Source of the DNA: Gallionellaceae bacterium
GTDB lineage: Bacteria; Pseudomonadota; Gammaproteobacteria; Burkholderiales; Gallionellaceae
Length of the DNA stretch: 64,000 nt
Assembly: GCA_030823955.1 (NCBI GenBank)
Contig: JAVBYO010000002.1
Coordinates: forward strand, 62,001-126,000
Direction of reading: 5' to 3'
The position numbers and the translations under genes were made by a program. The notes beneath the pieces are model-generated. The model was not told the DNA's origin, searched no databases, and saw nothing but the letters and a program-made list of their open reading frames with translations. Positions 1 to 64,000 of this stretch are shown here, piece after piece (position 1 is the stretch's first letter; every line of letters begins with the position of its first letter).

Positions 1-165
1 GCCGATGCCACCAATGGAGGGATTACAAGACATCACCCCCAGCGTTTCAATATTATGGGTAATCAGCAGGGTATCGCGCCCCATGCGGGCACTGGCCAGT
101 GCAGCCTCCGTCCCGGCATGCCCCCCGCCCACAACAATCACATCGAACTCTTTTGGGAAATCCAT
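1..165 (-). CDS. mnmG: MnmG (GidA) tRNA uridine-modifying FAD protein, N-terminal part
   Basis: This is the first 55 codons of a minus-strand gene that runs off the left edge; it is absent from the ORF track because it is short. The translation begins [20 protein letters not shown] and contains the GGGHAG dinucleotide-binding loop of the GidA family, followed by [16 protein letters not shown], which is typical of MnmG. With MnmE it installs the carboxymethylaminomethyl group on U34 of certain tRNAs. The ATG at 163-165 matches the usual family start. The usual neighbours farther left in betaproteobacteria are rsmG, parA and parB, which fits the parS-like site just upstream. Confidence 0.95.
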
Positions 166-234
166 GCGGAACCCGCGCCAAATCAAAGGCGCGCATCATA
201 CAACAAAACATTCTCACGAAAACGTCGGGATGGT

Positions 235-250
235 TGTTTCACGTGAAACG
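235..250. promoter_or_regulatory. parS-like chromosome partition site (left)
   Basis: The 16-mer TGTTTCACGTGAAACG matches the ParB-binding consensus TGTTNCACGTGAAACA at 15 of 16 positions; only the last base differs. It sits in the short gap between mnmE (stop at 255) and mnmG. A second perfect copy is at 6711. ParB/Spo0J binding is established for this sequence family; its use here is inferred. Confidence 0.88.
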
Positions 251-254
251 CGCC

Positions 255-1595
255 CTATTTACCAATACAAAATCGGCTGAAAATCTCCCCCAATAAATCG
301 TCACTGGAAAACTCTCCGACGATCTTGCCAAGAGCGGCCTGGGCCAGTCGTAGCTCTTCCGCAAACAATTCTGCGCGAGTGCCCACTTCGGCGGCTCGCT
401 CCAGACATTGCCCCGCTTGTTGCAAAGCCTGTACGTGGCGCTCTCTGGCCATGAACACCCCGGCATCTGCGCGCCAGTCCATCAGTTGCAGAATTTGCTC
501 CCGCAATAGTTCGATTCCCGCTCCGGTCTTTGCCGACAGGTAGATATGGATGTCGCCGCCACTTGTCTCGACGCGGGGCTCTTGCTCCAGCAAATCGATC
601 TTGTTGATAACATATAACTTGGGGATGCCTTTTGGCATCTGCGCCAAGATATCCTGACCTGTCGTATGCCCCCCTAGTTGCGCATCCTGTAGCAACAAGA
701 TCGCATCGGCCCGCTCCATCGCCTGCCTCGTGCGAGCGATTCCCATTTGCTCGACAACATCCCGCGTTTCCCGCAAACCGGCTGTATCGATGATGTGCAA
801 GGGCACGCCCTGTATATTGATAGCCTGGTGTATCGCATCCCGCGTTGTTCCGGCAACATCGCTGACCAGCGCGACATCCTCTCCGGACAAGCAGTTAAGC
901 AAGCTGGACTTTCCTACATTGGGCGAACCGATCAGTGCAATATGGGCCCCCTCCCGCAACAGACTACCCTGTCGCGCCAGCTCCAGCGTTCTTTTCAGGT
1001 CGGAACGAAGAGCCGTCAGCGCGTCTTTGCGCCGCGCGATGTCCGCCACATCCAGCTCTTCTTCGGGAAAGTCCAACATCGCTTCAACCAGAATGCGCAA
1101 CTCAATGAGCCTGTCGACCAATCCCCGTATCGTTGCAGAGAACTCTCCCTGCAAAGAACGTTGTGCACTCCGAACGGCTTGTTCGCTGCTTGCCTCGATC
1201 AAGTCGGCGACGCTTTCCGCCTGAACAAGATCCAGTTTATCGTTCAAAAAGGCTCGTTGGGTGAACTCACCAGGCTGCGCCGGTCGAGCCCCCAGCGCCA
1301 GGCAGCGTTGCAGCACCAGCTGCAAGACTGCGGTGCCACCGTGCCCCTGTAACTCCAGCACATCTTCTCCGGTGTAAGAATTCGGGGCAGGAAAGAATAT
1401 CGCGATGCCTTGGTCTATCGCCAAGCCGCTGGCATCAAAAAAAGGGGTGTACGTGGCATGGCGCGGGGCGAGCGACTGTCCGAACAAGGCCGGGGAAAAA
1501 GACCCGAGATCGCGACCGGATACCCGGACAACACCGATACCGCCACGCCCGGGGGGCGTGGCAATCGCGGCAATTCGATCAGCCCTTGATGGCAC
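255..1595 (-). CDS. mnmE: MnmE tRNA modification GTPase
   Basis: MnmE partners with MnmG in cmnm5U34 tRNA modification. The N-terminus has the family signature RIAAIATPPGRGGIGVVRVS. The embedded G domain shows GSPNVGKSS (G1), DTAGLRET (G3) and NKIDL (G4), and the protein ends in FCIGK, the conserved C-terminal Cys motif. The track starts at 1643 inside yidC; I prefer GTG at 1593-1595, which gives 446 aa (usual about 450), has GGAG seven bases upstream, and overlaps the yidC stop by 17 bp, implying translational coupling. The gene follows yidC in the rpmH-rnpA-yidD-yidC-mnmE-mnmG series. Confidence 0.95.
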   Translation of the reverse strand: MPSRADRIAAIATPPGRGGIGVVRVSGRDLGSFSPALFGQSLAPRHATYTPFFDASGLAIDQGIAIFFPAPNSYTGEDVLELQGHGGTAVLQLVLQRCLALGARPAQPGEFTQRAFLNDKLDLVQAESVADLIEASSEQAVRSAQRSLQGEFSATIRGLVDRLIELRILVEAMLDFPEEELDVADIARRKDALTALRSDLKRTLELARQGSLLREGAHIALIGSPNVGKSSLLNCLSGEDVALVSDVAGTTRDAIHQAINIQGVPLHIIDTAGLRETRDVVEQMGIARTRQAMERADAILLLQDAQLGGHTTGQDILAQMPKGIPKLYVINKIDLLEQEPRVETSGGDIHIYLSAKTGAGIELLREQILQLMDWRADAGVFMARERHVQALQQAGQCLERAAEVGTRAELFAEELRLAQAALGKIVGEFSSDDLLGEIFSRFCIGK

Positions 1596-3207
1596 CCTTT
1601 TGCTCCATCTCTTGCTTGCGCGTGATATACCATTGTTGCGCAATAGAAAGCACGTTGTTCACGATGGAATACAAAACCAGCCCGGCGGGGAAGAAGAAGA
1701 ACACCACACTGAATACCACGGGCATAATCTGCATCAGCTTCGCCTGCAAGGGATCGGGTGGGGTCGGGTTGAGCCGGCTCTGGATTAACATGCTGATACC
1801 CATGATGGCGGGCAATACGTAATACGGGTCAGCCACAGACAGATCGGTGATCCAACCGAAGAATGGCGCGTAACGCAGCTCCACGCTGGACAAAATCGCC
1901 CAATACAGGGCAATGAACACGGGGATCTGTATCAATACCGGCAGACAGCCGCCCAGCGGATTGATCTTTTCCGTCTTATACAGATCCATCATCGCGCGGT
2001 TGAGCTTCTCCCGATCATCACCATATTGCTGTTTTATCTTTTCCAGCTTGGGCGCCACGATGCGCATCTTGGCCATCGAGCGATAACTTGCGGCCGAGAG
2101 CGGAAAAAAGGCCAGCTTGATCAGAATCGTCAGAACAATGATTGCAATACCCCAGTTTTGTACCCAGGTGTGGATAAGGGTCAGCAGCCAGAACAGGGGA
2201 GCTGCGATGATGGTAAGCCAGCCATAATCGACTGTCAGGCCAAGTCCGGGGGCGACTTGGTCCAGATTGGCGCTCGCCGGACCAACATAGAGAGGAACGC
2301 TGATGCCGCCCTTTTGCCCAGGCGCTATCGTGGCGACCGGCATGACCGCACCAACGGCGAATCGCTGGTCTCCTAGAAAGCGGGCGTAATATTCACGCTC
2401 CACATTAGCCTGAGGCAACCACGCAGCGACAAAGTAGTGTTGCAACATGGCTACCCAGCCGTTGTTTGCCGTTTTCGGGAGGCCGGTCTTGTTTTTTTCT
2501 ATGCTTGAAAACTCGACCTTTTGGAATTTTTCCAGTTCAGTATAGATTGCCGGGCCGGTGTAGGTTGGAACCAGAACGGAATCTCCCGGAGGCACTGAAC
2601 TATCTCGAACCAACTGAAAATAAGCCGATGCGGCCAGCGGCAGAGCTTCAGTGTTTTCAATCTCATAACCAACGTCAACCAGATAGCTGCCGCGATGAAA
2701 GGTCAGCGTTTTGGTGACCGCCTTGCTGGCAACAAGCCGAACAACAAGCGTGTCCTCCCCGTCCGCCAGACGATACTCCTCCGCGGCGGCGGTAAACGGT
2801 GTCTGGTGTGTAGGAAGCCCGCCACCCAGCAGTCCGGTTTGTGCAATGTAGATATGGTCTGCTTTTTGTTGCAAGAGGACGATCGGCTTGTTCTTGTCTT
2901 CCGCATCCTTGTGCTGCAACAGCTCGACGCGCTGGATGTCGCCACCGATCGTGCTGATTTCAACATGGAGGCTGTCTGTTTTAACTACGATCTTTTTGCC
3001 TTGGGTGTCGGCAACCAGCCCAGAGACCTTATTGCTATCCGCGAGATTTCCGACTTTCGTCGGTGCCGGGATGCTTTCGTCTTTTTTCGTTGCCTCGGGC
3101 GCGGAAACCATCTGCAGCTCTGGGTGCTGATAGCGCTGCCAGCCGTCCCACAACAATAATGCCGAAAACGAGAAGATTACTACTAAGAACAGTCTTTGGA
3201 AGTCCAT
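1579..3207 (-). CDS. yidC: YidC membrane protein insertase
   Basis: The 542 aa protein inserts and folds inner-membrane proteins with or without SecYEG. The N-terminal membrane anchor (FQRLFLVVIFSFSALLLWDG) is followed by the large periplasmic beta domain of the gammaproteobacterial/betaproteobacterial type. The conserved Oxa1 core then occupies about residues 340-530, including NPLGGCLPVLIQIPVFIALYW and a basic C-terminal tail. It lies downstream of yidD and overlaps mnmE. Confidence 0.97.
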   Translation of the reverse strand: MDFQRLFLVVIFSFSALLLWDGWQRYQHPELQMVSAPEATKKDESIPAPTKVGNLADSNKVSGLVADTQGKKIVVKTDSLHVEISTIGGDIQRVELLQHKDAEDKNKPIVLLQQKADHIYIAQTGLLGGGLPTHQTPFTAAAEEYRLADGEDTLVVRLVASKAVTKTLTFHRGSYLVDVGYEIENTEALPLAASAYFQLVRDSSVPPGDSVLVPTYTGPAIYTELEKFQKVEFSSIEKNKTGLPKTANNGWVAMLQHYFVAAWLPQANVEREYYARFLGDQRFAVGAVMPVATIAPGQKGGISVPLYVGPASANLDQVAPGLGLTVDYGWLTIIAAPLFWLLTLIHTWVQNWGIAIIVLTILIKLAFFPLSAASYRSMAKMRIVAPKLEKIKQQYGDDREKLNRAMMDLYKTEKINPLGGCLPVLIQIPVFIALYWAILSSVELRYAPFFGWITDLSVADPYYVLPAIMGISMLIQSRLNPTPPDPLQAKLMQIMPVVFSVVFFFFPAGLVLYSIVNNVLSIAQQWYITRKQEMEQKGAIKG

Positions 3208-3237
3208 CTTGGCTTACACCTAATACAGATTATAGAA

Positions 3238-3447
3238 TTATGGGACGGGGTCGTAGCCGCCCGCACCCCAAGGATTACAGCGCAGTAATCGCCAGATTCC
3301 CAGCCACAAGCCCCGAGCTAGACCGTGTTTGGTTAATGCCTCAGAAAAATAATGTGAGCAGGAAGGATGAAAACGACAGGCAGGGGGAGACAGCGGACGA
3401 ATCAGGTATTGATAACCCTTAATGAGAAGCAGAAGTAGCCGTGTCAT
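3238..3447 (-). CDS. yidD: YidD membrane insertion efficiency factor
   Basis: This 69 aa protein carries the family hallmark [20 protein letters not shown] followed by YFSEAL and [12 protein letters not shown]. It assists YidC-dependent insertion at the inner membrane. The track begins at 3471, but an AGGAGG element lies downstream of that codon and about ten bases before the ATG at 3447, so 3447 is the better start. It overlaps the end of rnpA by 29 bp, as is common for this pair. Confidence 0.93.
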
Positions 3448-3799
3448 TATCTTTAATCCTCCTTGCCTCATCCAGCAAACAAGAGAGGGATTGTCTGAAC
3501 TCTTTTATCTCTTCGCTTCTGGGATTGCGCCGCATTTTGATTACAAAATCCAAAGATCCGTTACCTATATCATGCGGCCCCAGCCTGAATATCTCACGAA
3601 TCAGGCGCTTTATCCGGTTCCTGGTAATGGCTTTAAGTGCTACTCGCTTACTTACGACCATTCCCAGTCGCTCAATACCTGCTGCATTCTTTCTAAAATG
3701 CAGGGTCATCCATTTGGCAGATAACCCCCGTTTTTGCAGCGCAAACTCGAATTCCTCGCGCCGATGTAGCCGATGTGCAAAAAGAAAGCGCTGGCTCAC
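3419..3799 (-). CDS. rnpA: Ribonuclease P protein component
   Basis: This 126 aa basic protein is the protein subunit of RNase P, which removes 5' leaders from pre-tRNAs. It shows the RNA-binding signature [16 protein letters not shown] (the RNR motif) at about residues 57-72 and the N-terminal [12 protein letters not shown] helix. The start codon is GTG at 3797-3799, only one base after the rpmH stop codon, so translation is probably coupled to rpmH. Confidence 0.95.
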
Positions 3800-3800
3800 C

Positions 3801-3935
3801 TTATACCGCTAGGCGCGCGCGGCCTTTGGCGCGGCGAGCAGCGATAACAGCCCTTCCGCCCTTGGTCTTCATGCGAACCAAAAAGCCGTGGGTGCGCTTT
3901 CTCTTGGTTACGGATGGTTGGTATGTACGTTTCAT
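3801..3935 (-). CDS. rpmH: Ribosomal protein bL34
   Basis: This gene is not in the ORF track. The minus strand encodes a 44 aa protein, [20 protein letters not shown] and so on, ending [10 protein letters not shown], which is a textbook L34 of the large ribosomal subunit. AAGGA lies upstream of the ATG at 3935. It is the first gene of the leftward origin operon and diverges from dnaA. Confidence 0.98.
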
Positions 3936-3971
3936 GTTTATTCCTTAGGTGTTCTTGTTGAAAAGCGCGCG

Positions 3972-4000
3972 ATTACAATACTTAACATGCCCTCTGTCAA
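3972..4000 (-). promoter_or_regulatory. sigma-70 promoter for the rpmH operon
   Basis: Read on the minus strand there is TTGACA (3995-4000), a 17 bp spacer and TGTAAT (3972-3977), very close to the housekeeping consensus. It lies 37 bp upstream of the rpmH start. A perfect DnaA box sits 14 bp upstream of the -35, so DnaA could influence this promoter. Confidence 0.85.
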
Positions 4001-4013
4001 GTTTATTTTATAC

Positions 4014-4022
4014 TGTGGATAA
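4014..4022 (-). promoter_or_regulatory. DnaA box in the rpmH-dnaA gap
   Basis: TGTGGATAA is the exact complement of the DnaA box TTATCCACA. It lies 53 bp upstream of dnaA, so it may serve both dnaA autoregulation and origin function. The surrounding bases are AT-rich. Confidence 0.85.
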
Positions 4023-4075
4023 CTTTTTATTGTCCCTGTAGAATGCCGCGATAGATATTCTGTGTCCGTAAATTT

Positions 4076-5410
4076 ATGCCACACCAAAACCTGTGGGATA
4101 GCTGCCTTGCGTTCTTCAAAGACCAGCTCCCCGCTCAACAGTTCAATTCCTGGATAAAGCCGCTGGTCTTCGAGGTCTCCGGGAGCAGGATCACTCTGAC
4201 CGCACCTAATGGCTTTACTCTGAAGGTCATTCAAGAGCGCTTCTTACCGGAGATCGCTGCTCGGGCCGAGACGTTTTTTGCTACCCCGGCCCAAATCGAG
4301 TTGCGGGTTGGAAAAAAAACCGCCCCCCCAGTTGCAAGCCCTGAGCCAGTCAATAAAGCTGTTGCATCGCCGCAAAAGAAACTCAAACATACTGCCAAGC
4401 TGAATCCGTCGTTACTGTTTGATAATTTCGTCACCGGCAAGGCGAATCAATTGGCCCACGCGGCGGCCATTCAGGTTGCAGACTCTCCTGGCATGACGTA
4501 TAACCCCTTGTTCATCTACGGTGGCGTTGGCTTGGGGAAAACCCATTTAATCCAAGCGATTGGAAACCAGTTCAAAAAAGAAAACAATCAGGCCAATATT
4601 TGTTATGTTCATGCGACGAACTATGTTTCCGATGTCGTTCGCGCTTTTCAGACGAAACAGTTTGATGAATTTAAACAATATTATAATTCTCTGGACTTGT
4701 TGCTAATCGACGATATCCAATTCATCGCTGACAAACCGGGAACCCAGCAGGAGTTCTTTTACACTCTAAATTCCCTGATCGATACCAACAAACAAGTCAT
4801 CATTACCTGCGACACCTTTCCAAAAGAGATTTCCGGGATAGAGCCCCGCCTGACTTCTCGTTTCAGTTGCGGTCTGACGGTCGCCATTGAACCTCCCGGA
4901 TTGGAAATGCGGGTGGCCATCTTGCTACAAAAAGCCGTCCTTTCTGGTAATCCTATCGGAGAAGATGTCGCATTTTTTATTGCCAAACATGTACGCTCGA
5001 ATATTCGTGAGCTGGAAGGTGCGCTCAACAGAATCGAAGCTTTTGCTCGTTTTCACAAGCGCCCTATCACTACCGATCTGGCAAAAGAAGCGCTTAAAGA
5101 TCTGCTTGCCGCACAGAACAAACAGGTCTCTATTGAAAACATCCAGAAAACAGTCGCCGATTTTTATCGCATCAAACTCCTTGATCTACTTTCCAAAAAG
5201 CGGACTCGTATCATTGCCAGGCCGCGACAAATCGCGATGTGCCTGGCCAGAGAATTGACACAATTAAGTCTGCCAGAGATTGGTAATGCTTTTGGTGGGC
5301 GAGATCATTCGACTGTTTTACACGCCTGTAAAACGATAGAAAGTCTCAGAAATACCGATGCAGCATTAAATGCTGACTTTAATTTGCTCAATCAAACGCT
5401 GCGAAACTAG
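4076..5410 (+). CDS. dnaA: DnaA chromosomal replication initiator
   Basis: The 444 aa protein binds DnaA boxes and melts the origin. Domain I is at the N-terminus (LWDSCLAFFKDQLPAQQFNSW). The AAA+ domain carries Walker A GGVGLGKTH (around residue 148) and Walker B LLLIDDIQF. Domain IV ends with GGRDHSTVLHACKTIE, the box-recognition helix. It is preceded by one perfect DnaA box and followed by two more, and it begins the rightward dnaA-dnaN-gyrB series. The linker domain II is short. No strong ribosome binding site is visible before the ATG. Confidence 0.98.
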   Translation: MPHQNLWDSCLAFFKDQLPAQQFNSWIKPLVFEVSGSRITLTAPNGFTLKVIQERFLPEIAARAETFFATPAQIELRVGKKTAPPVASPEPVNKAVASPQKKLKHTAKLNPSLLFDNFVTGKANQLAHAAAIQVADSPGMTYNPLFIYGGVGLGKTHLIQAIGNQFKKENNQANICYVHATNYVSDVVRAFQTKQFDEFKQYYNSLDLLLIDDIQFIADKPGTQQEFFYTLNSLIDTNKQVIITCDTFPKEISGIEPRLTSRFSCGLTVAIEPPGLEMRVAILLQKAVLSGNPIGEDVAFFIAKHVRSNIRELEGALNRIEAFARFHKRPITTDLAKEALKDLLAAQNKQVSIENIQKTVADFYRIKLLDLLSKKRTRIIARPRQIAMCLARELTQLSLPEIGNAFGGRDHSTVLHACKTIESLRNTDAALNADFNLLNQTLRN

Positions 5411-5601
5411 ATCAAAACTCCTGAAACGTTTGTGGATAACTCTTTCAGGAACGAAGTTTGAATTTTTATCCACATAATGTACACAGCCTTCGCTACTGGT
5501 TTTTGGCAACAAAATAAGTGTTCAATTTAATGTATTTAAATAGAAAAGACTGTTATCCCCAATTTTGACCATGATTGTTATAGCTATTAAGGATATATAG
5601 A
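5411..5601. other. Likely oriC segment: dnaA-dnaN gap with DnaA boxes
   Basis: This 191 bp gap holds two perfect DnaA boxes in opposite orientation, TGTGGATAA at 5431-5439 and TTATCCACA at 5466-5474, and a one-mismatch box TTATCCCCA at 5553-5561. Between them the stretch at about 5520-5550 is strongly AT-rich and could serve as an unwinding element. With the box upstream of dnaA this suggests an origin split around dnaA, as in several bacteria. Gene polarity switches here too (minus to the left, plus to the right). Confidence 0.7.
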
Positions 5602-6705
5602 ATGTTTATAGATAAAATAGATAGAGATGTACTCCTGAAACCGCTTCAAACCGTTGTGGGAATCGTGGAGAGGAAACAACCATTACCGATCCTTTCAAAT
5701 GTATTGATTGAAAAAGGGGATTCCAACCTCAAGCTGGTTGCAACAGATCTGGAGATACAGATTTCCACTATTCGTGCAATCGAAGCCAATGGTCCTGCCG
5801 AAGCAGTCACTGTCTCCGCAAAAAAACTACAAGAGATTCTTAGAGTGTTACCAGATGCCAGCAAGGTTTCCCTGGAAATACAAGAAAACAAGCTATTGAT
5901 TAAATCAAATAAGAGTCGTTTTAGTCTGCAAACCTTGCCGGCACAAGACTTTCCAGTGGTAACGAACCAGCTTGAAAACGCGTCTCAAGTCATACTCAAA
6001 CAGGGGTTGCTGAAAAAATTATTGGGCTTGGTTCAATATGCAATGGCACAACAAGATATTCGTTACTACCTCAATGGCGTTTTATTGGTCATTGATGGGC
6101 AGCAGATACGCCTAATTGCAACCGATGGCCACCGGCTGGCTTTTGTAAGTTCAAAGCTGGAAAAGACCCATACCAAGACCGAAGTCATTCTGTCCAGAAA
6201 GACGGTCAACGAATTATCAAAATTACTCGCTGATTCGGAAGAAGAGATAACGCTCGAGTTGGCAGAAAAACAAGTTAGGCTCACTTTTGCCGATATTGTG
6301 CTTACCTCTAAAGTGATTGATGGAAAATTTCCCGATTACGAGCGCGTCATTCCAAACTACACCAATCACCTGTCGCTGGATCGTTTGACCGTACTGCAAG
6401 CATTACAGCGGGCAGCGATCCTTTCGAACGAAAAATTCCGTGGGGTTCGTTTTGTATTGACCGAAAAGAATCTGCGCATCATTAGCAGTAATAGCGAACA
6501 AGAAGAGGCACAGGAAGACATTGAAAACGAGTATCACGGCCCCGCGCTGGATATTGGTTTCAATGTGAACTATCTTTTGGATGGTCTGAATAATACGCCC
6601 GCGCAAGAAGTCACATTTTCATTTGGGGATCCCAATAGCAGTATATTGATCACTGTGCCGGGCGAAGAAGAGTTTAAATATGTTGTTATGCCGATGCGCA
6701 TTTAA
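5602..6705 (+). CDS. dnaN: DNA polymerase III beta sliding clamp
   Basis: The 367 aa protein matches the standard clamp length, with three repeated domains. Visible family segments include QTVVGIVERKQPLPILSNVL near the start, the central LIATDGHRLAFV, and the C-terminal VVMPMRI. It tethers polymerase III and other partners to DNA. AAGGA lies upstream of the ATG. It is the second gene of the origin operon. Confidence 0.98.
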   Translation: MFIDKIDRDVLLKPLQTVVGIVERKQPLPILSNVLIEKGDSNLKLVATDLEIQISTIRAIEANGPAEAVTVSAKKLQEILRVLPDASKVSLEIQENKLLIKSNKSRFSLQTLPAQDFPVVTNQLENASQVILKQGLLKKLLGLVQYAMAQQDIRYYLNGVLLVIDGQQIRLIATDGHRLAFVSSKLEKTHTKTEVILSRKTVNELSKLLADSEEEITLELAEKQVRLTFADIVLTSKVIDGKFPDYERVIPNYTNHLSLDRLTVLQALQRAAILSNEKFRGVRFVLTEKNLRIISSNSEQEEAQEDIENEYHGPALDIGFNVNYLLDGLNNTPAQEVTFSFGDPNSSILITVPGEEEFKYVVMPMRI

Positions 6706-6710
6706 CGATA

Positions 6711-9173
<2,463 letters not shown>

Positions 9174-9330
9174 GGCGTCAGCGGCCGAGCAATAAATATA
9201 TAGGCCGTCAAAAATATTGACTCACCAAGACCAGACCGTTAAGTTATCAGGTCTGTAGCCACGCGGGTCATAGGTGGCCGAAAATAAATGAAGTGATTTA
9301 TAAATTTAAATTTGAGCAGGGGAGCAAACC

Positions 9331-10263
9331 ATGGGAAGCAAAAAATATCGGCTGGTGACGCGTAGCGACTTTGATGGCTTGGTATGCGCGGTGTTATTGA
9401 AACACCTCGATATGCTGGGCGAGATTTTGTTCGTTCATCCGAAAGACATGCAGGACGGCAAGATCGAAATCGGCCCGGGTGATATCACCACCAATCTGCC
9501 ATATGTGGCTGGTGCGCACCTGGCTTTTGACCACCATTTGTCCGAGACCATCCGCAACACCGGCGGACACACCAACCATATCATCGATCCGAAAGCACCC
9601 TCGGCAGCCCGCGTAGTTTATGATTATTATGGGGGCGCAAAGGCATTTCCGGCAGAATGGAACGACATGATGCTTGCTGTCGACAAGGCCGACGCCGCCC
9701 AGTTCTCACGCGAAGAGGTGTTGAATCCAACAGGATGGGTGTTGCTCAATTATCTGATGGATTCGCGTACGGGTTTGGGGAGATTCCGGGAGTTCCGTAT
9801 TTCGAACTACAACCTGATGATGGATCTCATCGATTATTGCAAGAACCACAATATCGACCAGATCATGCAGTTGCCAGACGTAAAAGAGCGCGCCGAGCTT
9901 TATTTCAGCCACGAAGCAAAGTTCAAAGACCAGATCAAGCGTTGCGCTACGGTGCGCGGTAACTTGGTCGTACTTGATCTGCGCAAAGAAGAAACCATCT
10001 ATGCCGGAAATCGCTTCATGATCTACGCGATGTATCCAGACACCAATATCTCGATACACGTACTCTGGGGCGTAAAGCAACAGAACACCGTATTCGCCAC
10101 CGGAAAATCAATACTCAACCGCACATCCAAGACAAATGTCGGTGAGTTGATGTTGAAATACAACGGCGGTGGACATGAGAATGCGGGCACCTGCCAAGTT
10201 GATAACGACAAGGCGGAAGCCGTGTTGAGCGAACTGGTGTCCCAGATCAATTCTGCTGGTTAA
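9331..10263 (+). CDS. DHH-family phosphoesterase
   Basis: The 310 aa protein carries the DHH phosphoesterase motifs: TRSDFDGLVC (first metal Asp residues near 13 and 15), FDHHL near 67-69, and the DHHA1-type GGGHENAGT near 280. Such proteins hydrolyse phosphodiester or phosphoanhydride bonds in substrates such as short oligonucleotides, cyclic dinucleotides or polyphosphate; the substrate cannot be read here. GGGAG precedes the ATG. It is a single-gene unit between gyrB and the convergent cbbR, closed by a strong hairpin terminator. The 157 bp upstream show no clear signal. Confidence 0.85.
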   Translation: MGSKKYRLVTRSDFDGLVCAVLLKHLDMLGEILFVHPKDMQDGKIEIGPGDITTNLPYVAGAHLAFDHHLSETIRNTGGHTNHIIDPKAPSAARVVYDYYGGAKAFPAEWNDMMLAVDKADAAQFSREEVLNPTGWVLLNYLMDSRTGLGRFREFRISNYNLMMDLIDYCKNHNIDQIMQLPDVKERAELYFSHEAKFKDQIKRCATVRGNLVVLDLRKEETIYAGNRFMIYAMYPDTNISIHVLWGVKQQNTVFATGKSILNRTSKTNVGELMLKYNGGGHENAGTCQVDNDKAEAVLSELVSQINSAG

Positions 10264-10282
10264 CACTGCTGTGGATGATAAG

Positions 10283-10321
10283 CCGGAGGCAGCCGAACTA
10301 TTCGGCTGCCTCCGGTGTTTT
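10283..10321. terminator. Bidirectional terminator between the DHH gene and cbbR
   Basis: A perfect 15 bp inverted repeat, CCGGAGGCAGCCGAA and TTCGGCTGCCTCCGG with a 3-base loop (10283-10315), is followed by TGTTTT. It lies between two convergent genes and can serve both. Confidence 0.92.
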
Positions 10322-10340
10322 GCGGCTAGGCGCTAAAGAG

Positions 10341-11240
10341 TCAGGCCATTCCTTGTGCCGCATTCAGCAGAAAGCGCTCAAATTCTTGTGCCGCAACAGA
10401 CGGACGCTTATTCTTGCGGTGCACGATATACCAATGTCGAATGATGGGAAAGTGGTCGACATCCAGCACAACGAGCCGTTTCGTTTCCAGCTCCAGCTCT
10501 ATACCATGCTGGGAAATGATGCCGATCCCCATGCCGGCTTGAACAGCTTGTTTGATAGCCTCATTGGTATCCATTTCCATATGTACCGGCAAGGAAAGTT
10601 TGTGGCTGGTAAAAAAACGTTCCACCACCCCCCGCGTACCGGAGCCCTGTTCCCGCAACAAAAAAGTCTCGTTCGAGAGTTGGCGGGGTTGAATCTTGCG
10701 CGCACCAGCCAAAGGATGCGCGGGAGCCGCGATCACGACCAAGGGGTTTTGCATAAAAGGTTCCGCCAACATGTCCGCACCTTGTGGCGGCTGACCCATG
10801 ATAGCGAAATCCGCCACATTGTCGGCAAGCTGTTTGATGACAGCATCGCGGTTGGCGACAGATAAACTGACCTGAATCTTGGCGTGGGTTTGAATGAATT
10901 TGGCCAACAGCTGGGGCATAAAATAGTTCGCGGTACTGACTACGGAGATGCTCAAATGCCCACGTTCCAAACCCTTCATGGCGCTGAACACCTCTTCCAA
11001 CTCGGTCAATTGCTGGGTGATACTCAAGCTGTAATGCAACATCTCGCGCCCAGCCTCGGTCAGGTGGAGTTGCTTGCCAGTTTGTTCCAATAAGGGCAAG
11101 CCGACATTTTGCTCCAATTGTTTGATTTGCATGGAAACGGCGGGCTGGCTCAGATACAATTCCTCGGCTGCGCGGGAATGGCTCAGATGCCGAGCAACAG
11201 CGGCAAAGACTTGGAGTTGGCGCAGAGTAAGATGCAACAT
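10341..11240 (-). CDS. cbbR: CbbR LysR-type regulator of CO2 fixation
   Basis: The 299 aa protein has an N-terminal winged helix-turn-helix (LRQLQVFAAVARHLSHSRAA, then LSQPAVSMQIKQLE) and a periplasmic-binding-type effector domain, as in LysR regulators. It is divergent from cbbM, the classic position of CbbR, and the sequence resembles that family. The track starts at 11267, but MLHLTLRQL at 11240 is the usual N-terminus, and a TATAAT at 11250-11255 on the minus strand would place transcription start between the two candidates. It probably senses metabolites such as RuBP, phosphoenolpyruvate or NADPH; this is family knowledge, not visible here. Confidence 0.92.
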   Translation of the reverse strand: MLHLTLRQLQVFAAVARHLSHSRAAEELYLSQPAVSMQIKQLEQNVGLPLLEQTGKQLHLTEAGREMLHYSLSITQQLTELEEVFSAMKGLERGHLSISVVSTANYFMPQLLAKFIQTHAKIQVSLSVANRDAVIKQLADNVADFAIMGQPPQGADMLAEPFMQNPLVVIAAPAHPLAGARKIQPRQLSNETFLLREQGSGTRGVVERFFTSHKLSLPVHMEMDTNEAIKQAVQAGMGIGIISQHGIELELETKRLVVLDVDHFPIIRHWYIVHRKNKRPSVAAQEFERFLLNAAQGMA

Positions 11241-11374
11241 GGCCCCGTTATTATAGCCGATTACCATAAGCGGGGCTTATGGTTCCAATAAAAATGTTTG
11301 ACTGTTGTTTATGGTCTAACAGCCTTATAGTTCGCAGCGTTGTATCTCAAATTGATTATCAATCAGGAGGAAGC
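11241..11374. promoter_or_regulatory. cbbR-cbbM divergent control region with palindromic operator
   Basis: The gap holds a perfect interrupted palindrome, CCATAAGC-GGG-GCTTATGG (11264-11282), immediately upstream of the cbbR -10 (TATAAT on the minus strand, 11250-11255). This is a plausible CbbR operator and autoregulatory site. Toward cbbM there is a TTGACT at 11298 and a TATAGT at 11326, but their 22 bp spacing is too long for a simple sigma-70 promoter, consistent with activator dependence. AGGAGG lies five bases before the cbbM ATG. Confidence 0.65.
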
Positions 11375-12754
11375 ATGGATCAGTCAGCACGTTATTCAAA
11401 CCTAGACCTTAATGAAGCCGAGCTTATCAAGAACGGCGGACACATTTTGGTCGCATACACAATGACCCCGGCTGCAGGCGTGGGTTATCTGGAAGCTGCT
11501 GCACATATCGCGGCTGAATCCTCGACCGGTACCAATGTTGAAGTGAGCACCACCGATGACTTCACCAAGGGTGTTGACGCCTTGGTGTACTTCATCGATG
11601 AAGCCAAAGGCATCATGAAGGTGGCTTACCCGAACGACTTGTTCGACCGCAATGTGACCGACGGTCGCGCGATGATCGTTTCCTTCCTGACTTTGGCAAT
11701 CGGTAACAACCAGGGTATGGGCGATATCGAATGTCTGCAAATGCAAGATTTCTGGGTTCCACCGCGCATGCTGCAACTGTTCGACGGCCCAGCCAAGGAC
11801 ATCACCGACCTGTGGCGCATCTTGGGTCGTCCGGTCGTGAACGGCGGCTACATCTCCGGCACCATCATCAAGCCAAAGCTGGGTCTGCGTCCAGAGCCTT
11901 TCGCGAATGCGGCTTACCAGTTCTGGTTGGGCGGCGACTTCATCAAGAACGACGAGCCACAAGGCAACCAAGTATTCTGCCCGATCAAGAAGGTTCTGCC
12001 TCTCGTTTATGACGCGATGAAGCGCGCACAAGATGAAACCGGCCAAGCCAAACTGTTCTCCATGAATATCACGGCCGATGACCACTACGAAATGTGTGCC
12101 CGTGCTGACTACGCGCTGGAAACTTTCGGCCCGGATGCAGACAAGGTTGCCTTCCTGGTTGACGGTTATGTTGGCGGCCCCGGCATGATCACGACTGCGC
12201 GTCGTCAATATGCAAGCCAATATTTGCACTATCACCGCGCAGGTCACGGTGCGGTGACTTCCCCTTCTTCCAAGCGCGGCTACACAGCATTCGTACTGGC
12301 TAAGATGTCCCGCCTGCAAGGTGCTTCCGGCATCCACGTGGGCACCATGGGCTTCGGCAAAATGGAAGGCGGCAAAGACGACAAGGTCATCGCTTACATG
12401 ATCGAGCGCGACAGCTGCCAAGGCCCGTTCTTCCATCAAGAGTGGTACGGTATGAAGCCGACAACGCCTATCATCTCCGGCGGCATGAACGCGCTGCGTC
12501 TGCCAGGCTTCTTCCAGAACCTCGGCCACGGCAACGTGATCAACACAGCCGGTGGCGGTTCTTACGGCCACATCGACAGCCCAGCTGCCGGTGCGATCTC
12601 TCTGCGTCAATCGTACGAGTGCTGGAAGTCCGGCGCTGATCCGATCGAATACGCGAAAGAGCACAAAGAATTCGCGCGCGCATTCGAGTCGTTCCCGAAA
12701 GATGCCGACAAGATATTCCCGGGCTGGCGTCAAAAGCTGGGCGTTCACAAGTAA
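11375..12754 (+). CDS. cbbM: Ribulose-1,5-bisphosphate carboxylase, form II large subunit
   Basis: The 459 aa enzyme fixes CO2 onto RuBP without small subunits. It matches the form II length and numbering exactly: [14 protein letters not shown] places the carbamylated Lys at 191 and the Mg ligands at Asp193 and Glu194. [14 protein letters not shown] carries the catalytic lysines and [11 protein letters not shown] is the mobile loop 6. The track start at 11279 is wrong; ATG at 11375 follows AGGAGG and gives the canonical N-terminus [10 protein letters not shown]. Codon use looks highly optimised. A terminator follows, then cbbQ and cbbO, the activase genes. Confidence 0.98.
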
Positions 12755-12775
12755 GACGAACGCTTAGTTAATAAG

Positions 12776-12810
12776 AGCCCCTGCCGGAGATTCTTGCAGG
12801 GGCTTTTTTA
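12776..12810 (+). terminator. Terminator/attenuator after cbbM
   Basis: AGCCCCTGC (12776-12784) pairs with GCAGGGGCT (12796-12804) across an 11-base loop and is followed by a run of seven T. It lies between cbbM and cbbQ and should limit readthrough, keeping RuBisCO mRNA more abundant than that of its activase and the downstream genes. Confidence 0.88.
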
Positions 12811-12856
12811 ACCCCGGTCATTTTGAAAATTTGAAATGATCCAAATGGAGAACAGC

Positions 12857-13672
12857 ATGAGCGACACGTTCGACATCAAGCAATACAGCATCACGCAAGA
12901 ACCTTTCTACCAAGCACAGAGCAACGAAGTGGCACTGTATGAAGCCGCTTATGCCGCACGTTTGCCGGTGATGCTCAAAGGCCCGACCGGATGCGGTAAG
13001 TCGCGTTTCGTCGAACACATGGCATGGAAACTGGGCAAGCCCTTGATCACCGTCGCCTGCAACGAAGACATGACCGCGTCCGATCTGGTCGGACGTTATT
13101 TACTGGATGCCAACGGCACGCGCTGGTTGGACGGCCCGCTTACGCTGGCAGCGCGCTACGGCGCGATCTGTTATCTGGACGAGATCGTCGAAGCGCGTCA
13201 GGACACCACTGTGGTGATCCACCCGCTTACCGACCACCGCCGCACTTTGCCACTGGATAAAAAGGGTGAGTTAGTTGCCGCACATCCGGATTTTCAATTG
13301 GTGATCTCTTATAACCCCGGCTATCAGAATCTGATGAAAGATCTGAAGCAATCCACCAAGCAACGCTTTGCCGGGCTGGAGTTCGATTACGCGAAAGCGC
13401 AAGTCGAGGTCGGCATCGTTAGCAAAGAGACTGGCATCGGTACAGACATATCCACCAAACTGGTGAAGATCGGCGAGACGGCGCGTAATCTGAAAGGTCA
13501 CGGCCTCGACGAGGGAATCTCGACGCGCTTGTTGGTCTATGCGGCCACACTAATCAAACAAGGCATCGCTCCGCGCGACGCCTGCCGCATGGCCTTGGTG
13601 CGCCCGATCACCGATGATGCCGACATCCGCGATACGTTGGATCACGCTATCGATGCGGTGTTTGAGGCTTAA
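12857..13672 (+). CDS. cbbQ: CbbQ MoxR-family AAA+ RuBisCO activase subunit
   Basis: The 271 aa AAA+ ATPase forms the motor of the CbbQO activase that removes inhibitory sugar phosphates from RuBisCO. Walker A is GPTGCGKSR at residues 42-50; Walker B and the following region read ICYLDEIVEARQDTT; the C-terminal lid contains GLDEGISTRLLVYAA. GGAG lies six bases before the ATG at 12857, which is preferable to the upstream ATG at 12836. It sits ten bases before cbbO. Confidence 0.95.
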   Translation: MSDTFDIKQYSITQEPFYQAQSNEVALYEAAYAARLPVMLKGPTGCGKSRFVEHMAWKLGKPLITVACNEDMTASDLVGRYLLDANGTRWLDGPLTLAARYGAICYLDEIVEARQDTTVVIHPLTDHRRTLPLDKKGELVAAHPDFQLVISYNPGYQNLMKDLKQSTKQRFAGLEFDYAKAQVEVGIVSKETGIGTDISTKLVKIGETARNLKGHGLDEGISTRLLVYAATLIKQGIAPRDACRMALVRPITDDADIRDTLDHAIDAVFEA

Positions 13673-13681
13673 ACAAACGCG

Positions 13682-15925
13682 ATGACGGCAACCCCAGAAG
13701 AGCGCCAGCAGCTGCAATGCAGCTTCAAACGCGTGCAAAACGTGTTCGACGATTGCATGGCGGATGCTCGCCAGCACTTAAGTGCGGCGGGTATCACCGT
13801 GTACATCGAAGGGGCGAATGCCATCAACCGCATGGGCCGCGGAGAAGAGTCCGTTCTGGTGTTTCTGGAAGAGATCCCGCAAGTGGCCGCGAACATGGGT
13901 GAAAGCGTGATCGAAGAGATCGTCTCTTTCACTCGCACCCTTGCCAAATCACCCAACAGCAAAGCAATACCGAATTTTCTGCAAAGTCTCGGTGCGGCGG
14001 CGCGCGCGCTGGAAAGCCGCGAACTGTTCACCGAATACCTCAATTTGGTGGTGCAAACCGCGATCCGCACCAGTCCTAAAGTGCATGGCATCGATTCGAT
14101 GTATACCAGCGAATGTCTGCCGGACTTTCTGGATAGTGTTCCCCACCTGTTCACGTTGCTCCCGCTGGGCGGAATAAAAAAATGGGTGGACTATGGTGTA
14201 CTCGCCTATCCGAACGACCCAGAACACCAAAAGGAATACTTCCAGATTAAGACGGCAGACAGCCGCGCGGTCATACAGCGCGAACGTCACGGCACGTTAT
14301 TCACCGATGCAGAGCGCAAGCTGGACCTGTACCTACGCGGTTTGTGGTTGAACGATGTTCAATTCGTTCCCTATTCTTCGGACTTTGATGAGATACGCAA
14401 GCCGGTCCCGTATTTGAACGAACAAGGCCTACATCTGCCGGATGTGTATGACGACCTACCCAACGGGGTGCGCGGTATCGACCGTTATCGCGCGCTACTG
14501 GCCCACCTAAGCGCACATCGTCGCTGGACTACGCCGCTAATCGCAGACAATCTAAGTCCGTTCCAGCGCATGGCGGTCGAGGTGTTCGAGGACGCGCGCG
14601 TAGAGTATCTGTCGCTGGAAGAATTCCCGGGATTACGCTCGATTTGGTGCAAGTTGCACCCGACCCCAAATCAGAATCTGGTTATGGATGCCGATGTCTC
14701 GTACATACGCCATCGTCTGGCCATATTGTCTCGGGCACTATTGGACCCGAACCACACGTACGATCATCCCCTCATCCTGAAATATGTCGCTCGCTTCAAT
14801 GAGTTGATGGCGAAAGGCAATACCCGTACCGCCGACATCCAGTTGTTGGGAGTGCAGTTCATTGCCGAAAGTAAAGTACCAGGCGACTCATCGGGCAAAG
14901 TCTATTTCAACAACACCGAGGTGGAATACCGCGATGACAACCGCATGATGTGGTTGTTCATCGAGGAAGGTGACGAGGAGACTTATGAAGAGCGTCCGCG
15001 TCCTCCGGTCGAATCCGAAGATGAATTCAAAGTGCCGCCGCGTATGTATCCCGAGTGGGACTACAGTGCAGAGCATTACCGCCCCGACTGGGTAAGTTTG
15101 TACGAACACTTGCAACCCAAAGGTAATCCGGCACACATCGACCAGTTGTTGGCCAAACACAGTGCGCTGGCCAAGCGTCTGAAGAAAATCATCGACCTGC
15201 TCAAACCGCAGAACAAAGTACGTATCCGTTATCAGGAGGAAGGCGCCGAGCTGGATCTGGATGTGGCGGTGCGTTCGCTGATCGACTTTAAGAGCGGTGC
15301 TCAGCCCGATGTGCGTATCAACATGAGCCATCGTCATGATGGCCGTAGCGTCGCGGTCTCCTTGTTGCTCGACCTGTCCGCTTCGCTCGCCGATATACCG
15401 GATGGTTGTACGCAGAGCAAATTGGAACTGAGCCAGGAGGCTGTCTCGCTATTAGCTTGGGCGGTCGATCAGATGGGCGATCCCTTGGCTATCGGCGGAT
15501 TCCATTCCGACACGCGTCACAATGTGCGTTATTGGCATTTCAAGGGTTATAAAGAGCCTTGGAACGATGAGGTGAAGGGCCGCCTAGCGGGCATGGAAGC
15601 CAACTTCTCCACGCGCATGGGTGCCGCCATACGTCATGCAGGACATTATTTGAGTCACCAGCAGGCCGATAAAAAACTGCTGCTGGTGCTGACAGACGGC
15701 GAGCCGGCCGATATCGATAGCGGTGATCCGCGCTTACTGATAGAGGATGCCAAACTGGCGGTACGCGAGCTGGATCAGGAGAATATCTACACGTATTGCA
15801 TTAACCTTGACCCCAAGGCGGACGAATACGTTGCAGACATCTTTGGCAAGCATTATGCGGTGATCGACAACATCGCGCGGCTGCCTGAGCGGCTGCCGCA
15901 ATTGTTTATGTCCTTGGTCAAATAA
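13682..15925 (+). CDS. cbbO: CbbO RuBisCO activase adaptor with VWA domain
   Basis: The 747 aa protein is the von Willebrand factor A adaptor that links the CbbQ hexamer to RuBisCO. The C-terminal VWA domain has a MIDAS motif in [11 protein letters not shown] (about residues 558-568) and [10 protein letters not shown]. The N-terminal two thirds match the CbbO/NorD pattern, including [14 protein letters not shown]. It lies directly after cbbQ, as in other form II RuBisCO loci, so NorD of nitric oxide reductase is an unlikely alternative. It is followed 76 bp later by fbp. Confidence 0.95.
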
Positions 15926-16001
15926 TCAGGCATGGAGAGCAGTAGCGAAAACGGGTAAAATTCACGGGTTACAAATTTCAATCAAATCGGGAGAGAGCAA
16001 C

Positions 16002-17003
16002 ATGAATAAGAATCTGATCCAATTTATCATCGAAGAAGAGCGCCATATTCCGGGTGCGACAGGTGATTTCACCGACCTGCTGGGCGATATCACCATCGCA
16101 TGCAAGAAGATCGCGCATGCGGTTAACAAAGGCGCACTGATCGGTGTGTTGGGCAGTGCCGGTAGCGAGAACATCCAGGGCGAGACACAGAAGAAATTAG
16201 ACGTCATCACCAATGACATCTTCATCGCAGAAAACGAGTGGGGTGGCCATCTGGCTGCGATGGCTTCGGAAGAGATGGACGAGATCTATCCTATCCCGGC
16301 GAAATATCCCAAGGGCAAGTACCTGCTGACGTTCGACCCGCTGGATGGTTCTTCCAACATCGACGTGAACATCTCTGTCGGCACCATCTTCTCCATCCTG
16401 CGCTGCCCTGAAGGCGTGACCAACCCGACCGCTGCCGACTTCATGCAGCCAGGCACCAAACAAGTGTGTGCAGGTTATGCGCTGTACGGCCCGTCCACCA
16501 TGCTGGTCATCACCACCGGCAACGGCGTGAACGGTTTCACGCTGGACAACGACATCGGCGAATTCATGCTGACACATCCGAAGATGATGATTCCTGCCGA
16601 CACGCAAGAGTTCGCTATCAACATGTCCAACCGCCGTTACTGGGAAGAGCCGGTACAGCGTTACGTGGAAGAATGCGTAAAGGGCAAGGACGGCGGTCGC
16701 GAGAAGAACTTCAACATGCGCTGGGTAGCCTCGATGGTTGCCGAAGTACACCGCATCCTGACCCGCGGCGGTATCTTCATGTATCCGTTCGACACCAAAG
16801 AGCCGGGCAAGGCAGGCAAGCTGCGTTTGATGTACGAAGCCAACCCGATGTCTTTCATCGTCGAACAAGCGGGCGGTATGTGTTCCACTGGCCGTGAGCG
16901 CATCATGGAACTGCAACCAAACGGTCTGCATCAGCGCGTGCCGGTGATTCTCGGCTCCAAGAACGAAGTTGAGCGCGTGGTCGGTTACCACAAAGGAGCG
17001 TAA
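16002..17003 (+). CDS. fbp: Fructose-1,6-bisphosphatase class I
   Basis: The 333 aa enzyme hydrolyses fructose 1,6-bisphosphate in the Calvin cycle and gluconeogenesis. The class I metal-binding signature [21 protein letters not shown] is at about residue 110, and [21 protein letters not shown] near the C-terminus binds substrate. GGGAGAGAGCAAC precedes the ATG. Position between cbbO and purE, with only three bases to purE, indicates a common operon. Confidence 0.97.
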
Positions 17004-17006
17004 AGC

Positions 17007-17498
17007 ATGTCCAAGCCGCTTGTTTCCATCGTCATGGGTAGCAGCAACGACTGGGAGATCATGCAACAGGCCGCACGTGCCTTGCAGGATTTTGGGGTTG
17101 AGTTCGATGCGCGCGTCATTTCGGCGCACCGCTCTCCCGACCTGTTGTTCGACTACATCAAGGAAATGAGCGGACAAGGCGTGCAATGTTTCATCGCCGG
17201 TGCGGGCGGCGCAGCGCATCTGGCCGGTGTGATCGCCGGCAAGACTACGCTGCCCGTGCTGGGCGTTCCTATCCCTTCGAAATATTTGAAAGGGATGGAC
17301 TCATTACTGTCTATCGTGCAAATGCCCAAAGGCATTCCCGTGGCGACCTTTGCCATTGGCGAAGCGGGCGCGGCGAACGCGGGTCTGTTCGCCGTCTCCA
17401 TGCTGGCACTGAACGACAAGACGTTGGCGCAAAAACTCGCCGACTATCGCAAGAAACAAGCGGAACAGATTGCAGCAACTACCCTGCCCGCTTTGTAA
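17007..17498 (+). CDS. purE: PurE N5-carboxyaminoimidazole ribonucleotide mutase
   Basis: The 163 aa protein has the class I PurE features MGSSNDWE, ISAHRSPD and AGAGGAAHLAGVIAGKT. It converts N5-CAIR to CAIR in purine synthesis. It starts three bases after fbp and lies 12 bp before purC. PurK, which supplies N5-CAIR in the class I route, is not in this window. Confidence 0.96.
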   Translation: MSKPLVSIVMGSSNDWEIMQQAARALQDFGVEFDARVISAHRSPDLLFDYIKEMSGQGVQCFIAGAGGAAHLAGVIAGKTTLPVLGVPIPSKYLKGMDSLLSIVQMPKGIPVATFAIGEAGAANAGLFAVSMLALNDKTLAQKLADYRKKQAEQIAATTLPAL

Positions 17499-17510
17499 TC
17501 CGAGGTTCAC

Positions 17511-18395
17511 ATGTCTGCATTGCACGAATCAAATCTGACCAGCCTGAAATTTCTGCACCGAGGCAAAGTGCGCGACCTGTATGAGGTCGATGCCGATCAT
17601 CTGCTCATCGTGCAAACGGACCGTTTGTCCGCCTTCGATGTGATTTTGCCCACGCCGATTCCCGGCAAAGGCGAGGTGCTCACGGCGGTCTCCAATTTTT
17701 GGTTCAAGAAGCTGGGGAATGTCATTCCGAATCATCTGTCCGGTATCGACCCAGAGTCCGTGGTGAAGACCGAGGCGGAGCGGGTGCAAGTACGCGGACG
17801 ATCCTTCGTTACCAAAAAGCTGAAGCCTCTGCCTATCGAAGCCATCGTGCGCGGTTATTTGGTGGGTTCGGGCTGGAAGGACTACAAAAAGACCGGTGCG
17901 GTATGTGGCATCCAGTTGCCCGCAGGCCTGCAAGAGGCGCAAAAGCTGCCGCTGCCTTTGTTCACGCCATCAACCAAAGCCGCAGTGGGTGATCACGACG
18001 AAAACATTTCGTTCGAAGAAGCCAAGAAGCTACTAGGTGCAGATATGGCTGATCAAGTGAAAAATGCCACGCTGGCGCTCTATACCCAAGCTGCGGAGTA
18101 TGCGCTAACACGCGGCATCATCATCGCCGACACCAAGTTCGAGTTCGGCACTGACGCGGATGGCAAGCTGTATCTGATTGACGAAGCACTCACTCCCGAT
18201 TCATCCCGTTTCTGGCCTGCCGACCAATATAAGGTTGGCAGCAACCCGCCCAGCTTTGACAAGCAATTCGTGCGCGACTGGCTGGAGTCTTCCGGTTGGA
18301 ACAAGCAACCCCCGGCCCCGCAGGTGCCTGCCGATGTGCTGCAAAAAACCGCCGACAAATACCGCGAAGCACAGCGGCTCCTTACGGGCGCATGA
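17511..18395 (+). CDS. purC: SAICAR synthetase (PurC)
   Basis: The 294 aa enzyme condenses CAIR with aspartate using ATP. Family segments include [12 protein letters not shown] near residue 12, [13 protein letters not shown] in the middle, and [26 protein letters not shown], the SAICAR synthetase signature. It is the longer type common in betaproteobacteria. Its stop codon overlaps the carbonic anhydrase start by four bases (ATGA). Confidence 0.96.
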
Positions 18396-19024
18396 CCTCG
18401 ATCTCTAATCTTATCGAAGGGTTCCAGCGCTTTCGCGAACGGCATTTCGAGCGCAACGATAGTCTTTATCAGCATTTGGTAAAGGAAGGGCAGACCCCCA
18501 AGACGCTAGTCGTCGCCTGTTGTGATTCACGTGTAGATCCGGCGTTGGTGCTGGATTGCGAGCCGGGCGACCTTTTTGTCATCCGCAACGTGGCCAATTT
18601 GGTGCCTCCATCTGAGAATCGCGCCGGACACCACGGTACGACGGCTGCCATCGAATACGCGATACGCATTCTCGCGGTAGAGCACATCATCGTGTTGGGT
18701 CACGCCCATTGCGGCGGCATCAACACGTTGGTCAGAACCGGTGGGGTGAACAATCCCGATTCATATATGGCCGACTGGATGTGTCTTGCAGAGAGCGCTC
18801 GCGCCAGCGTGATGGCGGAGATGCCGCAAGCTTCGCTGGATGAGCAATTACATGCCTGCGAACAGCGTGCCATTCTGGTGTCGCTGGAGAATCTGATGAC
18901 CTTTCCTTGGGTGAGTGAACGGGTCGAGAGTGGGACACTCGCTTTGCATGGTTGGTATTTCGATATCGAGCACGGCCAGTTGTTGCGTTTTAATGCAACG
19001 ACCAAGTGTTTCGAAGCGCTGTGA
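18392..19024 (+). CDS. can: Beta-class carbonic anhydrase
   Basis: The 210 aa enzyme interconverts CO2 and bicarbonate. The beta-class zinc ligands are visible: Cys44 in [10 protein letters not shown], and His104 and Cys107 in VLGHAHCGG; Asp45 and Arg47 form the conserved dyad. The chosen start at 18392 overlaps the purC stop (ATGA); the track start at 18296 lies within purC. Its place at the end of a RuBisCO/FBPase series suggests a role in carbon supply to RuBisCO, with AIR carboxylation as a second possible consumer. Confidence 0.95.
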
Positions 19025-19064
19025 TAACAAGGTTGCGCCATCTACATTGATTGAGCAACCAACC

Positions 19065-20465
19065 ATGCCAAAGAACAACGACGATTCTCACAATCTTTCC
19101 GAGCTGCGCAAACAATTCATCCGTGGATCGATAGTCGATACCCAGCCGCCCCCCCCTATCGTCAGTCCCAACGACAGTTTTCGACATCGCTTTGAGATGC
19201 GCAAAGAGCTGGGACGCGGGGCGGCAGGTGAAGTACATCTTGCCTACGATACCTATCTGCAACGCGAGGTTGCACTCAAGCTCATGCGCTCGGCCTATCT
19301 GGATAATCCGCAGGAAAGTGTGCGCAATCGCAAGATGTGGCTGAACGAGACGCGCCTCGCCGGCAAGTTGCAACACCCGTTCATCGTGCAGATCTTCGAG
19401 GCGTGCAGTGCCGACGACTTCGATTATCTGGTGATGGAATACGTTCCCGGCGGGACGCTCAAACAACACACCAGCTTCGACAATCTGCTGCCGGTCGATC
19501 GTCTGATTGATATCCTGTACAAGGTGTGCAACGCACTGGATTATTCCCACAAGATGGGCATCCTGCATCGCGATATCAAACCCAGCAATGTGCTGCTGGG
19601 CGAGGACAACGCGGTCAAAGTGTCGGACTTTGGCGCCGCCTTCCTGCTCAACTCGGATACCACCCAAGTCGATATGGTTGGCACGCTGCCGTTCATGCCA
19701 CCGGAGCAGTTCGCGCATGCACGTCCGTCGGTACAGTCGGACATCTACGCGGTCGGAGTTATGGCCTACCAACTGCTCACCGGCATGTTGCCGTTCACCG
19801 CAAAGTCCTACGACGAGATGATCTACCAGAAGCTGCACGAAGAAGCCTTGCCGCTGGAGAAGCGGCGACTGGATATTCCGCAGGCATTACGTTTTGCGGT
19901 TCATCGCGCCATGCATCGCGATAAAGAGATGCGTTACCACAACTGGAAAGCGTTCTGCGACGACCTGGTCGCGGCATTACCGAGTGTGGCAAGGCCGCAG
20001 GAGATGCGCTTCGATTCGGTGCATTTCGATGTGTTGCGCAACTTGTCTTTTTTCGCCGGTTTCAGCGACAACGAAGTCTGGGAGACGGTCGGGATATGCC
20101 AGTGGCAGGAAAGAAAAGCCGGAGAGTGTATTGTGCGCGAAGGCGAAGTCAGCACCAGTCTGTTCGTCATGCTCAGCGGCGAAGCGAAAGTCACCAAGAA
20201 CGACGTGGAGCTGACCCGTATGCACGCGGGCAGCTGTTTCGGCGAGATCGGCTATCTGGATGAAGAGCGCCATGTACGGCTGGCGACGGTCACGGCAATC
20301 AGCGATATGCGCCTGATCATGATCGAGGGCGAGTCGCTGCAACATGCCAGCGACGGCTTGCAGGCCAGCTTTGCCAAAGCCTTTCTGAGCCTGATGATCT
20401 CCCGCATCAAAGATACAGACCGGCGCCTGCTTGCGGTCTTGTTGGCTCAGCCTGCGGCAACTTAG
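19065..20465 (+). CDS. Ser/Thr protein kinase fused to a cyclic-nucleotide-binding domain
   Basis: The 466 aa protein has a Hanks-type kinase domain at about residues 44-305: glycine loop GRGAAGEV, Lys72, catalytic HRDIKPSN (Asp170), DFG at 188-190 and MPPEQF. A cNMP-binding (Crp/PKA-R type) domain follows at about 325-425, including the phosphate cassette CFGEIGYLDEERHVRLATVT with its Arg405. No transmembrane segment is seen, so it is probably cytoplasmic. The track start lies inside the upstream gene; ATG at 19065 begins MPKNND. It follows the carbonic anhydrase by 40 bp on the same strand. The order kinase then cNMP domain is the reverse of eukaryotic PKG. Ligand and targets are unknown. 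Confidence 0.9.
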   Translation: MPKNNDDSHNLSELRKQFIRGSIVDTQPPPPIVSPNDSFRHRFEMRKELGRGAAGEVHLAYDTYLQREVALKLMRSAYLDNPQESVRNRKMWLNETRLAGKLQHPFIVQIFEACSADDFDYLVMEYVPGGTLKQHTSFDNLLPVDRLIDILYKVCNALDYSHKMGILHRDIKPSNVLLGEDNAVKVSDFGAAFLLNSDTTQVDMVGTLPFMPPEQFAHARPSVQSDIYAVGVMAYQLLTGMLPFTAKSYDEMIYQKLHEEALPLEKRRLDIPQALRFAVHRAMHRDKEMRYHNWKAFCDDLVAALPSVARPQEMRFDSVHFDVLRNLSFFAGFSDNEVWETVGICQWQERKAGECIVREGEVSTSLFVMLSGEAKVTKNDVELTRMHAGSCFGEIGYLDEERHVRLATVTAISDMRLIMIEGESLQHASDGLQASFAKAFLSLMISRIKDTDRRLLAVLLAQPAAT

Positions 20466-20793
20466 CCGGTAAATCACAGGAATACGATAGTGCGCAACGG
20501 TGCGCATCTATATAGGACTGTGTGGAGGTGTTCGTGCTGACGGCAGCCGTAATGATGTGCTGCCCGCTGCGGGTATCGTAACGGGCATGACTAGCGTGGT
20601 TGAGGCGCGGCTTTGAAGCAGATTCGTGTTGTTGGTCTGGCGCAGCAGCGCCAAGGTCTGGCAGAGCCGAGACCACCAGCAACAGCAACACGATGCTGGA
20701 TGCGCTCCATAACACCATCCATCCGGATGGGGAGGATGTCTCGTTATTGAGTAAATCAGATAGTCGGGCCGAAACGGGATAGAACACGCGCAT
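20407..20793 (-). CDS. Small single-pass membrane protein, unrecognised
   Basis: A 128 aa reading frame starting at 20793 with a good ribosome binding site (GGAGGT four bases before the ATG). One hydrophobic segment, WSASSIVLLLLVVSALPDLG, is at about residues 29-48; the rest is polar and low in recognisable motifs. The last 59 bp overlap the 3' end of the kinase gene on the opposite strand, so the C-terminus may be poorly constrained. It diverges from the DUF6502 gene across a palindrome-rich gap. The ribosome binding site and membrane segment argue for a real gene, but I know no family. Confidence 0.5.
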   Translation of the reverse strand: MRVFYPVSARLSDLLNNETSSPSGWMVLWSASSIVLLLLVVSALPDLGAAAPDQQHESASKPRLNHASHARYDTRSGQHIITAAVSTNTSTQSYIDAHRCALSYSCDLPAKLPQAEPTRPQAGAGLYL

Positions 20794-20823
20794 AACCACC
20801 TCCATTAAAAATTGACCACACAA

Positions 20824-20850
20824 GCTGCGTGTGAAAATTTCCCACGCAGC
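20824..20850. promoter_or_regulatory. Inverted repeat upstream of the small membrane gene
   Basis: GCTGCGTG (20824-20831) and CACGCAGC (20843-20850) form an 8 bp perfect inverted repeat around an AT-rich centre. It lies 31 bp upstream of the minus-strand gene and 77 bp upstream of the DUF6502 GTG. It could be an operator; it has no T tract to suggest a terminator on either side. Confidence 0.45.
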
Positions 20851-20889
20851 AAGATGCTAGCCGAGCTTAATTCGCTTGTAAAGCACTTT

Positions 20890-20906
20890 GTGTGATTTTT
20901 TCACAC
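20890..20906. promoter_or_regulatory. Palindrome in the DUF6502 promoter
   Basis: GTGTGA-TTTTT-TCACAC is a perfect 6+5+6 palindrome. It sits just upstream of a TAGAAT (20914-20919) that could act as a -10 for the cassette. The half-sites resemble CRP half-sites (TGTGA/TCACA), but the spacer is five bases instead of six, so a different regulator is likely. Confidence 0.5.
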
Positions 20907-20926
20907 GACATGTTAGAATCCCCGAT

Positions 20927-21784
20927 GTGAATAGAGAGATCCGACCAATCACCAGTTCCCATACGCCGCCTCCCGCACTGATCGCGGCGTTGCGGCGGTT
21001 GTTGCGCCCGCTCATCAAACTGATGTTGGTCAATGGCATCACATTCCCGTTTTTATCCAGTCTGCTCAAATCTCTATATGTGGAAGTCGCCAGGGAGGAG
21101 TTCCTGCTCAACGGTAAACCACAGACTGATAGCCGTATCAGCCTGTTGAGCGGAGTGCATCGCAAAGATGTGAAACGGCTGGGAGAAGAAAGCCAACTGG
21201 AATATGCACCACCACCGACCGTATCGTTGGGAGCCAAACTGGTCGCGGCATGGACTAGCAACGCCCTGTATCTGGACGAGAAGGGGCAGCATCTTCCCTT
21301 GCCGCGCCAAGCGAGCGAAGGCGGGGCCTGTTCATTCGAAGGCTTGGTCAGCTCAGTGAGCAAAGATATCCGTTCTCGCGTCATCCTGGACGAATGGCTG
21401 CGTATCGGCATCGCCCATCTGGACGAGATGGATCGCGTGTGTCTGAACACCGAGGCCTTCATCCCGGAAAACGGCTATGAAGAAAAAGCCTATTATTTCG
21501 GCCAGAACCTGCATGACCATATCGCTGCGGGTGCCCACAACCTGCTGGGACAACGCCCCCCCTTTCTTGATAGAAGTGTGTATTACGATGGATTGACCCC
21601 GGCGTCCGTCGCTGAACTATCCGAGTTATCCAAGAAGCTCGGCATGGAGGCACTGGTCGCGGTGAATAAACGCGCGGAGACATTGCAGAAGAAGGATGCC
21701 GAACAGGCGGAAGCTGTTCAGCGTATCAATTTTGGTGTCTACTACTTCGGAGTAGAAGAAAAAAGGTTGCCCGATGAAAAGTGA
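20927..21784 (+). CDS. DUF6502 family protein
   Basis: The 285 aa protein (from GTG at 20927) looks like the DUF6502 family: TPPPALIAALRRLLRPLIKLML near the start, then NGITFPFLSSLLKSLYVEVA and TDSRISLLSGVHRKDVKRL, which resembles a winged-helix or HTH-like region. It has no signal peptide. Function is unknown; a DNA-binding or regulatory role is possible given the SLLSGVHRKDVKRL helix. The track start at 20888 is TTG inside the palindrome. A TAGAAT ends seven bases before the GTG, so the message could be leaderless. The gene overlaps the DUF5666 gene by 11 bp, so the two are co-translated. Confidence 0.75.
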   Translation: MNREIRPITSSHTPPPALIAALRRLLRPLIKLMLVNGITFPFLSSLLKSLYVEVAREEFLLNGKPQTDSRISLLSGVHRKDVKRLGEESQLEYAPPPTVSLGAKLVAAWTSNALYLDEKGQHLPLPRQASEGGACSFEGLVSSVSKDIRSRVILDEWLRIGIAHLDEMDRVCLNTEAFIPENGYEEKAYYFGQNLHDHIAAGAHNLLGQRPPFLDRSVYYDGLTPASVAELSELSKKLGMEALVAVNKRAETLQKKDAEQAEAVQRINFGVYYFGVEEKRLPDEK

Positions 21785-23081
21785 CCGTCAAATGTTTACC
21801 GCCATGATGTTGCTTGCGCTGCTGTTGCCGGTAACAGCAGCGGCCGAAGACTGCCGCGGCATTGGCGGGACGGGACGCACCAGCCTGGACTGTGGCATCG
21901 GAGGAACCGGCAAAAGCATGACCGGCATCGGCGGTACCGGGCATGGCGGTATCGGTGGCACCGGCAGCCTCGCCAACAAGACAGGCATCGGTGGGACAGG
22001 ACATAGCGACGGCGGCATCGGCGGTACCGGAATCGTGGGTACCATCACCGGTTTCGGCAGTATCTGGGTCAACGGACTGGAAGTCGACTACGACGCCAAG
22101 ACCAAGCTGCTCAATAACGAAACGAGCGCAAAAACCGATGAACTGGCAATCGGCCAGATCGTGGTGGTCGAAGCCAAGGGTGATGACCAGCGCTTGCAGG
22201 CAGACAAGATTACGGTCATCCATGCCGTGGACGGAGAGATCTCCGCCATCGACGCCGCGCAGAACAAACTTACGGTATTGGGACAAAGCGTCACTCGTAC
22301 GGCACAGACCGTGGTACAGGATAGGCAGTCGCAACAGCCCGCAATACAACTCAAGCAGGGTGAACACATCAGGGTGAGCGGTCTGCGAATGGCGAACGGA
22401 CAGATCGTCGCCTCGCGTATCGAGCGTAGCAACGCTGCAGCAGAATCCGGTGTGGTCGGCCCGATCACGGCAATCGATGGCGACACGATACAGATATACG
22501 ATCTCAAGATCCGCACAAAAGAACGTACCGGACTCAAGGTCGGCCAAGAGATCCTAGTGAAGGGGCGCGTCGAAAATGGCATGCTCAACGCCGCCGAGAT
22601 CACCCTCAGTCCGGTGACCCGGTTATACGGACGCACCGAGCGTATCAATCTGCAGGGTTATGTCGGCTCTGTCGGTGCGGACGGCCAGGTTAGGATCGGA
22701 GAGCTCGAAGTGATCCCCAATCCGACCGACGCGAACAGGCAAGATCGGCAAACAATCACACCGGGCGAGTTGGTTCAGATCAGCGGCCGTTTCAGCGGCG
22801 ACCACAGAGTGATCGCCGACCGCATAGAGATCAGCCGGGACAGGCCGGAAAGAACGATGCGTGAGGGCGTCGCAAGAGGTGAGCGTAATAGTGCGGGCCA
22901 GATCGAGCGATCTGATCGTTCTGACCACTCCGATCATTCGGATCGCTCTGACCGTGCTGATCGGGCAGATCGTTCGGATAGAGCTGATCGTGCCGAGCGG
23001 AACGACCATGCCGACCGTCCCGACAAGCCGGATCGCTCCGATCATTCGGATGCCGAAAAACATTCGGACAAAAAACACTGA
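21774..23081 (+). CDS. Secreted DUF5666 protein with GIGGTG repeats and D/R/H-rich tail
   Basis: The 435 aa protein has a signal peptide (hydrophobic FTAMMLLALLLPVTAAAED, cleavage near residue 24). Six GIGGTG hexapeptides follow in residues 28-88. The middle, about 90-365, holds repeated small beta-type units resembling DUF5666 (for example TGFGSIWVNGLEV and ISAIDAAQNKLTVLG). The tail, about 378-435, is built of X-D-R or X-D-H tripeptides and is rich in Asp, His and Arg. Such a tail could bind metal ions or stay disordered at the surface. It overlaps both neighbours (11 bp with DUF6502; ATG inside the stop with the OMP gene), so the three genes form a tight unit. Function unknown. Confidence 0.8.
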   Translation: MKSDRQMFTAMMLLALLLPVTAAAEDCRGIGGTGRTSLDCGIGGTGKSMTGIGGTGHGGIGGTGSLANKTGIGGTGHSDGGIGGTGIVGTITGFGSIWVNGLEVDYDAKTKLLNNETSAKTDELAIGQIVVVEAKGDDQRLQADKITVIHAVDGEISAIDAAQNKLTVLGQSVTRTAQTVVQDRQSQQPAIQLKQGEHIRVSGLRMANGQIVASRIERSNAAAESGVVGPITAIDGDTIQIYDLKIRTKERTGLKVGQEILVKGRVENGMLNAAEITLSPVTRLYGRTERINLQGYVGSVGADGQVRIGELEVIPNPTDANRQDRQTITPGELVQISGRFSGDHRVIADRIEISRDRPERTMREGVARGERNSAGQIERSDRSDHSDHSDRSDRADRADRSDRADRAERNDHADRPDKPDRSDHSDAEKHSDKKH

Positions 23082-23854
23082 TGAACAAGACTGGCACACG
23101 GTACATGCACAGCATCTTGTTGACGGGCCTATCGTCCGTCAGCTCCTGTGTGCTGGCGGGCTCGCTGAGCCTGACCAGCGGCATGGATTTCAGTTCGGGT
23201 AAATATGGCGGGACGACTGAAACCAGCGTCATCTACATTCCCGTGAGCGGAAAATACGAGACCGAGAACTGGCTGTTCAAACTGACCGTGCCCTACATCA
23301 GCATCACCGGCCCGGCAAACACCACGCCGAACATCGGACAAGCCGTGTATGAGGAGGACGATGTACGCACCGACTCCGGCTTGGGGGATGTTGTTGCATC
23401 CACCAGTTATAGCCTGGTCAATTCGGCACGCAGCGGACTCATCATCGATGTCACCGGCAAGGTGAAATTCGGCACGGCAGACAAATACCGGGGGCTGGGG
23501 AGCGGTGTGAACGACTATTACGGCGAGACCAGTGTGTACAAGATATTTGGTCGCGCCAGTGCGTTTGGCACACTGGGATACAAGGTTTACGAACCTGCGG
23601 TCGGTTATACGCTGGACAACGTGTTCTATGGCTCGCTGGGGATCAGCAACAAGCTCGATGCCAGAAGCAGTGCCGGGTTGATCTATGACTACCGGCAACC
23701 CACTGCGGTATGGAGCGATCCGCAGAGCATGTGGACGATCTTTCTGAACCGCAAGATCAGCGACAAGTGGAAGGCGCAGACCTATTTCTTCAAAGGAACC
23801 GGGACATCCAGCCCGGATCTGGGCGGCGGCGCGCTACTCACACAGAGCTTTTAA
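23081..23854 (+). CDS. Predicted outer-membrane beta-barrel protein
   Basis: The 257 aa protein has a signal peptide (MHSILLTGLSSVSSCVLAGS) and alternating aromatic/hydrophobic strands such as WLFKLTVPYISITG and LIIDVTGKVKFGT. It ends in LLTQSF, with the terminal Phe typical of outer-membrane barrels recognised by BamA. The pattern resembles transporter-like barrels of the phenol-degradation MetA group, but I cannot name the family securely. Its ATG overlaps the stop of the DUF5666 gene (TGATG), so it is the third gene of the cassette and may export, anchor or display the DUF5666 protein. It converges on the next gene with a five-base gap. Confidence 0.75.
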   Translation: MNKTGTRYMHSILLTGLSSVSSCVLAGSLSLTSGMDFSSGKYGGTTETSVIYIPVSGKYETENWLFKLTVPYISITGPANTTPNIGQAVYEEDDVRTDSGLGDVVASTSYSLVNSARSGLIIDVTGKVKFGTADKYRGLGSGVNDYYGETSVYKIFGRASAFGTLGYKVYEPAVGYTLDNVFYGSLGISNKLDARSSAGLIYDYRQPTAVWSDPQSMWTIFLNRKISDKWKAQTYFFKGTGTSSPDLGGGALLTQSF

Positions 23855-23859
23855 CGCGC

Positions 23860-24483
23860 TTAGCGGGCGCTGCTATTACCTTTCAGTTCGCGATAACGCG
23901 CCTTGTCCGCATCGAAGCGGGTCTTCACATTAGCCAGCTCCAGGTTGCTCTGATCCAAATCCTTTTGCAGTTGCGTGACGCGGGTCTCACCTTCTTGGAT
24001 GTCTTCCAGTAGCGATTTGGGGATCTTCTTGTTCTGCTTCAACAGACCTTCCTGCTCTTTTTGATGTCCGGCAAGTGACGCCTGGGCAGATTTGAGCATG
24101 GTGCTGTAGCTGCTGATACGCGCCTCTACCTGCTGCAAACCGCGGTCGCGGGCGAGGTCGATCTCTTTCTCATTGCTGAAGGTACTCAACAAAGCGGTAT
24201 CGCGGCGCTTGGCTTCGATGGCTTGCTTCTGGGTGGCGGCCTTTTTGGCATCCTCCGCTTCCTTGGCGCGCAACTCCTCCGGAGTTAATTTCTCGATACG
24301 CTTTTCCACGCGCCCTTTGTCGCTGAGGCGGGTCGCATCCTTGTTGGCGTATTCGGGCGGGATGGTCTCGCCATAATGTGTCGTACCGTTGTCATCCACC
24401 CACTTGTACAGCTTCGCTTCCGCATTGGCGGACAGCGCGAGACACAACACCAGACCCGCTTTCAAACATGTCGATTTACGCAT
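23860..24483 (-). CDS. DUF4124 periplasmic coiled-coil protein
   Basis: The 207 aa protein begins with a signal peptide ([15 protein letters not shown]) and the DUF4124 motif [20 protein letters not shown]. The rest is highly charged and helical ([20 protein letters not shown] and later heptads), so a coiled coil is likely. It is periplasmic by inference, and its function is unknown. It overlaps the 3' end of pyrE by eight bases and is likely co-transcribed with it. Confidence 0.85.
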
Positions 24484-25123
24484 TTTTCACCCCGTAACGA
24501 TCCCGATAAGATTGCACTGCCTGTAGATTCTGTACCAACTCCGCCTGTCCCTGCAAATATCCCAGCAGATCGTCGAGTGCCGCGATGGAAACGACCGGCA
24601 GCCCATAGTCGCGTTTGACCTCCTGCACTGCGGACAACTCGCCCTGCCCGCGCTCCATGCGATCCAGCGCGATCACCACGCCGCAAGGTGTGGCACCAGC
24701 GGCGCGGATCAACTCGATGGATTCGCGCACCGAAGTACCCGCCGAGATCACATCGTCGATGATGAGTACCCTGCCCTGCAATTTCGCACCCACCGTGTTA
24801 CCGCCTTCGCCGTGGTCTTTTGCCTCTTTGCGATTGAAGCAATACGGCACGTTATGCCCCTGTTCGGCCAGGGCGATGGACGTCCCCGCCACCAGCGGAA
24901 TGCCCTTGTAGGCCGGGCCGAACAACATATCGAATGGCACTTCGGAAGCAAGGATGGCCTGCGCGTAGAACTGGCACAGCTCGCGCAAGGCGGCACCGTC
25001 CTGAAACAGGCCGGAGTTGAAGAAATACGGCGACAAGCGCCCGGCTTTGGTTTGGAACTCGCCGAAACGCAACACGTTCTGAGTCACGGCGAAGCGGATA
25101 AAGTCCTGGCGGTAAGCGTGCAT
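24476..25123 (-). CDS. pyrE: Orotate phosphoribosyltransferase
   Basis: The 215 aa enzyme converts orotate and PRPP to OMP in pyrimidine synthesis. The PRPP-binding motif [14 protein letters not shown] is at about residue 120, and the N-terminal [21 protein letters not shown] is characteristic of PyrE. The track start at 25213 gives an unlikely extension; ATG at 25123 begins MHAYRQDFI. It is divergent from the exonuclease III gene across a 105 bp gap. Confidence 0.96.
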
Positions 25124-25144
25124 AAAACCCCTAATACGATTCCC

Positions 25145-25169
25145 ATAGAGACACAGGGGCACAGAGAAG
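25145..25169. repeat. Dispersed CACAGAGACAC-type repeat, partial copy
   Basis: The segment ATAGAGACACAGGGGCACAGAG resembles the 29 bp elements at 52422 and 52532. It occupies the pyrE-exonuclease III gap. It appears to be a dispersed intergenic repeat, and this copy is degenerate. Confidence 0.5.
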
Positions 25170-25185
25170 ACGCCACTGCAACGAA

Positions 25186-25208
25186 GAGGCGCTATTATAA
25201 TGCGCCTC
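25186..25208. promoter_or_regulatory. Inverted repeat enclosing the exonuclease III -10 box
   Basis: GAGGCGC (25186-25192) and GCGCCTC (25202-25208) flank TATTATAAT, which contains a consensus -10 (TATAAT, 25196-25201). The start codon is at 25229. A protein bound to the arms would block or position polymerase, so this may be an operator; it could also be an RNA or cruciform hairpin. Confidence 0.5.
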
Positions 25209-25228
25209 TCCATCCATCGAGAAAATTC

Positions 25229-25996
25229 ATGCGCATCATTTCGCTAAACCTCAACGGCATCCGCTCCGCCTACAACAAAGGCCTGCTGGAATGGCTGGGC
25301 AAACAGGACACCGACATCCTCTGTGTGCAGGAACTCAAGGCACAAGCCGAAGACATGACACCGGACATGCTCGCCCCGCTGGGTTACCACGGCCATTTCC
25401 ACTACGCCGAAAAGAAGGGCTACAGCGGCGTGGGCATCTATTCCAAAAACAAACCGGACAAGGTCATCGTTGGTCTGGGCATTCCCGAATTCGATGCCGA
25501 GGGGCGTTATATCGAAGCGCAGTTCGGCCAGTTGAGTGTGGTGTCGCTGTACCTGCCCTCCGGCTCCAGCGGTGAAGAGCGCCAGGCGGTGAAGTTCAAA
25601 TTCCTGGAGGCTTTCATGCCGCACATGGTCGCATTGATGGAGAGCGGACGCGACGTGATCGTGTGCGGCGACTGGAATATCGCCCACACCGAAAAAGACC
25701 TGAAGAACTGGAAAGGCAACAAGAAGAACTCCGGCTTCCTGCCGGAAGAGCGCGCCTGGCTCACCGAGTTATTCGACCGGGTCGGCTTCGTCGATGTGTT
25801 CCGCTTTCTGCACCCCGAACTGGAGGCCTACACCTGGTGGTCGAATCGCGGCCAAGCCTGGGCTAAGGATGTCGGCTGGCGCATCGACTACCAGATCGCC
25901 ACTCCCGGCATGGCCGCGAAAGCTCTGTCCACGGGCATCTATAAGGAACAGCGTTTCAGCGACCACGCGCCGTTGCTGGTGGATTATGCGGAGTGA
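25229..25996 (+). CDS. xthA: Exodeoxyribonuclease III (AP endonuclease)
   Basis: The 255 aa enzyme cleaves abasic sites and removes 3' blocks in base excision repair. Motifs of the family are in order: [10 protein letters not shown] (metal site), [33 protein letters not shown] and [12 protein letters not shown] with the catalytic His. The length fits exonuclease III. ATG at 25229 replaces the long track start at 24812, which runs through pyrE. It converges on the DUF302 gene with seven bases between. Confidence 0.95.
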
Positions 25997-26003
25997 GCAA
26001 ACC

Positions 26004-26387
26004 TTACTTCGCTTCGTCGATCATGCGTATGGTCTGCGCCTCGACCTCGCGTGCGACCACGGCCAGAGCGGCATCCTGCGATAACGCAGCCAGTATCCCG
26101 CCGGGCTTGATCATGCCGATACGTGTCTTGCCGCCTTCGTTATAGACCGAGATGCGACATGGCAACGCCATGTTCAGCTTCAAGTCGGCCGCCATCACCT
26201 TGGCGGCTTGTCCCGGATTACACACCTCAAACACCCGCACTTGCGGCTCGAAAGCCACACCCTTGCCGCGCAGCGTGTTGCCGATATCGTGCACGTGCAA
26301 CACACCGAAACCATTGCGTTTTACCGCCGCCTCCAGATCGGTCGCGGCCTGCTCGAAGGATTTATCGCTCTCAACTATGTAATACAT
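26004..26387 (-). CDS. DUF302 domain protein
   Basis: The 127 aa protein begins MYYIVESDKSFEQAATDLEA and contains GKGVAFEPQVRVFEVCNPGQA and ALPCRISVYNEGGKTRIG, all typical of DUF302. Its biochemical role is unknown. There is no signal peptide. It overlaps the DUF2288 gene by 17 bp and forms a two-gene unit with it. Confidence 0.85.
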   Translation of the reverse strand: MYYIVESDKSFEQAATDLEAAVKRNGFGVLHVHDIGNTLRGKGVAFEPQVRVFEVCNPGQAAKVMAADLKLNMALPCRISVYNEGGKTRIGMIKPGGILAALSQDAALAVVAREVEAQTIRMIDEAK

Positions 26388-26691
26388 TCTTCATCTCCTG
26401 AACCAGCACATAGGGACTCACCACTACCGCCCACACCTCGGTATCGGCTTCATACCACGTTAAAGCCTGTGTGTCTGTCACCGCGCCGACCTTGCCCTCG
26501 CTCAACCACTGCGCAACCTGCTTCTTGTTGTCCTCGGAGATCTGAAACGCCACCTCGACCAAGTCGAGGTCGTTGCTGACTTGGATCGCCGCACCGCTGG
26601 CGAAAAAACGCTGCAACTCTTTCCATGCGATACACGAAGTTTCCAGATTCACTTTGGCACGCAGGATCTCTTTTTGATTCTTGGTCGTCAT
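26371..26691 (-). CDS. DUF2288 family protein
   Basis: The 106 aa protein shows the DUF2288 pattern: LRAKVNLETSCIAWKELQRFFA, then LDLVEVAFQISEDN and WAVVVSPYVLVQEM. The function is unknown. It is the first gene of a two-gene unit with DUF302. Confidence 0.85.
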   Translation of the reverse strand: MTTKNQKEILRAKVNLETSCIAWKELQRFFASGAAIQVSNDLDLVEVAFQISEDNKKQVAQWLSEGKVGAVTDTQALTWYEADTEVWAVVVSPYVLVQEMKNVLHS

Positions 26692-27105
26692 TACAAATTC
26701 TTTGCAGATAGGTTTAAAACGGAATCCCCGTCCCTGCGGGATATTTTACCGTAGCAAGTTTTCAGGTAACTGTCTTTGGCAGCCTTGCCTCAATTCCGCT
26801 ACGTCTGACTGAATCACCAGCCGCAGCATAATGCAAAATATGACGAACCGGGAACCCAAGCAGCGCATGGATCATCAAGATGTATAGAGAGCGCCCATCG
26901 ACGTCCGCATCTGCCCGCATTAGTTTATCGCATTGAATGAAAATATAAATAACTGAACAGGGAACTTACGTGCGCTTATTTGTTCAAACGCGGGCTTGTT
27001 TTCCAATTTGCAATCTTAGACCAAACTCTCTCCCTGCTATGAGGAGAGGGGGCTATCCGGATTTACCGTAAGCAACAATTCGTATTAACAAGAAAAGGAA
27101 TATTT
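26692..27105. other. 414 bp gene-free stretch before the peroxidase gene
   Basis: No convincing reading frame, RNA gene or homologous fragment is visible here on either strand. A weak REP-like hairpin lies at 27026-27052. The region just before the peroxidase has an AAAAGGA ribosome binding site. The stretch is more AT-rich toward its right end and may contain a regulated promoter I cannot define. Confidence 0.5.
27026..27052. repeat. Weak REP-like palindrome
   Basis: CTCTCTCCCTGCTATGAGGAGAGG forms an imperfect hairpin with a core like the CCCTCTCCC/GGGAGAGGG elements at 31081 and 62724. It is degenerate. Confidence 0.4.
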
Positions 27106-28104
27106 ATGAACAAATTAGTGTCACTCGCCTTGGGAGCTGCCATTCTGCTGACCACGTCTATCTCGGCGCAAGCGTCCAGCGAACCAATAGAACCAATCGT
27201 TGCCGCAAAAATACAAAATCCGGCAATCGTCGAACTCGGTAAGAAGCTCTACTTCGATCCGCGCTTGTCAAAATCCGGCTTCATTTCCTGCAACTCCTGC
27301 CACAACCTATCCATGGGTGGCACCGACAACCTCAAGACGTCGATCGGCCACAACTGGCAACAAGGCCCGATCAATTCACCGACCGTGCTGAATTCGAGTA
27401 TGAACATCGCCCAGTTTTGGGATGGACGAGCCAAGGACCTCAAGGCTCAAGCTGGTGGCCCTATCGCCAATCCTGGCGAGATGGCATCTAACCATCAACT
27501 GGCTGTTGAAGTATTGCAATCGATTCCGGCTTACGTGATTGAATTTAAAGCGGCCTTCGGCTCCGACAAAATTGATATCGACAAAGTCACAACGGCCATC
27601 GCCGCATTTGAAGCGACTTTGGTAACCCCGGATTCGCGTTTCGATAAGTGGCTCAAGGGTGACAAGAAGGCGCTGAACAATGACGAGCTGGCAGGATATA
27701 AACTGTTCAAAGACAGCGGTTGCACTGCCTGTCATAACGGAGCTGCCGTTGGTGGAAACTCGTTCCAGAAATTCGGTGTGGTCGAAGCATACAAGACTGC
27801 CAGCACTGCCGCAGGACGGGTCGCCGTAACAGGCAAAGATGCCGACCGATTCTATTTCAAGGTGCCCACCCTGCGTAATGTCGAATTGACCTATCCGTAC
27901 TTCCACGATGGCGCAGCAGCCACGCTCGGCGAGGCAGTGGATATCATGGGACGCATTCAACTCGGCAAGAGCTTCTCTGCGGAAGAGAATGGCAAGATCG
28001 TCGCATTCCTGAAGACTCTGACAGGGAAACAGCCATCGTTCCAGATGCCGATATTGCCGCCATCCACGGATAAGACGCCGCGTCCGCAGCCTTTCGGCAA
28101 ATAA
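27106..28104 (+). CDS. Di-heme cytochrome c peroxidase
   Basis: The 332 aa protein has a signal peptide (LALGAAILLTTSISAQA) and two heme-c sites: CNSCH at residues 62-66 and CTACH at 206-210. The order and the segments LGKKLYFDPRLS and VPTLRNVELTYPYFHDG match the bacterial CcpA/MacA di-heme peroxidase family, which reduces H2O2 in the periplasm with electrons from small cytochromes. In iron oxidisers, related proteins may act in electron transfer; this is inference. It is a single-gene unit ended by a very strong hairpin. Confidence 0.93.
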   Translation: MNKLVSLALGAAILLTTSISAQASSEPIEPIVAAKIQNPAIVELGKKLYFDPRLSKSGFISCNSCHNLSMGGTDNLKTSIGHNWQQGPINSPTVLNSSMNIAQFWDGRAKDLKAQAGGPIANPGEMASNHQLAVEVLQSIPAYVIEFKAAFGSDKIDIDKVTTAIAAFEATLVTPDSRFDKWLKGDKKALNNDELAGYKLFKDSGCTACHNGAAVGGNSFQKFGVVEAYKTASTAAGRVAVTGKDADRFYFKVPTLRNVELTYPYFHDGAAATLGEAVDIMGRIQLGKSFSAEENGKIVAFLKTLTGKQPSFQMPILPPSTDKTPRPQPFGK

Positions 28105-28115
28105 CCTAAGTAGCC

Positions 28116-28157
28116 AAAATGAAAACGGGGGCCGCCGGCCCCCGTTTTCATTTTGCA
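28116..28157. terminator. Perfect bidirectional terminator after the peroxidase gene
   Basis: AAAATGAAAACGGGGGCCG and its exact complement pair around one central base (28116-28154), with T-rich and A-rich ends. It is intrinsic on both strands and separates the peroxidase from the convergent gamma-carbonic anhydrase gene. Confidence 0.95.
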
Positions 28158-28319
28158 CGTCTAAAATCCCCCCGTTATTGCATTAGCCAGAACTACCGCC
28201 AGAGTCGTTGTCTGCCAAAACGCAATGACAGCTCAGGCATGAACTGGCCCACATATAGACTCGTCGCCGCTTTGCATTGCGAGGATGACGGCATGGGGAT
28301 AGCCCTGGGCGGGCGGATA

Positions 28320-28850
28320 TCAGCCCTTCAGGTAATTGTCCTTCACGCGCATGTAATGCTCGGCGGAATAACGCAGATACGCTAACTCTTCCCCGGTGAG
28401 CGGGCGTATCGCCTTGGCCGGACGCCCCATGTAGAGCATGCCGCTCTCCAGCGTCTTGCCCGGCGAAATGAGACTACCCGCCCCCACCATCACGCGCTCG
28501 GGGATCACCACATCGTCCATGACGATAGAGCCCATACCGATCAGGCAATCGTTGCCGATGGTGCAACCGTGCAAGATCACCGAATGTCCCACCGTCACAT
28601 AGTCGCCGATGATGAGCGGCGAACCTTCCGGCTTGTCGGCGGTCTTGTGCGATACATGGCCCATGGTCAGATCTTGCACATTAGAGCCACGTCCGATCAC
28701 GATGCGGTTCACATCACCGCGCAATACAGTGTTGCACCAAATGGAACTGTCGGAGGCTATCTTCACATCGCCGATGACTTGGCAGGATGGATGCAGATAG
28801 ACGCGGTCGCCGAGGACGGGGGAGGTGTTGAGGTAGTTAGAGACTGGCAT
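28320..28850 (-). CDS. Gamma-class carbonic anhydrase family protein
   Basis: The 176 aa left-handed beta-helix protein has the hexapeptide pattern of the YrdA/PaaY group (IGDVKIASDSSIWCNTVLRG, IGRGSNVQDLTMGHVSHK). Candidate zinc histidines are in MGHVSHK and VGHSVILHG. Activity is not assured, since many members are inactive or have other roles. In this CO2-fixing organism a role in bicarbonate handling is possible. It is followed on the same strand by the toxin-antitoxin pair upstream. Confidence 0.87.
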   Translation of the reverse strand: MPVSNYLNTSPVLGDRVYLHPSCQVIGDVKIASDSSIWCNTVLRGDVNRIVIGRGSNVQDLTMGHVSHKTADKPEGSPLIIGDYVTVGHSVILHGCTIGNDCLIGMGSIVMDDVVIPERVMVGAGSLISPGKTLESGMLYMGRPAKAIRPLTGEELAYLRYSAEHYMRVKDNYLKG

Positions 28851-28856
28851 AACGTT

Positions 28857-29141
28857 TCAAAAGCTTTCCGGCCACATTCTGGCCGTATGGATCACAGACA
28901 AGATTTGTACTTCATCCGAACTGACGCGATAGGCAAGCACAAAGGGGAAGCGACCGATGGCAAGTTCGCGCGTTCCGGAGACTCGGCCCAGCCGCCCCAC
29001 CAATGGATTGTCAGGCAACGCCTTGGCCGAATCGCGAACAAGCTGGACGACACGACGCGCTGCAGCCGGATTTTCCTGGGCTATGTAATCGTGAATCTCC
29101 GCAAGGTCTGATCTGGCCTGCGGGGTATAACGCAGTTTCAT
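28857..29141 (-). CDS. ParE/RelE-family toxin
   Basis: The 94 aa protein has the ParE fold signature: MKLRYTPQARSDLAEIHDYI, then VVQLVRDSAKALPDNPLVGR and FPFVLAYRVSSDEVQILSVI. It is the toxin of a type II pair; the antitoxin gene overlaps it by four bases (ATGA). Members poison gyrase or mRNA; the target here is unknown. Confidence 0.88.
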   Translation of the reverse strand: MKLRYTPQARSDLAEIHDYIAQENPAAARRVVQLVRDSAKALPDNPLVGRLGRVSGTRELAIGRFPFVLAYRVSSDEVQILSVIHTARMWPESF

Positions 29142-29377
29142 GCCTGTGGCTGAGTGTAGCGGGCGAAGAACGCCTCCATCTCCTCGTCCGACACGAACTC
29201 GCCGCGTTGCGCCTGCGCCAACCCTTCCTGGATTCTTGCAGTGATGCGGTGTTGTTGTGCAAGATATAGCGACAAGGCCTCATTTGCCAATTCGCTTTCG
29301 CTGCGATGGCTCGCTTCTGCCAGATGATCGAGCTGGTCTTTTAGGTCGGTGCGAATCTCAAGGGTGGCTGTATTCAT
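29138..29377 (-). CDS. CopG/RHH-type antitoxin
   Basis: The 79 aa protein begins MNTATLEIRTDLKDQLDHLA and continues SHRSESELANEALSLYLAQQ, a ribbon-helix-helix DNA-binding fold. GGAG lies seven bases before the ATG at 29377, so the track start at 29398 is too long. It should bind the toxin and repress the operon. Confidence 0.87.
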   Translation of the reverse strand: MNTATLEIRTDLKDQLDHLAEASHRSESELANEALSLYLAQQHRITARIQEGLAQAQRGEFVSDEEMEAFFARYTQPQA

Positions 29378-29454
29378 GTTGATTCTCCGAAATCTCACGA
29401 GGTGATATTACGCCAAGGAGTCGTGGTCTGTCCCAGAATGCTCCGTGCACGCCA

Positions 29455-29955
29455 TCATTTGACATCATTGCGAACTAGCAATAACGGTACTTGATTCACA
29501 AACTCCTGAATTACATCCCTAAATAACCATGTACCAATGAGAGTGTGCCCTCCATCATGCAATTTTAATAGGGCTGTAGCATAAGAAGTAATACGTTTGT
29601 CCTTTGGGGTGAAATTCAAAGTTACATACCCCTCCCACATATAGCCACTGACCTCAAAATCCAAGCTGAATTCTTTTGCATTGTTCTGAAATTTAAATAG
29701 GAACGAACCAGATAAGCTATGAGCATTTTGAATTAAGAACAAACTGCACTCAGATTTGAATACCTCGCCCTGATCTGGGTCGTTATTCTCACCAGACCCC
29801 GACCATTGACCATCTATCTTTACCCCCTGATATCTTGAAGTAATAAGAAATGGAACTACTTTTGAATCCCATACCACTTTAATTACGTATAAGAAGACAG
29901 TAGTCAAAATACCCGTGACAATTCCGATAACACCCTGCTGTACAAGTTCGTTCAT
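29455..29955 (-). CDS. AT-rich orphan protein: one membrane helix plus beta-rich domain
   Basis: The 166 aa protein has an N-terminal membrane helix (VIGIVTGILTTVFLYVIKVVWD, about residues 9-30) followed by a domain that looks all-beta: KIDGQWSGSGENND, then HSLSGSFLFKFQNN and WEGYVTLNFTPKD, ending HTLIGTWLFRD. This layout resembles small lipocalin-like or Cap15-like membrane barrels known as antiviral effectors, but no cyclase or other defence gene adjoins. The coding sequence is visibly richer in A and T than its neighbours, suggesting recent transfer. It stands alone between the toxin-antitoxin pair and pyrC. Function is not established. Confidence 0.7.
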   Translation of the reverse strand: MNELVQQGVIGIVTGILTTVFLYVIKVVWDSKVVPFLITSRYQGVKIDGQWSGSGENNDPDQGEVFKSECSLFLIQNAHSLSGSFLFKFQNNAKEFSLDFEVSGYMWEGYVTLNFTPKDKRITSYATALLKLHDGGHTLIGTWLFRDVIQEFVNQVPLLLVRNDVK

Positions 29956-29994
29956 AGTGTTCTGAGTTCCCCGTTTAAAGAGTCAATTTCTTAA

Positions 29995-31026
29995 TCACAC
30001 CACCAACTTCCACTTCATCCTCTCCCCCGCCCTCAGTGGCACCAGCCGATGCTCGCCAAACCCCACCGACGCCGGAATCTCCCACTCTTCCTTGCGCAGC
30101 GTGACCTTCTCGGTATTGCGCGGCAGGCCGTAGTAATCCGCACCGTAGAAGCTGGCGAAAGCTTCGAGCTTGTCCAGCGCGCCCGCTGCCTCGAAGGCTT
30201 CGGCATACAGCTCAATGGCGCAAAGCGCGCTGTAGCAACCGGCGCAGCCGCAGGCGTTCTCTTTGGTGTGTTGCGCGTGCGGGGCGCTGTCGGTGCCGAG
30301 GAAGAATTTTTTGCTGCCGCTGGTGGCGGCTTTGACCAGTGCCTCGCGGTGCATTTCGCGCTTGAGGATGGGCAGGCAGTAGAAGTGCGGGCGGATGCCG
30401 CCGACTAACATGGCGTTGCGGTTGTAGAGCAGGTGTTGCGGGGTGAGCGTGGCGGCGATGGTGTCGGGCGCGCTGGTCACAAACTCTGCGGCGTCTTTGG
30501 TGGTGATGTGCTCGAACACGACGCTCAGGCCGGGCAGGTCTTTCAGCAGCGGTTGCATCACCTTGTCGATGAACACGGCCTCGCGGTCGAAGATGTCGAT
30601 GTCGGCATTCGTTACTTCGCCGTGTACCAGCAGCGGCATGCCGCAATGTTGCATCTCTTCCAGCGCGGCGTAGGTCTTGCGCAGGTCGGTGACGCCCGCA
30701 TCGGAGTTGGTGGTAGCGCCTGCCGGATACAGCTTCACTGCATGCACCACGCCGCTGGCCTTGGCCTTTTTGATCTCTTCGGCGCTGGTGATGTCAGTGA
30801 GGTAGAGCGTCATCAGCGGTTCGAACTTCATGCCTGCGGGAAGTGCTTTCAGGATGCGCTCGCGGTAGGCCACGGCCTGCGCGGTGGTGGTGATCGGAGG
30901 GCGCAGATTGGGCATGACGATGGCGCGGGCGAATTGTCTGGCGGTGTCGGGCAGCACCGAGGCCATCAGCGCGTCATCGCGCAGGTGCAGGTGCCAGTCG
31001 TCGGGGCGGGTGAGTTTGATTTCCAT
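29995..31026 (-). CDS. pyrC: Dihydroorotase (PyrC, class II)
   Basis: The 343 aa metalloenzyme closes carbamoyl aspartate to dihydroorotate. Metal and active-site segments are visible: [10 protein letters not shown] at the N-terminus, [13 protein letters not shown] with the carboxylated lysine, LLVHGEV, FEHITT and LGTDSAPH. The track start at 31599 is far too early; ATG at 31026 gives the family length. A REP-like palindrome lies about 55 bp upstream. Confidence 0.96.
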
Positions 31027-31080
31027 AGTCTTTATTCCAGTCGTGCTTCGATAAGCTTTCAAAATAGCTAGTCTTTTAGT

Positions 31081-31104
31081 CCCTCTCTCGCAGGCGGGAG
31101 AGGG
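31081..31104. repeat. REP-like palindrome
   Basis: CCCTCTCTCGCAGGCGGGAGAGGG is a near-perfect hairpin in the gap between the transporter and pyrC. It has the same design as the elements at 62648 and 62724. Confidence 0.7.
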
Positions 31105-31127
31105 GAGCATTGCGTACCGCGCCTTGC

Positions 31128-32717
31128 TTAATGTTCCAGCGGCGTATTCCTTGTCTCCGGCAAGAATAACAGACCGACGACAAAGGCCAAACACAACAGC
31201 CCCGCTGGATACCAGATGCCGAGCGACACATCGCCCATGTGTGTGCCGATGAGGGTGACCATGAACGGCGACATGCCGCCGATCCAGCCCGCGCTCAGGT
31301 TGTGCGGCAAAGCGGCGGCGGTGTAGCGCGTGCGCGCGGGGAACAGCTCGGCCAGTACGGCGGTCTGCGGGCCGGTGATGAGCGCGAGCGCCACCACCAG
31401 GATCAGCAGCAGCGCGACGAGGGCGGGAATGTTGGTGTGTTGTGTCTCGGCTTTGTCGGGCCAGCCGGCGGCTTGCAGCGTTTGTTTCAGGGCCGCGATG
31501 TCGAAGCCCGCGACCGGGGGCTGCCCTTGTACCGCGACTTGGGCCGTTGCCCCACCCTGCTCTTGCAGCACATACACCACACCTTGTTTGGTGAGCCATT
31601 CCTGGTTGCGCTCACAATCGTTGCGCGCTTTGACGAAGGGGTTGTAGTGACAACCTTCCCCGGCGAGCCGGACTTCGACGTTGCGGTTGAAGTCGGCCAG
31701 TGCGGGGTTGCCGAAATGCAGCAGACCGTGGAACACGGGCAGAATGGCGAGTGCGCCGAGCAGCAAACCGGCGAGCAACACCGGCCTGCGCCCTACCCTG
31801 TCCGACAGCCAGCCGCAGAACACGGTGAGCGGGAACAGCGCGATGGTGGTGAGCATCACCAGCGTACTGGCGAGTTGCGCATCGATCTTCACCACGCTCT
31901 TGAGGAACACGCTGGTATACACCTGCGACGAGAAGAACAGCAGCGAGCCGCCCGCCGAGATGCAGAAGAACAGCAGCGCCATGCGGCCCAGTGTGCGCCT
32001 GTCCTTCAGGCATTCGCGCAGCGGCGCTTTGGACAAAGTCTCGCTGTTCTGCATCTCAACGAACACGGGAGATTCGATCATGTTCAACCGGCTCTTGAGC
32101 GAGATGAGCAGCAATACGATGGAGAGCAGGAACGGCACGCGCCAGCCCCATTCGCCGAACTCGGCCGGGGTCAGCCAATATTGCAGCAGCACCACTTGCA
32201 GCGTGGAGGCCATGATGCCCAGCGGGCCCATCAGTTGCAGCACGCTGGTGTAGAAGCCGCGCCGGTTGGCGGGCGCATGTTCGGTGAGGTACACCGCCGC
32301 GCCGCCGATCTCGCCACCCACGGCGAAGCCCTGTAACAAGCGCAACAGCAACAGCAGCGCTGGAGCCAGCAGGCCGACCTGTTCATAGGTGGGCAACAGG
32401 CCGACCGCGAAGGTGGTCACACCCATCAGGAAGATGGTGGCGATGAAGACGGGGCGGCGACCGTATTTGTCACCCAGCGAACCGAACACCGCCGCACCCA
32501 GCGGGCGCACCAGCATGCCCACGCCGAACGTGGCCAGGCTGGCCAGTAGCGCGGCGGTCGGGTTGTCCGGCGGGAAGAACAACACGCTGAAATAGACCGC
32601 CAGCGAAGCGAAGGTGAGGAAGTCGTACCACTCCAGGAAGGTGCCGAAACAGGCGGCAAGCACGACCTTGCGTTGGGTGGGGGTGATGGGTGGGGTGGAA
32701 GTGTTCATCGGCGGCAT
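31128..32717 (-). CDS. MHS-type major facilitator transporter with periplasmic insert
   Basis: The 529 aa membrane protein has about 12 helices and the MFS loop motifs [13 protein letters not shown] and [13 protein letters not shown]. The N-terminal [14 protein letters not shown] and [17 protein letters not shown] fit the metabolite:H+ symporter family (ProP, ShiA, KgtP type). Unlike those (430-500 aa), it has an extra soluble segment of about 90 residues around 345-435, with Cys residues (GCHYNPF and NDCERNQ), placed between two helices of the second half. The substrate is unknown. Either M1 or M4 could be the start. It diverges from rhlE. Confidence 0.88.
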
Positions 32718-32773
32718 TCTATCAGGCCGGAAGCTGGTCGTTCAGCCGCCTCATTCGGGCGGCGCGAATCCAG

Positions 32774-32779
32774 TATAAT
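32774..32779 (+). promoter_or_regulatory. -10 box of rhlE overlapping its first ATG
   Basis: TATAAT overlaps the first in-frame ATG (32778). If it is the -10, transcription would begin near 32786 and the ATG at 32790 would be the true start, giving an almost leaderless message. Confidence 0.5.
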
Positions 32780-32789
32780 GGCGGCAATT

Positions 32790-34139
32790 ATGGACGAAAC
32801 CACCGCAACACCGCTCTTGTTCTCCTCCCTCGCGCTTGATGCCAAGATCCTGCGCGCCATCGAAGAAACAGGTTATACCCAACCGACGCCGATACAGGCG
32901 CAGGCGATCCCCCATGTCATCGCCGGGAGCGATCTGATGGCGATGGCGCAGACCGGTACCGGCAAGACCGCTGCGTTCACCCTGCCGATGTTGCAGCGTT
33001 TATTGCCACACGCCAGCACCAGCGCCTCCCCTGCCCGCCACCCGATTCGTGCGCTGATCCTTGCGCCGACGCGCGAGCTGGCGATACAGGTGCACGAGAA
33101 CGTGGTCACCTATTCCAAACATGTGCCGCTGCGCACCGCGGTGGTGTACGGCGGTACCGACATCAAGGCGCAGAAACCGATCCTGATGAACGGGGTGGAG
33201 ATCCTGGTTGCCACGCCCGGACGTCTGCTCGACCACGTCGAGAGCCGCAACCTGCAACTCAATCAGGTGCAGGTGCTCATCCTGGACGAGGCGGATCGTA
33301 TGCTGGACATGGGTTTCATGCCCGACCTCAAGCGCATCGTCGCGCTGCTGCCCAAGCAGCGGCAGACACTGCTGTTCTCGGCCACCTTTTCCGACGAGAT
33401 CAAGAAGCTGGCGCAGGAATTTCTGGTGAATCCGGTCACCGTCGAGACCGCACGGCGTAATGCGGCGGGCGAGAACATCAAACAATCGGTGTGTATGGTC
33501 GGGCATCAGGACAAGTTCCATGCGCTGGTCGAGCTGATCCGCACGCGCAACGTCAAACAGGTGCTGGTGTTCACCCGCACCAAGCTGAGTGCGGCACATG
33601 TCGCCAAACAACTGGAGCGAGCCGGTATCCCCGCTGATGCCATCCACGGCGACAAGACGCAGCGCGAGCGTATCGAAGCACTGGATGCGTTCAAGGCCGG
33701 CACCATCCAGGCACTCACCGCGACCGATGTGGCCGCGCGCGGTCTGGACATCGACCAGTTGCCGCTGGTCATCAACTACGAGTTACCCACCCACGCTGAA
33801 GATTATGTACACCGTATCGGTCGGACCGGCCGTGCGGGCGCTTCCGGCGAAGCGGTGTCGCTGGTGGACGGTGAAGAAGAACGCCGTCTGGTGGAGATCG
33901 AGAAGTTGCTTAACCGTACTTTTCCGCGCGAGGCGCTGGTCGTGCCGAGCGGATACCAGAAACCGCTCAAACCCGCGCCGGTACGCGGCCATCACCGCGC
34001 TGCCCCGGTGGAGGATTGGTTCTCCAAACCTTATGAACCGGCCGTTGTCGCGCAGTCTGCACCCGCACCCGCTGCTGTCGCTCCCGCGACGAACAAACCG
34101 CAACGGCAGGTCGCGGCGCTGTTCAAAGCCAAGAGCTGA
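32790..34139 (+). CDS. rhlE: DEAD-box RNA helicase RhlE (first copy)
   Basis: The 449 aa helicase has the DEAD-box motifs in order: Q motif ([14 protein letters not shown]), [40 protein letters not shown], and [10 protein letters not shown]. The C-terminal tail is basic and proline/alanine rich. The start is uncertain (32778 or 32790). A second rhlE lies at 61297. It converges on a kinase gene six bases away. Confidence 0.93.
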   Translation: MDETTATPLLFSSLALDAKILRAIEETGYTQPTPIQAQAIPHVIAGSDLMAMAQTGTGKTAAFTLPMLQRLLPHASTSASPARHPIRALILAPTRELAIQVHENVVTYSKHVPLRTAVVYGGTDIKAQKPILMNGVEILVATPGRLLDHVESRNLQLNQVQVLILDEADRMLDMGFMPDLKRIVALLPKQRQTLLFSATFSDEIKKLAQEFLVNPVTVETARRNAAGENIKQSVCMVGHQDKFHALVELIRTRNVKQVLVFTRTKLSAAHVAKQLERAGIPADAIHGDKTQRERIEALDAFKAGTIQALTATDVAARGLDIDQLPLVINYELPTHAEDYVHRIGRTGRAGASGEAVSLVDGEEERRLVEIEKLLNRTFPREALVVPSGYQKPLKPAPVRGHHRAAPVEDWFSKPYEPAVVAQSAPAPAAVAPATNKPQRQVAALFKAKS

Positions 34140-34145
34140 TCCGGC

Positions 34146-35099
34146 TCAAGCCCCGAAAGAATCCGGCATCGCGCTGCGTGAAAAACCGCTGCGCGAGAAC
34201 TCGCGGTCGGTCGCCGCATAGTTCGACAGCACCGATTGTGTCGACAAGCTGAAGCCGCGGTACATGTCGAGATCGAGGTCGGACATACGGATAGCGTGTG
34301 CGGCTTCGCCGAAGTCATGGATGAACTCATCCCAGTTGGCATAACGGTCGGCAGCGTCTTTCTGCAGGGCGCGTTCGATCACCGCGACCAGACTTGCGGG
34401 CAGCTCTTTGCGGTAGGTGTCGATGGGGATGATGGGCAGGTTGAGGATGGCGATACGTGCCTCGAAATTGTCTTCCGCCTCGAAGGTGTTCTTGCCGGTG
34501 AGCAGACGGTATAACACCGCACCTAGGGCGTAGATGTCGGCGCGCTGGTCCAGCGGCTGGCCTTCGAGTTGTTCCGGCGACATATAGGCCAGACTGCCCG
34601 CCACTACCGAACCCAGCTCGTTGCTGGGCACGGCGCAGCCGAAATCGGTGAGTTTGGCCGTGCCGTTCGGCGACAGGATGATGTTGGCCGGTTTCACATC
34701 GCGGTGTACCACGCCCAGCGCTGCGGCGTAACGCAGGGCGCTGGCGATCTGTTCGACCACGGATAATACGGTGTTGATCGGCAACAGGGTGTCGGCGTGT
34801 TCGTGCCGGTCGAGCGAGGTGCCGAGGGCATATTCCATCACCAGATAGGCGCCGCTCTTCTCGTTCAGGTCGGCTTCCAGCACGTGCACGATGTTCTTGT
34901 GCCGCATCTTCTGCCCCAATTCCACTTCGGTGACGAACATCTTCTTGTGCCAGTCGGACTGGGACACGTTGCGGAACTGTTTGAGCGCGACGGTGGAGAA
35001 CGCATCGTCCCGCATCGCCAGATAGACATCGGAGGTGGCACCCGCGCCTATGGGGCGGAGGACGGAATATTTACCGATGCGTACGGGTGTGGAGGACAT
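34146..35099 (-). CDS. Hanks-type Ser/Thr protein kinase
   Basis: The 317 aa kinase has a glycine loop (IGAGATSDVY, residues 18-27), the ATP-binding Lys40, HRDVKPAN (132-139), DFG (152-154) and MSPEQLEGQ. After the kinase domain only a short tail of about 50 residues follows, with no PASTA repeats or membrane segment, so it is probably cytoplasmic. It is separated by 116 bp from the nucleotidyltransferase-like gene and PBP1A on the same strand. A link to cell-wall control is possible but unproven. It differs from the kinase at 19065 by lacking the cNMP domain. Confidence 0.92.
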   Translation of the reverse strand: MSSTPVRIGKYSVLRPIGAGATSDVYLAMRDDAFSTVALKQFRNVSQSDWHKKMFVTEVELGQKMRHKNIVHVLEADLNEKSGAYLVMEYALGTSLDRHEHADTLLPINTVLSVVEQIASALRYAAALGVVHRDVKPANIILSPNGTAKLTDFGCAVPSNELGSVVAGSLAYMSPEQLEGQPLDQRADIYALGAVLYRLLTGKNTFEAEDNFEARIAILNLPIIPIDTYRKELPASLVAVIERALQKDAADRYANWDEFIHDFGEAAHAIRMSDLDLDMYRGFSLSTQSVLSNYAATDREFSRSGFSRSAMPDSFGA

Positions 35100-35215
35100 T
35101 CACTGGTCTGGGTATGGGCAACGTTGCCGCCTATAGACTGCGGCGCGGGCATTTGGTTTCCTGCCACAAGGATGGGTTTGCAGCAACGGGCGGGTCGTTA
35201 CGACCGGCATCAGGG

Positions 35216-35809
35216 TCAGTTGGCGAGCAGGAGTTCGACTGCGGCGATGTCGGCGTGGGTCTCCGGATGGCGGGCGCCGCTGTGGCGCGTGTTCTCCGGC
35301 AGCACGATGATGTGTATCAGTGTGCCGGACTCGCCGGTCAGGGTATAGCTGGGCACACGTTCTTCGTGACCACCCACGCGCACGTTCCATTCCCCGTCTT
35401 CGAACTCGAACTCGTGTTTGAGCAGGAACAACAACACCGCTTTGGCATCGTCGCTGAACAGCATGAGGTTGATGTCGGAGTTTGCCCCCGCCGCTCCGCT
35501 CAACACCGAGCCGGTCAGATAGGGATGGAACGGTGCCAGCATACGCATGGCGGCGAGCGCTTCTTCGCGCAGTTGATACAGGATGTCGGGGTGGCTGTGC
35601 GGTTGATAGAGTGCGCGGTAGCTGCTCAGGGCCTCGTCCACTTCCTGATTGCTGGGCAGGTGTTGTGTGTCTGCCGCGCCGAGTTGTTTGGCGGCCTTGC
35701 GTTTGGCGAAGGCGAAATCGGTGATGCCGTCTTCCGCGATCAGCTTGGCGGTGAGGTGCGCAAGCTGTTCGCGCATCAGGTCGCGGCGTTGTGGATGGGG
35801 TTTGCTCAT
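35216..35809 (-). CDS. Nucleotidyltransferase-like protein
   Basis: The 197 aa protein has a segment resembling the nucleotidyltransferase core: LTGSVLSGAAGANSDINLML, with a GS motif followed by D-x-N, then the beta strand of the hairpin. A second acidic residue pattern is less clear, so activity is uncertain. Its start codon overlaps the stop codon of PBP1A (TGATG), so it is translationally coupled to it. No experimental role is known to me. Confidence 0.65.
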   Translation of the reverse strand: MSKPHPQRRDLMREQLAHLTAKLIAEDGITDFAFAKRKAAKQLGAADTQHLPSNQEVDEALSSYRALYQPHSHPDILYQLREEALAAMRMLAPFHPYLTGSVLSGAAGANSDINLMLFSDDAKAVLLFLLKHEFEFEDGEWNVRVGGHEERVPSYTLTGESGTLIHIIVLPENTRHSGARHPETHADIAAVELLLAN

Positions 35810-38106
35810 CAGAAAAGCTGATCCTTCACCGAATCCAGGCGTTCGCTGGAACCGCTACCCGCTTCCGGTGGTAGGTTCTCCTGGTAGAAATAATCCACCC
35901 TGGCGCCGTCCGGGTCGCGCAGGCCGTTATCGTTGATACGTGCGGTGACCATGTTGTCCGGCATGGTATAGATCGCTTCCGGAGTGTCTTTCAGTACCTT
36001 GGCCATATAGTCCATCCAGATCGGCAGTGCCGCCCCGCCGCCAGTCTCCTTGTCGCCCAAGCTGCGCGGAGTGTCGAAACCGATCCAAGAGATACCCACC
36101 ACGGTCGGCTGGAAGCCGCAGAACCAGGCATCCATGGCATCGCTGGTGGTGCCGGTCTTGCCAGCGAGGTCTTGCCGACCCAGCGACATGGCGCGGGTGG
36201 CGGTGCCGAAGCGCACCACGTCCTGCATCATGCTGACCATGGAGAACGCGTTGCGCACATCGATGACCTGCTCCGCCCCGCTACCGGCGACCACCGAAGC
36301 GGATTGGCTGATCACCTTGCCTTGGGCGTTTTCGATGTGGCGGATGAAATACGGCATGATGCGATAACCGCCGTTGGCGAAGACCGAGTATCCGGTCAGC
36401 ATCTGCATCGGTGTGACCGCACCGGCACCCAGTGCCATGGTCAGATAAGGTGGATGGCGGTCTTTGTCGAAGCCGAATTTGGTGACATAGTCCTGCGCAT
36501 ATTCGGGGCCGATGGCCTGCAGAATACGAATGGAAACGAGGTTTTTCGATCTGGTCAGGCCCTGGCGCATACGCATCGGTCCGTCGAATTCATCGTCGAA
36601 GTTCTTCGGTTGCCAGGGCTGGCTACCGGTCTGGGCGGCGTCGAACACCAGCGGCGCATCGTTGATGATGGATGCGGGTGTGAAGCCTTTCTCCAGCGCG
36701 GCGGAATAGATGAACGGTTTGAAGCTGGAGCCGGGCTGGCGCCAGGCTTGGGTCACGTGGTTGAACTGGTTGCGGTTGAAGTCGAAACCGCCGACCAGCG
36801 CATAGATCTGGCCGTTCTGCGGGCTGGCGGAGACGAAGGCCGCTTCCACTTGAGGCAACTGCACGATCTGCCAGAAGTCTTTTGCGTTCTTTTGCACACG
36901 GATCAGCGAGCCGATGCGGATGCGCTGGTTGAGCGAGAGTTTGTCCCCCAGCGAATGCTGGGCGAAGCGCAATCCGTCACCGCTGATCTCCGCGACTTGG
37001 CCGCCTTTACAATAGGCCCGGATCATTTTCTGGTTCACCGCCACCACGACCGCCGGGATCAGGTCATCGCTGTCCACCACGTCCTGTAGCGCGTCTTCCA
37101 TGAATTCTTCGCTATGGTCCTTGCGCAGGTCGATGAAACCTTCCGGCCCCCGGTAACTGTGGCGGCTGTCATATTCCAGCACGCCGCTGCGCACAGCGGC
37201 ATAAGCCGCCGCTTGGTCCTGCTGGCGGATGGTGGTGTAGACCTTGTAACCTTCAGTGTAGGCGTCTTCCTGAAAACGGTCATACATGACCTGACGCACC
37301 ATCTCGGCCAGATAGTCGGCTTTGACGGCGAACTCCTGATTGCCGTGTTTGGCGACGAAAGGCTCGGTCTGAGCGGCTTCAAGCTGGGTCGAAGTGATGA
37401 AGCCAAGCTCATGCATGCGCCGCAACACATACATCTGGCGCAGTTTGGCGCGCTTGGGATTGACCACGGGATTGTAGGCGGACGGTGCTTTGGGCAAGCC
37501 GGCCAGCATGGCGATCTCGGCGATAGTGAGCTGCTCCAGCGGCTTGCCATAATAGGCCTGCGCCGCAGCGGCAAAGCCGTAGGCACGCTGCCCCAGATAG
37601 ATCTGGTTGATGTAGAGCTGCAGAATCTCGTCTTTGCTCAGGTTGTGCTCGATCTTGAAAGCCAGCAGCACTTCATTGAATTTGCGCGACCAGGCCTTTT
37701 CCGAGGAGAGGAAGAAATTGCGCGCGACCTGCATGGTGATGGTGGATGAGCCCTGGCGCTTGCTGCCGGAGATGATGTTGGTGAGTGCCGCGCGCACCAC
37801 GCCGAGATAGTCCACCCCGCCGTGTTCATAAAAGCGGTCATCTTCCGCAGCCAAGATGGCCTTCTTCATCAGGTCAGGCACTTGGTCGATCTTGAGCAGT
37901 TCGCGCCGCTCTTCGCCGAACTCACCGATCAGGAAGCCTTCCGCGCTGTAGACACGCAGGGGCACTTTTGGGCGATAATCGGTCAAAGACTCTAGTGAAG
38001 GCAGGGTGGGGTAGGTCATCACCGCTGCAAAAATGATCAGCAACAGGGGTAACAAGGGCAGAACCAAGACCGCGAGCGCAGGAAAGAACCACCAACGAGA
38101 AATCAT
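35809..38106 (-). CDS. mrcA: Penicillin-binding protein 1A
   Basis: The 765 aa bifunctional peptidoglycan synthase has an N-terminal membrane anchor (PALAVLVLPLLPLLLIIFAAV). The transglycosylase domain carries AAEDDRFYEHGGVD with the catalytic Glu, GSSTITMQVARNFFLS and NQIYLGQRAYG. The transpeptidase domain has RQPGSSFKPFIYSA (SxxK) and AGKTGTTSDAMDAW (KTG). An OB-like insert is typical of class A PBP1A. ATG at 38106 is preferred over the TTG at 38157. It diverges from pilM, as commonly seen in betaproteobacteria and gammaproteobacteria. Confidence 0.95.
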   Translation of the reverse strand: MISRWWFFPALAVLVLPLLPLLLIIFAAVMTYPTLPSLESLTDYRPKVPLRVYSAEGFLIGEFGEERRELLKIDQVPDLMKKAILAAEDDRFYEHGGVDYLGVVRAALTNIISGSKRQGSSTITMQVARNFFLSSEKAWSRKFNEVLLAFKIEHNLSKDEILQLYINQIYLGQRAYGFAAAAQAYYGKPLEQLTIAEIAMLAGLPKAPSAYNPVVNPKRAKLRQMYVLRRMHELGFITSTQLEAAQTEPFVAKHGNQEFAVKADYLAEMVRQVMYDRFQEDAYTEGYKVYTTIRQQDQAAAYAAVRSGVLEYDSRHSYRGPEGFIDLRKDHSEEFMEDALQDVVDSDDLIPAVVVAVNQKMIRAYCKGGQVAEISGDGLRFAQHSLGDKLSLNQRIRIGSLIRVQKNAKDFWQIVQLPQVEAAFVSASPQNGQIYALVGGFDFNRNQFNHVTQAWRQPGSSFKPFIYSAALEKGFTPASIINDAPLVFDAAQTGSQPWQPKNFDDEFDGPMRMRQGLTRSKNLVSIRILQAIGPEYAQDYVTKFGFDKDRHPPYLTMALGAGAVTPMQMLTGYSVFANGGYRIMPYFIRHIENAQGKVISQSASVVAGSGAEQVIDVRNAFSMVSMMQDVVRFGTATRAMSLGRQDLAGKTGTTSDAMDAWFCGFQPTVVGISWIGFDTPRSLGDKETGGGAALPIWMDYMAKVLKDTPEAIYTMPDNMVTARINDNGLRDPDGARVDYFYQENLPPEAGSGSSERLDSVKDQLF

Positions 38107-38242
38107 GACAGGTAAGATTAATGAGGTGGATTGATTATATCGGCTCCGCCCCGACAAAATAAGCCCATAGAAAAAACTTTACACAGTTGGGAGTTATTGC
38201 TAGGATTTAAACCACTTTGTACGGAAACGCTCTAACCAGCCT

Positions 38243-39343
38243 ATGATTAAAGGAAATTTTGATATTCAGCTAGATTTCTTGACGACTTCTACGCCACCCC
38301 TGATCGGGGTGGATATCAGCTCGTCGTCAGTAAAGATGGTGGAATTGAGCGAAGCTCCGAAAAAAGCGGGTTATATCGTGGAGCGTTACACCATAGAGGC
38401 CTTGCCGCCGGATGCGGTGAGCGACGGCAACATCAATAATCTGGATGCGGTTTCGGATACGTTGCAACGCGCCTGGAAGCGCATGGGGTCGCGCATCAAG
38501 AATGTCAGTCTGGCCTTGCCCGCGGCGGCGGTGATCAGCAAAAAAATCCTGCTGCCCAGCAATCTGCGCGAGGATGAGCTGGAGATGCAGGTCGAGGCGG
38601 AAGCCAACCAGTACATCCCGTTTGCCTTGGATGAAGTCAATCTGGATTTTCAGATCATCGGCCCCGCGCCCACTGACCCGGAAGAGGTCGAAGTGTTGCT
38701 GGCGGCATCGCGCAAGGCGAACGTGGAAGATCGCGTGGCGGCGGCGCAGGCAGCCGGCCTGAAAGCCATCGTCGTCGATGTGGAGCCGTATGCCGCCGAG
38801 GCCGCCTTCGAGCAGGTGCGCAGCCAGTTGCCGGGCGGGGCCGCCGACCAGTGTGTTGCGCTGGTGGATGTCGGCGCCACGGTGATGAACGTGAACGTGT
38901 TGCGCAACGGCCAGTCGGTCTATATGCGCGATCAGCAGATCGGCGGAGTGCAGTTGACCCAGATGATCCAGAACGCTTTTGGTATGTCTGCCGAAGAAGC
39001 CGAACGCGCCAAACGCGACGGTGGTTTGCCGGATAACTACGAAAGTGACGTGTTGGCCCCTTTCTTGGAGAACGTGGCTACCGAAGTGACGCGGGCGCTC
39101 CAGTTCTTCTTCACCTCTACCCAATACAACGAAGTCGATTATGTCGTGCTGGCCGGTGGCTGTGCGGCGTTGTCCGGTTTGGATGATGCGGTCGCCACGC
39201 GCACTCAGGTGAGCACCTTGGTGGCCAACCCGTTCGCGCAGATGACGCTGTCGAGCCGAGTCAAACCCCGGCAATTACAAATGGATGCCCCCGCGCTGAT
39301 GATAGCCTGCGGCCTGGCGATGCGGAGGTTCGACCCATCATGA
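38243..39343 (+). CDS. pilM: PilM type IV pilus assembly ATPase-like protein
   Basis: The 366 aa actin-like protein forms the cytoplasmic base of the PilMNOP alignment subcomplex. IGVDISSSSVKMVEL is its nucleotide-binding start, LVDVGATVMNVNV and LAGGCAALSGLDD are later actin-fold motifs. It binds the N-terminal tail of PilN. It begins the pil operon divergent from PBP1A and overlaps pilN by four bases. Confidence 0.96.
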   Translation: MIKGNFDIQLDFLTTSTPPLIGVDISSSSVKMVELSEAPKKAGYIVERYTIEALPPDAVSDGNINNLDAVSDTLQRAWKRMGSRIKNVSLALPAAAVISKKILLPSNLREDELEMQVEAEANQYIPFALDEVNLDFQIIGPAPTDPEEVEVLLAASRKANVEDRVAAAQAAGLKAIVVDVEPYAAEAAFEQVRSQLPGGAADQCVALVDVGATVMNVNVLRNGQSVYMRDQQIGGVQLTQMIQNAFGMSAEEAERAKRDGGLPDNYESDVLAPFLENVATEVTRALQFFFTSTQYNEVDYVVLAGGCAALSGLDDAVATRTQVSTLVANPFAQMTLSSRVKPRQLQMDAPALMIACGLAMRRFDPS

Positions 39344-39927
39344 TACGTGTCAATCTACTCCCCCACCGCGCCGAAAAGCGCCGTGCGCGGCAGGTACAGT
39401 TCACCGTCTTCAGCGGCATCTCGCTGGCGCTGGGTGTATTGGTGGTGGGCTTTGTGCATATGCTGATCAGTTCGCAGATATCCTATCAGGAGCGCCGCAA
39501 CGAATATCTGAAACAAGAGATCGTGGTGCTGGACAAACAGATCGCCGAGATCAAAAAATTGCGCGAACAGACCCAGTCGCTGCTGGCGCGCAAGACGGTG
39601 GTCGAGGATCTGCAAAGCACCCGTTCGAGTGTGGTGCATCTGCTGGACCAGATGTTGCGTATTTTGCCGGACGGAGTGTATCTGCGCAGCCTTAAACAAA
39701 GCGGTAACAAGATCAGCCTGGTCGGTCACGCACAGTCGAATGCGCGCGTCTCGACACTGATGCGTTCGATCGAAGACTCGCCGTGGCTGGATTCCCCGAC
39801 GCTGGTGGAGATCCATGCGTCCACGGCTGCCGGGGCGCGGTTGAGTGAATTCTCACTGAACTTTAACTTGACCAAGCAGGAAGCGGCGGCAAGTGCGCCG
39901 GCCAAACCTGCCGGCACGAAAGGTTAA
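39340..39927 (+). CDS. pilN: PilN type IV pilus assembly protein
   Basis: The 195 aa inner-membrane protein starts with the conserved MIRVNLLPHRAEKRRARQ tail that binds PilM. One membrane helix follows (ISLALGVLVVGFVHMLIS), then a coiled coil and a ferredoxin-like periplasmic domain. It pairs with PilO. ATGA overlap with pilM and nine bases to pilO. Confidence 0.96.
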   Translation: MIRVNLLPHRAEKRRARQVQFTVFSGISLALGVLVVGFVHMLISSQISYQERRNEYLKQEIVVLDKQIAEIKKLREQTQSLLARKTVVEDLQSTRSSVVHLLDQMLRILPDGVYLRSLKQSGNKISLVGHAQSNARVSTLMRSIEDSPWLDSPTLVEIHASTAAGARLSEFSLNFNLTKQEAAASAPAKPAGTKG

Positions 39928-39935
39928 AGCAAGCC

Positions 39936-40571
39936 ATGAAGAATCTGTTGGAAGAAATAAAAAGTGTCGATCCCAAGCTGCCGGGCAGCTGGCCGTTGCC
40001 GATCAAGATCGGGGCGTTCTTGGCGATGTTCGTCGGCGTGGTGGTGATTGGCGCGCTGGTCGACTGGCAGGGACAATGGGAGAGCCTGACGGTCATCGAG
40101 CAGGAAGAGGAGCAATTGAAGAACACCTTCCTAGCCAAGAAGAAAGAGGCGATCAATCTCGACATCATCAAGAAACAACTGATCGAGACGCAACAGTCGT
40201 TCGGCGCGTTGCTCAAGCAGCTGCCGAACAAGTCCGAAATGGATGCGCTGTTGACCGACATCAACCAGGCCGGTTTGGGTCGCGGTCTGCAATTTGACTT
40301 GTTCCGCCCCGGTGGAGAAGTCGCCACCGGAGTGTTCACCGAGCAGCCGATCTCGATCCGGGTGACGGGTAGTTACGACGATCTGGGACGTTTCAGCAGC
40401 GATATCTCGCAATTGCCGCGTATCGTCACGCTGAACGATATCAGCATCGGCCCCACTGCCGGCGGAGTGCTGAGCATGGATGCGACCGCGAAGACCTACC
40501 GTTATCTGGATGAAGAAGAGTTGGCGGCGCAGAAGAAGAGCGCGGCAAAACCTGCGGGAGCCAAAAAATGA
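39936..40571 (+). CDS. pilO: PilO type IV pilus assembly protein
   Basis: The 211 aa inner-membrane protein has a short cytoplasmic start, a membrane helix (IGAFLAMFVGVVVIGALVDW), a coiled coil and a periplasmic domain with PGGEVATGVFTEQPISIRV. It heterodimerises with PilN. It overlaps pilP by four bases. Confidence 0.95.
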   Translation: MKNLLEEIKSVDPKLPGSWPLPIKIGAFLAMFVGVVVIGALVDWQGQWESLTVIEQEEEQLKNTFLAKKKEAINLDIIKKQLIETQQSFGALLKQLPNKSEMDALLTDINQAGLGRGLQFDLFRPGGEVATGVFTEQPISIRVTGSYDDLGRFSSDISQLPRIVTLNDISIGPTAGGVLSMDATAKTYRYLDEEELAAQKKSAAKPAGAKK

Positions 40572-41080
40572 GGGCGACCTACCTGATGATGTTCGCGGCT
40601 CTGTTGCTCGCGGGGTGCGGCGGTGAAGAATTCCAGGATCTGCGCGACTTTGTGAAAAATGCGGGTGCCGACATGCGCGGCAAAGTGGAACCACCTCCGG
40701 AGATCAAGCCGTACGAACCTTTCAGTTACGACAATAACACGGGCATACAAGACCCGTTCAAGCCGCGCAAGGTGGATCTGAAGAGTTCGGGTCATGCGGG
40801 CATCAACCAGCCCGATCTTGAGCGTCCGAAAGAAGAGCTGGAAGAATATCCGCTGGAAAGTCTGCACATGGTCGGTTATCTGCAACAGGCAAGAGTGGGT
40901 TATGCGGTCATCCGCTCTACGGATGGCAAACTGCATCGTGTCAAAGCGGGCAATTATGTGGGGCTCAACTTTGGGCAGATCCTTTCGGTATCCGATACCG
41001 AAATGAAGATAAAAGAAATGGTGCAGGACAGTGCTGGCGATTGGTCAGAGCGCGAAAGCAGTCTGCAGTTGGTTGAGTGA
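40568..41080 (+). CDS. pilP: PilP type IV pilus lipoprotein
   Basis: The 170 aa lipoprotein has the lipobox LLLAGC at about residues 12-17. It then shows a disordered stretch and the conserved domain YPLESLHMVGYL and VKAGNYVGLNFGQI. It connects PilNO to the PilQ secretin. The gene ends just before pilQ. Confidence 0.95.
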   Translation: MRATYLMMFAALLLAGCGGEEFQDLRDFVKNAGADMRGKVEPPPEIKPYEPFSYDNNTGIQDPFKPRKVDLKSSGHAGINQPDLERPKEELEEYPLESLHMVGYLQQARVGYAVIRSTDGKLHRVKAGNYVGLNFGQILSVSDTEMKIKEMVQDSAGDWSERESSLQLVE

Positions 41081-41094
41081 TCAGGAGTAAATTT

Positions 41095-43227
41095 ATGAGA
41101 CAGTTTATGGACCCAGTCCGCAGCATCATTCGTTTTGCCGTCGTGGCACTCTCCGTCTGGGCTGCCGGGGCGAACGCGGAGGTCGCCGGAGGTGATGCGA
41201 ACAGCATCCTGTCGCTTAATACCCTTTCGGCAGAAGGCGGCAAGCTGATCCTCAAAGTGGGCCTGAAGAGCCCGCTGCTCAATCAACCGGCGGCCTTTAC
41301 CATCAATACACCGCCGCGTATAGCTTTCGATTTCCCCAATACCGCCAACGGGCTGGGTAAATCGGCCCAGGACTTTGGCGACGGGGAGCTGCGTAGCGTC
41401 AACATCGTGCAGGCCGGGAACCGCACACGATTGGTGGTGAACCTCAACCAGATGTTGAACTATGACACCCGCATCGAAGGTAACGACCTGCTTATCACCC
41501 TGCAAGGCAAGGCGGCAACGGGCGGCGTCGAGCCGGTGACCACGGCACGTTTCGCCGAGGCGAAAGCTGGTGCCCAGGTGCACAGCTTGCGCGATGTCGA
41601 TTTCAAACGCGGCAAGAACGGTGAAGGGCGTGTCCAGATCGACCTGTCGGATGCCAATGTCGGCATCGATATCAAACAGCAGGGCAAGACGCTGGTGGTC
41701 GACTTCGCCAAGACCAACCTGCCCAGAAACCTGCAACGCAAACTGGATGTGATCGATTTCGGCACGCCGGTACAGATGGTCGACACCTTTGTGCAGGGCG
41801 AGAGCACCCGCATGGTCATCGAGCCCAAAGGCGCGTGGGAATACGCCGCTTATCAGACCGACAACAAGTTCATCATTGAGGTCAAGACAGTGGTGGAAGA
41901 TACCAGCAAGCTAGTCAAGGGTAGCGGCTCGGCCTACGCCGGCGACAAGCTGAGTCTGAACTTCCAGAACATCTCGACACGCGAAGCATTGAATGTGATC
42001 GCCGACTTTACCGATCTGAACATGGTGATCAGCGACACGGTCAGCGGCAACCTGACCCTGCGTCTGAAAGATGTGCCGTGGGATCAGGCATTGCAGATCA
42101 TCCTCGACACGCGCGGTTTGCTGCAGCAAAAAGAGGGCAATGTCATCATGGTCGCCCCGCGTGACGAGATCGCCGCGCGGCAGAAGGACGCGCTGACCAA
42201 CCAGCGTGTGATCAGTCTGCTGGAGCCTACCCAGACAGAGGCGTTCCCGCTGAACTATGCCAAGGTGGAAGATGTGAAAGCAGTGCTGGCGGGTTACCAG
42301 AAACCGGCAGCGAGCAGCGGCGGAGAAACCGGCAGCGAAGGTGCTACCACGGGAGGGGCCGAGGCCAGCAAGGCGGGTAGTGGCACGAGCAAAGACGAAG
42401 ACATCGCCGTCGATACCCGTACCAACACCCTGTATATCACGGCCAGACTTTCCCGTTTGACGCAGATTCGCGAAATCATCAAGAAGCTGGATGTCCCGGT
42501 GCGCCAGGTGTTGATCGAGGCCAGATTCGTTGAAGCCACGCGTTCTTACAATATGAAACTGGGCGGTCGTCTGGGATATACCGAATCTGGCACCACATCC
42601 ATCGGCGGTGGCAACACCATGCAGGTGAACAGTGTGTCGCAAGCCGCGCTGACCGGATTCCCGTCGGCGGCAGGCTCGTTGTCGCTGTCGCTGTTCGATC
42701 AATCGGCGACCAAGACATTGACGCTGGAGTTGGCAGCCTCGGAGCTGGATGAGACGATCAAATCAATCGCCAGTCCGCGTATCATGACCGGAGATTCGAC
42801 ACCGGCAACGATCAAGTCCGGGGTCGAGATTCCCTACACGATCGCCTCGACCGGAACTAACCCGGCCTCGACCGCGTTCAAAGCGGCAGTGTTGTCTTTG
42901 ACTGTGACACCCAAGATCACGCCGGACGACAAAGTGACGATGACGCTGGATGTGAAACAGGATACGGTGGGTACGCTCTACGGCGGTATTCCGAGCATCA
43001 ACAATAAACAGGTCACCACGACGGTGCTGGTGGAGAACGGCGGTACGGTGGTGATCGGCGGGGTCTATACTCAGGATACACAGGACTCGACCAACAAAGT
43101 GCCGTTGCTGGGCGATATCCCGCTGCTGGGTTGGCTGTTCAAGAACAAGGTCAATTCGGACATCAAGAAAGAATTGTTGATCTTCATTACACCGAAGATC
43201 CTGAAAGACAGTCTGAACGTAAATTAG
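41095..43227 (+). CDS. pilQ: PilQ type IV pilus secretin
   Basis: The 710 aa outer-membrane secretin forms the pilus exit channel. After a signal peptide (IIRFAVVALSVWAAGANAE) come two AMIN domains (up to about residue 270), a secretin/TonB short N-domain (LNFQNISTREALNVIADFTD), an N1-type domain and the secretin core with IPSINNKQVTTTVLVENGGT and VPLLGDIPLLGWLFKNK. ATG at 41095 follows AGGAG by seven bases; the track start at 41077 is GTG without such a site. A low-complexity GGETGSEGATTGGA linker lies near residue 410. A terminator follows. Confidence 0.96.
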   Translation: MRQFMDPVRSIIRFAVVALSVWAAGANAEVAGGDANSILSLNTLSAEGGKLILKVGLKSPLLNQPAAFTINTPPRIAFDFPNTANGLGKSAQDFGDGELRSVNIVQAGNRTRLVVNLNQMLNYDTRIEGNDLLITLQGKAATGGVEPVTTARFAEAKAGAQVHSLRDVDFKRGKNGEGRVQIDLSDANVGIDIKQQGKTLVVDFAKTNLPRNLQRKLDVIDFGTPVQMVDTFVQGESTRMVIEPKGAWEYAAYQTDNKFIIEVKTVVEDTSKLVKGSGSAYAGDKLSLNFQNISTREALNVIADFTDLNMVISDTVSGNLTLRLKDVPWDQALQIILDTRGLLQQKEGNVIMVAPRDEIAARQKDALTNQRVISLLEPTQTEAFPLNYAKVEDVKAVLAGYQKPAASSGGETGSEGATTGGAEASKAGSGTSKDEDIAVDTRTNTLYITARLSRLTQIREIIKKLDVPVRQVLIEARFVEATRSYNMKLGGRLGYTESGTTSIGGGNTMQVNSVSQAALTGFPSAAGSLSLSLFDQSATKTLTLELAASELDETIKSIASPRIMTGDSTPATIKSGVEIPYTIASTGTNPASTAFKAAVLSLTVTPKITPDDKVTMTLDVKQDTVGTLYGGIPSINNKQVTTTVLVENGGTVVIGGVYTQDTQDSTNKVPLLGDIPLLGWLFKNKVNSDIKKELLIFITPKILKDSLNVN

Positions 43228-43245
43228 GCGGTTCGAGATTCAGAC

Positions 43246-43272
43246 AAAAGCCCGGGCGACCGGGCTTTTATT
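43246..43272 (+). terminator. Terminator of the pil operon
   Basis: AAAAGCCCGG (43246-43255) and CCGGGCTTTT (43260-43269) form a 10 bp stem with a GCGA loop and a T-rich end. It lies 18 bp after the pilQ stop. Confidence 0.88.
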
Positions 43273-43315
43273 CTTGGGCTGATGAATTTTGCACATTTCC
43301 GATACAATCCCAGCC

Positions 43316-44968
43316 ATGATAACGGTTAACACAACAGAGCCGAAACGCGCGTCCGGGAACATCGTTTTGGTCGGGATGATGGGAGCCGGGAAGACCACGG
43401 TGGGCCGCATGTTGGCCAAGCAACTGGGCAAGACCTTCGTCGACAGTGACGAGGAGATACAGAAACGCACGGGCGTCAAGATATCGCATATCTTCGATGT
43501 GGAAGGTGAAGACGGGTTCCGCCAGCGCGAGAGTGCTGTCCTGCAGGATCTGGCCCGGCTCGATAACATCGTGCTGGCGACGGGCGGCGGAGCGGTGCTG
43601 AGACCCGATAATCGCGAAGTGCTGCGCCAGAACGGACTGGTGATCTATTTGAAGAGCGGTGTGCATGATCTCTGGCAACGCACCCGCCACGACCATAACC
43701 GCCCCCTGTTGCAGACGGCCAATCCGCGCGCAAAACTGCAGGAGCTGTTCGACCAGCGCGACCCGATCTATGCCGCCGTCGCTGACCATGTGATTCACAC
43801 CGGCAGGCAAAGTGTACAGGTGCTGATCGCACGCCTCATCAAGAAAATACGCAATCCAGAACAATCTTTACCAGCGAAACAGACCATGCAGACATTGGAT
43901 GTGGGCCTGGCCGAGAGGAGTTATCAGATCCACATCGGCCAAGACCTGTTGAACCAGCCCGAGTTGTTGCTCAAACATATTCCGCACAAACGCGCGGCGG
44001 TCGTGAGCAATACCACGGTCGCACCGTTGTACCTGAAGATGCTGACCGACATATTGGACGGAGGCGGTATCCAAGTGGAGTCCATCATCCTGCCGGATGG
44101 CGAACAACACAAGAACACCACATCGCTGAACACTATCTATGACGCGCTGCTTTCCAGCCGGTGCGAGCGCAACACGCCGCTGATCGCACTCGGTGGCGGC
44201 GTCATTGGCGATATGACCGGCTATGCGGCGGCGACCTATCTGCGCGGCGTCCCCTTCATCCAGATCCCCACCACCCTGCTGTCGCAGGTGGATTCGTCGG
44301 TGGGTGGCAAGACCGGGATCAACCACCCTTTGGGCAAGAATATGATCGGTGCGTTCTACCAGCCGCAAGTGGTGATCGCCGATGTGGCGACGCTGGATAC
44401 GTTGCCGGACAAAGAGTTGCGGGCGGGGATCGCGGAGGTTATCAAATATGGCCTGATCCGCGACCTGCCCTTTTTGGAATGGCTGGAGCAGAACATCGAT
44501 AAGCTGCTACAACGCGATGCGGAGGCGCTGCAATATGCCATCGTCCGCAGCTGCCGCAACAAAGCGGAAGTCGTCGGCGTGGACGAGCGGGAAAGCGGCG
44601 AACGCGCCTTGCTGAACTTGGGACATACCTTCGGTCACGCCATCGAGAACGCCATGGGTTACGGAGTTTGGCTGCACGGAGAAGCGGTCGCTGCGGGGAC
44701 GGTGATGGCCGCCGATCTGTCGCGACGGCTGGGCTGGCTTGGTGAACAGGACGTGGAACGCGTCAAGAACCTGTTCGTGCGCGCGGGCCTGCCGGTCAGG
44801 GGACCGCAGATGGCGGTGGAGCGGTATCTGGAGCTGATGGGTTTGGACAAAAAGGTCGCCGACGGAAAGATCCGCTTCGTGTTGTTGAAGAATCTGGGCG
44901 AAGCGGTCATCACCGGCGATGTGGCCGCAACATCGCTGCGTGAGACCCTGGAGTCTTGCAGTGTCTAG
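43316..44968 (+). CDS. aroKB: Fused shikimate kinase / 3-dehydroquinate synthase (AroKB)
   Basis: One uninterrupted frame of 550 aa joins two enzymes of the chorismate pathway. Residues 1-180 are shikimate kinase: Walker [13 protein letters not shown] (20-31), [17 protein letters not shown] and the lid RPLLQ. From about residue 191 comes Aro[51 protein letters not shown] and [12 protein letters not shown]. In many relatives these are separate adjacent genes after pilQ. The only internal ATG for AroB (43886) lacks a ribosome binding site, so the fusion is likely real. The start at 43316 lies eight bases after a TACAAT -10. Confidence 0.92.
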
Positions 44969-46085
44969 TGCTCTTGCTCCATACGCGGCCACCCCGGAGC
45001 GTTCTCGCGGGCGCAGGGTGCACGAGGACGCACCTCCGGGCAGGAGCGAATTCCAGCGCGACCGTGACCGCATCATCCATTCCAGCGCATTCCGTCGGCT
45101 GGAATACAAGACGCAGGTGTTTGTGAACCACGAGGGCGACCTCTTCCGTACCCGGCTCACACACAGTATCGAAGTTGCCCAGATCGGCCGCTCGATCGCC
45201 CGCCGTCTGGCTTTGAACGAGGATCTCGTCGAAGCGATCTCGCTGGCCCACGATCTCGGCCATACGCCGTTCGGCCATGCCGGACAGGATGCGCTGAATG
45301 CCTGTATGAAGGAGTACGGCGGCTTCGAACACAATCTGCAATCGTTGCGCGTGGTCGATGTGCTGGAGGAGCGCTATGCCGACTTTGACGGCCTCAACCT
45401 TTGTTTTGAAACGCGGGAAGGCATACTCAAACATTGTTCGCTGGAGGATGCGGCGCAACTGGGCGAGGTGGGGGCGCGCTTTCGCAACGACCAGCGCCCG
45501 ACCCTGGAAGCACAGATCGCCAACCTGGCGGACGAGATCGCCTATAACAACCACGATGTGGACGACGGTTTGCGTTCGGGCTTGATCACGCTGGAGCAGC
45601 TGGCCTCGGTGCGTTTGTTCTCCGGGCATCTGGATGAGGTACGCAAAGCTTATCCGGCACTGGCCGAGCGTCGCGTGATCCACGAGACCATACGGCGCAT
45701 GATCAACACTCTGGTCAGCGACCTGATTCGCCAGACCGAAGACAACATCCGCGCACAAACCCTGCGCGATGTGGATGAGGTACGCAAAGCGCCGGCATTG
45801 GTGGCTTTCGGCCCGCAGATGCTGGAACTCAACCGCGAACTAAAGGCATTCTTGCGTACCCATCTATACCGGCATTATCGCGTGATGAGGATGAGCGCCA
45901 AGGCCCACCGTATCGTCAGCGAGCTGTTCCAGGCGTTCATGTCGGACCGCCGGCTACTGCCGCCGCAGTTCCTGCGTGCCGCCGAGACCGAACATGCCCG
46001 CTCGGTGGCTGATTACATCGCCGGTATGACCGACCGTTACGCCATCAGAGAGCATCGCCGCCTGTTTGCGGTGGAAGAGAACTGA
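44961..46085 (+). CDS. dgt: Deoxyguanosinetriphosphate triphosphohydrolase-like protein
   Basis: The 374 aa HD-domain enzyme hydrolyses dNTPs to deoxynucleosides and triphosphate. The HD metal motif is visible in [18 protein letters not shown] and [16 protein letters not shown]. It is the shorter class common in betaproteobacteria. The GTG at 44961 overlaps the aroKB stop by eight bases and has GGAG seven bases upstream, so the two are coupled. A 159 bp gap separates it from gltB. Confidence 0.92.
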
Positions 46086-46244
46086 ATCCTTCATCGCGAC
46101 CGCTGCGGATCCGGACGGAACAGCTTCGGGTTCGATATTGCTGATAGCCTCCAGACAAGGTAACATTCACGCCCTTTCGCTTTTGAAATTAGAGGCGGCG
46201 GCGTGTGCCGTCGCATTTGTCGTACAGATTTAATGAGGAACAAC

Positions 46245-49200
46245 GTGAGCGATTCTTCGTTGCAAGAGAACTTCGAAACCCCGCTAGTGGGGTTGCCCGC
46301 CCAGCAGGGACTCTATGATCCGCGCCAGGAGCGCGATGCCTGCGGCGTGGGTTTTGTGGCACACATCAAGGGAAAACAAAGCCATGACATGGTGCGTCAG
46401 GGTTTGCAGATTCTTGAGAACCTGACCCACCGCGGCGCGGTGGGCGCCGACCCCTTGGCGGGCGACGGCGCGGGAATTCTGATCCAGATCCCGGATAAAT
46501 TCATGCGCGACGAGATGGGCTGGGGCAACATCCAGTTGCCGCCGGTCGGTGAATACGGTGTCGGCATGATCTTCCTGCCGCGCGGCGAAGTAGCTCGCAG
46601 CGCGTGCGAAAAAATGGTCGCCAAGAAAATCGCGGCAGAGGGACAGGAGCTGATCGGTTGGCGCGATGTGCCGGTGGACAGTAGCGGTCTGGGTGAAAGT
46701 GTCAAAGCGGTCGAGCCGGTAGTGCGCCAGGTGTTCATCGGGCGCGGCAAAAAGACCAGGGACCAGGACAGTTTCGAGCGCAAGCTGTTTGTCATCCGCA
46801 AGACGGTTGAACATGCCGTGCGCGCACTGGATAAGGGATTGGGCAAGGGTTTCTACATCCCGTCACTATCTTCGCGCACCGTGGTATACAAGGGGATGTT
46901 ACTGGCCGACCAGGTCGGCAAATACTTCCTCGATCTGCAAGATGCGCGTGTGATCAGCGCCATGGCGCTGGTACACCAGCGCTTCTCCACCAATACTTTC
47001 CCGACCTGGGATCTGGCGCATCCGTTCCGCATGATCGCCCACAACGGCGAGATTAACACCCTGCGCGGCAACGTCAACTGGATGGCCGCCCGTCATGCGG
47101 CGATGTCGTCCAAGTTCCTTGGTGAAGACCTGGAGAAATTGTGGCCGCTGATCGTCGAGGGCCAGTCTGATTCGGCCTGTTTCGACAACGCGCTGGAGCT
47201 GCTGGTGGCGGGCGGATATTCGCTGCCGCACGCGATGATGTTGCTGATCCCCGAGGCTTGGGCAGGCAATCCCTTGATGGATGAAGAGCGCCGCGCTTTC
47301 TACGAATATCATGCCGCACTGATGGAGCCGTGGGATGGCCCCGCCGCCGTGGCGTTCACCGACGGCCGCATGATCGGTGCGACACTGGACCGCAACGGAC
47401 TGCGTCCGGCGCGTTACCTCATCACCGAAGACGATATTGTGCTGATGGCGTCGGAGATGGGTGTGTTACCGATCCCGCAAAACAAGATCGTGAAAAAATG
47501 GCGTCTGCAGCCGGGCAAGATGTTCCTCATCGACATGCAGGCCGGGCGTATCGTGGACGATGCCGAACTGAAGACCCAGCTGGCGACCGCCAAGCCGTAT
47601 CGCAAATGGATTGAAAAGTCGCGTTATTTCCTGGCCGATCTGCCGGAAGCAAAGGACAAATCACAGGCGCAGGAAAGCCTGCTGGATATCCAGCAGGCTT
47701 TCGGTTACACACAGGAAGACGTGAAGTTCCTGATCGCGCCAATGGCGGCGGCAGGGGAAGAAGCGACCGGCTCGATGGGGACGGATGCTGCTTTGCCGGT
47801 GCTGTCGAACAAGAACAAGGTGTTGTACAACTACTTCCAGCAACTGTTCGCGCAGGTGACCAATCCGCCGATCGACCCGATCCGCGAAGAGATCGTCATG
47901 TCGCTGACCACCTTCATCGGCCCCAAACCCAACTTGTTGGGCATCGACGAGACTAATCCACCTTTGCGTCTCGAAGCGCATCAGCCGGTATTGTCGAATG
48001 ATGATATCGCCAAGTTGCGCAACATCCACAAGGCGACCAAGGGCCAATTCAAGGCGCTGGTACTGGATATCACTTATCCGGCCAAACAGGGCACCAAGGG
48101 TTGTGCCGCCGCACTGAAAGCATTGCGCAAGGCCGCGAGCCAATCCGTGGCCGACGGCTACAACATCCTGATCCTGTCCGACCGCAATGTGACGCGCGAA
48201 CGTGTGGCGATCCCCGCACTGCTGGCAACTTCCGGTGTGCATCATCATCTGGTACGCGCCGGTCTGCGCACCAGCACCGGTTTGGTGGTGGATACCGGCT
48301 CCGCTCGCGAGACACACCATATCGCCCTGTTGGCCGGTTATGGTGCGGAAGCAGTGTGCCCGTGGCTGGCGTTCGACACGATCACATCCATCGCCGCGCA
48401 ACTGCCCGGCGGCATCGATGCAAAAGAAGCTAAAAAACGTTTCATCAAAGGCATCAACAAAGGCCTGTTGAAAGTGATGTCCAAGATGGGTATCTCGACT
48501 TACCAGTCCTATTGCGGCGCACAGATCTTCGAGGCGATCGGATTGAATGCGGAGTTCGTGGCCGAGTATTTCACCGGCACGGCGACGCAGATCGAAGGTA
48601 TCGGCCTGGCGGAAGTGGCGGAGGAGGCCGCGCGTATGCATAGCGCGGCGTTCAGTACCGATCCGGTGCTGGCCGATATGCTGGAAGCGGGCGGGGAATA
48701 TGCGGTGCGTGCACGCGGCGAGGAGCACATGTGGACGGCGGATTCCATCGCCAAGTTGCAGCATGCGACGCGTTCCAACAACTTCAACACCTACAAAGAG
48801 TATGCCACGCTGATCAACGAGCAGGCGAACAAACTGAAGACCTTGCGTGGTCTGTTTGAGATTCGGCCACTGGGCGCACCCGTGCCGCTGGCCGAAGTCG
48901 AGCCTGCGCAAGCGATCGTCAAACGTTTCGCCACCGGCGCGATGTCGCTGGGTTCCATCTCGACCGAAGCACACACGACCCTGGCCATCGCGATGAACCG
49001 CATCGGCGGCAAGTCCAATACCGGCGAGGGTGGTGAAGACGCCAACCGCTTCCGCACTTTGCATGCGGGCGAGAAGTTGTCCGAGATCATCGGCAAGAAA
49101 CGTATCGAAGCCGATCTGGTGATGAAAGACGGCGACTCGCTGCGTTCACGCATCAAACAGGTCGCATCGGGGCGCTTCGGTGTGACAGCCGAATACCTGA

Positions 49201-50939
49201 GCAGCGCGGACCAGATCCAGATCAAGATGGCACAGGGTGCGAAGCCCGGCGAAGGCGGACAGTTGCCCGGTGGCAAGGTGTCCGAGTACATCGCCAAGCT
49301 GCGTTTCTCGGTGCCGGGAGTGGGTCTGATCTCTCCTCCCCCGCATCATGACATCTACTCCATCGAGGATCTGGCACAACTGATCCACGATCTGAAGAAT
49401 TCCAATCCGACCGCGTCAATTTCGGTCAAGCTGGTATCCGAGATCGGTGTGGGCACCGTGGCGGCTGGTGTTTCCAAAGCCAAGGCCGACCACATCGTGG
49501 TGTCCGGTTTTGACGGCGGTACCGGTGCGTCGCCGCTGTCCTCCATCAAACACGCGGGTACACCGTGGGAGCTGGGTCTGGCCGAGGCGCAGCAGACCTT
49601 GGTGCTGAACAAGCTGCGCGGCCGTATCGGCCTGCAGGTGGACGGTCAGTTGAAGACCGGACGCGATGTGCTGATCGGTGCGCTGCTGGGAGCGGACGAA
49701 TTCGGTTTCGCCACGGCACCGCTGGTGGTGGAAGGCTGCATCATGATGCGCAAATGCCACCTCAACACCTGTCCGGTCGGCGTGGCCACGCAAGACCCGG
49801 CGCTACGCAAAAAATTCACCGGCCAGCCGGAACACGTGGTGAACTATTTCTTCTTCGTTGCCGAAGAAGTGCGCGAGCTGATGGCGCAGATGGGTATCCG
49901 CAAGTTCGACGACCTCATCGGGCGCAGCGATTTGCTGGATGTGAAACAGGGCATCGCGCATTGGAAGTCGCAGGGGCTGGATTTCTCCAAGGTCTTCTAT
50001 CAGCCGAAGGTCGGTGCCGAAGTGGCCCGTCGCCATACCGAGACGCAGGATCACGAACTCATCAAGGCGCTGGACAACCAGTTGATCGCCCAGGCCAAAG
50101 AGGCGCTGGACGCAAAACGTGTGGTCAACATCGAGGCCAACATCAGCAACGTCAACCGTACCGTCGGTACCATGTTGTCGCATGAAGTCGCCAAGCGTTA
50201 CGGCCAGGCGGGCTTGCCTGACGGCACCATCAATGTGAAGTTGTACGGTACCGCCGGCCAGAGTTTCGCGGCCTTTTTGGCGCACGGTGTCAGCTTCGAG
50301 CTGAACGGTGAGGGTAACGACTACGTGGGCAAGGGTCTGTGCGGCGGTCGCGTGGTCGTCAAGCCGGCGGCGGATTGCAAGATTGTGGCGGAAGAGAACA
50401 TCATCGTGGGCAACACCGTGTTGTACGGCGCGACCTCGGGTGAATGTTATTTCCGCGGCGTGGCCGGCGAACGTTTCGCGGTGCGCAATTCCGGCGCGGT
50501 GGCGGTGGTCGAGGGCGTGGGCGACCATGGCTGCGAATACATGACCGGCGGCATGGTTATCGTGCTGGGATCGACCGGGCGCAATTTCGCTGCGGGCATG
50601 TCCGGCGGCGTGGCTTATGTGTTGGACGAGGACGGCACCTTCCCCAAACGCTGCAACATGTCTATGGTGCAACTGGAGCCGGTGCCGGAAGAGGTCGCCG
50701 CCAGCGAGATGGGCGCGCTCGACACACATGGTCGTGTGCATTTCAACCATCTGAACAAGGCCGATGAGGCCGCCCTGCGCGGCAAGATCGAAAAGCATCT
50801 GCGCTATACCGGCAGTGCCCGTGCCAAACAGATACTGGACAACTGGGCGACGTACCTGCCCAAATTCGTGAAGGTCATGCCGACCGAATACCGTCGTGCC
50901 TTGCTAGAGATAGCGGCGCAACAGAAGGAGGCCGCATAA
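46245..50939 (+). CDS. gltB: Glutamate synthase large subunit
   Basis: The 1564 aa enzyme makes glutamate from glutamine and 2-oxoglutarate. The N-terminal glutamine amidotransferase begins at Cys33 (DACGVGF), which becomes the new N-terminus after propeptide removal. The FMN-binding synthase domain is in the second half, with the iron-sulfur cysteines in [15 protein letters not shown] near residue 1170. The C-terminal beta-helix (GXXG repeats) includes [16 protein letters not shown]. The GTG at 46245 follows GAGGA, preferable to the ATG at 46233 or the longer track start. The stop overlaps the gltD start by one base (TAATG). Confidence 0.96.
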
Positions 50940-52402
50940 TGGGTAAGCCAACCGGATTCATGGAATTTGATCGCGTCAGTGAAGGTTACGCGCCGGTCGA
51001 GCAGCGTCTGAAGCATTATCAGGAGTTCGTCGCGCATCTGAGTGATGCCGAGGCCAAACAGCAGGGCGCGCGCTGTATGGATTGCGGCATTCCGTTCTGC
51101 AATAACGGTTGCCCGGTCAACAACATCATCCCCGACTGGAACGACCTGGTATATCGCGGCAACTGGAAGCAGGCGCTGGACGTGTTGCATTCCACCAACA
51201 ACTTCCCCGAAGTGACCGGCCGCATCTGCCCGGCACCGTGTGAAGCGGCGTGTACGCTGAACATCAACAACGACGCTGTCGGTATCAAGTCGATCGAACA
51301 CGCCATCATCGATAAGGGCGGCGAGAGCGGCTGGGTGGTTCCGCAACCCGCACAGAAAAAGACCGGTAAAAAGGTCGCGGTGGTTGGTTCCGGCCCGTCC
51401 GGTCTGGCTGCGGCACAACAATTGGCGCGCGCCGGTCACGCGGTGACGGTGTTCGAGAAGAACAGCCGTATCGGCGGTCTGATGCGTTACGGCATCCCAG
51501 ACTTCAAGCTGGACAAGCGTTTGATCGACTGGCGCATGGCACAACTTGCCGCCGAAGGCGTCAAGTTCCAGACGAATACCTTTGTCGGCAAAGAACTGCC
51601 GGGCAAGGGTATCGCCAACGATGCGAAGAAGGTCGTCAGCCCGAAAGAGCTACAAAAGGAGTTCGATGCCGTGATCCTCGCGGGAGGTGCCGAGCAGCCG
51701 CGCGACCTGCCGGTGCCGGGGCGCGAGTTGAAAGGTGTGTATTACGCACTGGAGTTCCTCATTCCGCAGAACAAAGAAGTGGCCGGTGACGGCAAGAACC
51801 CGATCAATGTCGCGGGCAAAGATGTCGTCGTCATCGGCGGCGGCGACACCGGCTCGGACTGTGTCGGTACTTCGAACCGCCACGGTGCGGCATCGGTGAC
51901 CCAGATCGAAGTGATGCCGCGCGCACCGGATCAAGAGAACAAGCCGCTGACCTGGCCGTATTGGCCGCTCAAGTTGCGCACCTCCAGTTCGCATGACGAG
52001 GGTTGCGTACGCGACTGGGCCATCGCCACCAAGGAATTCGTCGGCGAGAACGGCGTGCTTAAAGCCATCAAGGCAGTACGCGTCGAATTCAAGGACGGCA
52101 AGATGGGCGAAGTGCCGGGCAGCGAGTTCGAGATCAAAGCCGACTTCGTGTTCCTCGCTATGGGCTTCACCAATCCGCTGGCGCAGGTGTTGGATGCATT
52201 CGGGGTCGAGAAGGACGCGCGTGGCAATATCAAAGCCGCTACCGAAGGCGCGCTCTGTTACCAGACCAGTGCCAAGAAGGTATTTGCCGCGGGTGATATG
52301 CGGCGCGGCCAGTCGCTGGTGGTATGGGCGATCCGCGAGGGGCGACAAGCGGCACGTGCAGTGGATGAGTATTTGATGGGCAGCTCCGTTTTGCCCCGAT
52401 AA
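50939..52402 (+). CDS. gltD: Glutamate synthase small subunit
   Basis: The 487 aa flavoprotein transfers electrons from NADPH to the large subunit. Cysteine clusters [18 protein letters not shown] and CPAPCEAAC hold iron-sulfur centres. FAD ([19 protein letters not shown]) and NADPH ([15 protein letters not shown]) folds follow. It overlaps gltB by one base, so it is an operon. Downstream lies the repeat pair at 52422/52532. Confidence 0.97.
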
Positions 52403-52421
52403 TAAAAAATAAAAACAAATC

Positions 52422-52450
52422 CACCACAGAGACACCGAGACACAGAGAAA
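52422..52450. repeat. Intergenic repeat arm, left
   Basis: CACCACAGAGACACCGAGAC and the following CACAGAGAAA match the right arm at 52532-52560 in inverted orientation. The two are separated by about 80 bp in the gltD-hemE gap. A degenerate third copy lies near 25145. Confidence 0.8.
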
Positions 52451-52531
52451 GGCAACAACAGAAACTGATTCGACAGCGCACAAAATGATTATGGGTTGGT
52501 TGGTGCATGAGTTTTGGTTTGAGGTTTTGTT

Positions 52532-52560
52532 TTTCTCCGTGTTTTTGTGTCTCTGTGGTG
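52532..52560. repeat. Intergenic repeat arm, right
   Basis: TTTCTCCGTGTTTTTGTGTC then TCTGTGGTG is the inverted partner of 52422-52450, with several mismatches in the middle. A transcript could fold into a long imperfect hairpin. This family of CACAGAGACAC elements appears to be dispersed and non-coding. Confidence 0.8.
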
Positions 52561-52579
52561 AAATTCTTTAGGGATCACC

Positions 52580-53644
52580 ATGAACTTCAAAGTAAAGAAC
52601 GACACTTTTTTGCGCGCGTTGTTGCGAGAGCCTACCGAATACACTCCATTGTGGATGATGCGCCAGGCAGGCCGTTACTTGCCGGAATACTGTGCCACGC
52701 GCAAGCGCGCAGGCAGCTTCCTCGACCTGTGCAAGAGCCCGGACATGGCGACGGAAGTGACCTTGCAACCGCTGGATCGTTTCCCGCTGGATGCCGCCAT
52801 TCTGTTCTCCGACATCCTGACCGTGCCCGATGCGATGGGCTTGGGACTGTATTTTTCCGAAGGCGAAGGCCCGAAGTTCGAGCGCCCGCTGAAGACGGAA
52901 GCCGAAATCAAGGCGTTGCGCGTGCCGGACATCGGCAAAGATTTGAAATATGTGACCGATGCGGTAACGCAAATTCGCAAAGCGCTGGATGGGCGCGTGC
53001 CGCTGATCGGTTTCTCCGGCAGCCCGTGGACCCTGTCCTGCTACATGGTCGAGGGCGGCAGCAGCAGCGACTACGCCAAGGTGAAGACCTTGATGTACAA
53101 AGAGCCCAAGCTGATGCACCACATCCTCAGTACGACTGCTGATGCCGTGACGCAATACCTGAACGCGCAGATCGAAGCTGGCGCGCAAGCCGTGATGATC
53201 TTCGATTCCTGGGGCGGGGCGCTGTCACACGGCGCGTATCATGAATTCTCGCTGCCCTATATGCAGCGTATCGTGGCCGGGCTGATCAAGGAAAAAGACG
53301 GCGTACGCATCCCTTCCATCGTGTTCACCAAGGGCGGCGGATTGTGGATCGAGAGCATCGCCGATATCGGTTGTGACGCGGTCGGTCTGGACTGGACCAT
53401 GGACATCGGTGTGGCGCGTCAGAAGGTCGGCCACAAAGTCGCGCTACAGGGCAATATCGACCCGACGGTCTTGTTCGCCACTCCCGATGTGATTCGCAAC
53501 GAAGTCGAGAAAGTCTTGGGCAGCTATGGTTACGGTAGCGGTCATGTGTTCAATCTGGGGCACGGTATCTCGCAATTCACTGACCCGGACAATGCCGCCG
53601 CGCTGGTGCAAGCCGTGCATGAGCTCAGCAAAAAATATCATTAA
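52580..53644 (+). CDS. hemE: Uroporphyrinogen decarboxylase
   Basis: The 354 aa enzyme decarboxylates uroporphyrinogen III in heme synthesis. The N-terminal signature [19 protein letters not shown] and [16 protein letters not shown] are conserved in the family, and the length is standard. It stands alone between the repeat pair and a strong terminator. Heme demand is high in a cytochrome-rich lithotroph. Confidence 0.97.
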
Positions 53645-53666
53645 AAGCGCTTGACAAGCGATGCGG

Positions 53667-53675
53667 TTATACACA
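53667..53675 (+). promoter_or_regulatory. DnaA box 1 downstream of hemE
   Basis: TTATACACA matches TTATNCACA exactly. It lies 23 bp after the hemE stop, upstream of the hemE terminator, and is the outlying member of the hemE-priA set. Confidence 0.6.
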
Positions 53676-53691
53676 AGGCATCGGATCAGAC

Positions 53692-53723
53692 AAAGGCCGC
53701 AGGTTGTTTCCTGCGGCCTTTGT
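53692..53723 (+). terminator. Terminator of hemE
   Basis: AAAGGCCGCAGG (53692-53703) and CCTGCGGCCTTT (53710-53721) form a 12 bp perfect stem with a six-base loop, followed by GTTG. The A-rich left side makes it bidirectional. Confidence 0.9.
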
Positions 53724-53831
53724 TGTTTGTTGCGCAATACGTTGATAAATAAGCCATAATTATGCAGCCCGAAATTTGGGCAGAGCAAAAAACCGTATAT
53801 ATCATTAGCAGTTAGCCGTATTGTTGAGACC

Positions 53832-53866
53832 TTATGCACATAGTTATCCACAGGATTTGTGCATAA
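53832..53866. promoter_or_regulatory. Cluster of three perfect DnaA boxes upstream of priA
   Basis: Within 35 bp lie TTATGCACA (53832-53840), TTATCCACA (53844-53852) and TGTGCATAA (53858-53866, reverse of TTATGCACA), all fitting TTATNCACA. They are 72 bp upstream of the priA start, in an AT-rich stretch. A fourth box lies at 53667. Such density by chance is very unlikely, so this is a probable DnaA-binding locus that may control priA or titrate DnaA. Confidence 0.85.
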
Positions 53867-53937
53867 GAAAAAATACCCATATCCATCAAGTGTATTGGCG
53901 AAATTCCACAGAATTCACCACAAAAAAAGCCATTAAC

Positions 53938-56118
53938 ATGCCCATAGTTCGAATCGCGCTGGATGTGCCTTTGTCAACCCTGTTCGATTATCTCGTCGGG
54001 GCGGATATCGCGGTCGAAACAGGCCAGCGCGTGCTGGTTCCGTTCGGGCGCAAACAGCTGGTGGGCATCGTGATGGAATTGTCGGAGGATTCCGATCTGG
54101 CAACGGATCGCATCAAGTCTATCGTGCGCGTGCTGGAAGATGTGCCGCCGTTGCCGGCTGAACTGCTGACATTGTTACGGTTTTGCAGCGAGTATTACCA
54201 TCATCCGCTGGGCATGACCGTTATGTCCGCGTTGCCGGCACGTTTGCGCGCGCAAGAAGTGGTCACAATAAAGCAGGAGTCGAGCTACCTTCTGTCGGAG
54301 CGGGGACGGATGCTCGATCTGGAAGAGTTCCCCAAGCGCCGCCAGGTACAGCGGCGCATCTTGCAGGCCTTGCATGAAGGCCCTGCCAGCGAAACGAAAT
54401 TGCGTGTGTTGTCGTCCAGTGTATCGGCCAATCTCAAGGTGCTGCTGGAAGAGGGCTGGGTGGAATGCAGCGTTGTACCGGAACTCGCACCCGAGGCGCA
54501 CGTCTTTAACGACGTTCACGTTTTATCCGAGGCCCAGCAGCGCGCGGTGGATGCCGTGGCCGCAGCGCGGGATTACCGCTGCTTCCTGTTGCACGGTATC
54601 ACCGGTAGCGGCAAGACCGAGGTGTATGTGCATCTGATGCAACAGGTGTTGCACCGCGGCGGACAGGTGTTGCTGTTGGTGCCCGAGATCAATCTCACGC
54701 CGCAATTGGAGCAGTATTTTCACGACCGTTTTCCCGATACCGAGCTGGCCAGTCTGCACAGCGGGCTAAGTGATGGCGAACGGGTAAAGAAATGGCTGCG
54801 CGCACAGTCTGGCCGCGCGCGTATCGTGCTCGGCACCCGGCTGGCGGTGTTCACCCCGCTGCCGCGACTCGGTCTGATCCTGGTGGATGAGGAGCATGAT
54901 GCCTCGTTCAAGCAACAGGACGGCCTGCGTTACTCGGCCCGCGATGTCGCCATCTTCCGCGCCAATCAGCGCGGAGTGCCCATCGTGCTGGGCTCCGCCA
55001 CACCGTCGCTGGAAAGTTACCACAATGCGCAAAGCGGGCGTTATCAACTGCTCAAGCTGGCGCAACGCGCAACCGAACAGGCACAATTACCGCAAGTGCG
55101 CTGCCTGAACATTGCGAATACACCGCTGCAGGACGGTCTCAGCCCAGCCATGCTGAGCGCACTGGAGCTGCGTCTGCAACGCAAAGAACAGAGCCTGGTG
55201 TTCATCAACCGTCGCGGTTATGCCCCGGTGCTGATGTGTACCGCCTGCGGCTGGCTGTCGGGTTGCACAAAATGCGCCGGCAAACTGGTGCTGCATCTGA
55301 AGGACCGCCGTTTACGTTGTCACCACTGCGGCCATCAGGAACGTGTACCCCATGCCTGTCCGGGTTGCGGCAACACCGATCTGCAGCCGGTCGGTATCGG
55401 TACGCAGCGTGTCGAAGAAGCGCTACGCACACACTTTCCGGCGGCGCGTATCTTGCGGGTGGACCGGGACAGCACGCGCAATAAAGGCGCGTGGAGTGTG
55501 ATGCGCAAACAGATCCACGATGAAGAGGTCGATATCCTGGTGGGAACCCAGATCCTGGCGAAAGGCCACGACTTCCCCAATCTGACGCTGGTCGGGGTGC
55601 TGAATCCGGACGGAGCGCTGTACAGTGCGGATTTTCGCGCCTCGGAAAAACTCTTTGCCCAGCTCGCGCAGGTGGCCGGCCGCGCCGGGCGCGCCGACAA
55701 GCCGGGAGAAGTATTGGTACAGACTGCCTTTCCCGACCACCCTTTATTCCGTGCATTGCGGGCGCATGATTTCGACACATGGGCGCAGATATTGCTAGCA
55801 GAGCGTCAGTCGGCGGACTTTCCGCCGTTCGCCTATCAGGTGTTGTTAAGTGCCGAAGGCAGGCAGGAACAGGAGGTATACACCTTCCTGCAACAGGCGC
55901 GCGGACAGGCGTTGCAATTGGCCATGCCGGTGGACGTGTATAGCGTGCTTCCATCCGCTTTGCCGAAGCGAGCGAACCACTTCCGCGCGCAACTGCTGGT
56001 GCAGAGTGACACCCGCAAAGCGCTACAGACATTCTTGCGAGTATGGAAGCCGTTACTGGATGGGTTGCCCGCGCAGAAGCTGCGTTGGTCGCTGGACATC
56101 GACCCGCTGGAATTTTAG
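53938..56118 (+). CDS. priA: Primosomal helicase PriA
   Basis: The 726 aa helicase restarts stalled forks by loading DnaB. The N-terminal DNA-binding part (VRIALDVPLSTLFDYLVG) is followed by Walker A GITGSGKTEVYVHL, VDEEHDASFKQ, the zinc-binding cysteines in CTACGWLSGCTKC and RCHHCGHQERVPHACPGCG, and AQVAGRAGRADKPG. The track start at 53821 adds an unlikely leader; ATG at 53938 gives MPIVRIALDVP. DnaA boxes lie upstream. Confidence 0.96.
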   Translation: MPIVRIALDVPLSTLFDYLVGADIAVETGQRVLVPFGRKQLVGIVMELSEDSDLATDRIKSIVRVLEDVPPLPAELLTLLRFCSEYYHHPLGMTVMSALPARLRAQEVVTIKQESSYLLSERGRMLDLEEFPKRRQVQRRILQALHEGPASETKLRVLSSSVSANLKVLLEEGWVECSVVPELAPEAHVFNDVHVLSEAQQRAVDAVAAARDYRCFLLHGITGSGKTEVYVHLMQQVLHRGGQVLLLVPEINLTPQLEQYFHDRFPDTELASLHSGLSDGERVKKWLRAQSGRARIVLGTRLAVFTPLPRLGLILVDEEHDASFKQQDGLRYSARDVAIFRANQRGVPIVLGSATPSLESYHNAQSGRYQLLKLAQRATEQAQLPQVRCLNIANTPLQDGLSPAMLSALELRLQRKEQSLVFINRRGYAPVLMCTACGWLSGCTKCAGKLVLHLKDRRLRCHHCGHQERVPHACPGCGNTDLQPVGIGTQRVEEALRTHFPAARILRVDRDSTRNKGAWSVMRKQIHDEEVDILVGTQILAKGHDFPNLTLVGVLNPDGALYSADFRASEKLFAQLAQVAGRAGRADKPGEVLVQTAFPDHPLFRALRAHDFDTWAQILLAERQSADFPPFAYQVLLSAEGRQEQEVYTFLQQARGQALQLAMPVDVYSVLPSALPKRANHFRAQLLVQSDTRKALQTFLRVWKPLLDGLPAQKLRWSLDIDPLEF

Positions 56119-56183
56119 GCATCAACTCGCGCATCTCGGGGCGCGGCGTATAATGCACGCAATTCAATCGCATGGAGCAGGAC

Positions 56184-56927
56184 ATGAAAGAGATACAACG
56201 ATTCACCCTGGGAGATCTGGCATTGCCCACAAGGACCCTGTTCACCGGATACCTGTTGGCCGTCGGTCTTGGATTGCTGTTCGCGGGCGTGCAGATCATG
56301 CTTACCCACGGCATGGCGGACGGCAAGCTCGGCTTGTCTGTAGATGACATCGTATACAGTTATTATGGCAAACGTGACGGCTCCAAGCTGGTGAGCAAAC
56401 TCAACGGCTCGATGAAAGACAACGCACCGCCCGAAGTACGCCTGGCCCTGATCAAATGGGCGGAGAGCGGCGCGCCGCAGAACGAGTGGGAAGAGCGTAT
56501 CTCCATGGATGTGGATCAATACTGTTCGCCCTGTCATGCCAATGTGCCGGGACTGGCCGACATCAGCGACAAGGCAGTGATGGATACGATGACCGCAGTC
56601 GACAGTGGTGCAACCGTCTCTACCCTGACCCGCGTTTCGCATATCCACCTATTCGGCATCTCCTTCATCTTCTTCTTCGTGGGCTGGATATTCACCTACG
56701 CGACCGGATTCTCGCCGCGAACCAAAGCGATCCTGATTTTTACTCCGTTCGCCTTCCTGATCGTTGACATCCTGGCTTGGTGGCTGACCAAGTGGAGCCC
56801 CAACTTCGCATGGTTGGTCATCATCGGCGGTTTCGGCTACAGTATGGCCGCGACCGTGATGATATTCACCTCGTTGTACCAGATGTGGATCGCACCGTTG
56901 CGTACTGTGAAGACACCGGCAGCCTAG
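56184..56927 (+). CDS. Inner-membrane mono-heme cytochrome c-type protein
   Basis: The 247 aa protein has four predicted membrane helices, at about 18-40, 153-174, 182-201 and 208-236. A single heme-c motif CSPCH is at residues 114-118, in the loop between helix 1 and helix 2, which would be periplasmic if the N-terminus is inside. Histidines in VSHIHLFGIS at the start of helix 2 could take part in axial or heme-b-like ligation. I do not recognise a characterised family. It could pass electrons from the quinone pool or a periplasmic donor. GGAG precedes the ATG at 56184. Confidence 0.75.
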   Translation: MKEIQRFTLGDLALPTRTLFTGYLLAVGLGLLFAGVQIMLTHGMADGKLGLSVDDIVYSYYGKRDGSKLVSKLNGSMKDNAPPEVRLALIKWAESGAPQNEWEERISMDVDQYCSPCHANVPGLADISDKAVMDTMTAVDSGATVSTLTRVSHIHLFGISFIFFFVGWIFTYATGFSPRTKAILIFTPFAFLIVDILAWWLTKWSPNFAWLVIIGGFGYSMAATVMIFTSLYQMWIAPLRTVKTPAA

Positions 56928-57030
56928 TTGTCGCGCCGGTGAGATGATTTGTTTACGGGATTGGGAGGGTATCTGTCGTTCGTAAGGTAAGGCCGGTTAT
57001 TTTTACAACACCAAACGGGAGGATGAGAAA

Positions 57031-57408
57031 ATGTCAAAGCAATCCATCGCAATCGTCGGACTAGGTAGGGTAGGTACGGTTTTTCTGGAGAAGTTGCTGG
57101 AACAGTCTGCAAAGGGCGTCAGCATCGTTGCAGTCGCAGAAAAAGGCGACACGGCGGGCACCAAGCTCGCCAAAGCACACGGCATAGAGAACCTGGACAT
57201 CGACCAATTGATTGCGCAGAGTGCAGGCATCGATATCCTGTTTGACCTGACCGGCTCGGCCGCAGTGCGCAAGGAGCTCCGGGAGAAACTGATGACATCG
57301 GCGAACCGCAATACCGTTATTGCCACCGAAAGTGTCGCGTTGCTGATCTGGGCGCTGATCTCCGAAGGCCATCAACTGCCCGAGGTTCATGCCAGAACCG
57401 GTTACTGA
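57031..57408 (+). CDS. Stand-alone Rossmann-fold NAD(P)-binding protein
   Basis: The 125 aa protein is essentially one nucleotide-binding domain: IAIVGLGRVGTVFLEKL with GxGxxG at residues 10-15, then VAVAEKGD and ILFDLTGSAAVRKEL, as in the N-terminal half of homoserine dehydrogenase or Gfo/Idh oxidoreductases. No catalytic domain follows; the frame ends and a different gene begins. A strong GGAGG site precedes the ATG, so it is probably expressed. It may be a sensor or a truncated dehydrogenase. Confidence 0.72.
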   Translation: MSKQSIAIVGLGRVGTVFLEKLLEQSAKGVSIVAVAEKGDTAGTKLAKAHGIENLDIDQLIAQSAGIDILFDLTGSAAVRKELREKLMTSANRNTVIATESVALLIWALISEGHQLPEVHARTGY

Positions 57409-57449
57409 TACCGCTCAACTTGCCGGCGCGTTGCGCGCCGGACAACACC

Positions 57450-58859
57450 ATGAAAGACCAAGATATAAATATTGCTCTGGCGGCAATAGTCGCCAGTGAC
57501 GGGATATTGACAGCACAAGCAGCCGCCCCTTTTTGCAAGGATTGGCGGGGAAGGTATGCCGGAGAAGCCCTGGCTGTCGTATTTCCCGCCGATACACGGC
57601 AGGTCAGCGAGGTGGTGAAGCTGTGTGTGGCCAATAACATCGCCATCGTGCCGCAGGGCGGCAACACCAGCCTGTGCGGCGCTTCGGTTCCGCTTGCAAA
57701 CGGTAGCAGGCAAGTCGTCATCAATCTCTCGCGTATGGATCGTATCCGTGCTGTCGATGCCATCAACTACACCATGACGGTGGAGGCGGGCTGCAAGCTC
57801 GCCGCGCTGTATGCTGCCGCAGAAGAGGCAGATCGCCTGTTCCCGCTCGGATTGACCGCCATCGCCCCGCATTGCGAGATCGGTGGCAATCTGTCCACCA
57901 ACGCCGGGGGTATCGGGGTGCTGCGTTATGGCAACGCGCGCGATCTGATGCTGGGGCTGGAAGTGGTGCTGCCGGACGGACGCATCTGGAACGGCCTGCG
58001 CAGGTTGCGTAAAGACAATACCGGCTACGACCTGAAGCATCTGTTCATCGGTGCAGAAGGTACACTGGGCATCATCACCGCCGCCGCACTCAAGCTCTAT
58101 CCCCGCCCGAGGTCAACCGCGACCGCCTGCATCGCGGTGCGGGATCCTGCCGAGGCCGTGTTATTGTTATCGCATCTGCGTGCCACTTGCGGCGACAAGA
58201 TCAGCGGTTTCGAGCTCATCTCCCGCTCCTGCCTCGATCTGGTATTGAAACATATCGATAATACCGCCGAGCCGTTCGCGCTACGGCATGAGTGGCTGGT
58301 TATCACCAAGTTGGCTGATGTGCTGCCGGCTCCGCTCGACGGTGTCTTGTCCGAAGCGTTGCGTACCTTCGGCGACGGGATCGCCGAATTTGAAGTCACC
58401 GCCGACGAGACGGCGGCGGAGCGCTGGTGGCGGATACGCAAAAACATCGCTGAAGCACAGAAGGCCGAAGGTATCAGCGTCAAACATGATGTCTCCGTGC
58501 CCATCAGTCATGTCGGGGAATTCATTACCCAGGCCAGTGCCGCCCTGCGTGCGGCTTATCCCGGTATCCGTATCGTCGCTTTCGGTCACCTCGGTGACGG
58601 TAACATCCATTACAACATCTCCATGCTGGATGCCGCGCGCAACGGCGCGTTCATCGCGCAGCACGAACATGAAGTCAATCGTATCGTGTACGGGGTCGTG
58701 GCCGGGCTGGACGGAAGTATCAGTGCCGAACACGGATTGGGTCAACTCAAGCGAGACGAGATCACCCACTACAAAAGCGCCCTGGAGCTGGAGCTGATGC
58801 GCAACATCAAACGCAGCTTGGATTCCGCCGGGTTGCTGAACCCAGGCAAGGTGATCTGA
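57450..58859 (+). CDS. FAD-linked 2-hydroxyacid oxidase/dehydrogenase (GlcD-like)
   Basis: The 469 aa flavoprotein has a PCMH-type FAD domain (VPQGGNTSLCGASVP, then GGNLSTNAGGIGVLRYG) and the C-terminal FAD-oxidase cap with GHLGDGNIHYNIS and SAEHGLGQLKRDEI. The family includes glycolate oxidase GlcD, D-lactate and D-2-hydroxyglutarate dehydrogenases; the substrate cannot be read. In a RuBisCO organism oxidation of glycolate from 2-phosphoglycolate is possible. GlcE and GlcF are not adjacent. The Rossmann gene lies 41 bp upstream. Confidence 0.85.
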   Translation: MKDQDINIALAAIVASDGILTAQAAAPFCKDWRGRYAGEALAVVFPADTRQVSEVVKLCVANNIAIVPQGGNTSLCGASVPLANGSRQVVINLSRMDRIRAVDAINYTMTVEAGCKLAALYAAAEEADRLFPLGLTAIAPHCEIGGNLSTNAGGIGVLRYGNARDLMLGLEVVLPDGRIWNGLRRLRKDNTGYDLKHLFIGAEGTLGIITAAALKLYPRPRSTATACIAVRDPAEAVLLLSHLRATCGDKISGFELISRSCLDLVLKHIDNTAEPFALRHEWLVITKLADVLPAPLDGVLSEALRTFGDGIAEFEVTADETAAERWWRIRKNIAEAQKAEGISVKHDVSVPISHVGEFITQASAALRAAYPGIRIVAFGHLGDGNIHYNISMLDAARNGAFIAQHEHEVNRIVYGVVAGLDGSISAEHGLGQLKRDEITHYKSALELELMRNIKRSLDSAGLLNPGKVI

Positions 58860-59032
58860 CTCGCCCCGGTTCTGGAGCGGGTGCGTGGCGAGTGTTATAA
58901 TCGCCGCAGAATCCGGACGGAATCGGTCGCGTGCAAGATCTACGGTTCTGTCTCCCTTGTGCGCCCCCGCCCGATTATCTTGACGATCAACAGATCTGTC
59001 TGTGTGCAGCACCAATCAGCAAGGAAGTCATC

Positions 59033-60124
59033 ATGAGTCTCAAATGCGGTATTGTCGGTCTGCCTAATGTCGGCAAGTCCACCCTGTTCAACGCACTCAC
59101 CAAAGCCGGCATCGCAGCGGAGAACTATCCCTTCTGCACCATCGAGCCCAACGTCGGCATTGTCGAGGTGCCCGATCCGCGCATGGACGAGCTGGCCAAG
59201 ATCGTCAAACCGCAACGTATGCAGCCCGCTATTGTCGAGTTCGTTGACATCGCCGGTCTGGTTGCGGGCGCATCCAAGGGAGAGGGGTTGGGTAACCAGT
59301 TTCTTGCCAACATTCGTGAGACCGACGCCATCGTGAATGTGGTGCGCTGTTTTGATGATGAGAACGTGGTGCATGTGGCGGGCAAAGTCGATCCTCTGTC
59401 CGATATCGAAGTCATCCTTACCGAACTGGCGCTGGCCGACCTTGCCGTAGTTGAGCGCACCATCCAGCGCGATGGTAAAAAAGCCAAATCCGGAGACAAG
59501 GATGCGCAAAAGTTGATCTCGGTGCTGGAAAAGTTACTGCCGCACATGAACGAGGGCAAACCTGCGCGCACCTTCGGTCTCAGCGAAGAGGAAAAAGAGA
59601 TCATCAAGCCGCTGTGCCTGCTCACCATCAAGTCGGCGATGTATGTGGGCAACGTGCTGGAAGATGGTTTCGAGAACAACCCGCACCTTGATCGGCTGCG
59701 TGAACATGCGGCGAAAGAGGGCGCGCCTGTCGTGGCGCTGTGCGCCAAGATCGAAGCTGAGCTGGCCGATCTGGAAGATGCCGACAAGAAAGAATTCCTA
59801 GCCGATCTCGGTCTGGATGAACCCGGACTGAACAGGTTGATCCGTACCGGCTACGACTTGCTCGGTTTGCAGACCTATTTCACTGCGGGTGTGAAAGAAG
59901 TGCGTGCCTGGACCATCCACAAAGGCGATACCGCACCACAGGCGGCAGGTGTCATCCATACGGATTTTGAAAAGGGCTTCATTCGTGCCCAGACCATTTC
60001 TTATGCCGATTTCATTGCCTGCGGCGGCGAGGCGGGGGCCAAAGAGAAAGGCAAGATGCGGGTGGAGGGGAAAGACTACGTCGTGCAGGACGGCGACGTG
60101 ATGAACTTCCTGTTCAACGTCTAA
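59033..60124 (+). CDS. ychF: YchF Obg-family ATPase
   Basis: The 363 aa protein matches YchF in length. G1 is [16 protein letters not shown]3 is [17 protein letters not shown], and the TGS-like C-terminal domain ends [18 protein letters not shown]. It binds ribosomes and hydrolyses ATP, affecting stress responses. The track start at 58931 is wrong; ATG at 59033 gives [21 protein letters not shown] at 58896-58901 suggests a promoter with a leader of about 125 bases. The usual partner pth is not adjacent. Confidence 0.96.
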
Positions 60125-60133
60125 ACCGCGCTT

Positions 60134-60158
60134 CCCGGCATCTGGCGCAGATGCCGGG
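60134..60158. terminator. Hairpin between ychF and the HDOD gene
   Basis: CCCGGCATCTG (60134-60144) pairs with CAGATGCCGGG (60148-60158) across a GCG loop, but no clear T tract follows on either strand. It lies between convergent genes, so it probably ends or protects transcripts. Confidence 0.6.
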
Positions 60159-60167
60159 GTGCAAACA

Positions 60168-61016
60168 TCATTCGCCGTTCAGGAAGGCCAGCATGTCACC
60201 CTTGAGTTCGAGAAACTCCTGGGATGACATCTCGAAATGTTCGAGCACACTACTCTCGAACTGATGCCATTCAGCCTGATCCCTGACGTGCAGGTGTTCG
60301 TCAGTGATGTGTTCGGCCATGTGCACGATGCCGACCAGACTGCACACGATACCGCTGATGCTTTCGTCCGTGGAAGCAAAAATGGAGTCGTCGTGGTGAT
60401 GCAGGATGGCTTTGCTGATATGTCCGGGCAACATCCAGCTGCGCGTCAACATATGGCCCACCACGGTGTGCGAGGTGGAAAAGAGATCGTTCTCGACATC
60501 GCAGATCGGCTTGCCTTCTTTGCACTGGGTCATCACGGCCTGACGATAGTCCGGAAACTTCATCATCAGCACGGGGATGCCGCAATCGTGGAACAGGGCG
60601 GTGAGATAGGCATCATCCCGCGATAGATGCGGAAACCTTGCTGCGATCTTCTCGGCGATGGTGGCGGCCAGACTCGAGCGCTCCCAGAACTTGTCGAAAC
60701 TTTGTGAGCCGCCACCCAGACTCTGGCGCAGTGCGATGTTCTGCACCAGGTTCAGGGTGTTTTGCGCGCCCAGCACGCTGACAGCCTGGAACACCGAGTT
60801 CACTTTGCTTTTAAGTCCGATGAAGGGGGAGTTGGCCAGCTTGAGCAGGGGGGCGACGACGCCCGCATCCCGGCTGATCAAATGGGAGAGTTTCGCAAAA
60901 TCGGTGGATGGATGTTTCGCTTCGTGCATGATGGAAGTCAGCGAAGCCGGGCAGGGCGGGATCGAGATTCCCATCAACACATGTTCGGTAACATCTTTCG
61001 AAAGTTCAGAGTGCAT
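60168..61016 (-). CDS. HDOD domain protein
   Basis: The 282 aa protein is an HDOD domain from end to end: IPPCPASLTSIMHEAKHPSTD, then RDAGVVAPLLKLANSPF and DDAYLTALFHDCGIPVLMM. HDOD proteins are non-catalytic HD relatives used in signalling and often act with c-di-GMP or chemotaxis pathways. No output or sensor domain is fused here. The start is uncertain: 61016 has GGGA six bases upstream, 61022 is also possible, and the track start at 61040 is TTG. Confidence 0.88.
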   Translation of the reverse strand: MHSELSKDVTEHVLMGISIPPCPASLTSIMHEAKHPSTDFAKLSHLISRDAGVVAPLLKLANSPFIGLKSKVNSVFQAVSVLGAQNTLNLVQNIALRQSLGGGSQSFDKFWERSSLAATIAEKIAARFPHLSRDDAYLTALFHDCGIPVLMMKFPDYRQAVMTQCKEGKPICDVENDLFSTSHTVVGHMLTRSWMLPGHISKAILHHHDDSIFASTDESISGIVCSLVGIVHMAEHITDEHLHVRDQAEWHQFESSVLEHFEMSSQEFLELKGDMLAFLNGE

Positions 61017-61296
61017 TTTCATTCCCGTTAAGCTGGCCAAGAATCGGTCTCCGACAGGGGCGCATCATGCACAAGCTGCGTTAAAGTCGCAAGCGCGCAG
61101 AATATCTAGTGCTAGGCCTATATATTCGGGCGAGCGAGTTGCCGCCGTGTACCTCGCCCAGTCTGTTACAATGCGTCGCACGGAGATCGCTTCAGTCTTG
61201 ATCCTCCGCTACCGAATCCGGTTCGTTTTCCCTCATTCAGCCTAAGACTGGCGCGCCGTTGGCGTGACAGGCCGATGTAATCAATAGAAAGTTCAT

Positions 61297-62643
61297 ATGT
61301 CATTTGCAGCGCTCGGCTTGTCCGAAGAAATCGTCCGCGCCGTTTCAGAACGCGGTTATACCGAACCAACCCCCATTCAGGCCCAGGCCATTCCGGTCAT
61401 CCTCAAAGGCGGCGACCTTATGGGCGGCGCACAGACCGGCACCGGCAAAACTGCCGGATTCACCCTGCCGCTGTTGCAACGCCTGATGGGAAAACCTGTT
61501 GCAGGCAAAGCATTTATTCGCGCGCTAGTGCTCACTCCCACGCGCGAACTCGCCGCCCAAGTGGAAGAAAGCGTGCGCGAATACGGCAAATATTTGCCGC
61601 TCCGTTCCATGATGATGTTCGGCGGCGTGAACATCAATCCGCAGATCAAACAACTGCATGGCCGCGTGGATATTCTGGTGGCGACACCGGGCCGCCTGCT
61701 TGACCATTTGCAACAAAAGACCGTCGATCTGTCGCATGTCGAGATCCTGGTGCTGGACGAAGCGGATCGTATGCTGGACATGGGTTTCATCCGCGATATC
61801 AAAAAGATCCTCGCCGTGTTGCCCAAGCAACGCCAGAACCTGCTGTTCTCCGCCACCTTCTCCGACGAGATCAAGTTGCTGGCCGATGGTCTGCTCACCA
61901 ATCCGGCGCTGATCGAAGTCGCGCGCCGCAATCAAGCCAACGAACTGATCGAGCAGCGCGTGTACCCGGTAGACCGCGAACGCAAGCGCGCACTGCTCAC
62001 GCACCTCATCAAAGAGCACAACTGGTTCCAGGTGTTGGTGTTCACTCGCACCAAACACGGTGCCAATAATCTGGCCGAGTTCCTGAACAAGGACGGCATC
62101 TCTGCGATGGCCATTCACGGTAACAAGAGCCAGGCAGCACGTACCCGCGCCCTGGCCGAATTCAAGACCGGCAAACTGCAAGTGTTGTGCGCCACCGACA
62201 TCGCCGCACGCGGTATCGATATCAGCGAATTGCCGCACGTGGTGAACTACGAGTTGCCCAACGTGGCGGAAGACTACGTGCACCGTATCGGGCGTACCGG
62301 ACGGGCCGGTAGCAACGGCGAAGCCAGTTCGCTGGTATGTATCGATGAACATAAGCTGTTGCACGATATTGAGCGCCTCACCAAACGCGAAATCCCGGTG
62401 GTGCAGATTCCCGGTTTCGAGCCCGACCCGCGCATCAAGGCGGAGCCTATCCTCAACGGGCAGAATCGCGGCGGCGGCGGACAACGGCAGGGCCAGGGGC
62501 GCAGCCAGCCCCGTTCGGGTGGCGGACAAGCCCGCACCGGCGGTGCACCGCGCACTGGTACGGGCGGCAAGCCGGCGGGTGGACACGGCGCAGGTCGCGG
62601 TGCCGCTCCGGTGTTGCACCGTTCCGGCGGGCGCGGACGCTGA
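61297..62643 (+). CDS. DEAD-box RNA helicase RhlE (second copy)
   Basis: The 448 aa helicase carries [15 protein letters not shown] (Q motif), [38 protein letters not shown] and [10 protein letters not shown]. The tail is rich in Gly/Arg/Gln ([15 protein letters not shown]), an RNA-binding type of extension absent from the copy at 32790. The upstream gap has a TACAAT at 61167-61172 that would give a leader of about 115 bases, a length often seen for cold-regulated helicases. REP-like elements follow. Confidence 0.93.
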
Positions 62644-62647
62644 TGCT

Positions 62648-62690
62648 CCCTTCCCCCGCAGGCGGGGGAAGGGCTGGGGATGAGGGGCGG
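62648..62690. repeat. REP-like element, forward copy
   Basis: CCCTTCCCCCGC, AG, GCGGGGGAAGGG makes a 12 bp hairpin, followed by CTGGGGATGAGGGGCGG. It begins four bases after the rhlE stop and could act in transcript termination or stability. It is inverted relative to the next copy. Confidence 0.8.
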
Positions 62691-62723
62691 TCGTTACCAT
62701 CCAAACAGGCTGAAACCTACCGT

Positions 62724-62761
62724 CCCTCACCCCAACCCCTCTCCCGCTTGCGGGAGAGGGG
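62724..62761. repeat. REP-like element, inverted copy
   Basis: CCCTCACCCCAACCCCTCTC then CCGCTTGCGGGAGAGGGG is the inverted partner of 62648-62690. Together they form a large imperfect inverted repeat just ahead of the DUF1415 gene. This sequence style is a known dispersed element of many proteobacteria. Confidence 0.85.
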
Positions 62762-62778
62762 CTCAATGGAGCTCCAAA

Positions 62779-63351
62779 ATGAACTCAACTGTAACCAACG
62801 AAGAAGCCATCGCCGCCACCAAGCTGTGGCTTGAGCGCGCGGTGATCGGCCTCAACTTGTGCCCGTTCGCCAAGGGCGTACACGTCAAGAACCAAGTGCG
62901 CTATGTGGTGAGTGCCGCGCAAACGCCAGAGGAATTATTGGCGGACGTACTGAGTGAATTCGAAGTGTTGGCAGAAGCCGGTCGCGAAGAGATCGACACC
63001 ATCCTGCTCATCCATCCGCACGTGCTCACTGACTTTCTTGACTACAACGACTTTCTTGAAGTCGTGGATGCCGCTCTGGAGGATGTCGATCTCGCGGGCG
63101 TGCTTCAAGTCGCCAGCATGCACCCGCAGTACCAGTTCGCCGACACCGAACTGGACGACATCACCAACTACACCAACCGCTCGCCCTACCCGACACTGCA
63201 CATTCTGCGCGAAGAAAGCATAGATGAAGCCGTGGCCGCATTCCCCGAAGCCGAAATGATTTTTGAAAAGAACATCGAGACCATGCAGAAGCTCGGGCAT
63301 GAGGGATGGAATGCACTCGGGCTGGCGGAAGTGCAACGATATAAAAAATGA
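62779..63351 (+). CDS. DUF1415 family protein
   Basis: The 190 aa protein has the DUF1415 pattern: TKLWLERAVIGLNLCPFAKG at the start, LQVASMHPQYQFADTELDD in the middle and NRSPYPTLHILREESIDEA. The function is unknown. ATG at 62779 follows the REP element; the longer track frame through it is not credible. It is followed 14 bp later by srkA. Confidence 0.88.
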   Translation: MNSTVTNEEAIAATKLWLERAVIGLNLCPFAKGVHVKNQVRYVVSAAQTPEELLADVLSEFEVLAEAGREEIDTILLIHPHVLTDFLDYNDFLEVVDAALEDVDLAGVLQVASMHPQYQFADTELDDITNYTNRSPYPTLHILREESIDEAVAAFPEAEMIFEKNIETMQKLGHEGWNALGLAEVQRYKK

Positions 63352-63365
63352 AGTAGGGTGTTGAT

Positions 63366-64000
63366 ATGACGACACCGAACTATTCCCTGCTGACGCCGGA
63401 CTGTGTACTCAACGCGCTGGAGAGCACCGGCCTACGTTGTGATGGCCGTCTGCTCGCGCTGAACAGTTACGAAAACCGCGTGTATCAGGTGGGCATCGAA
63501 GATGGCGCGCCGCTGGTGGCGAAGTTCTATCGTCCGGCGCGCTGGACGAATGAGGCCATTCTTGAAGAACATGCCTTTGTGCAGGAGCTGGTGGAGCGCG
63601 AGATTCCGGTGGTGCCTGCGCTGACGATAAATGGCAGCACGCTGCACCACTTCGAAGGCTTCCGTTTTTCGGTGTTCGAGAAGAAGGGCGGTCGCGCGCC
63701 GGAGCTGGAGGATCGCGACACGCTGGAATGGCTGGGGCGGTTCCTCGGGCGCATCCATGCGGTGGGGGCGACCAAGGGTTTTCAGCATCGACCCGAGTTG
63801 AACATCGAGACTTTCGGCGTCGAGCCACGCGATTATCTGTTATCCAACAACTTCATCCCCGCCGACATCACGGCAGCGTATCGCAGCGTGATCGATCAGG
63901 CGCTGGAGGGCGTGCGCCATTGCTTTGCGCGTGCGGGCAAGGTGCAGACCTTGCGCCTGCACGGCGACTGCCATGCGGGTAACGTGTTGTGGACGGACGA
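63366..64000 (+). CDS. srkA: Stress response kinase A (SrkA/YihE), N-terminal part
   Basis: The gene runs off the right edge with 211 complete codons and is missing from the ORF track. The translation begins MTTPNYSLLTPDCVLNALES and has NSYENRVYQVGIEDGAPLVA, FYRPARWTNEAILEEH and LHGDCHAGNVLW, the phosphotransferase Brenner motif of the SrkA/RdoA group. SrkA is a eukaryotic-like kinase that counters envelope and oxidative stress in E. coli. The ATG is at 63366. Confidence 0.92.
   Translation, partial: MTTPNYSLLTPDCVLNALESTGLRCDGRLLALNSYENRVYQVGIEDGAPLVAKFYRPARWTNEAILEEHAFVQELVEREIPVVPALTINGSTLHHFEGFRFSVFEKKGGRAPELEDRDTLEWLGRFLGRIHAVGATKGFQHRPELNIETFGVEPRDYLLSNNFIPADITAAYRSVIDQALEGVRHCFARAGKVQTLRLHGDCHAGNVLWTD

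Follow-up and report, generated by a model that had tools for sequence, protein, structure and literature searches.

The DUF6502 locus

The window, i.e., the whole analysed stretch of 64,000 nucleotides from a Gallionellaceae genome, carries a predicted operon of three genes which encode a DUF6502 protein, a secreted protein with GIGGTG repeats and DUF5666 domains, and an outer-membrane barrel; a small membrane protein gene, here referred to as div, diverges from the common control region. All of these parts had been named in an earlier sequence-only reading and are present, and the overlaps claimed there, 11 bp between the genes of DUF6502 and the secreted protein and 1 bp (TGATG) between those of the secreted protein and the barrel, are borne out. 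The features are as follows:

20407..20793, minus strand: div, divergent small membrane protein gene; ORF with RBS GGAGGT; presumed DUF6502 regulon member
20830..20844, no strand: operator 1, TGTGAAAATTTCCCA; conserved in relatives
20854..20882, minus strand: probable div promoter TTTACA-17-TAGCAT, between both operators; hexamers conserved in relatives
20891..20905, no strand: operator 2, TGTGATTTTTTCACA; 61 bp from operator 1; nearly invariant in relatives
20914..20919, plus strand: possible -10 TAGAAT of the DUF6502 promoter, suggested by sequence and alignment
20927 (GTG)..21784, plus strand: DUF6502; PF20112, E 4e-33; putative operator-binding regulator
21131..21190, plus strand: putative helix-turn-helix, DUF6502 residues 69-88, RISLLSGVHRKDVKRLGEES region; most conserved segment
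21774..23081, plus strand: secreted GIGGTG-repeat/DUF5666 protein; PF18914, E 3.6e-30; conserved partner
21858..22031, plus strand: six GGTG (GIGGTG) repeats, residues 29-86, directly after the signal peptide
22029..22601, plus strand: DUF5666 domain copies (PF18914 profile)
23081..23854, plus strand: outer-membrane barrel, distant relative of PF13557/COG4313 channels

The start of DUF6502 was placed at GTG 20927, since relatives show GTG or ATG at the same place; TTG 20888, the start of the listed ORF, was rejected because it would fall within the control region. div begins with an ATG behind GGAGGT and encodes one hydrophobic segment. Its homologues at strong E-values are found only in genomes that carry DUF6502, five besides that of the window, and mark it as a real gene. 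The immediate neighbours of the operon encode a kinase and a DUF4124 protein. The kinase (19068-20465) was dismissed as a cassette member, as it lies upstream just in near relatives with whole synteny and is missing in others.

DUF6502 and DUF5666 travel together

The DUF6502 protein matches PF20112 over profile positions 3-263 of 268 with 114.9 bits (curated cut-off 27; E 4e-33). This family has no described function. Our literature search found no paper naming it, and nothing relevant on DUF6502, GIGGTG or the palindrome described below. Across Pseudomonadota, genes for DUF6502 and DUF5666 co-occur and adjoin, with ATGA-type overlaps. In the class sample, 83 genomes carry both families, 16 and 11 only one of them, and 259 neither (p=3e-53). 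The corresponding counts are 13, 8, 0 and 99 in the family sample, and 13, 1, 9 and 226 in the phylum sample (p=4e-15). The association is far beyond chance, and the cassette is real and conserved; the adjacency is widespread instead of being peculiar to one genome. DUF6502 and the GIGGTG secreted protein form the conserved core; the barrel is confined to one branch.

The adjacent pair also occurs on four annotated plasmids of Alphaproteobacteria. Among the plasmids with the pair are those of Rhizobium, Methylocystis and Azospirillum.

The secreted partner and the barrel

The secreted protein, which has six GGTG motifs, matches PF18914 (DUF5666) in four stretches with 104 bits (curated cut-off 27; E 3.6e-30) and holds several copies of the domain; a PDB profile search with it gave no match. 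The literature that we found has PF18914 in gene lists only, and neither the GIGGTG element nor the partnership with DUF6502 is described there. A comparison of partners shows that secretion signal and GIGGTG motif are the constant part of DUF6502's secreted partner: a GIGGTG-like motif occurs in 41 of 46 partners vs 3 of 555 in the comparison set. DUF5666 can be exchanged for FecR (a match over the curated cut-off) or other modules. DUF5666 had been presented as a cassette member, which is true of the window; elsewhere it is replaceable by FecR, a fibronectin-like module or the tail only.

In the sister branch the partner is a lipoprotein with one GIGGTG, whereas in the barrel branch the element is multiplied 2-8 times and the lipobox is mostly missing. 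At least two repeats are found in 15 of 16 barrel loci vs 4 of 30 loci without barrel, and the lipobox is missing in 14 of 16 vs 4 of 30. Since a single clade split separates the loci by barrel, by repeat number and by lipobox alike, these counts are not independent tests.

The barrel of the window has no Pfam match, and a PDB profile search was also empty; its homologue L024 (39% identical) matches PF13557 above the curated cut-off. An AlphaFold model of low confidence (pLDDT 53) predicts about 12 antiparallel strands; the last residue of the protein is Phe. The first strand of the model starts at residue 28, directly after the signal helix, with neither coiled coil nor plug. In a Foldseek search with this model, FapF chains took the top 15 places (E as low as 4e-8, TM around 0.6), with COG4313 and other barrels close behind.

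A palindrome at the head of DUF6502 operons

Upstream of DUF6502 operons we observe a palindrome that is new here. It reads TGKGA-N5-TCMCA in the DUF6502 branch of the window and TGGGA-N6-TCCCA in the other branch. Two copies, and no more, are present in the window; they lie 61 bp from each other in the region that separates div and DUF6502. TAGAAT, the possible -10, is located 3 bp past the arm region of operator 2 and 7 bp ahead of the GTG. The hexamers of the div promoter match the consensus, which alone is at chance level.

In Gallionellaceae, a site with spacing 5 precedes 10 of 20 DUF6502 genes vs 0 of 242 other genes, and none was found at other spacings; three sister genomes from the genus contain no sites of the N5 form other than the pair ahead of DUF6502. 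In the rest of the class, 12 of 36 DUF6502 upstream regions carry a site with spacing 6, and in operons that start with a DUF5666 gene, the site precedes that gene. Genome-wide, the N6 form has 24 sites in 17 genomes with DUF6502 vs none in 9 genomes without it.

The spacing changes once, from one form to the other, on a DUF6502 tree of 68 rows (SH-aLRT 99; 0 of 500 shuffles), 28 of which show no recognisable operator. The N5 clade unites Alphaproteobacteria, Gallionellaceae and three other gamma lineages. Because this single change crosses taxonomic lines, DUF6502 is, as judged from sequence comparison, very probably the binder of the palindrome. Palindromic sites, in all probability its cognate operators, stand before its own operon and the genes of a regulon, and they co-vary with the protein.

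Residues 69-88, the most conserved segment of DUF6502, form two helices in an AlphaFold model (five sequences, pLDDT 42) that served for rough secondary structure alone. The model would be compatible with a helix-turn-helix, which we infer as the DNA-binding fold; profile and PDB searches for such a motif, with the whole protein and two sub-domains, returned nothing significant.

Proposed mechanism and alternative readings

The best explanation as a whole, to which we assign a probability of about three in four, treats the cassette as an envelope module that regulates itself. Gene order, operator, regulon and module exchange are supported by comparison among relatives; beyond these we infer direct DNA binding by DUF6502, repression, an interaction of barrel and repeats, and a physiological role. 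DUF6502, a cytoplasmic protein, would bind, presumably as a dimer, to the short palindrome (here TGTGA-N5-TCMCA). The two operators, 61 bp apart, bracket the probable div promoter, and operator 2 would abut the promoter of DUF6502. Because of this position, DUF6502 most likely represses its own operon and div until a signal releases repression. The operon would then co-translate regulator, secreted protein and barrel. In the secreted protein, the GIGGTG element follows the signal peptide and precedes the exchangeable module, DUF5666 in this case. The barrel would take on the task of anchoring, exporting or displaying the repeat protein. The sequence-only reading had envisaged a surface system that has a regulator of its own: the regulator is strongly supported, with the operator evidence pointing to DUF6502 itself. 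Display or export via the barrel is plausible in view of the FapF-like fold match and the link to multiplied repeats, but the defining features of FapF are missing. Autoregulated one-component regulators with TetR-like layouts have paired operators in a control region shared by divergent genes. The palindromes at divergent promoters and the presumed autoregulation resemble these, but DUF6502 matches none of their families by profile.

The palindrome might instead be owned by another transcription factor, e.g., of the CRP/FNR type, with DUF6502 as an enzyme or adaptor in the cytoplasm that just happens to be encoded in the controlled operon. TGTGA...TCACA resembles the CRP half-site, and DUF6502 lacks a match to any HTH profile. 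However, CRP sites (TGTGA-N6-TCACA) require a spacing of 6, and CRP/FNR sites are many per genome; the spacing in this branch is 5, the N5 pattern occurs 0-4 times per genome (three sites in that of the window), and the N6 form is missing from the 9 genomes without DUF6502. Since the spacing moreover follows the DUF6502 tree across taxa, we regard a foreign owner of the palindrome as very unlikely.

Two further alternatives concern the barrel. It could be a FapF-like exporter, with the GIGGTG-repeat protein as a secreted, possibly self-assembling substrate, so that the cassette would be a small fibre or matrix secretion system. The FapF amyloid transporter (5o65/5o67/5o68) is a 12-stranded barrel with an N-terminal periplasmic coiled coil, a helical plug and PTG motifs in the loop of strands 5-6 (PMC5557850). 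FapF is the best fold match of our low-confidence model with about 12 strands, a repeat-bearing secreted protein is encoded in the same operon, and barrel loci have multiplied repeats, usually without lipobox. Yet the model has a pLDDT of 53, COG4313 and other barrels score nearly as well, the window barrel lacks N-terminal coiled coil, plug helix and PTG (the alignment has GKVKFGTADK at this place), no C39 protease (FapD) or FapB/FapC homologue is found among the immediate neighbours, and the DUF5666 domains look folded, not amyloid-like; we therefore hold such an exporter to be unlikely. Alternatively, the barrel could be a small-molecule channel of the PF13557/COG4313 type ('MetA-pathway of phenol degradation', 4rl8). 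The DUF5666 protein would then be a binding or stabilising partner in the periplasm, and DUF6502 would sense the imported compound. The fold class is the same, L024 passes the cut-off, and regulator and transporter would share one operon. The window barrel itself is below detection, GTA replaces the PTG/lateral-gate motif, no catabolic genes are conserved nearby (the inspected neighbours include none of a phenol pathway), and the sister branch makes do with the core pair and no barrel, which leaves the channel a rather doubtful reading. Under the self-regulated envelope module, two families of unknown function that travel together across Pseudomonadota gain a concrete, falsifiable role. The proposal of a regulator role with an operator for PF20112 is made here. 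Unusually, the spacing of the operator and the architecture of the partner (a lipoprotein, or a repeat protein plus barrel) divide along the same branch of the regulator family.

Probable regulon and targets in trans

DUF6502 is assigned an operator of 15-16 bp whose spacing depends on the branch, together with a small regulon that would include genes elsewhere on the chromosome. By the operator evidence, div is a likely member of this regulon, and unlinked copies of div also carry twin operators. Four unlinked DUF5666 lipoprotein genes have a site 57-89 bp upstream. In a survey of 80 genomes, the same sites precede some multiheme-cytochrome operons; a perfect site at a cytochrome operon was also seen in one genome scored as lacking DUF6502 (G167, 88% complete). 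Because some of these operons carry the operator, the physiological role is possibly in redox or electron transfer. More far-reaching, and in our view improbable in its entirety, is the idea that DUF6502 founds a new transcription-factor family controlling a modular GIGGTG surface system tied to multiheme-cytochrome electron transfer. Exchangeable modules would be combined with one constant element for export or anchoring, and in one branch a dedicated barrel would replace the lipid anchor as a new kind of outer-membrane display or export.

Single N5 sites elsewhere in Gallionellaceae were rejected as regulon sites, as they do not, taken together, exceed background (9 in 21 genomes with DUF6502, 6 in 18 without). 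Excluded from this count is TGGGATATTATCCCA; it turns up repeatedly in genomes lacking DUF6502 and resembles a tRNA variable arm. Sites were kept at DUF6502, at div and, by conservation across lineages, at the cytochrome operon. Four relatives (L031, L033, L035 and L036) keep DUF6502 with no GIGGTG/DUF5666 partner in the stretch examined, and the regulator can therefore serve other targets.

Overall reading of the cassette

The most likely reading of the cassette is an envelope module that regulates itself. DUF6502 (PF20112) would act on its own operon, on the divergent small membrane protein gene, here called div, and on a few trans targets via a branch-specific palindrome, the operator (TGKGA-N5-TCMCA, N5, or TGGGA-N6-TCCCA, N6). 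The operon would supply a GIGGTG-type secreted protein, which the barrel encoded here may anchor or export. Comparative sequence evidence backs the gene order, the operator, the regulon and the module swap; binding, repression, export and physiological purpose are inferences.

Cassette genes in the window:
20407-20793, minus strand: div, short protein with one hydrophobic segment
20927-21784: DUF6502 gene, GTG start
21774-23081: GIGGTG/DUF5666 (PF18914) protein gene
23081-23854: outer-membrane barrel gene

The three overlapping genes of the sequence-only reading are present exactly as described, with overlaps of 11 bp (DUF6502/DUF5666 protein) and 1 bp (DUF5666 protein/barrel). DUF6502 starts at GTG 20927, where the aligned relatives show GTG or ATG; TTG 20888 was rejected as a start, as it would put the control region within the gene. 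The window comes from a Gallionellaceae-like MAG; named relatives with a 72-82% identical DUF6502 are MAGs of Gallionellaceae, Betaproteobacteria and Proteobacteria. Directly upstream of the cassette lies a Ser/Thr kinase fused to a cyclic-nucleotide-binding domain (19068-20465, plus strand), whose conservation is limited to genus-level synteny.

Conservation of the DUF6502-DUF5666 pair

DUF6502 and DUF5666 are associated in our family, class and phylum samples. Of 120 genomes in the family, 21 have DUF6502 and 13 have DUF5666; the 13 are all among the 21 (p=2e-12). Among 369 genomes of the class, 83 carry both, 16 only DUF6502 and 11 only DUF5666 (p=3e-53). In the phylum sample (249 genomes), DUF5666 is found in 13 of 14 DUF6502 genomes (p=4e-15), adjoining DUF6502 in all 13 by the listed coordinates. 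A 4-bp overlap is the most frequent junction between DUF6502 and its partner (19/46). The order is also seen on four annotated alphaproteobacterial plasmids, and on that of Methylocystis a third gene is annotated as an outer-membrane beta-barrel. Among the loci compared, flanking genes show no conservation outside the genus. Of the suggested three-gene cassette, the pair proved widespread, whereas the barrel was found in 18 of 61 examined loci, counting the window, and each of these belongs to one DUF6502 branch.

Variant arrangements were also observed. In seven loci of the sister branch B (L081, L082, L086, L087, L090, L094, L108) a DUF5666 lipoprotein gene precedes DUF6502, in most of them a second one also follows, and the operator stands before the first gene. 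Four loci of one Gallionellaceae genus (L031, L033, L035, L036) keep DUF6502 without an adjacent GIGGTG/DUF5666 partner, two of them with an exact operator. On an Acinetobacter "phage" contig (CAKLQH020000029.1, L189), ompA and a gene for a hemagglutinin/invasin precede a DUF6502 homologue of 29% identity, which has a transposase as a neighbour.

Partner protein and barrel

The partner is marked by a motif following its signal peptide: G-x(1,2)-GTG, mostly GIGGTG, occurs within 140 residues in 41 of 46 partners vs 3 of 555 other genes of the same loci, and several of the remaining partners have GIGGSG instead. The module after it varies. DUF5666 is present in most partners and a FecR module in five Gallionellaceae loci (3/3 scanned exceed the curated cut-off); the L112 partner is a long lipoprotein that looks fibronectin-like by sequence reading, that of L103 bears an uncharacterised module, and that of L105 (93 aa) a charged tail alone.

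Branch B partners are nearly always lipoproteins with a single GIGGTG. In barrel loci the lipobox, scored by a crude pattern, is usually missing and 2-8 copies of the motif are present. At least two copies occur in 15/16 barrel loci vs 4/30 loci without barrel, but barrel, repeat and lipobox contrasts all follow one phylogenetic split, and p-values therefore overstate independence.

The barrel gene lies near DUF6502 in either orientation. Its product carries a signal peptide, ends in Phe and is modelled with about 12 strands. Among profiles PF13557 comes closest, through a match to the homologue in L024. Foldseek with the barrel model ranks FapF, the Pseudomonas amyloid exporter, first, with a COG4313 channel among the following hits. 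We do not assign the barrel to FapF, because the coiled coil, plug and PTG motif of FapF (PMC5557850) are missing.

Operator and its probable binder

Inverted repeats stand immediately 5' of DUF6502 in many relatives. Within Gallionellaceae loci, the N5 form lies upstream of 10/20 DUF6502 genes vs 0/242 other genes, and spacings other than 5 were not found upstream of DUF6502. Elsewhere in the class, 12/36 DUF6502 genes have the site with spacing 6; apparent control hits at this spacing (14/351 other genes) are largely upstream of DUF5666 genes leading an operon, and the site therefore marks the operon head. The window holds just two N5 sites, 20830-20844 and 20891-20905 (chance 0.19), 61 bp apart on either side of the probable div promoter, the latter abutting the DUF6502 promoter region. 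Genome-wide, N5 occurs 0-4 times per genome, and three sister genomes within the genus have no sites besides the pair at DUF6502. For N6, 24 sites were found in 17 genomes with DUF6502 vs none in 9 without.

A 68-protein DUF6502 tree (operator labels: N5, 17 rows; N6, 23 rows) requires one change of spacing, at a split with 99% SH-aLRT, vs 13 changes on average with shuffled labels. The N5 side unites Gallionellaceae, three further gammaproteobacterial lineages (L104, L115, L116) and, from the Alphaproteobacteria, Azospirillum, Pseudoroseomonas, Microvirga and Methylocystis, the last with a pair of sites at a distance of 59 bp. Spacing thus tracks the DUF6502 protein, not the taxon, as expected were DUF6502 itself the binder. 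A conserved RISxLTGxHRKxVKRL segment and helices 69-75 and 79-88 of a poor model suggest a helix-turn-helix, for which profile searches gave no confirming match. DUF6502 would probably bind the site directly, most likely as a repressor.

One further candidate operator, TGGGATATTATCCCA (L128, L131 and other genomes), was discarded as a false positive: it recurs in genomes without DUF6502. It adjoins an apparent tRNA with a long variable arm.

Putative regulon beyond the cassette

Clear div homologues (E below 1e-13) are restricted to genomes with DUF6502. Unlinked copies in genomes G003 and G041 bear the same paired sites at a distance of 59-61 bp; the gene on the far side of the G003 pair encodes a MipA/OmpV-type outer-membrane protein. 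Four unlinked DUF5666 lipoprotein genes have an N6 site 57-89 bp upstream.

A divergent electron-transfer locus, with an FAD/4Fe-4S oxidoreductase on one side and a membrane protein plus multiheme cytochrome c opposite, carries the operator in two distantly related genomes, the window's own (N5, G000:C2) and G153 (N6); in four more genomes it lies upstream of the membrane-protein gene. Upstream DNA totalling 19 kb holds six sites, vs 3 in 94 kb elsewhere. We regard this target as moderately supported, because two of the six are the discovery cases and many genomes have the locus without a site.

Two cytochrome loci also have a single operator-like site upstream: in G077 (L130 site 5001) a gene for a secreted multiheme cytochrome of MtrC/MtrF-like type, and in G041 (L125 site 5001) a cluster of cytochrome b561 and cytochrome c genes. 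In G060, an N5 operator precedes each of two unlinked paralogous genes for small secreted HGRGADD-repeat proteins (L134 site 3724, L135 site 333) at a distance of about 110-130 bp.
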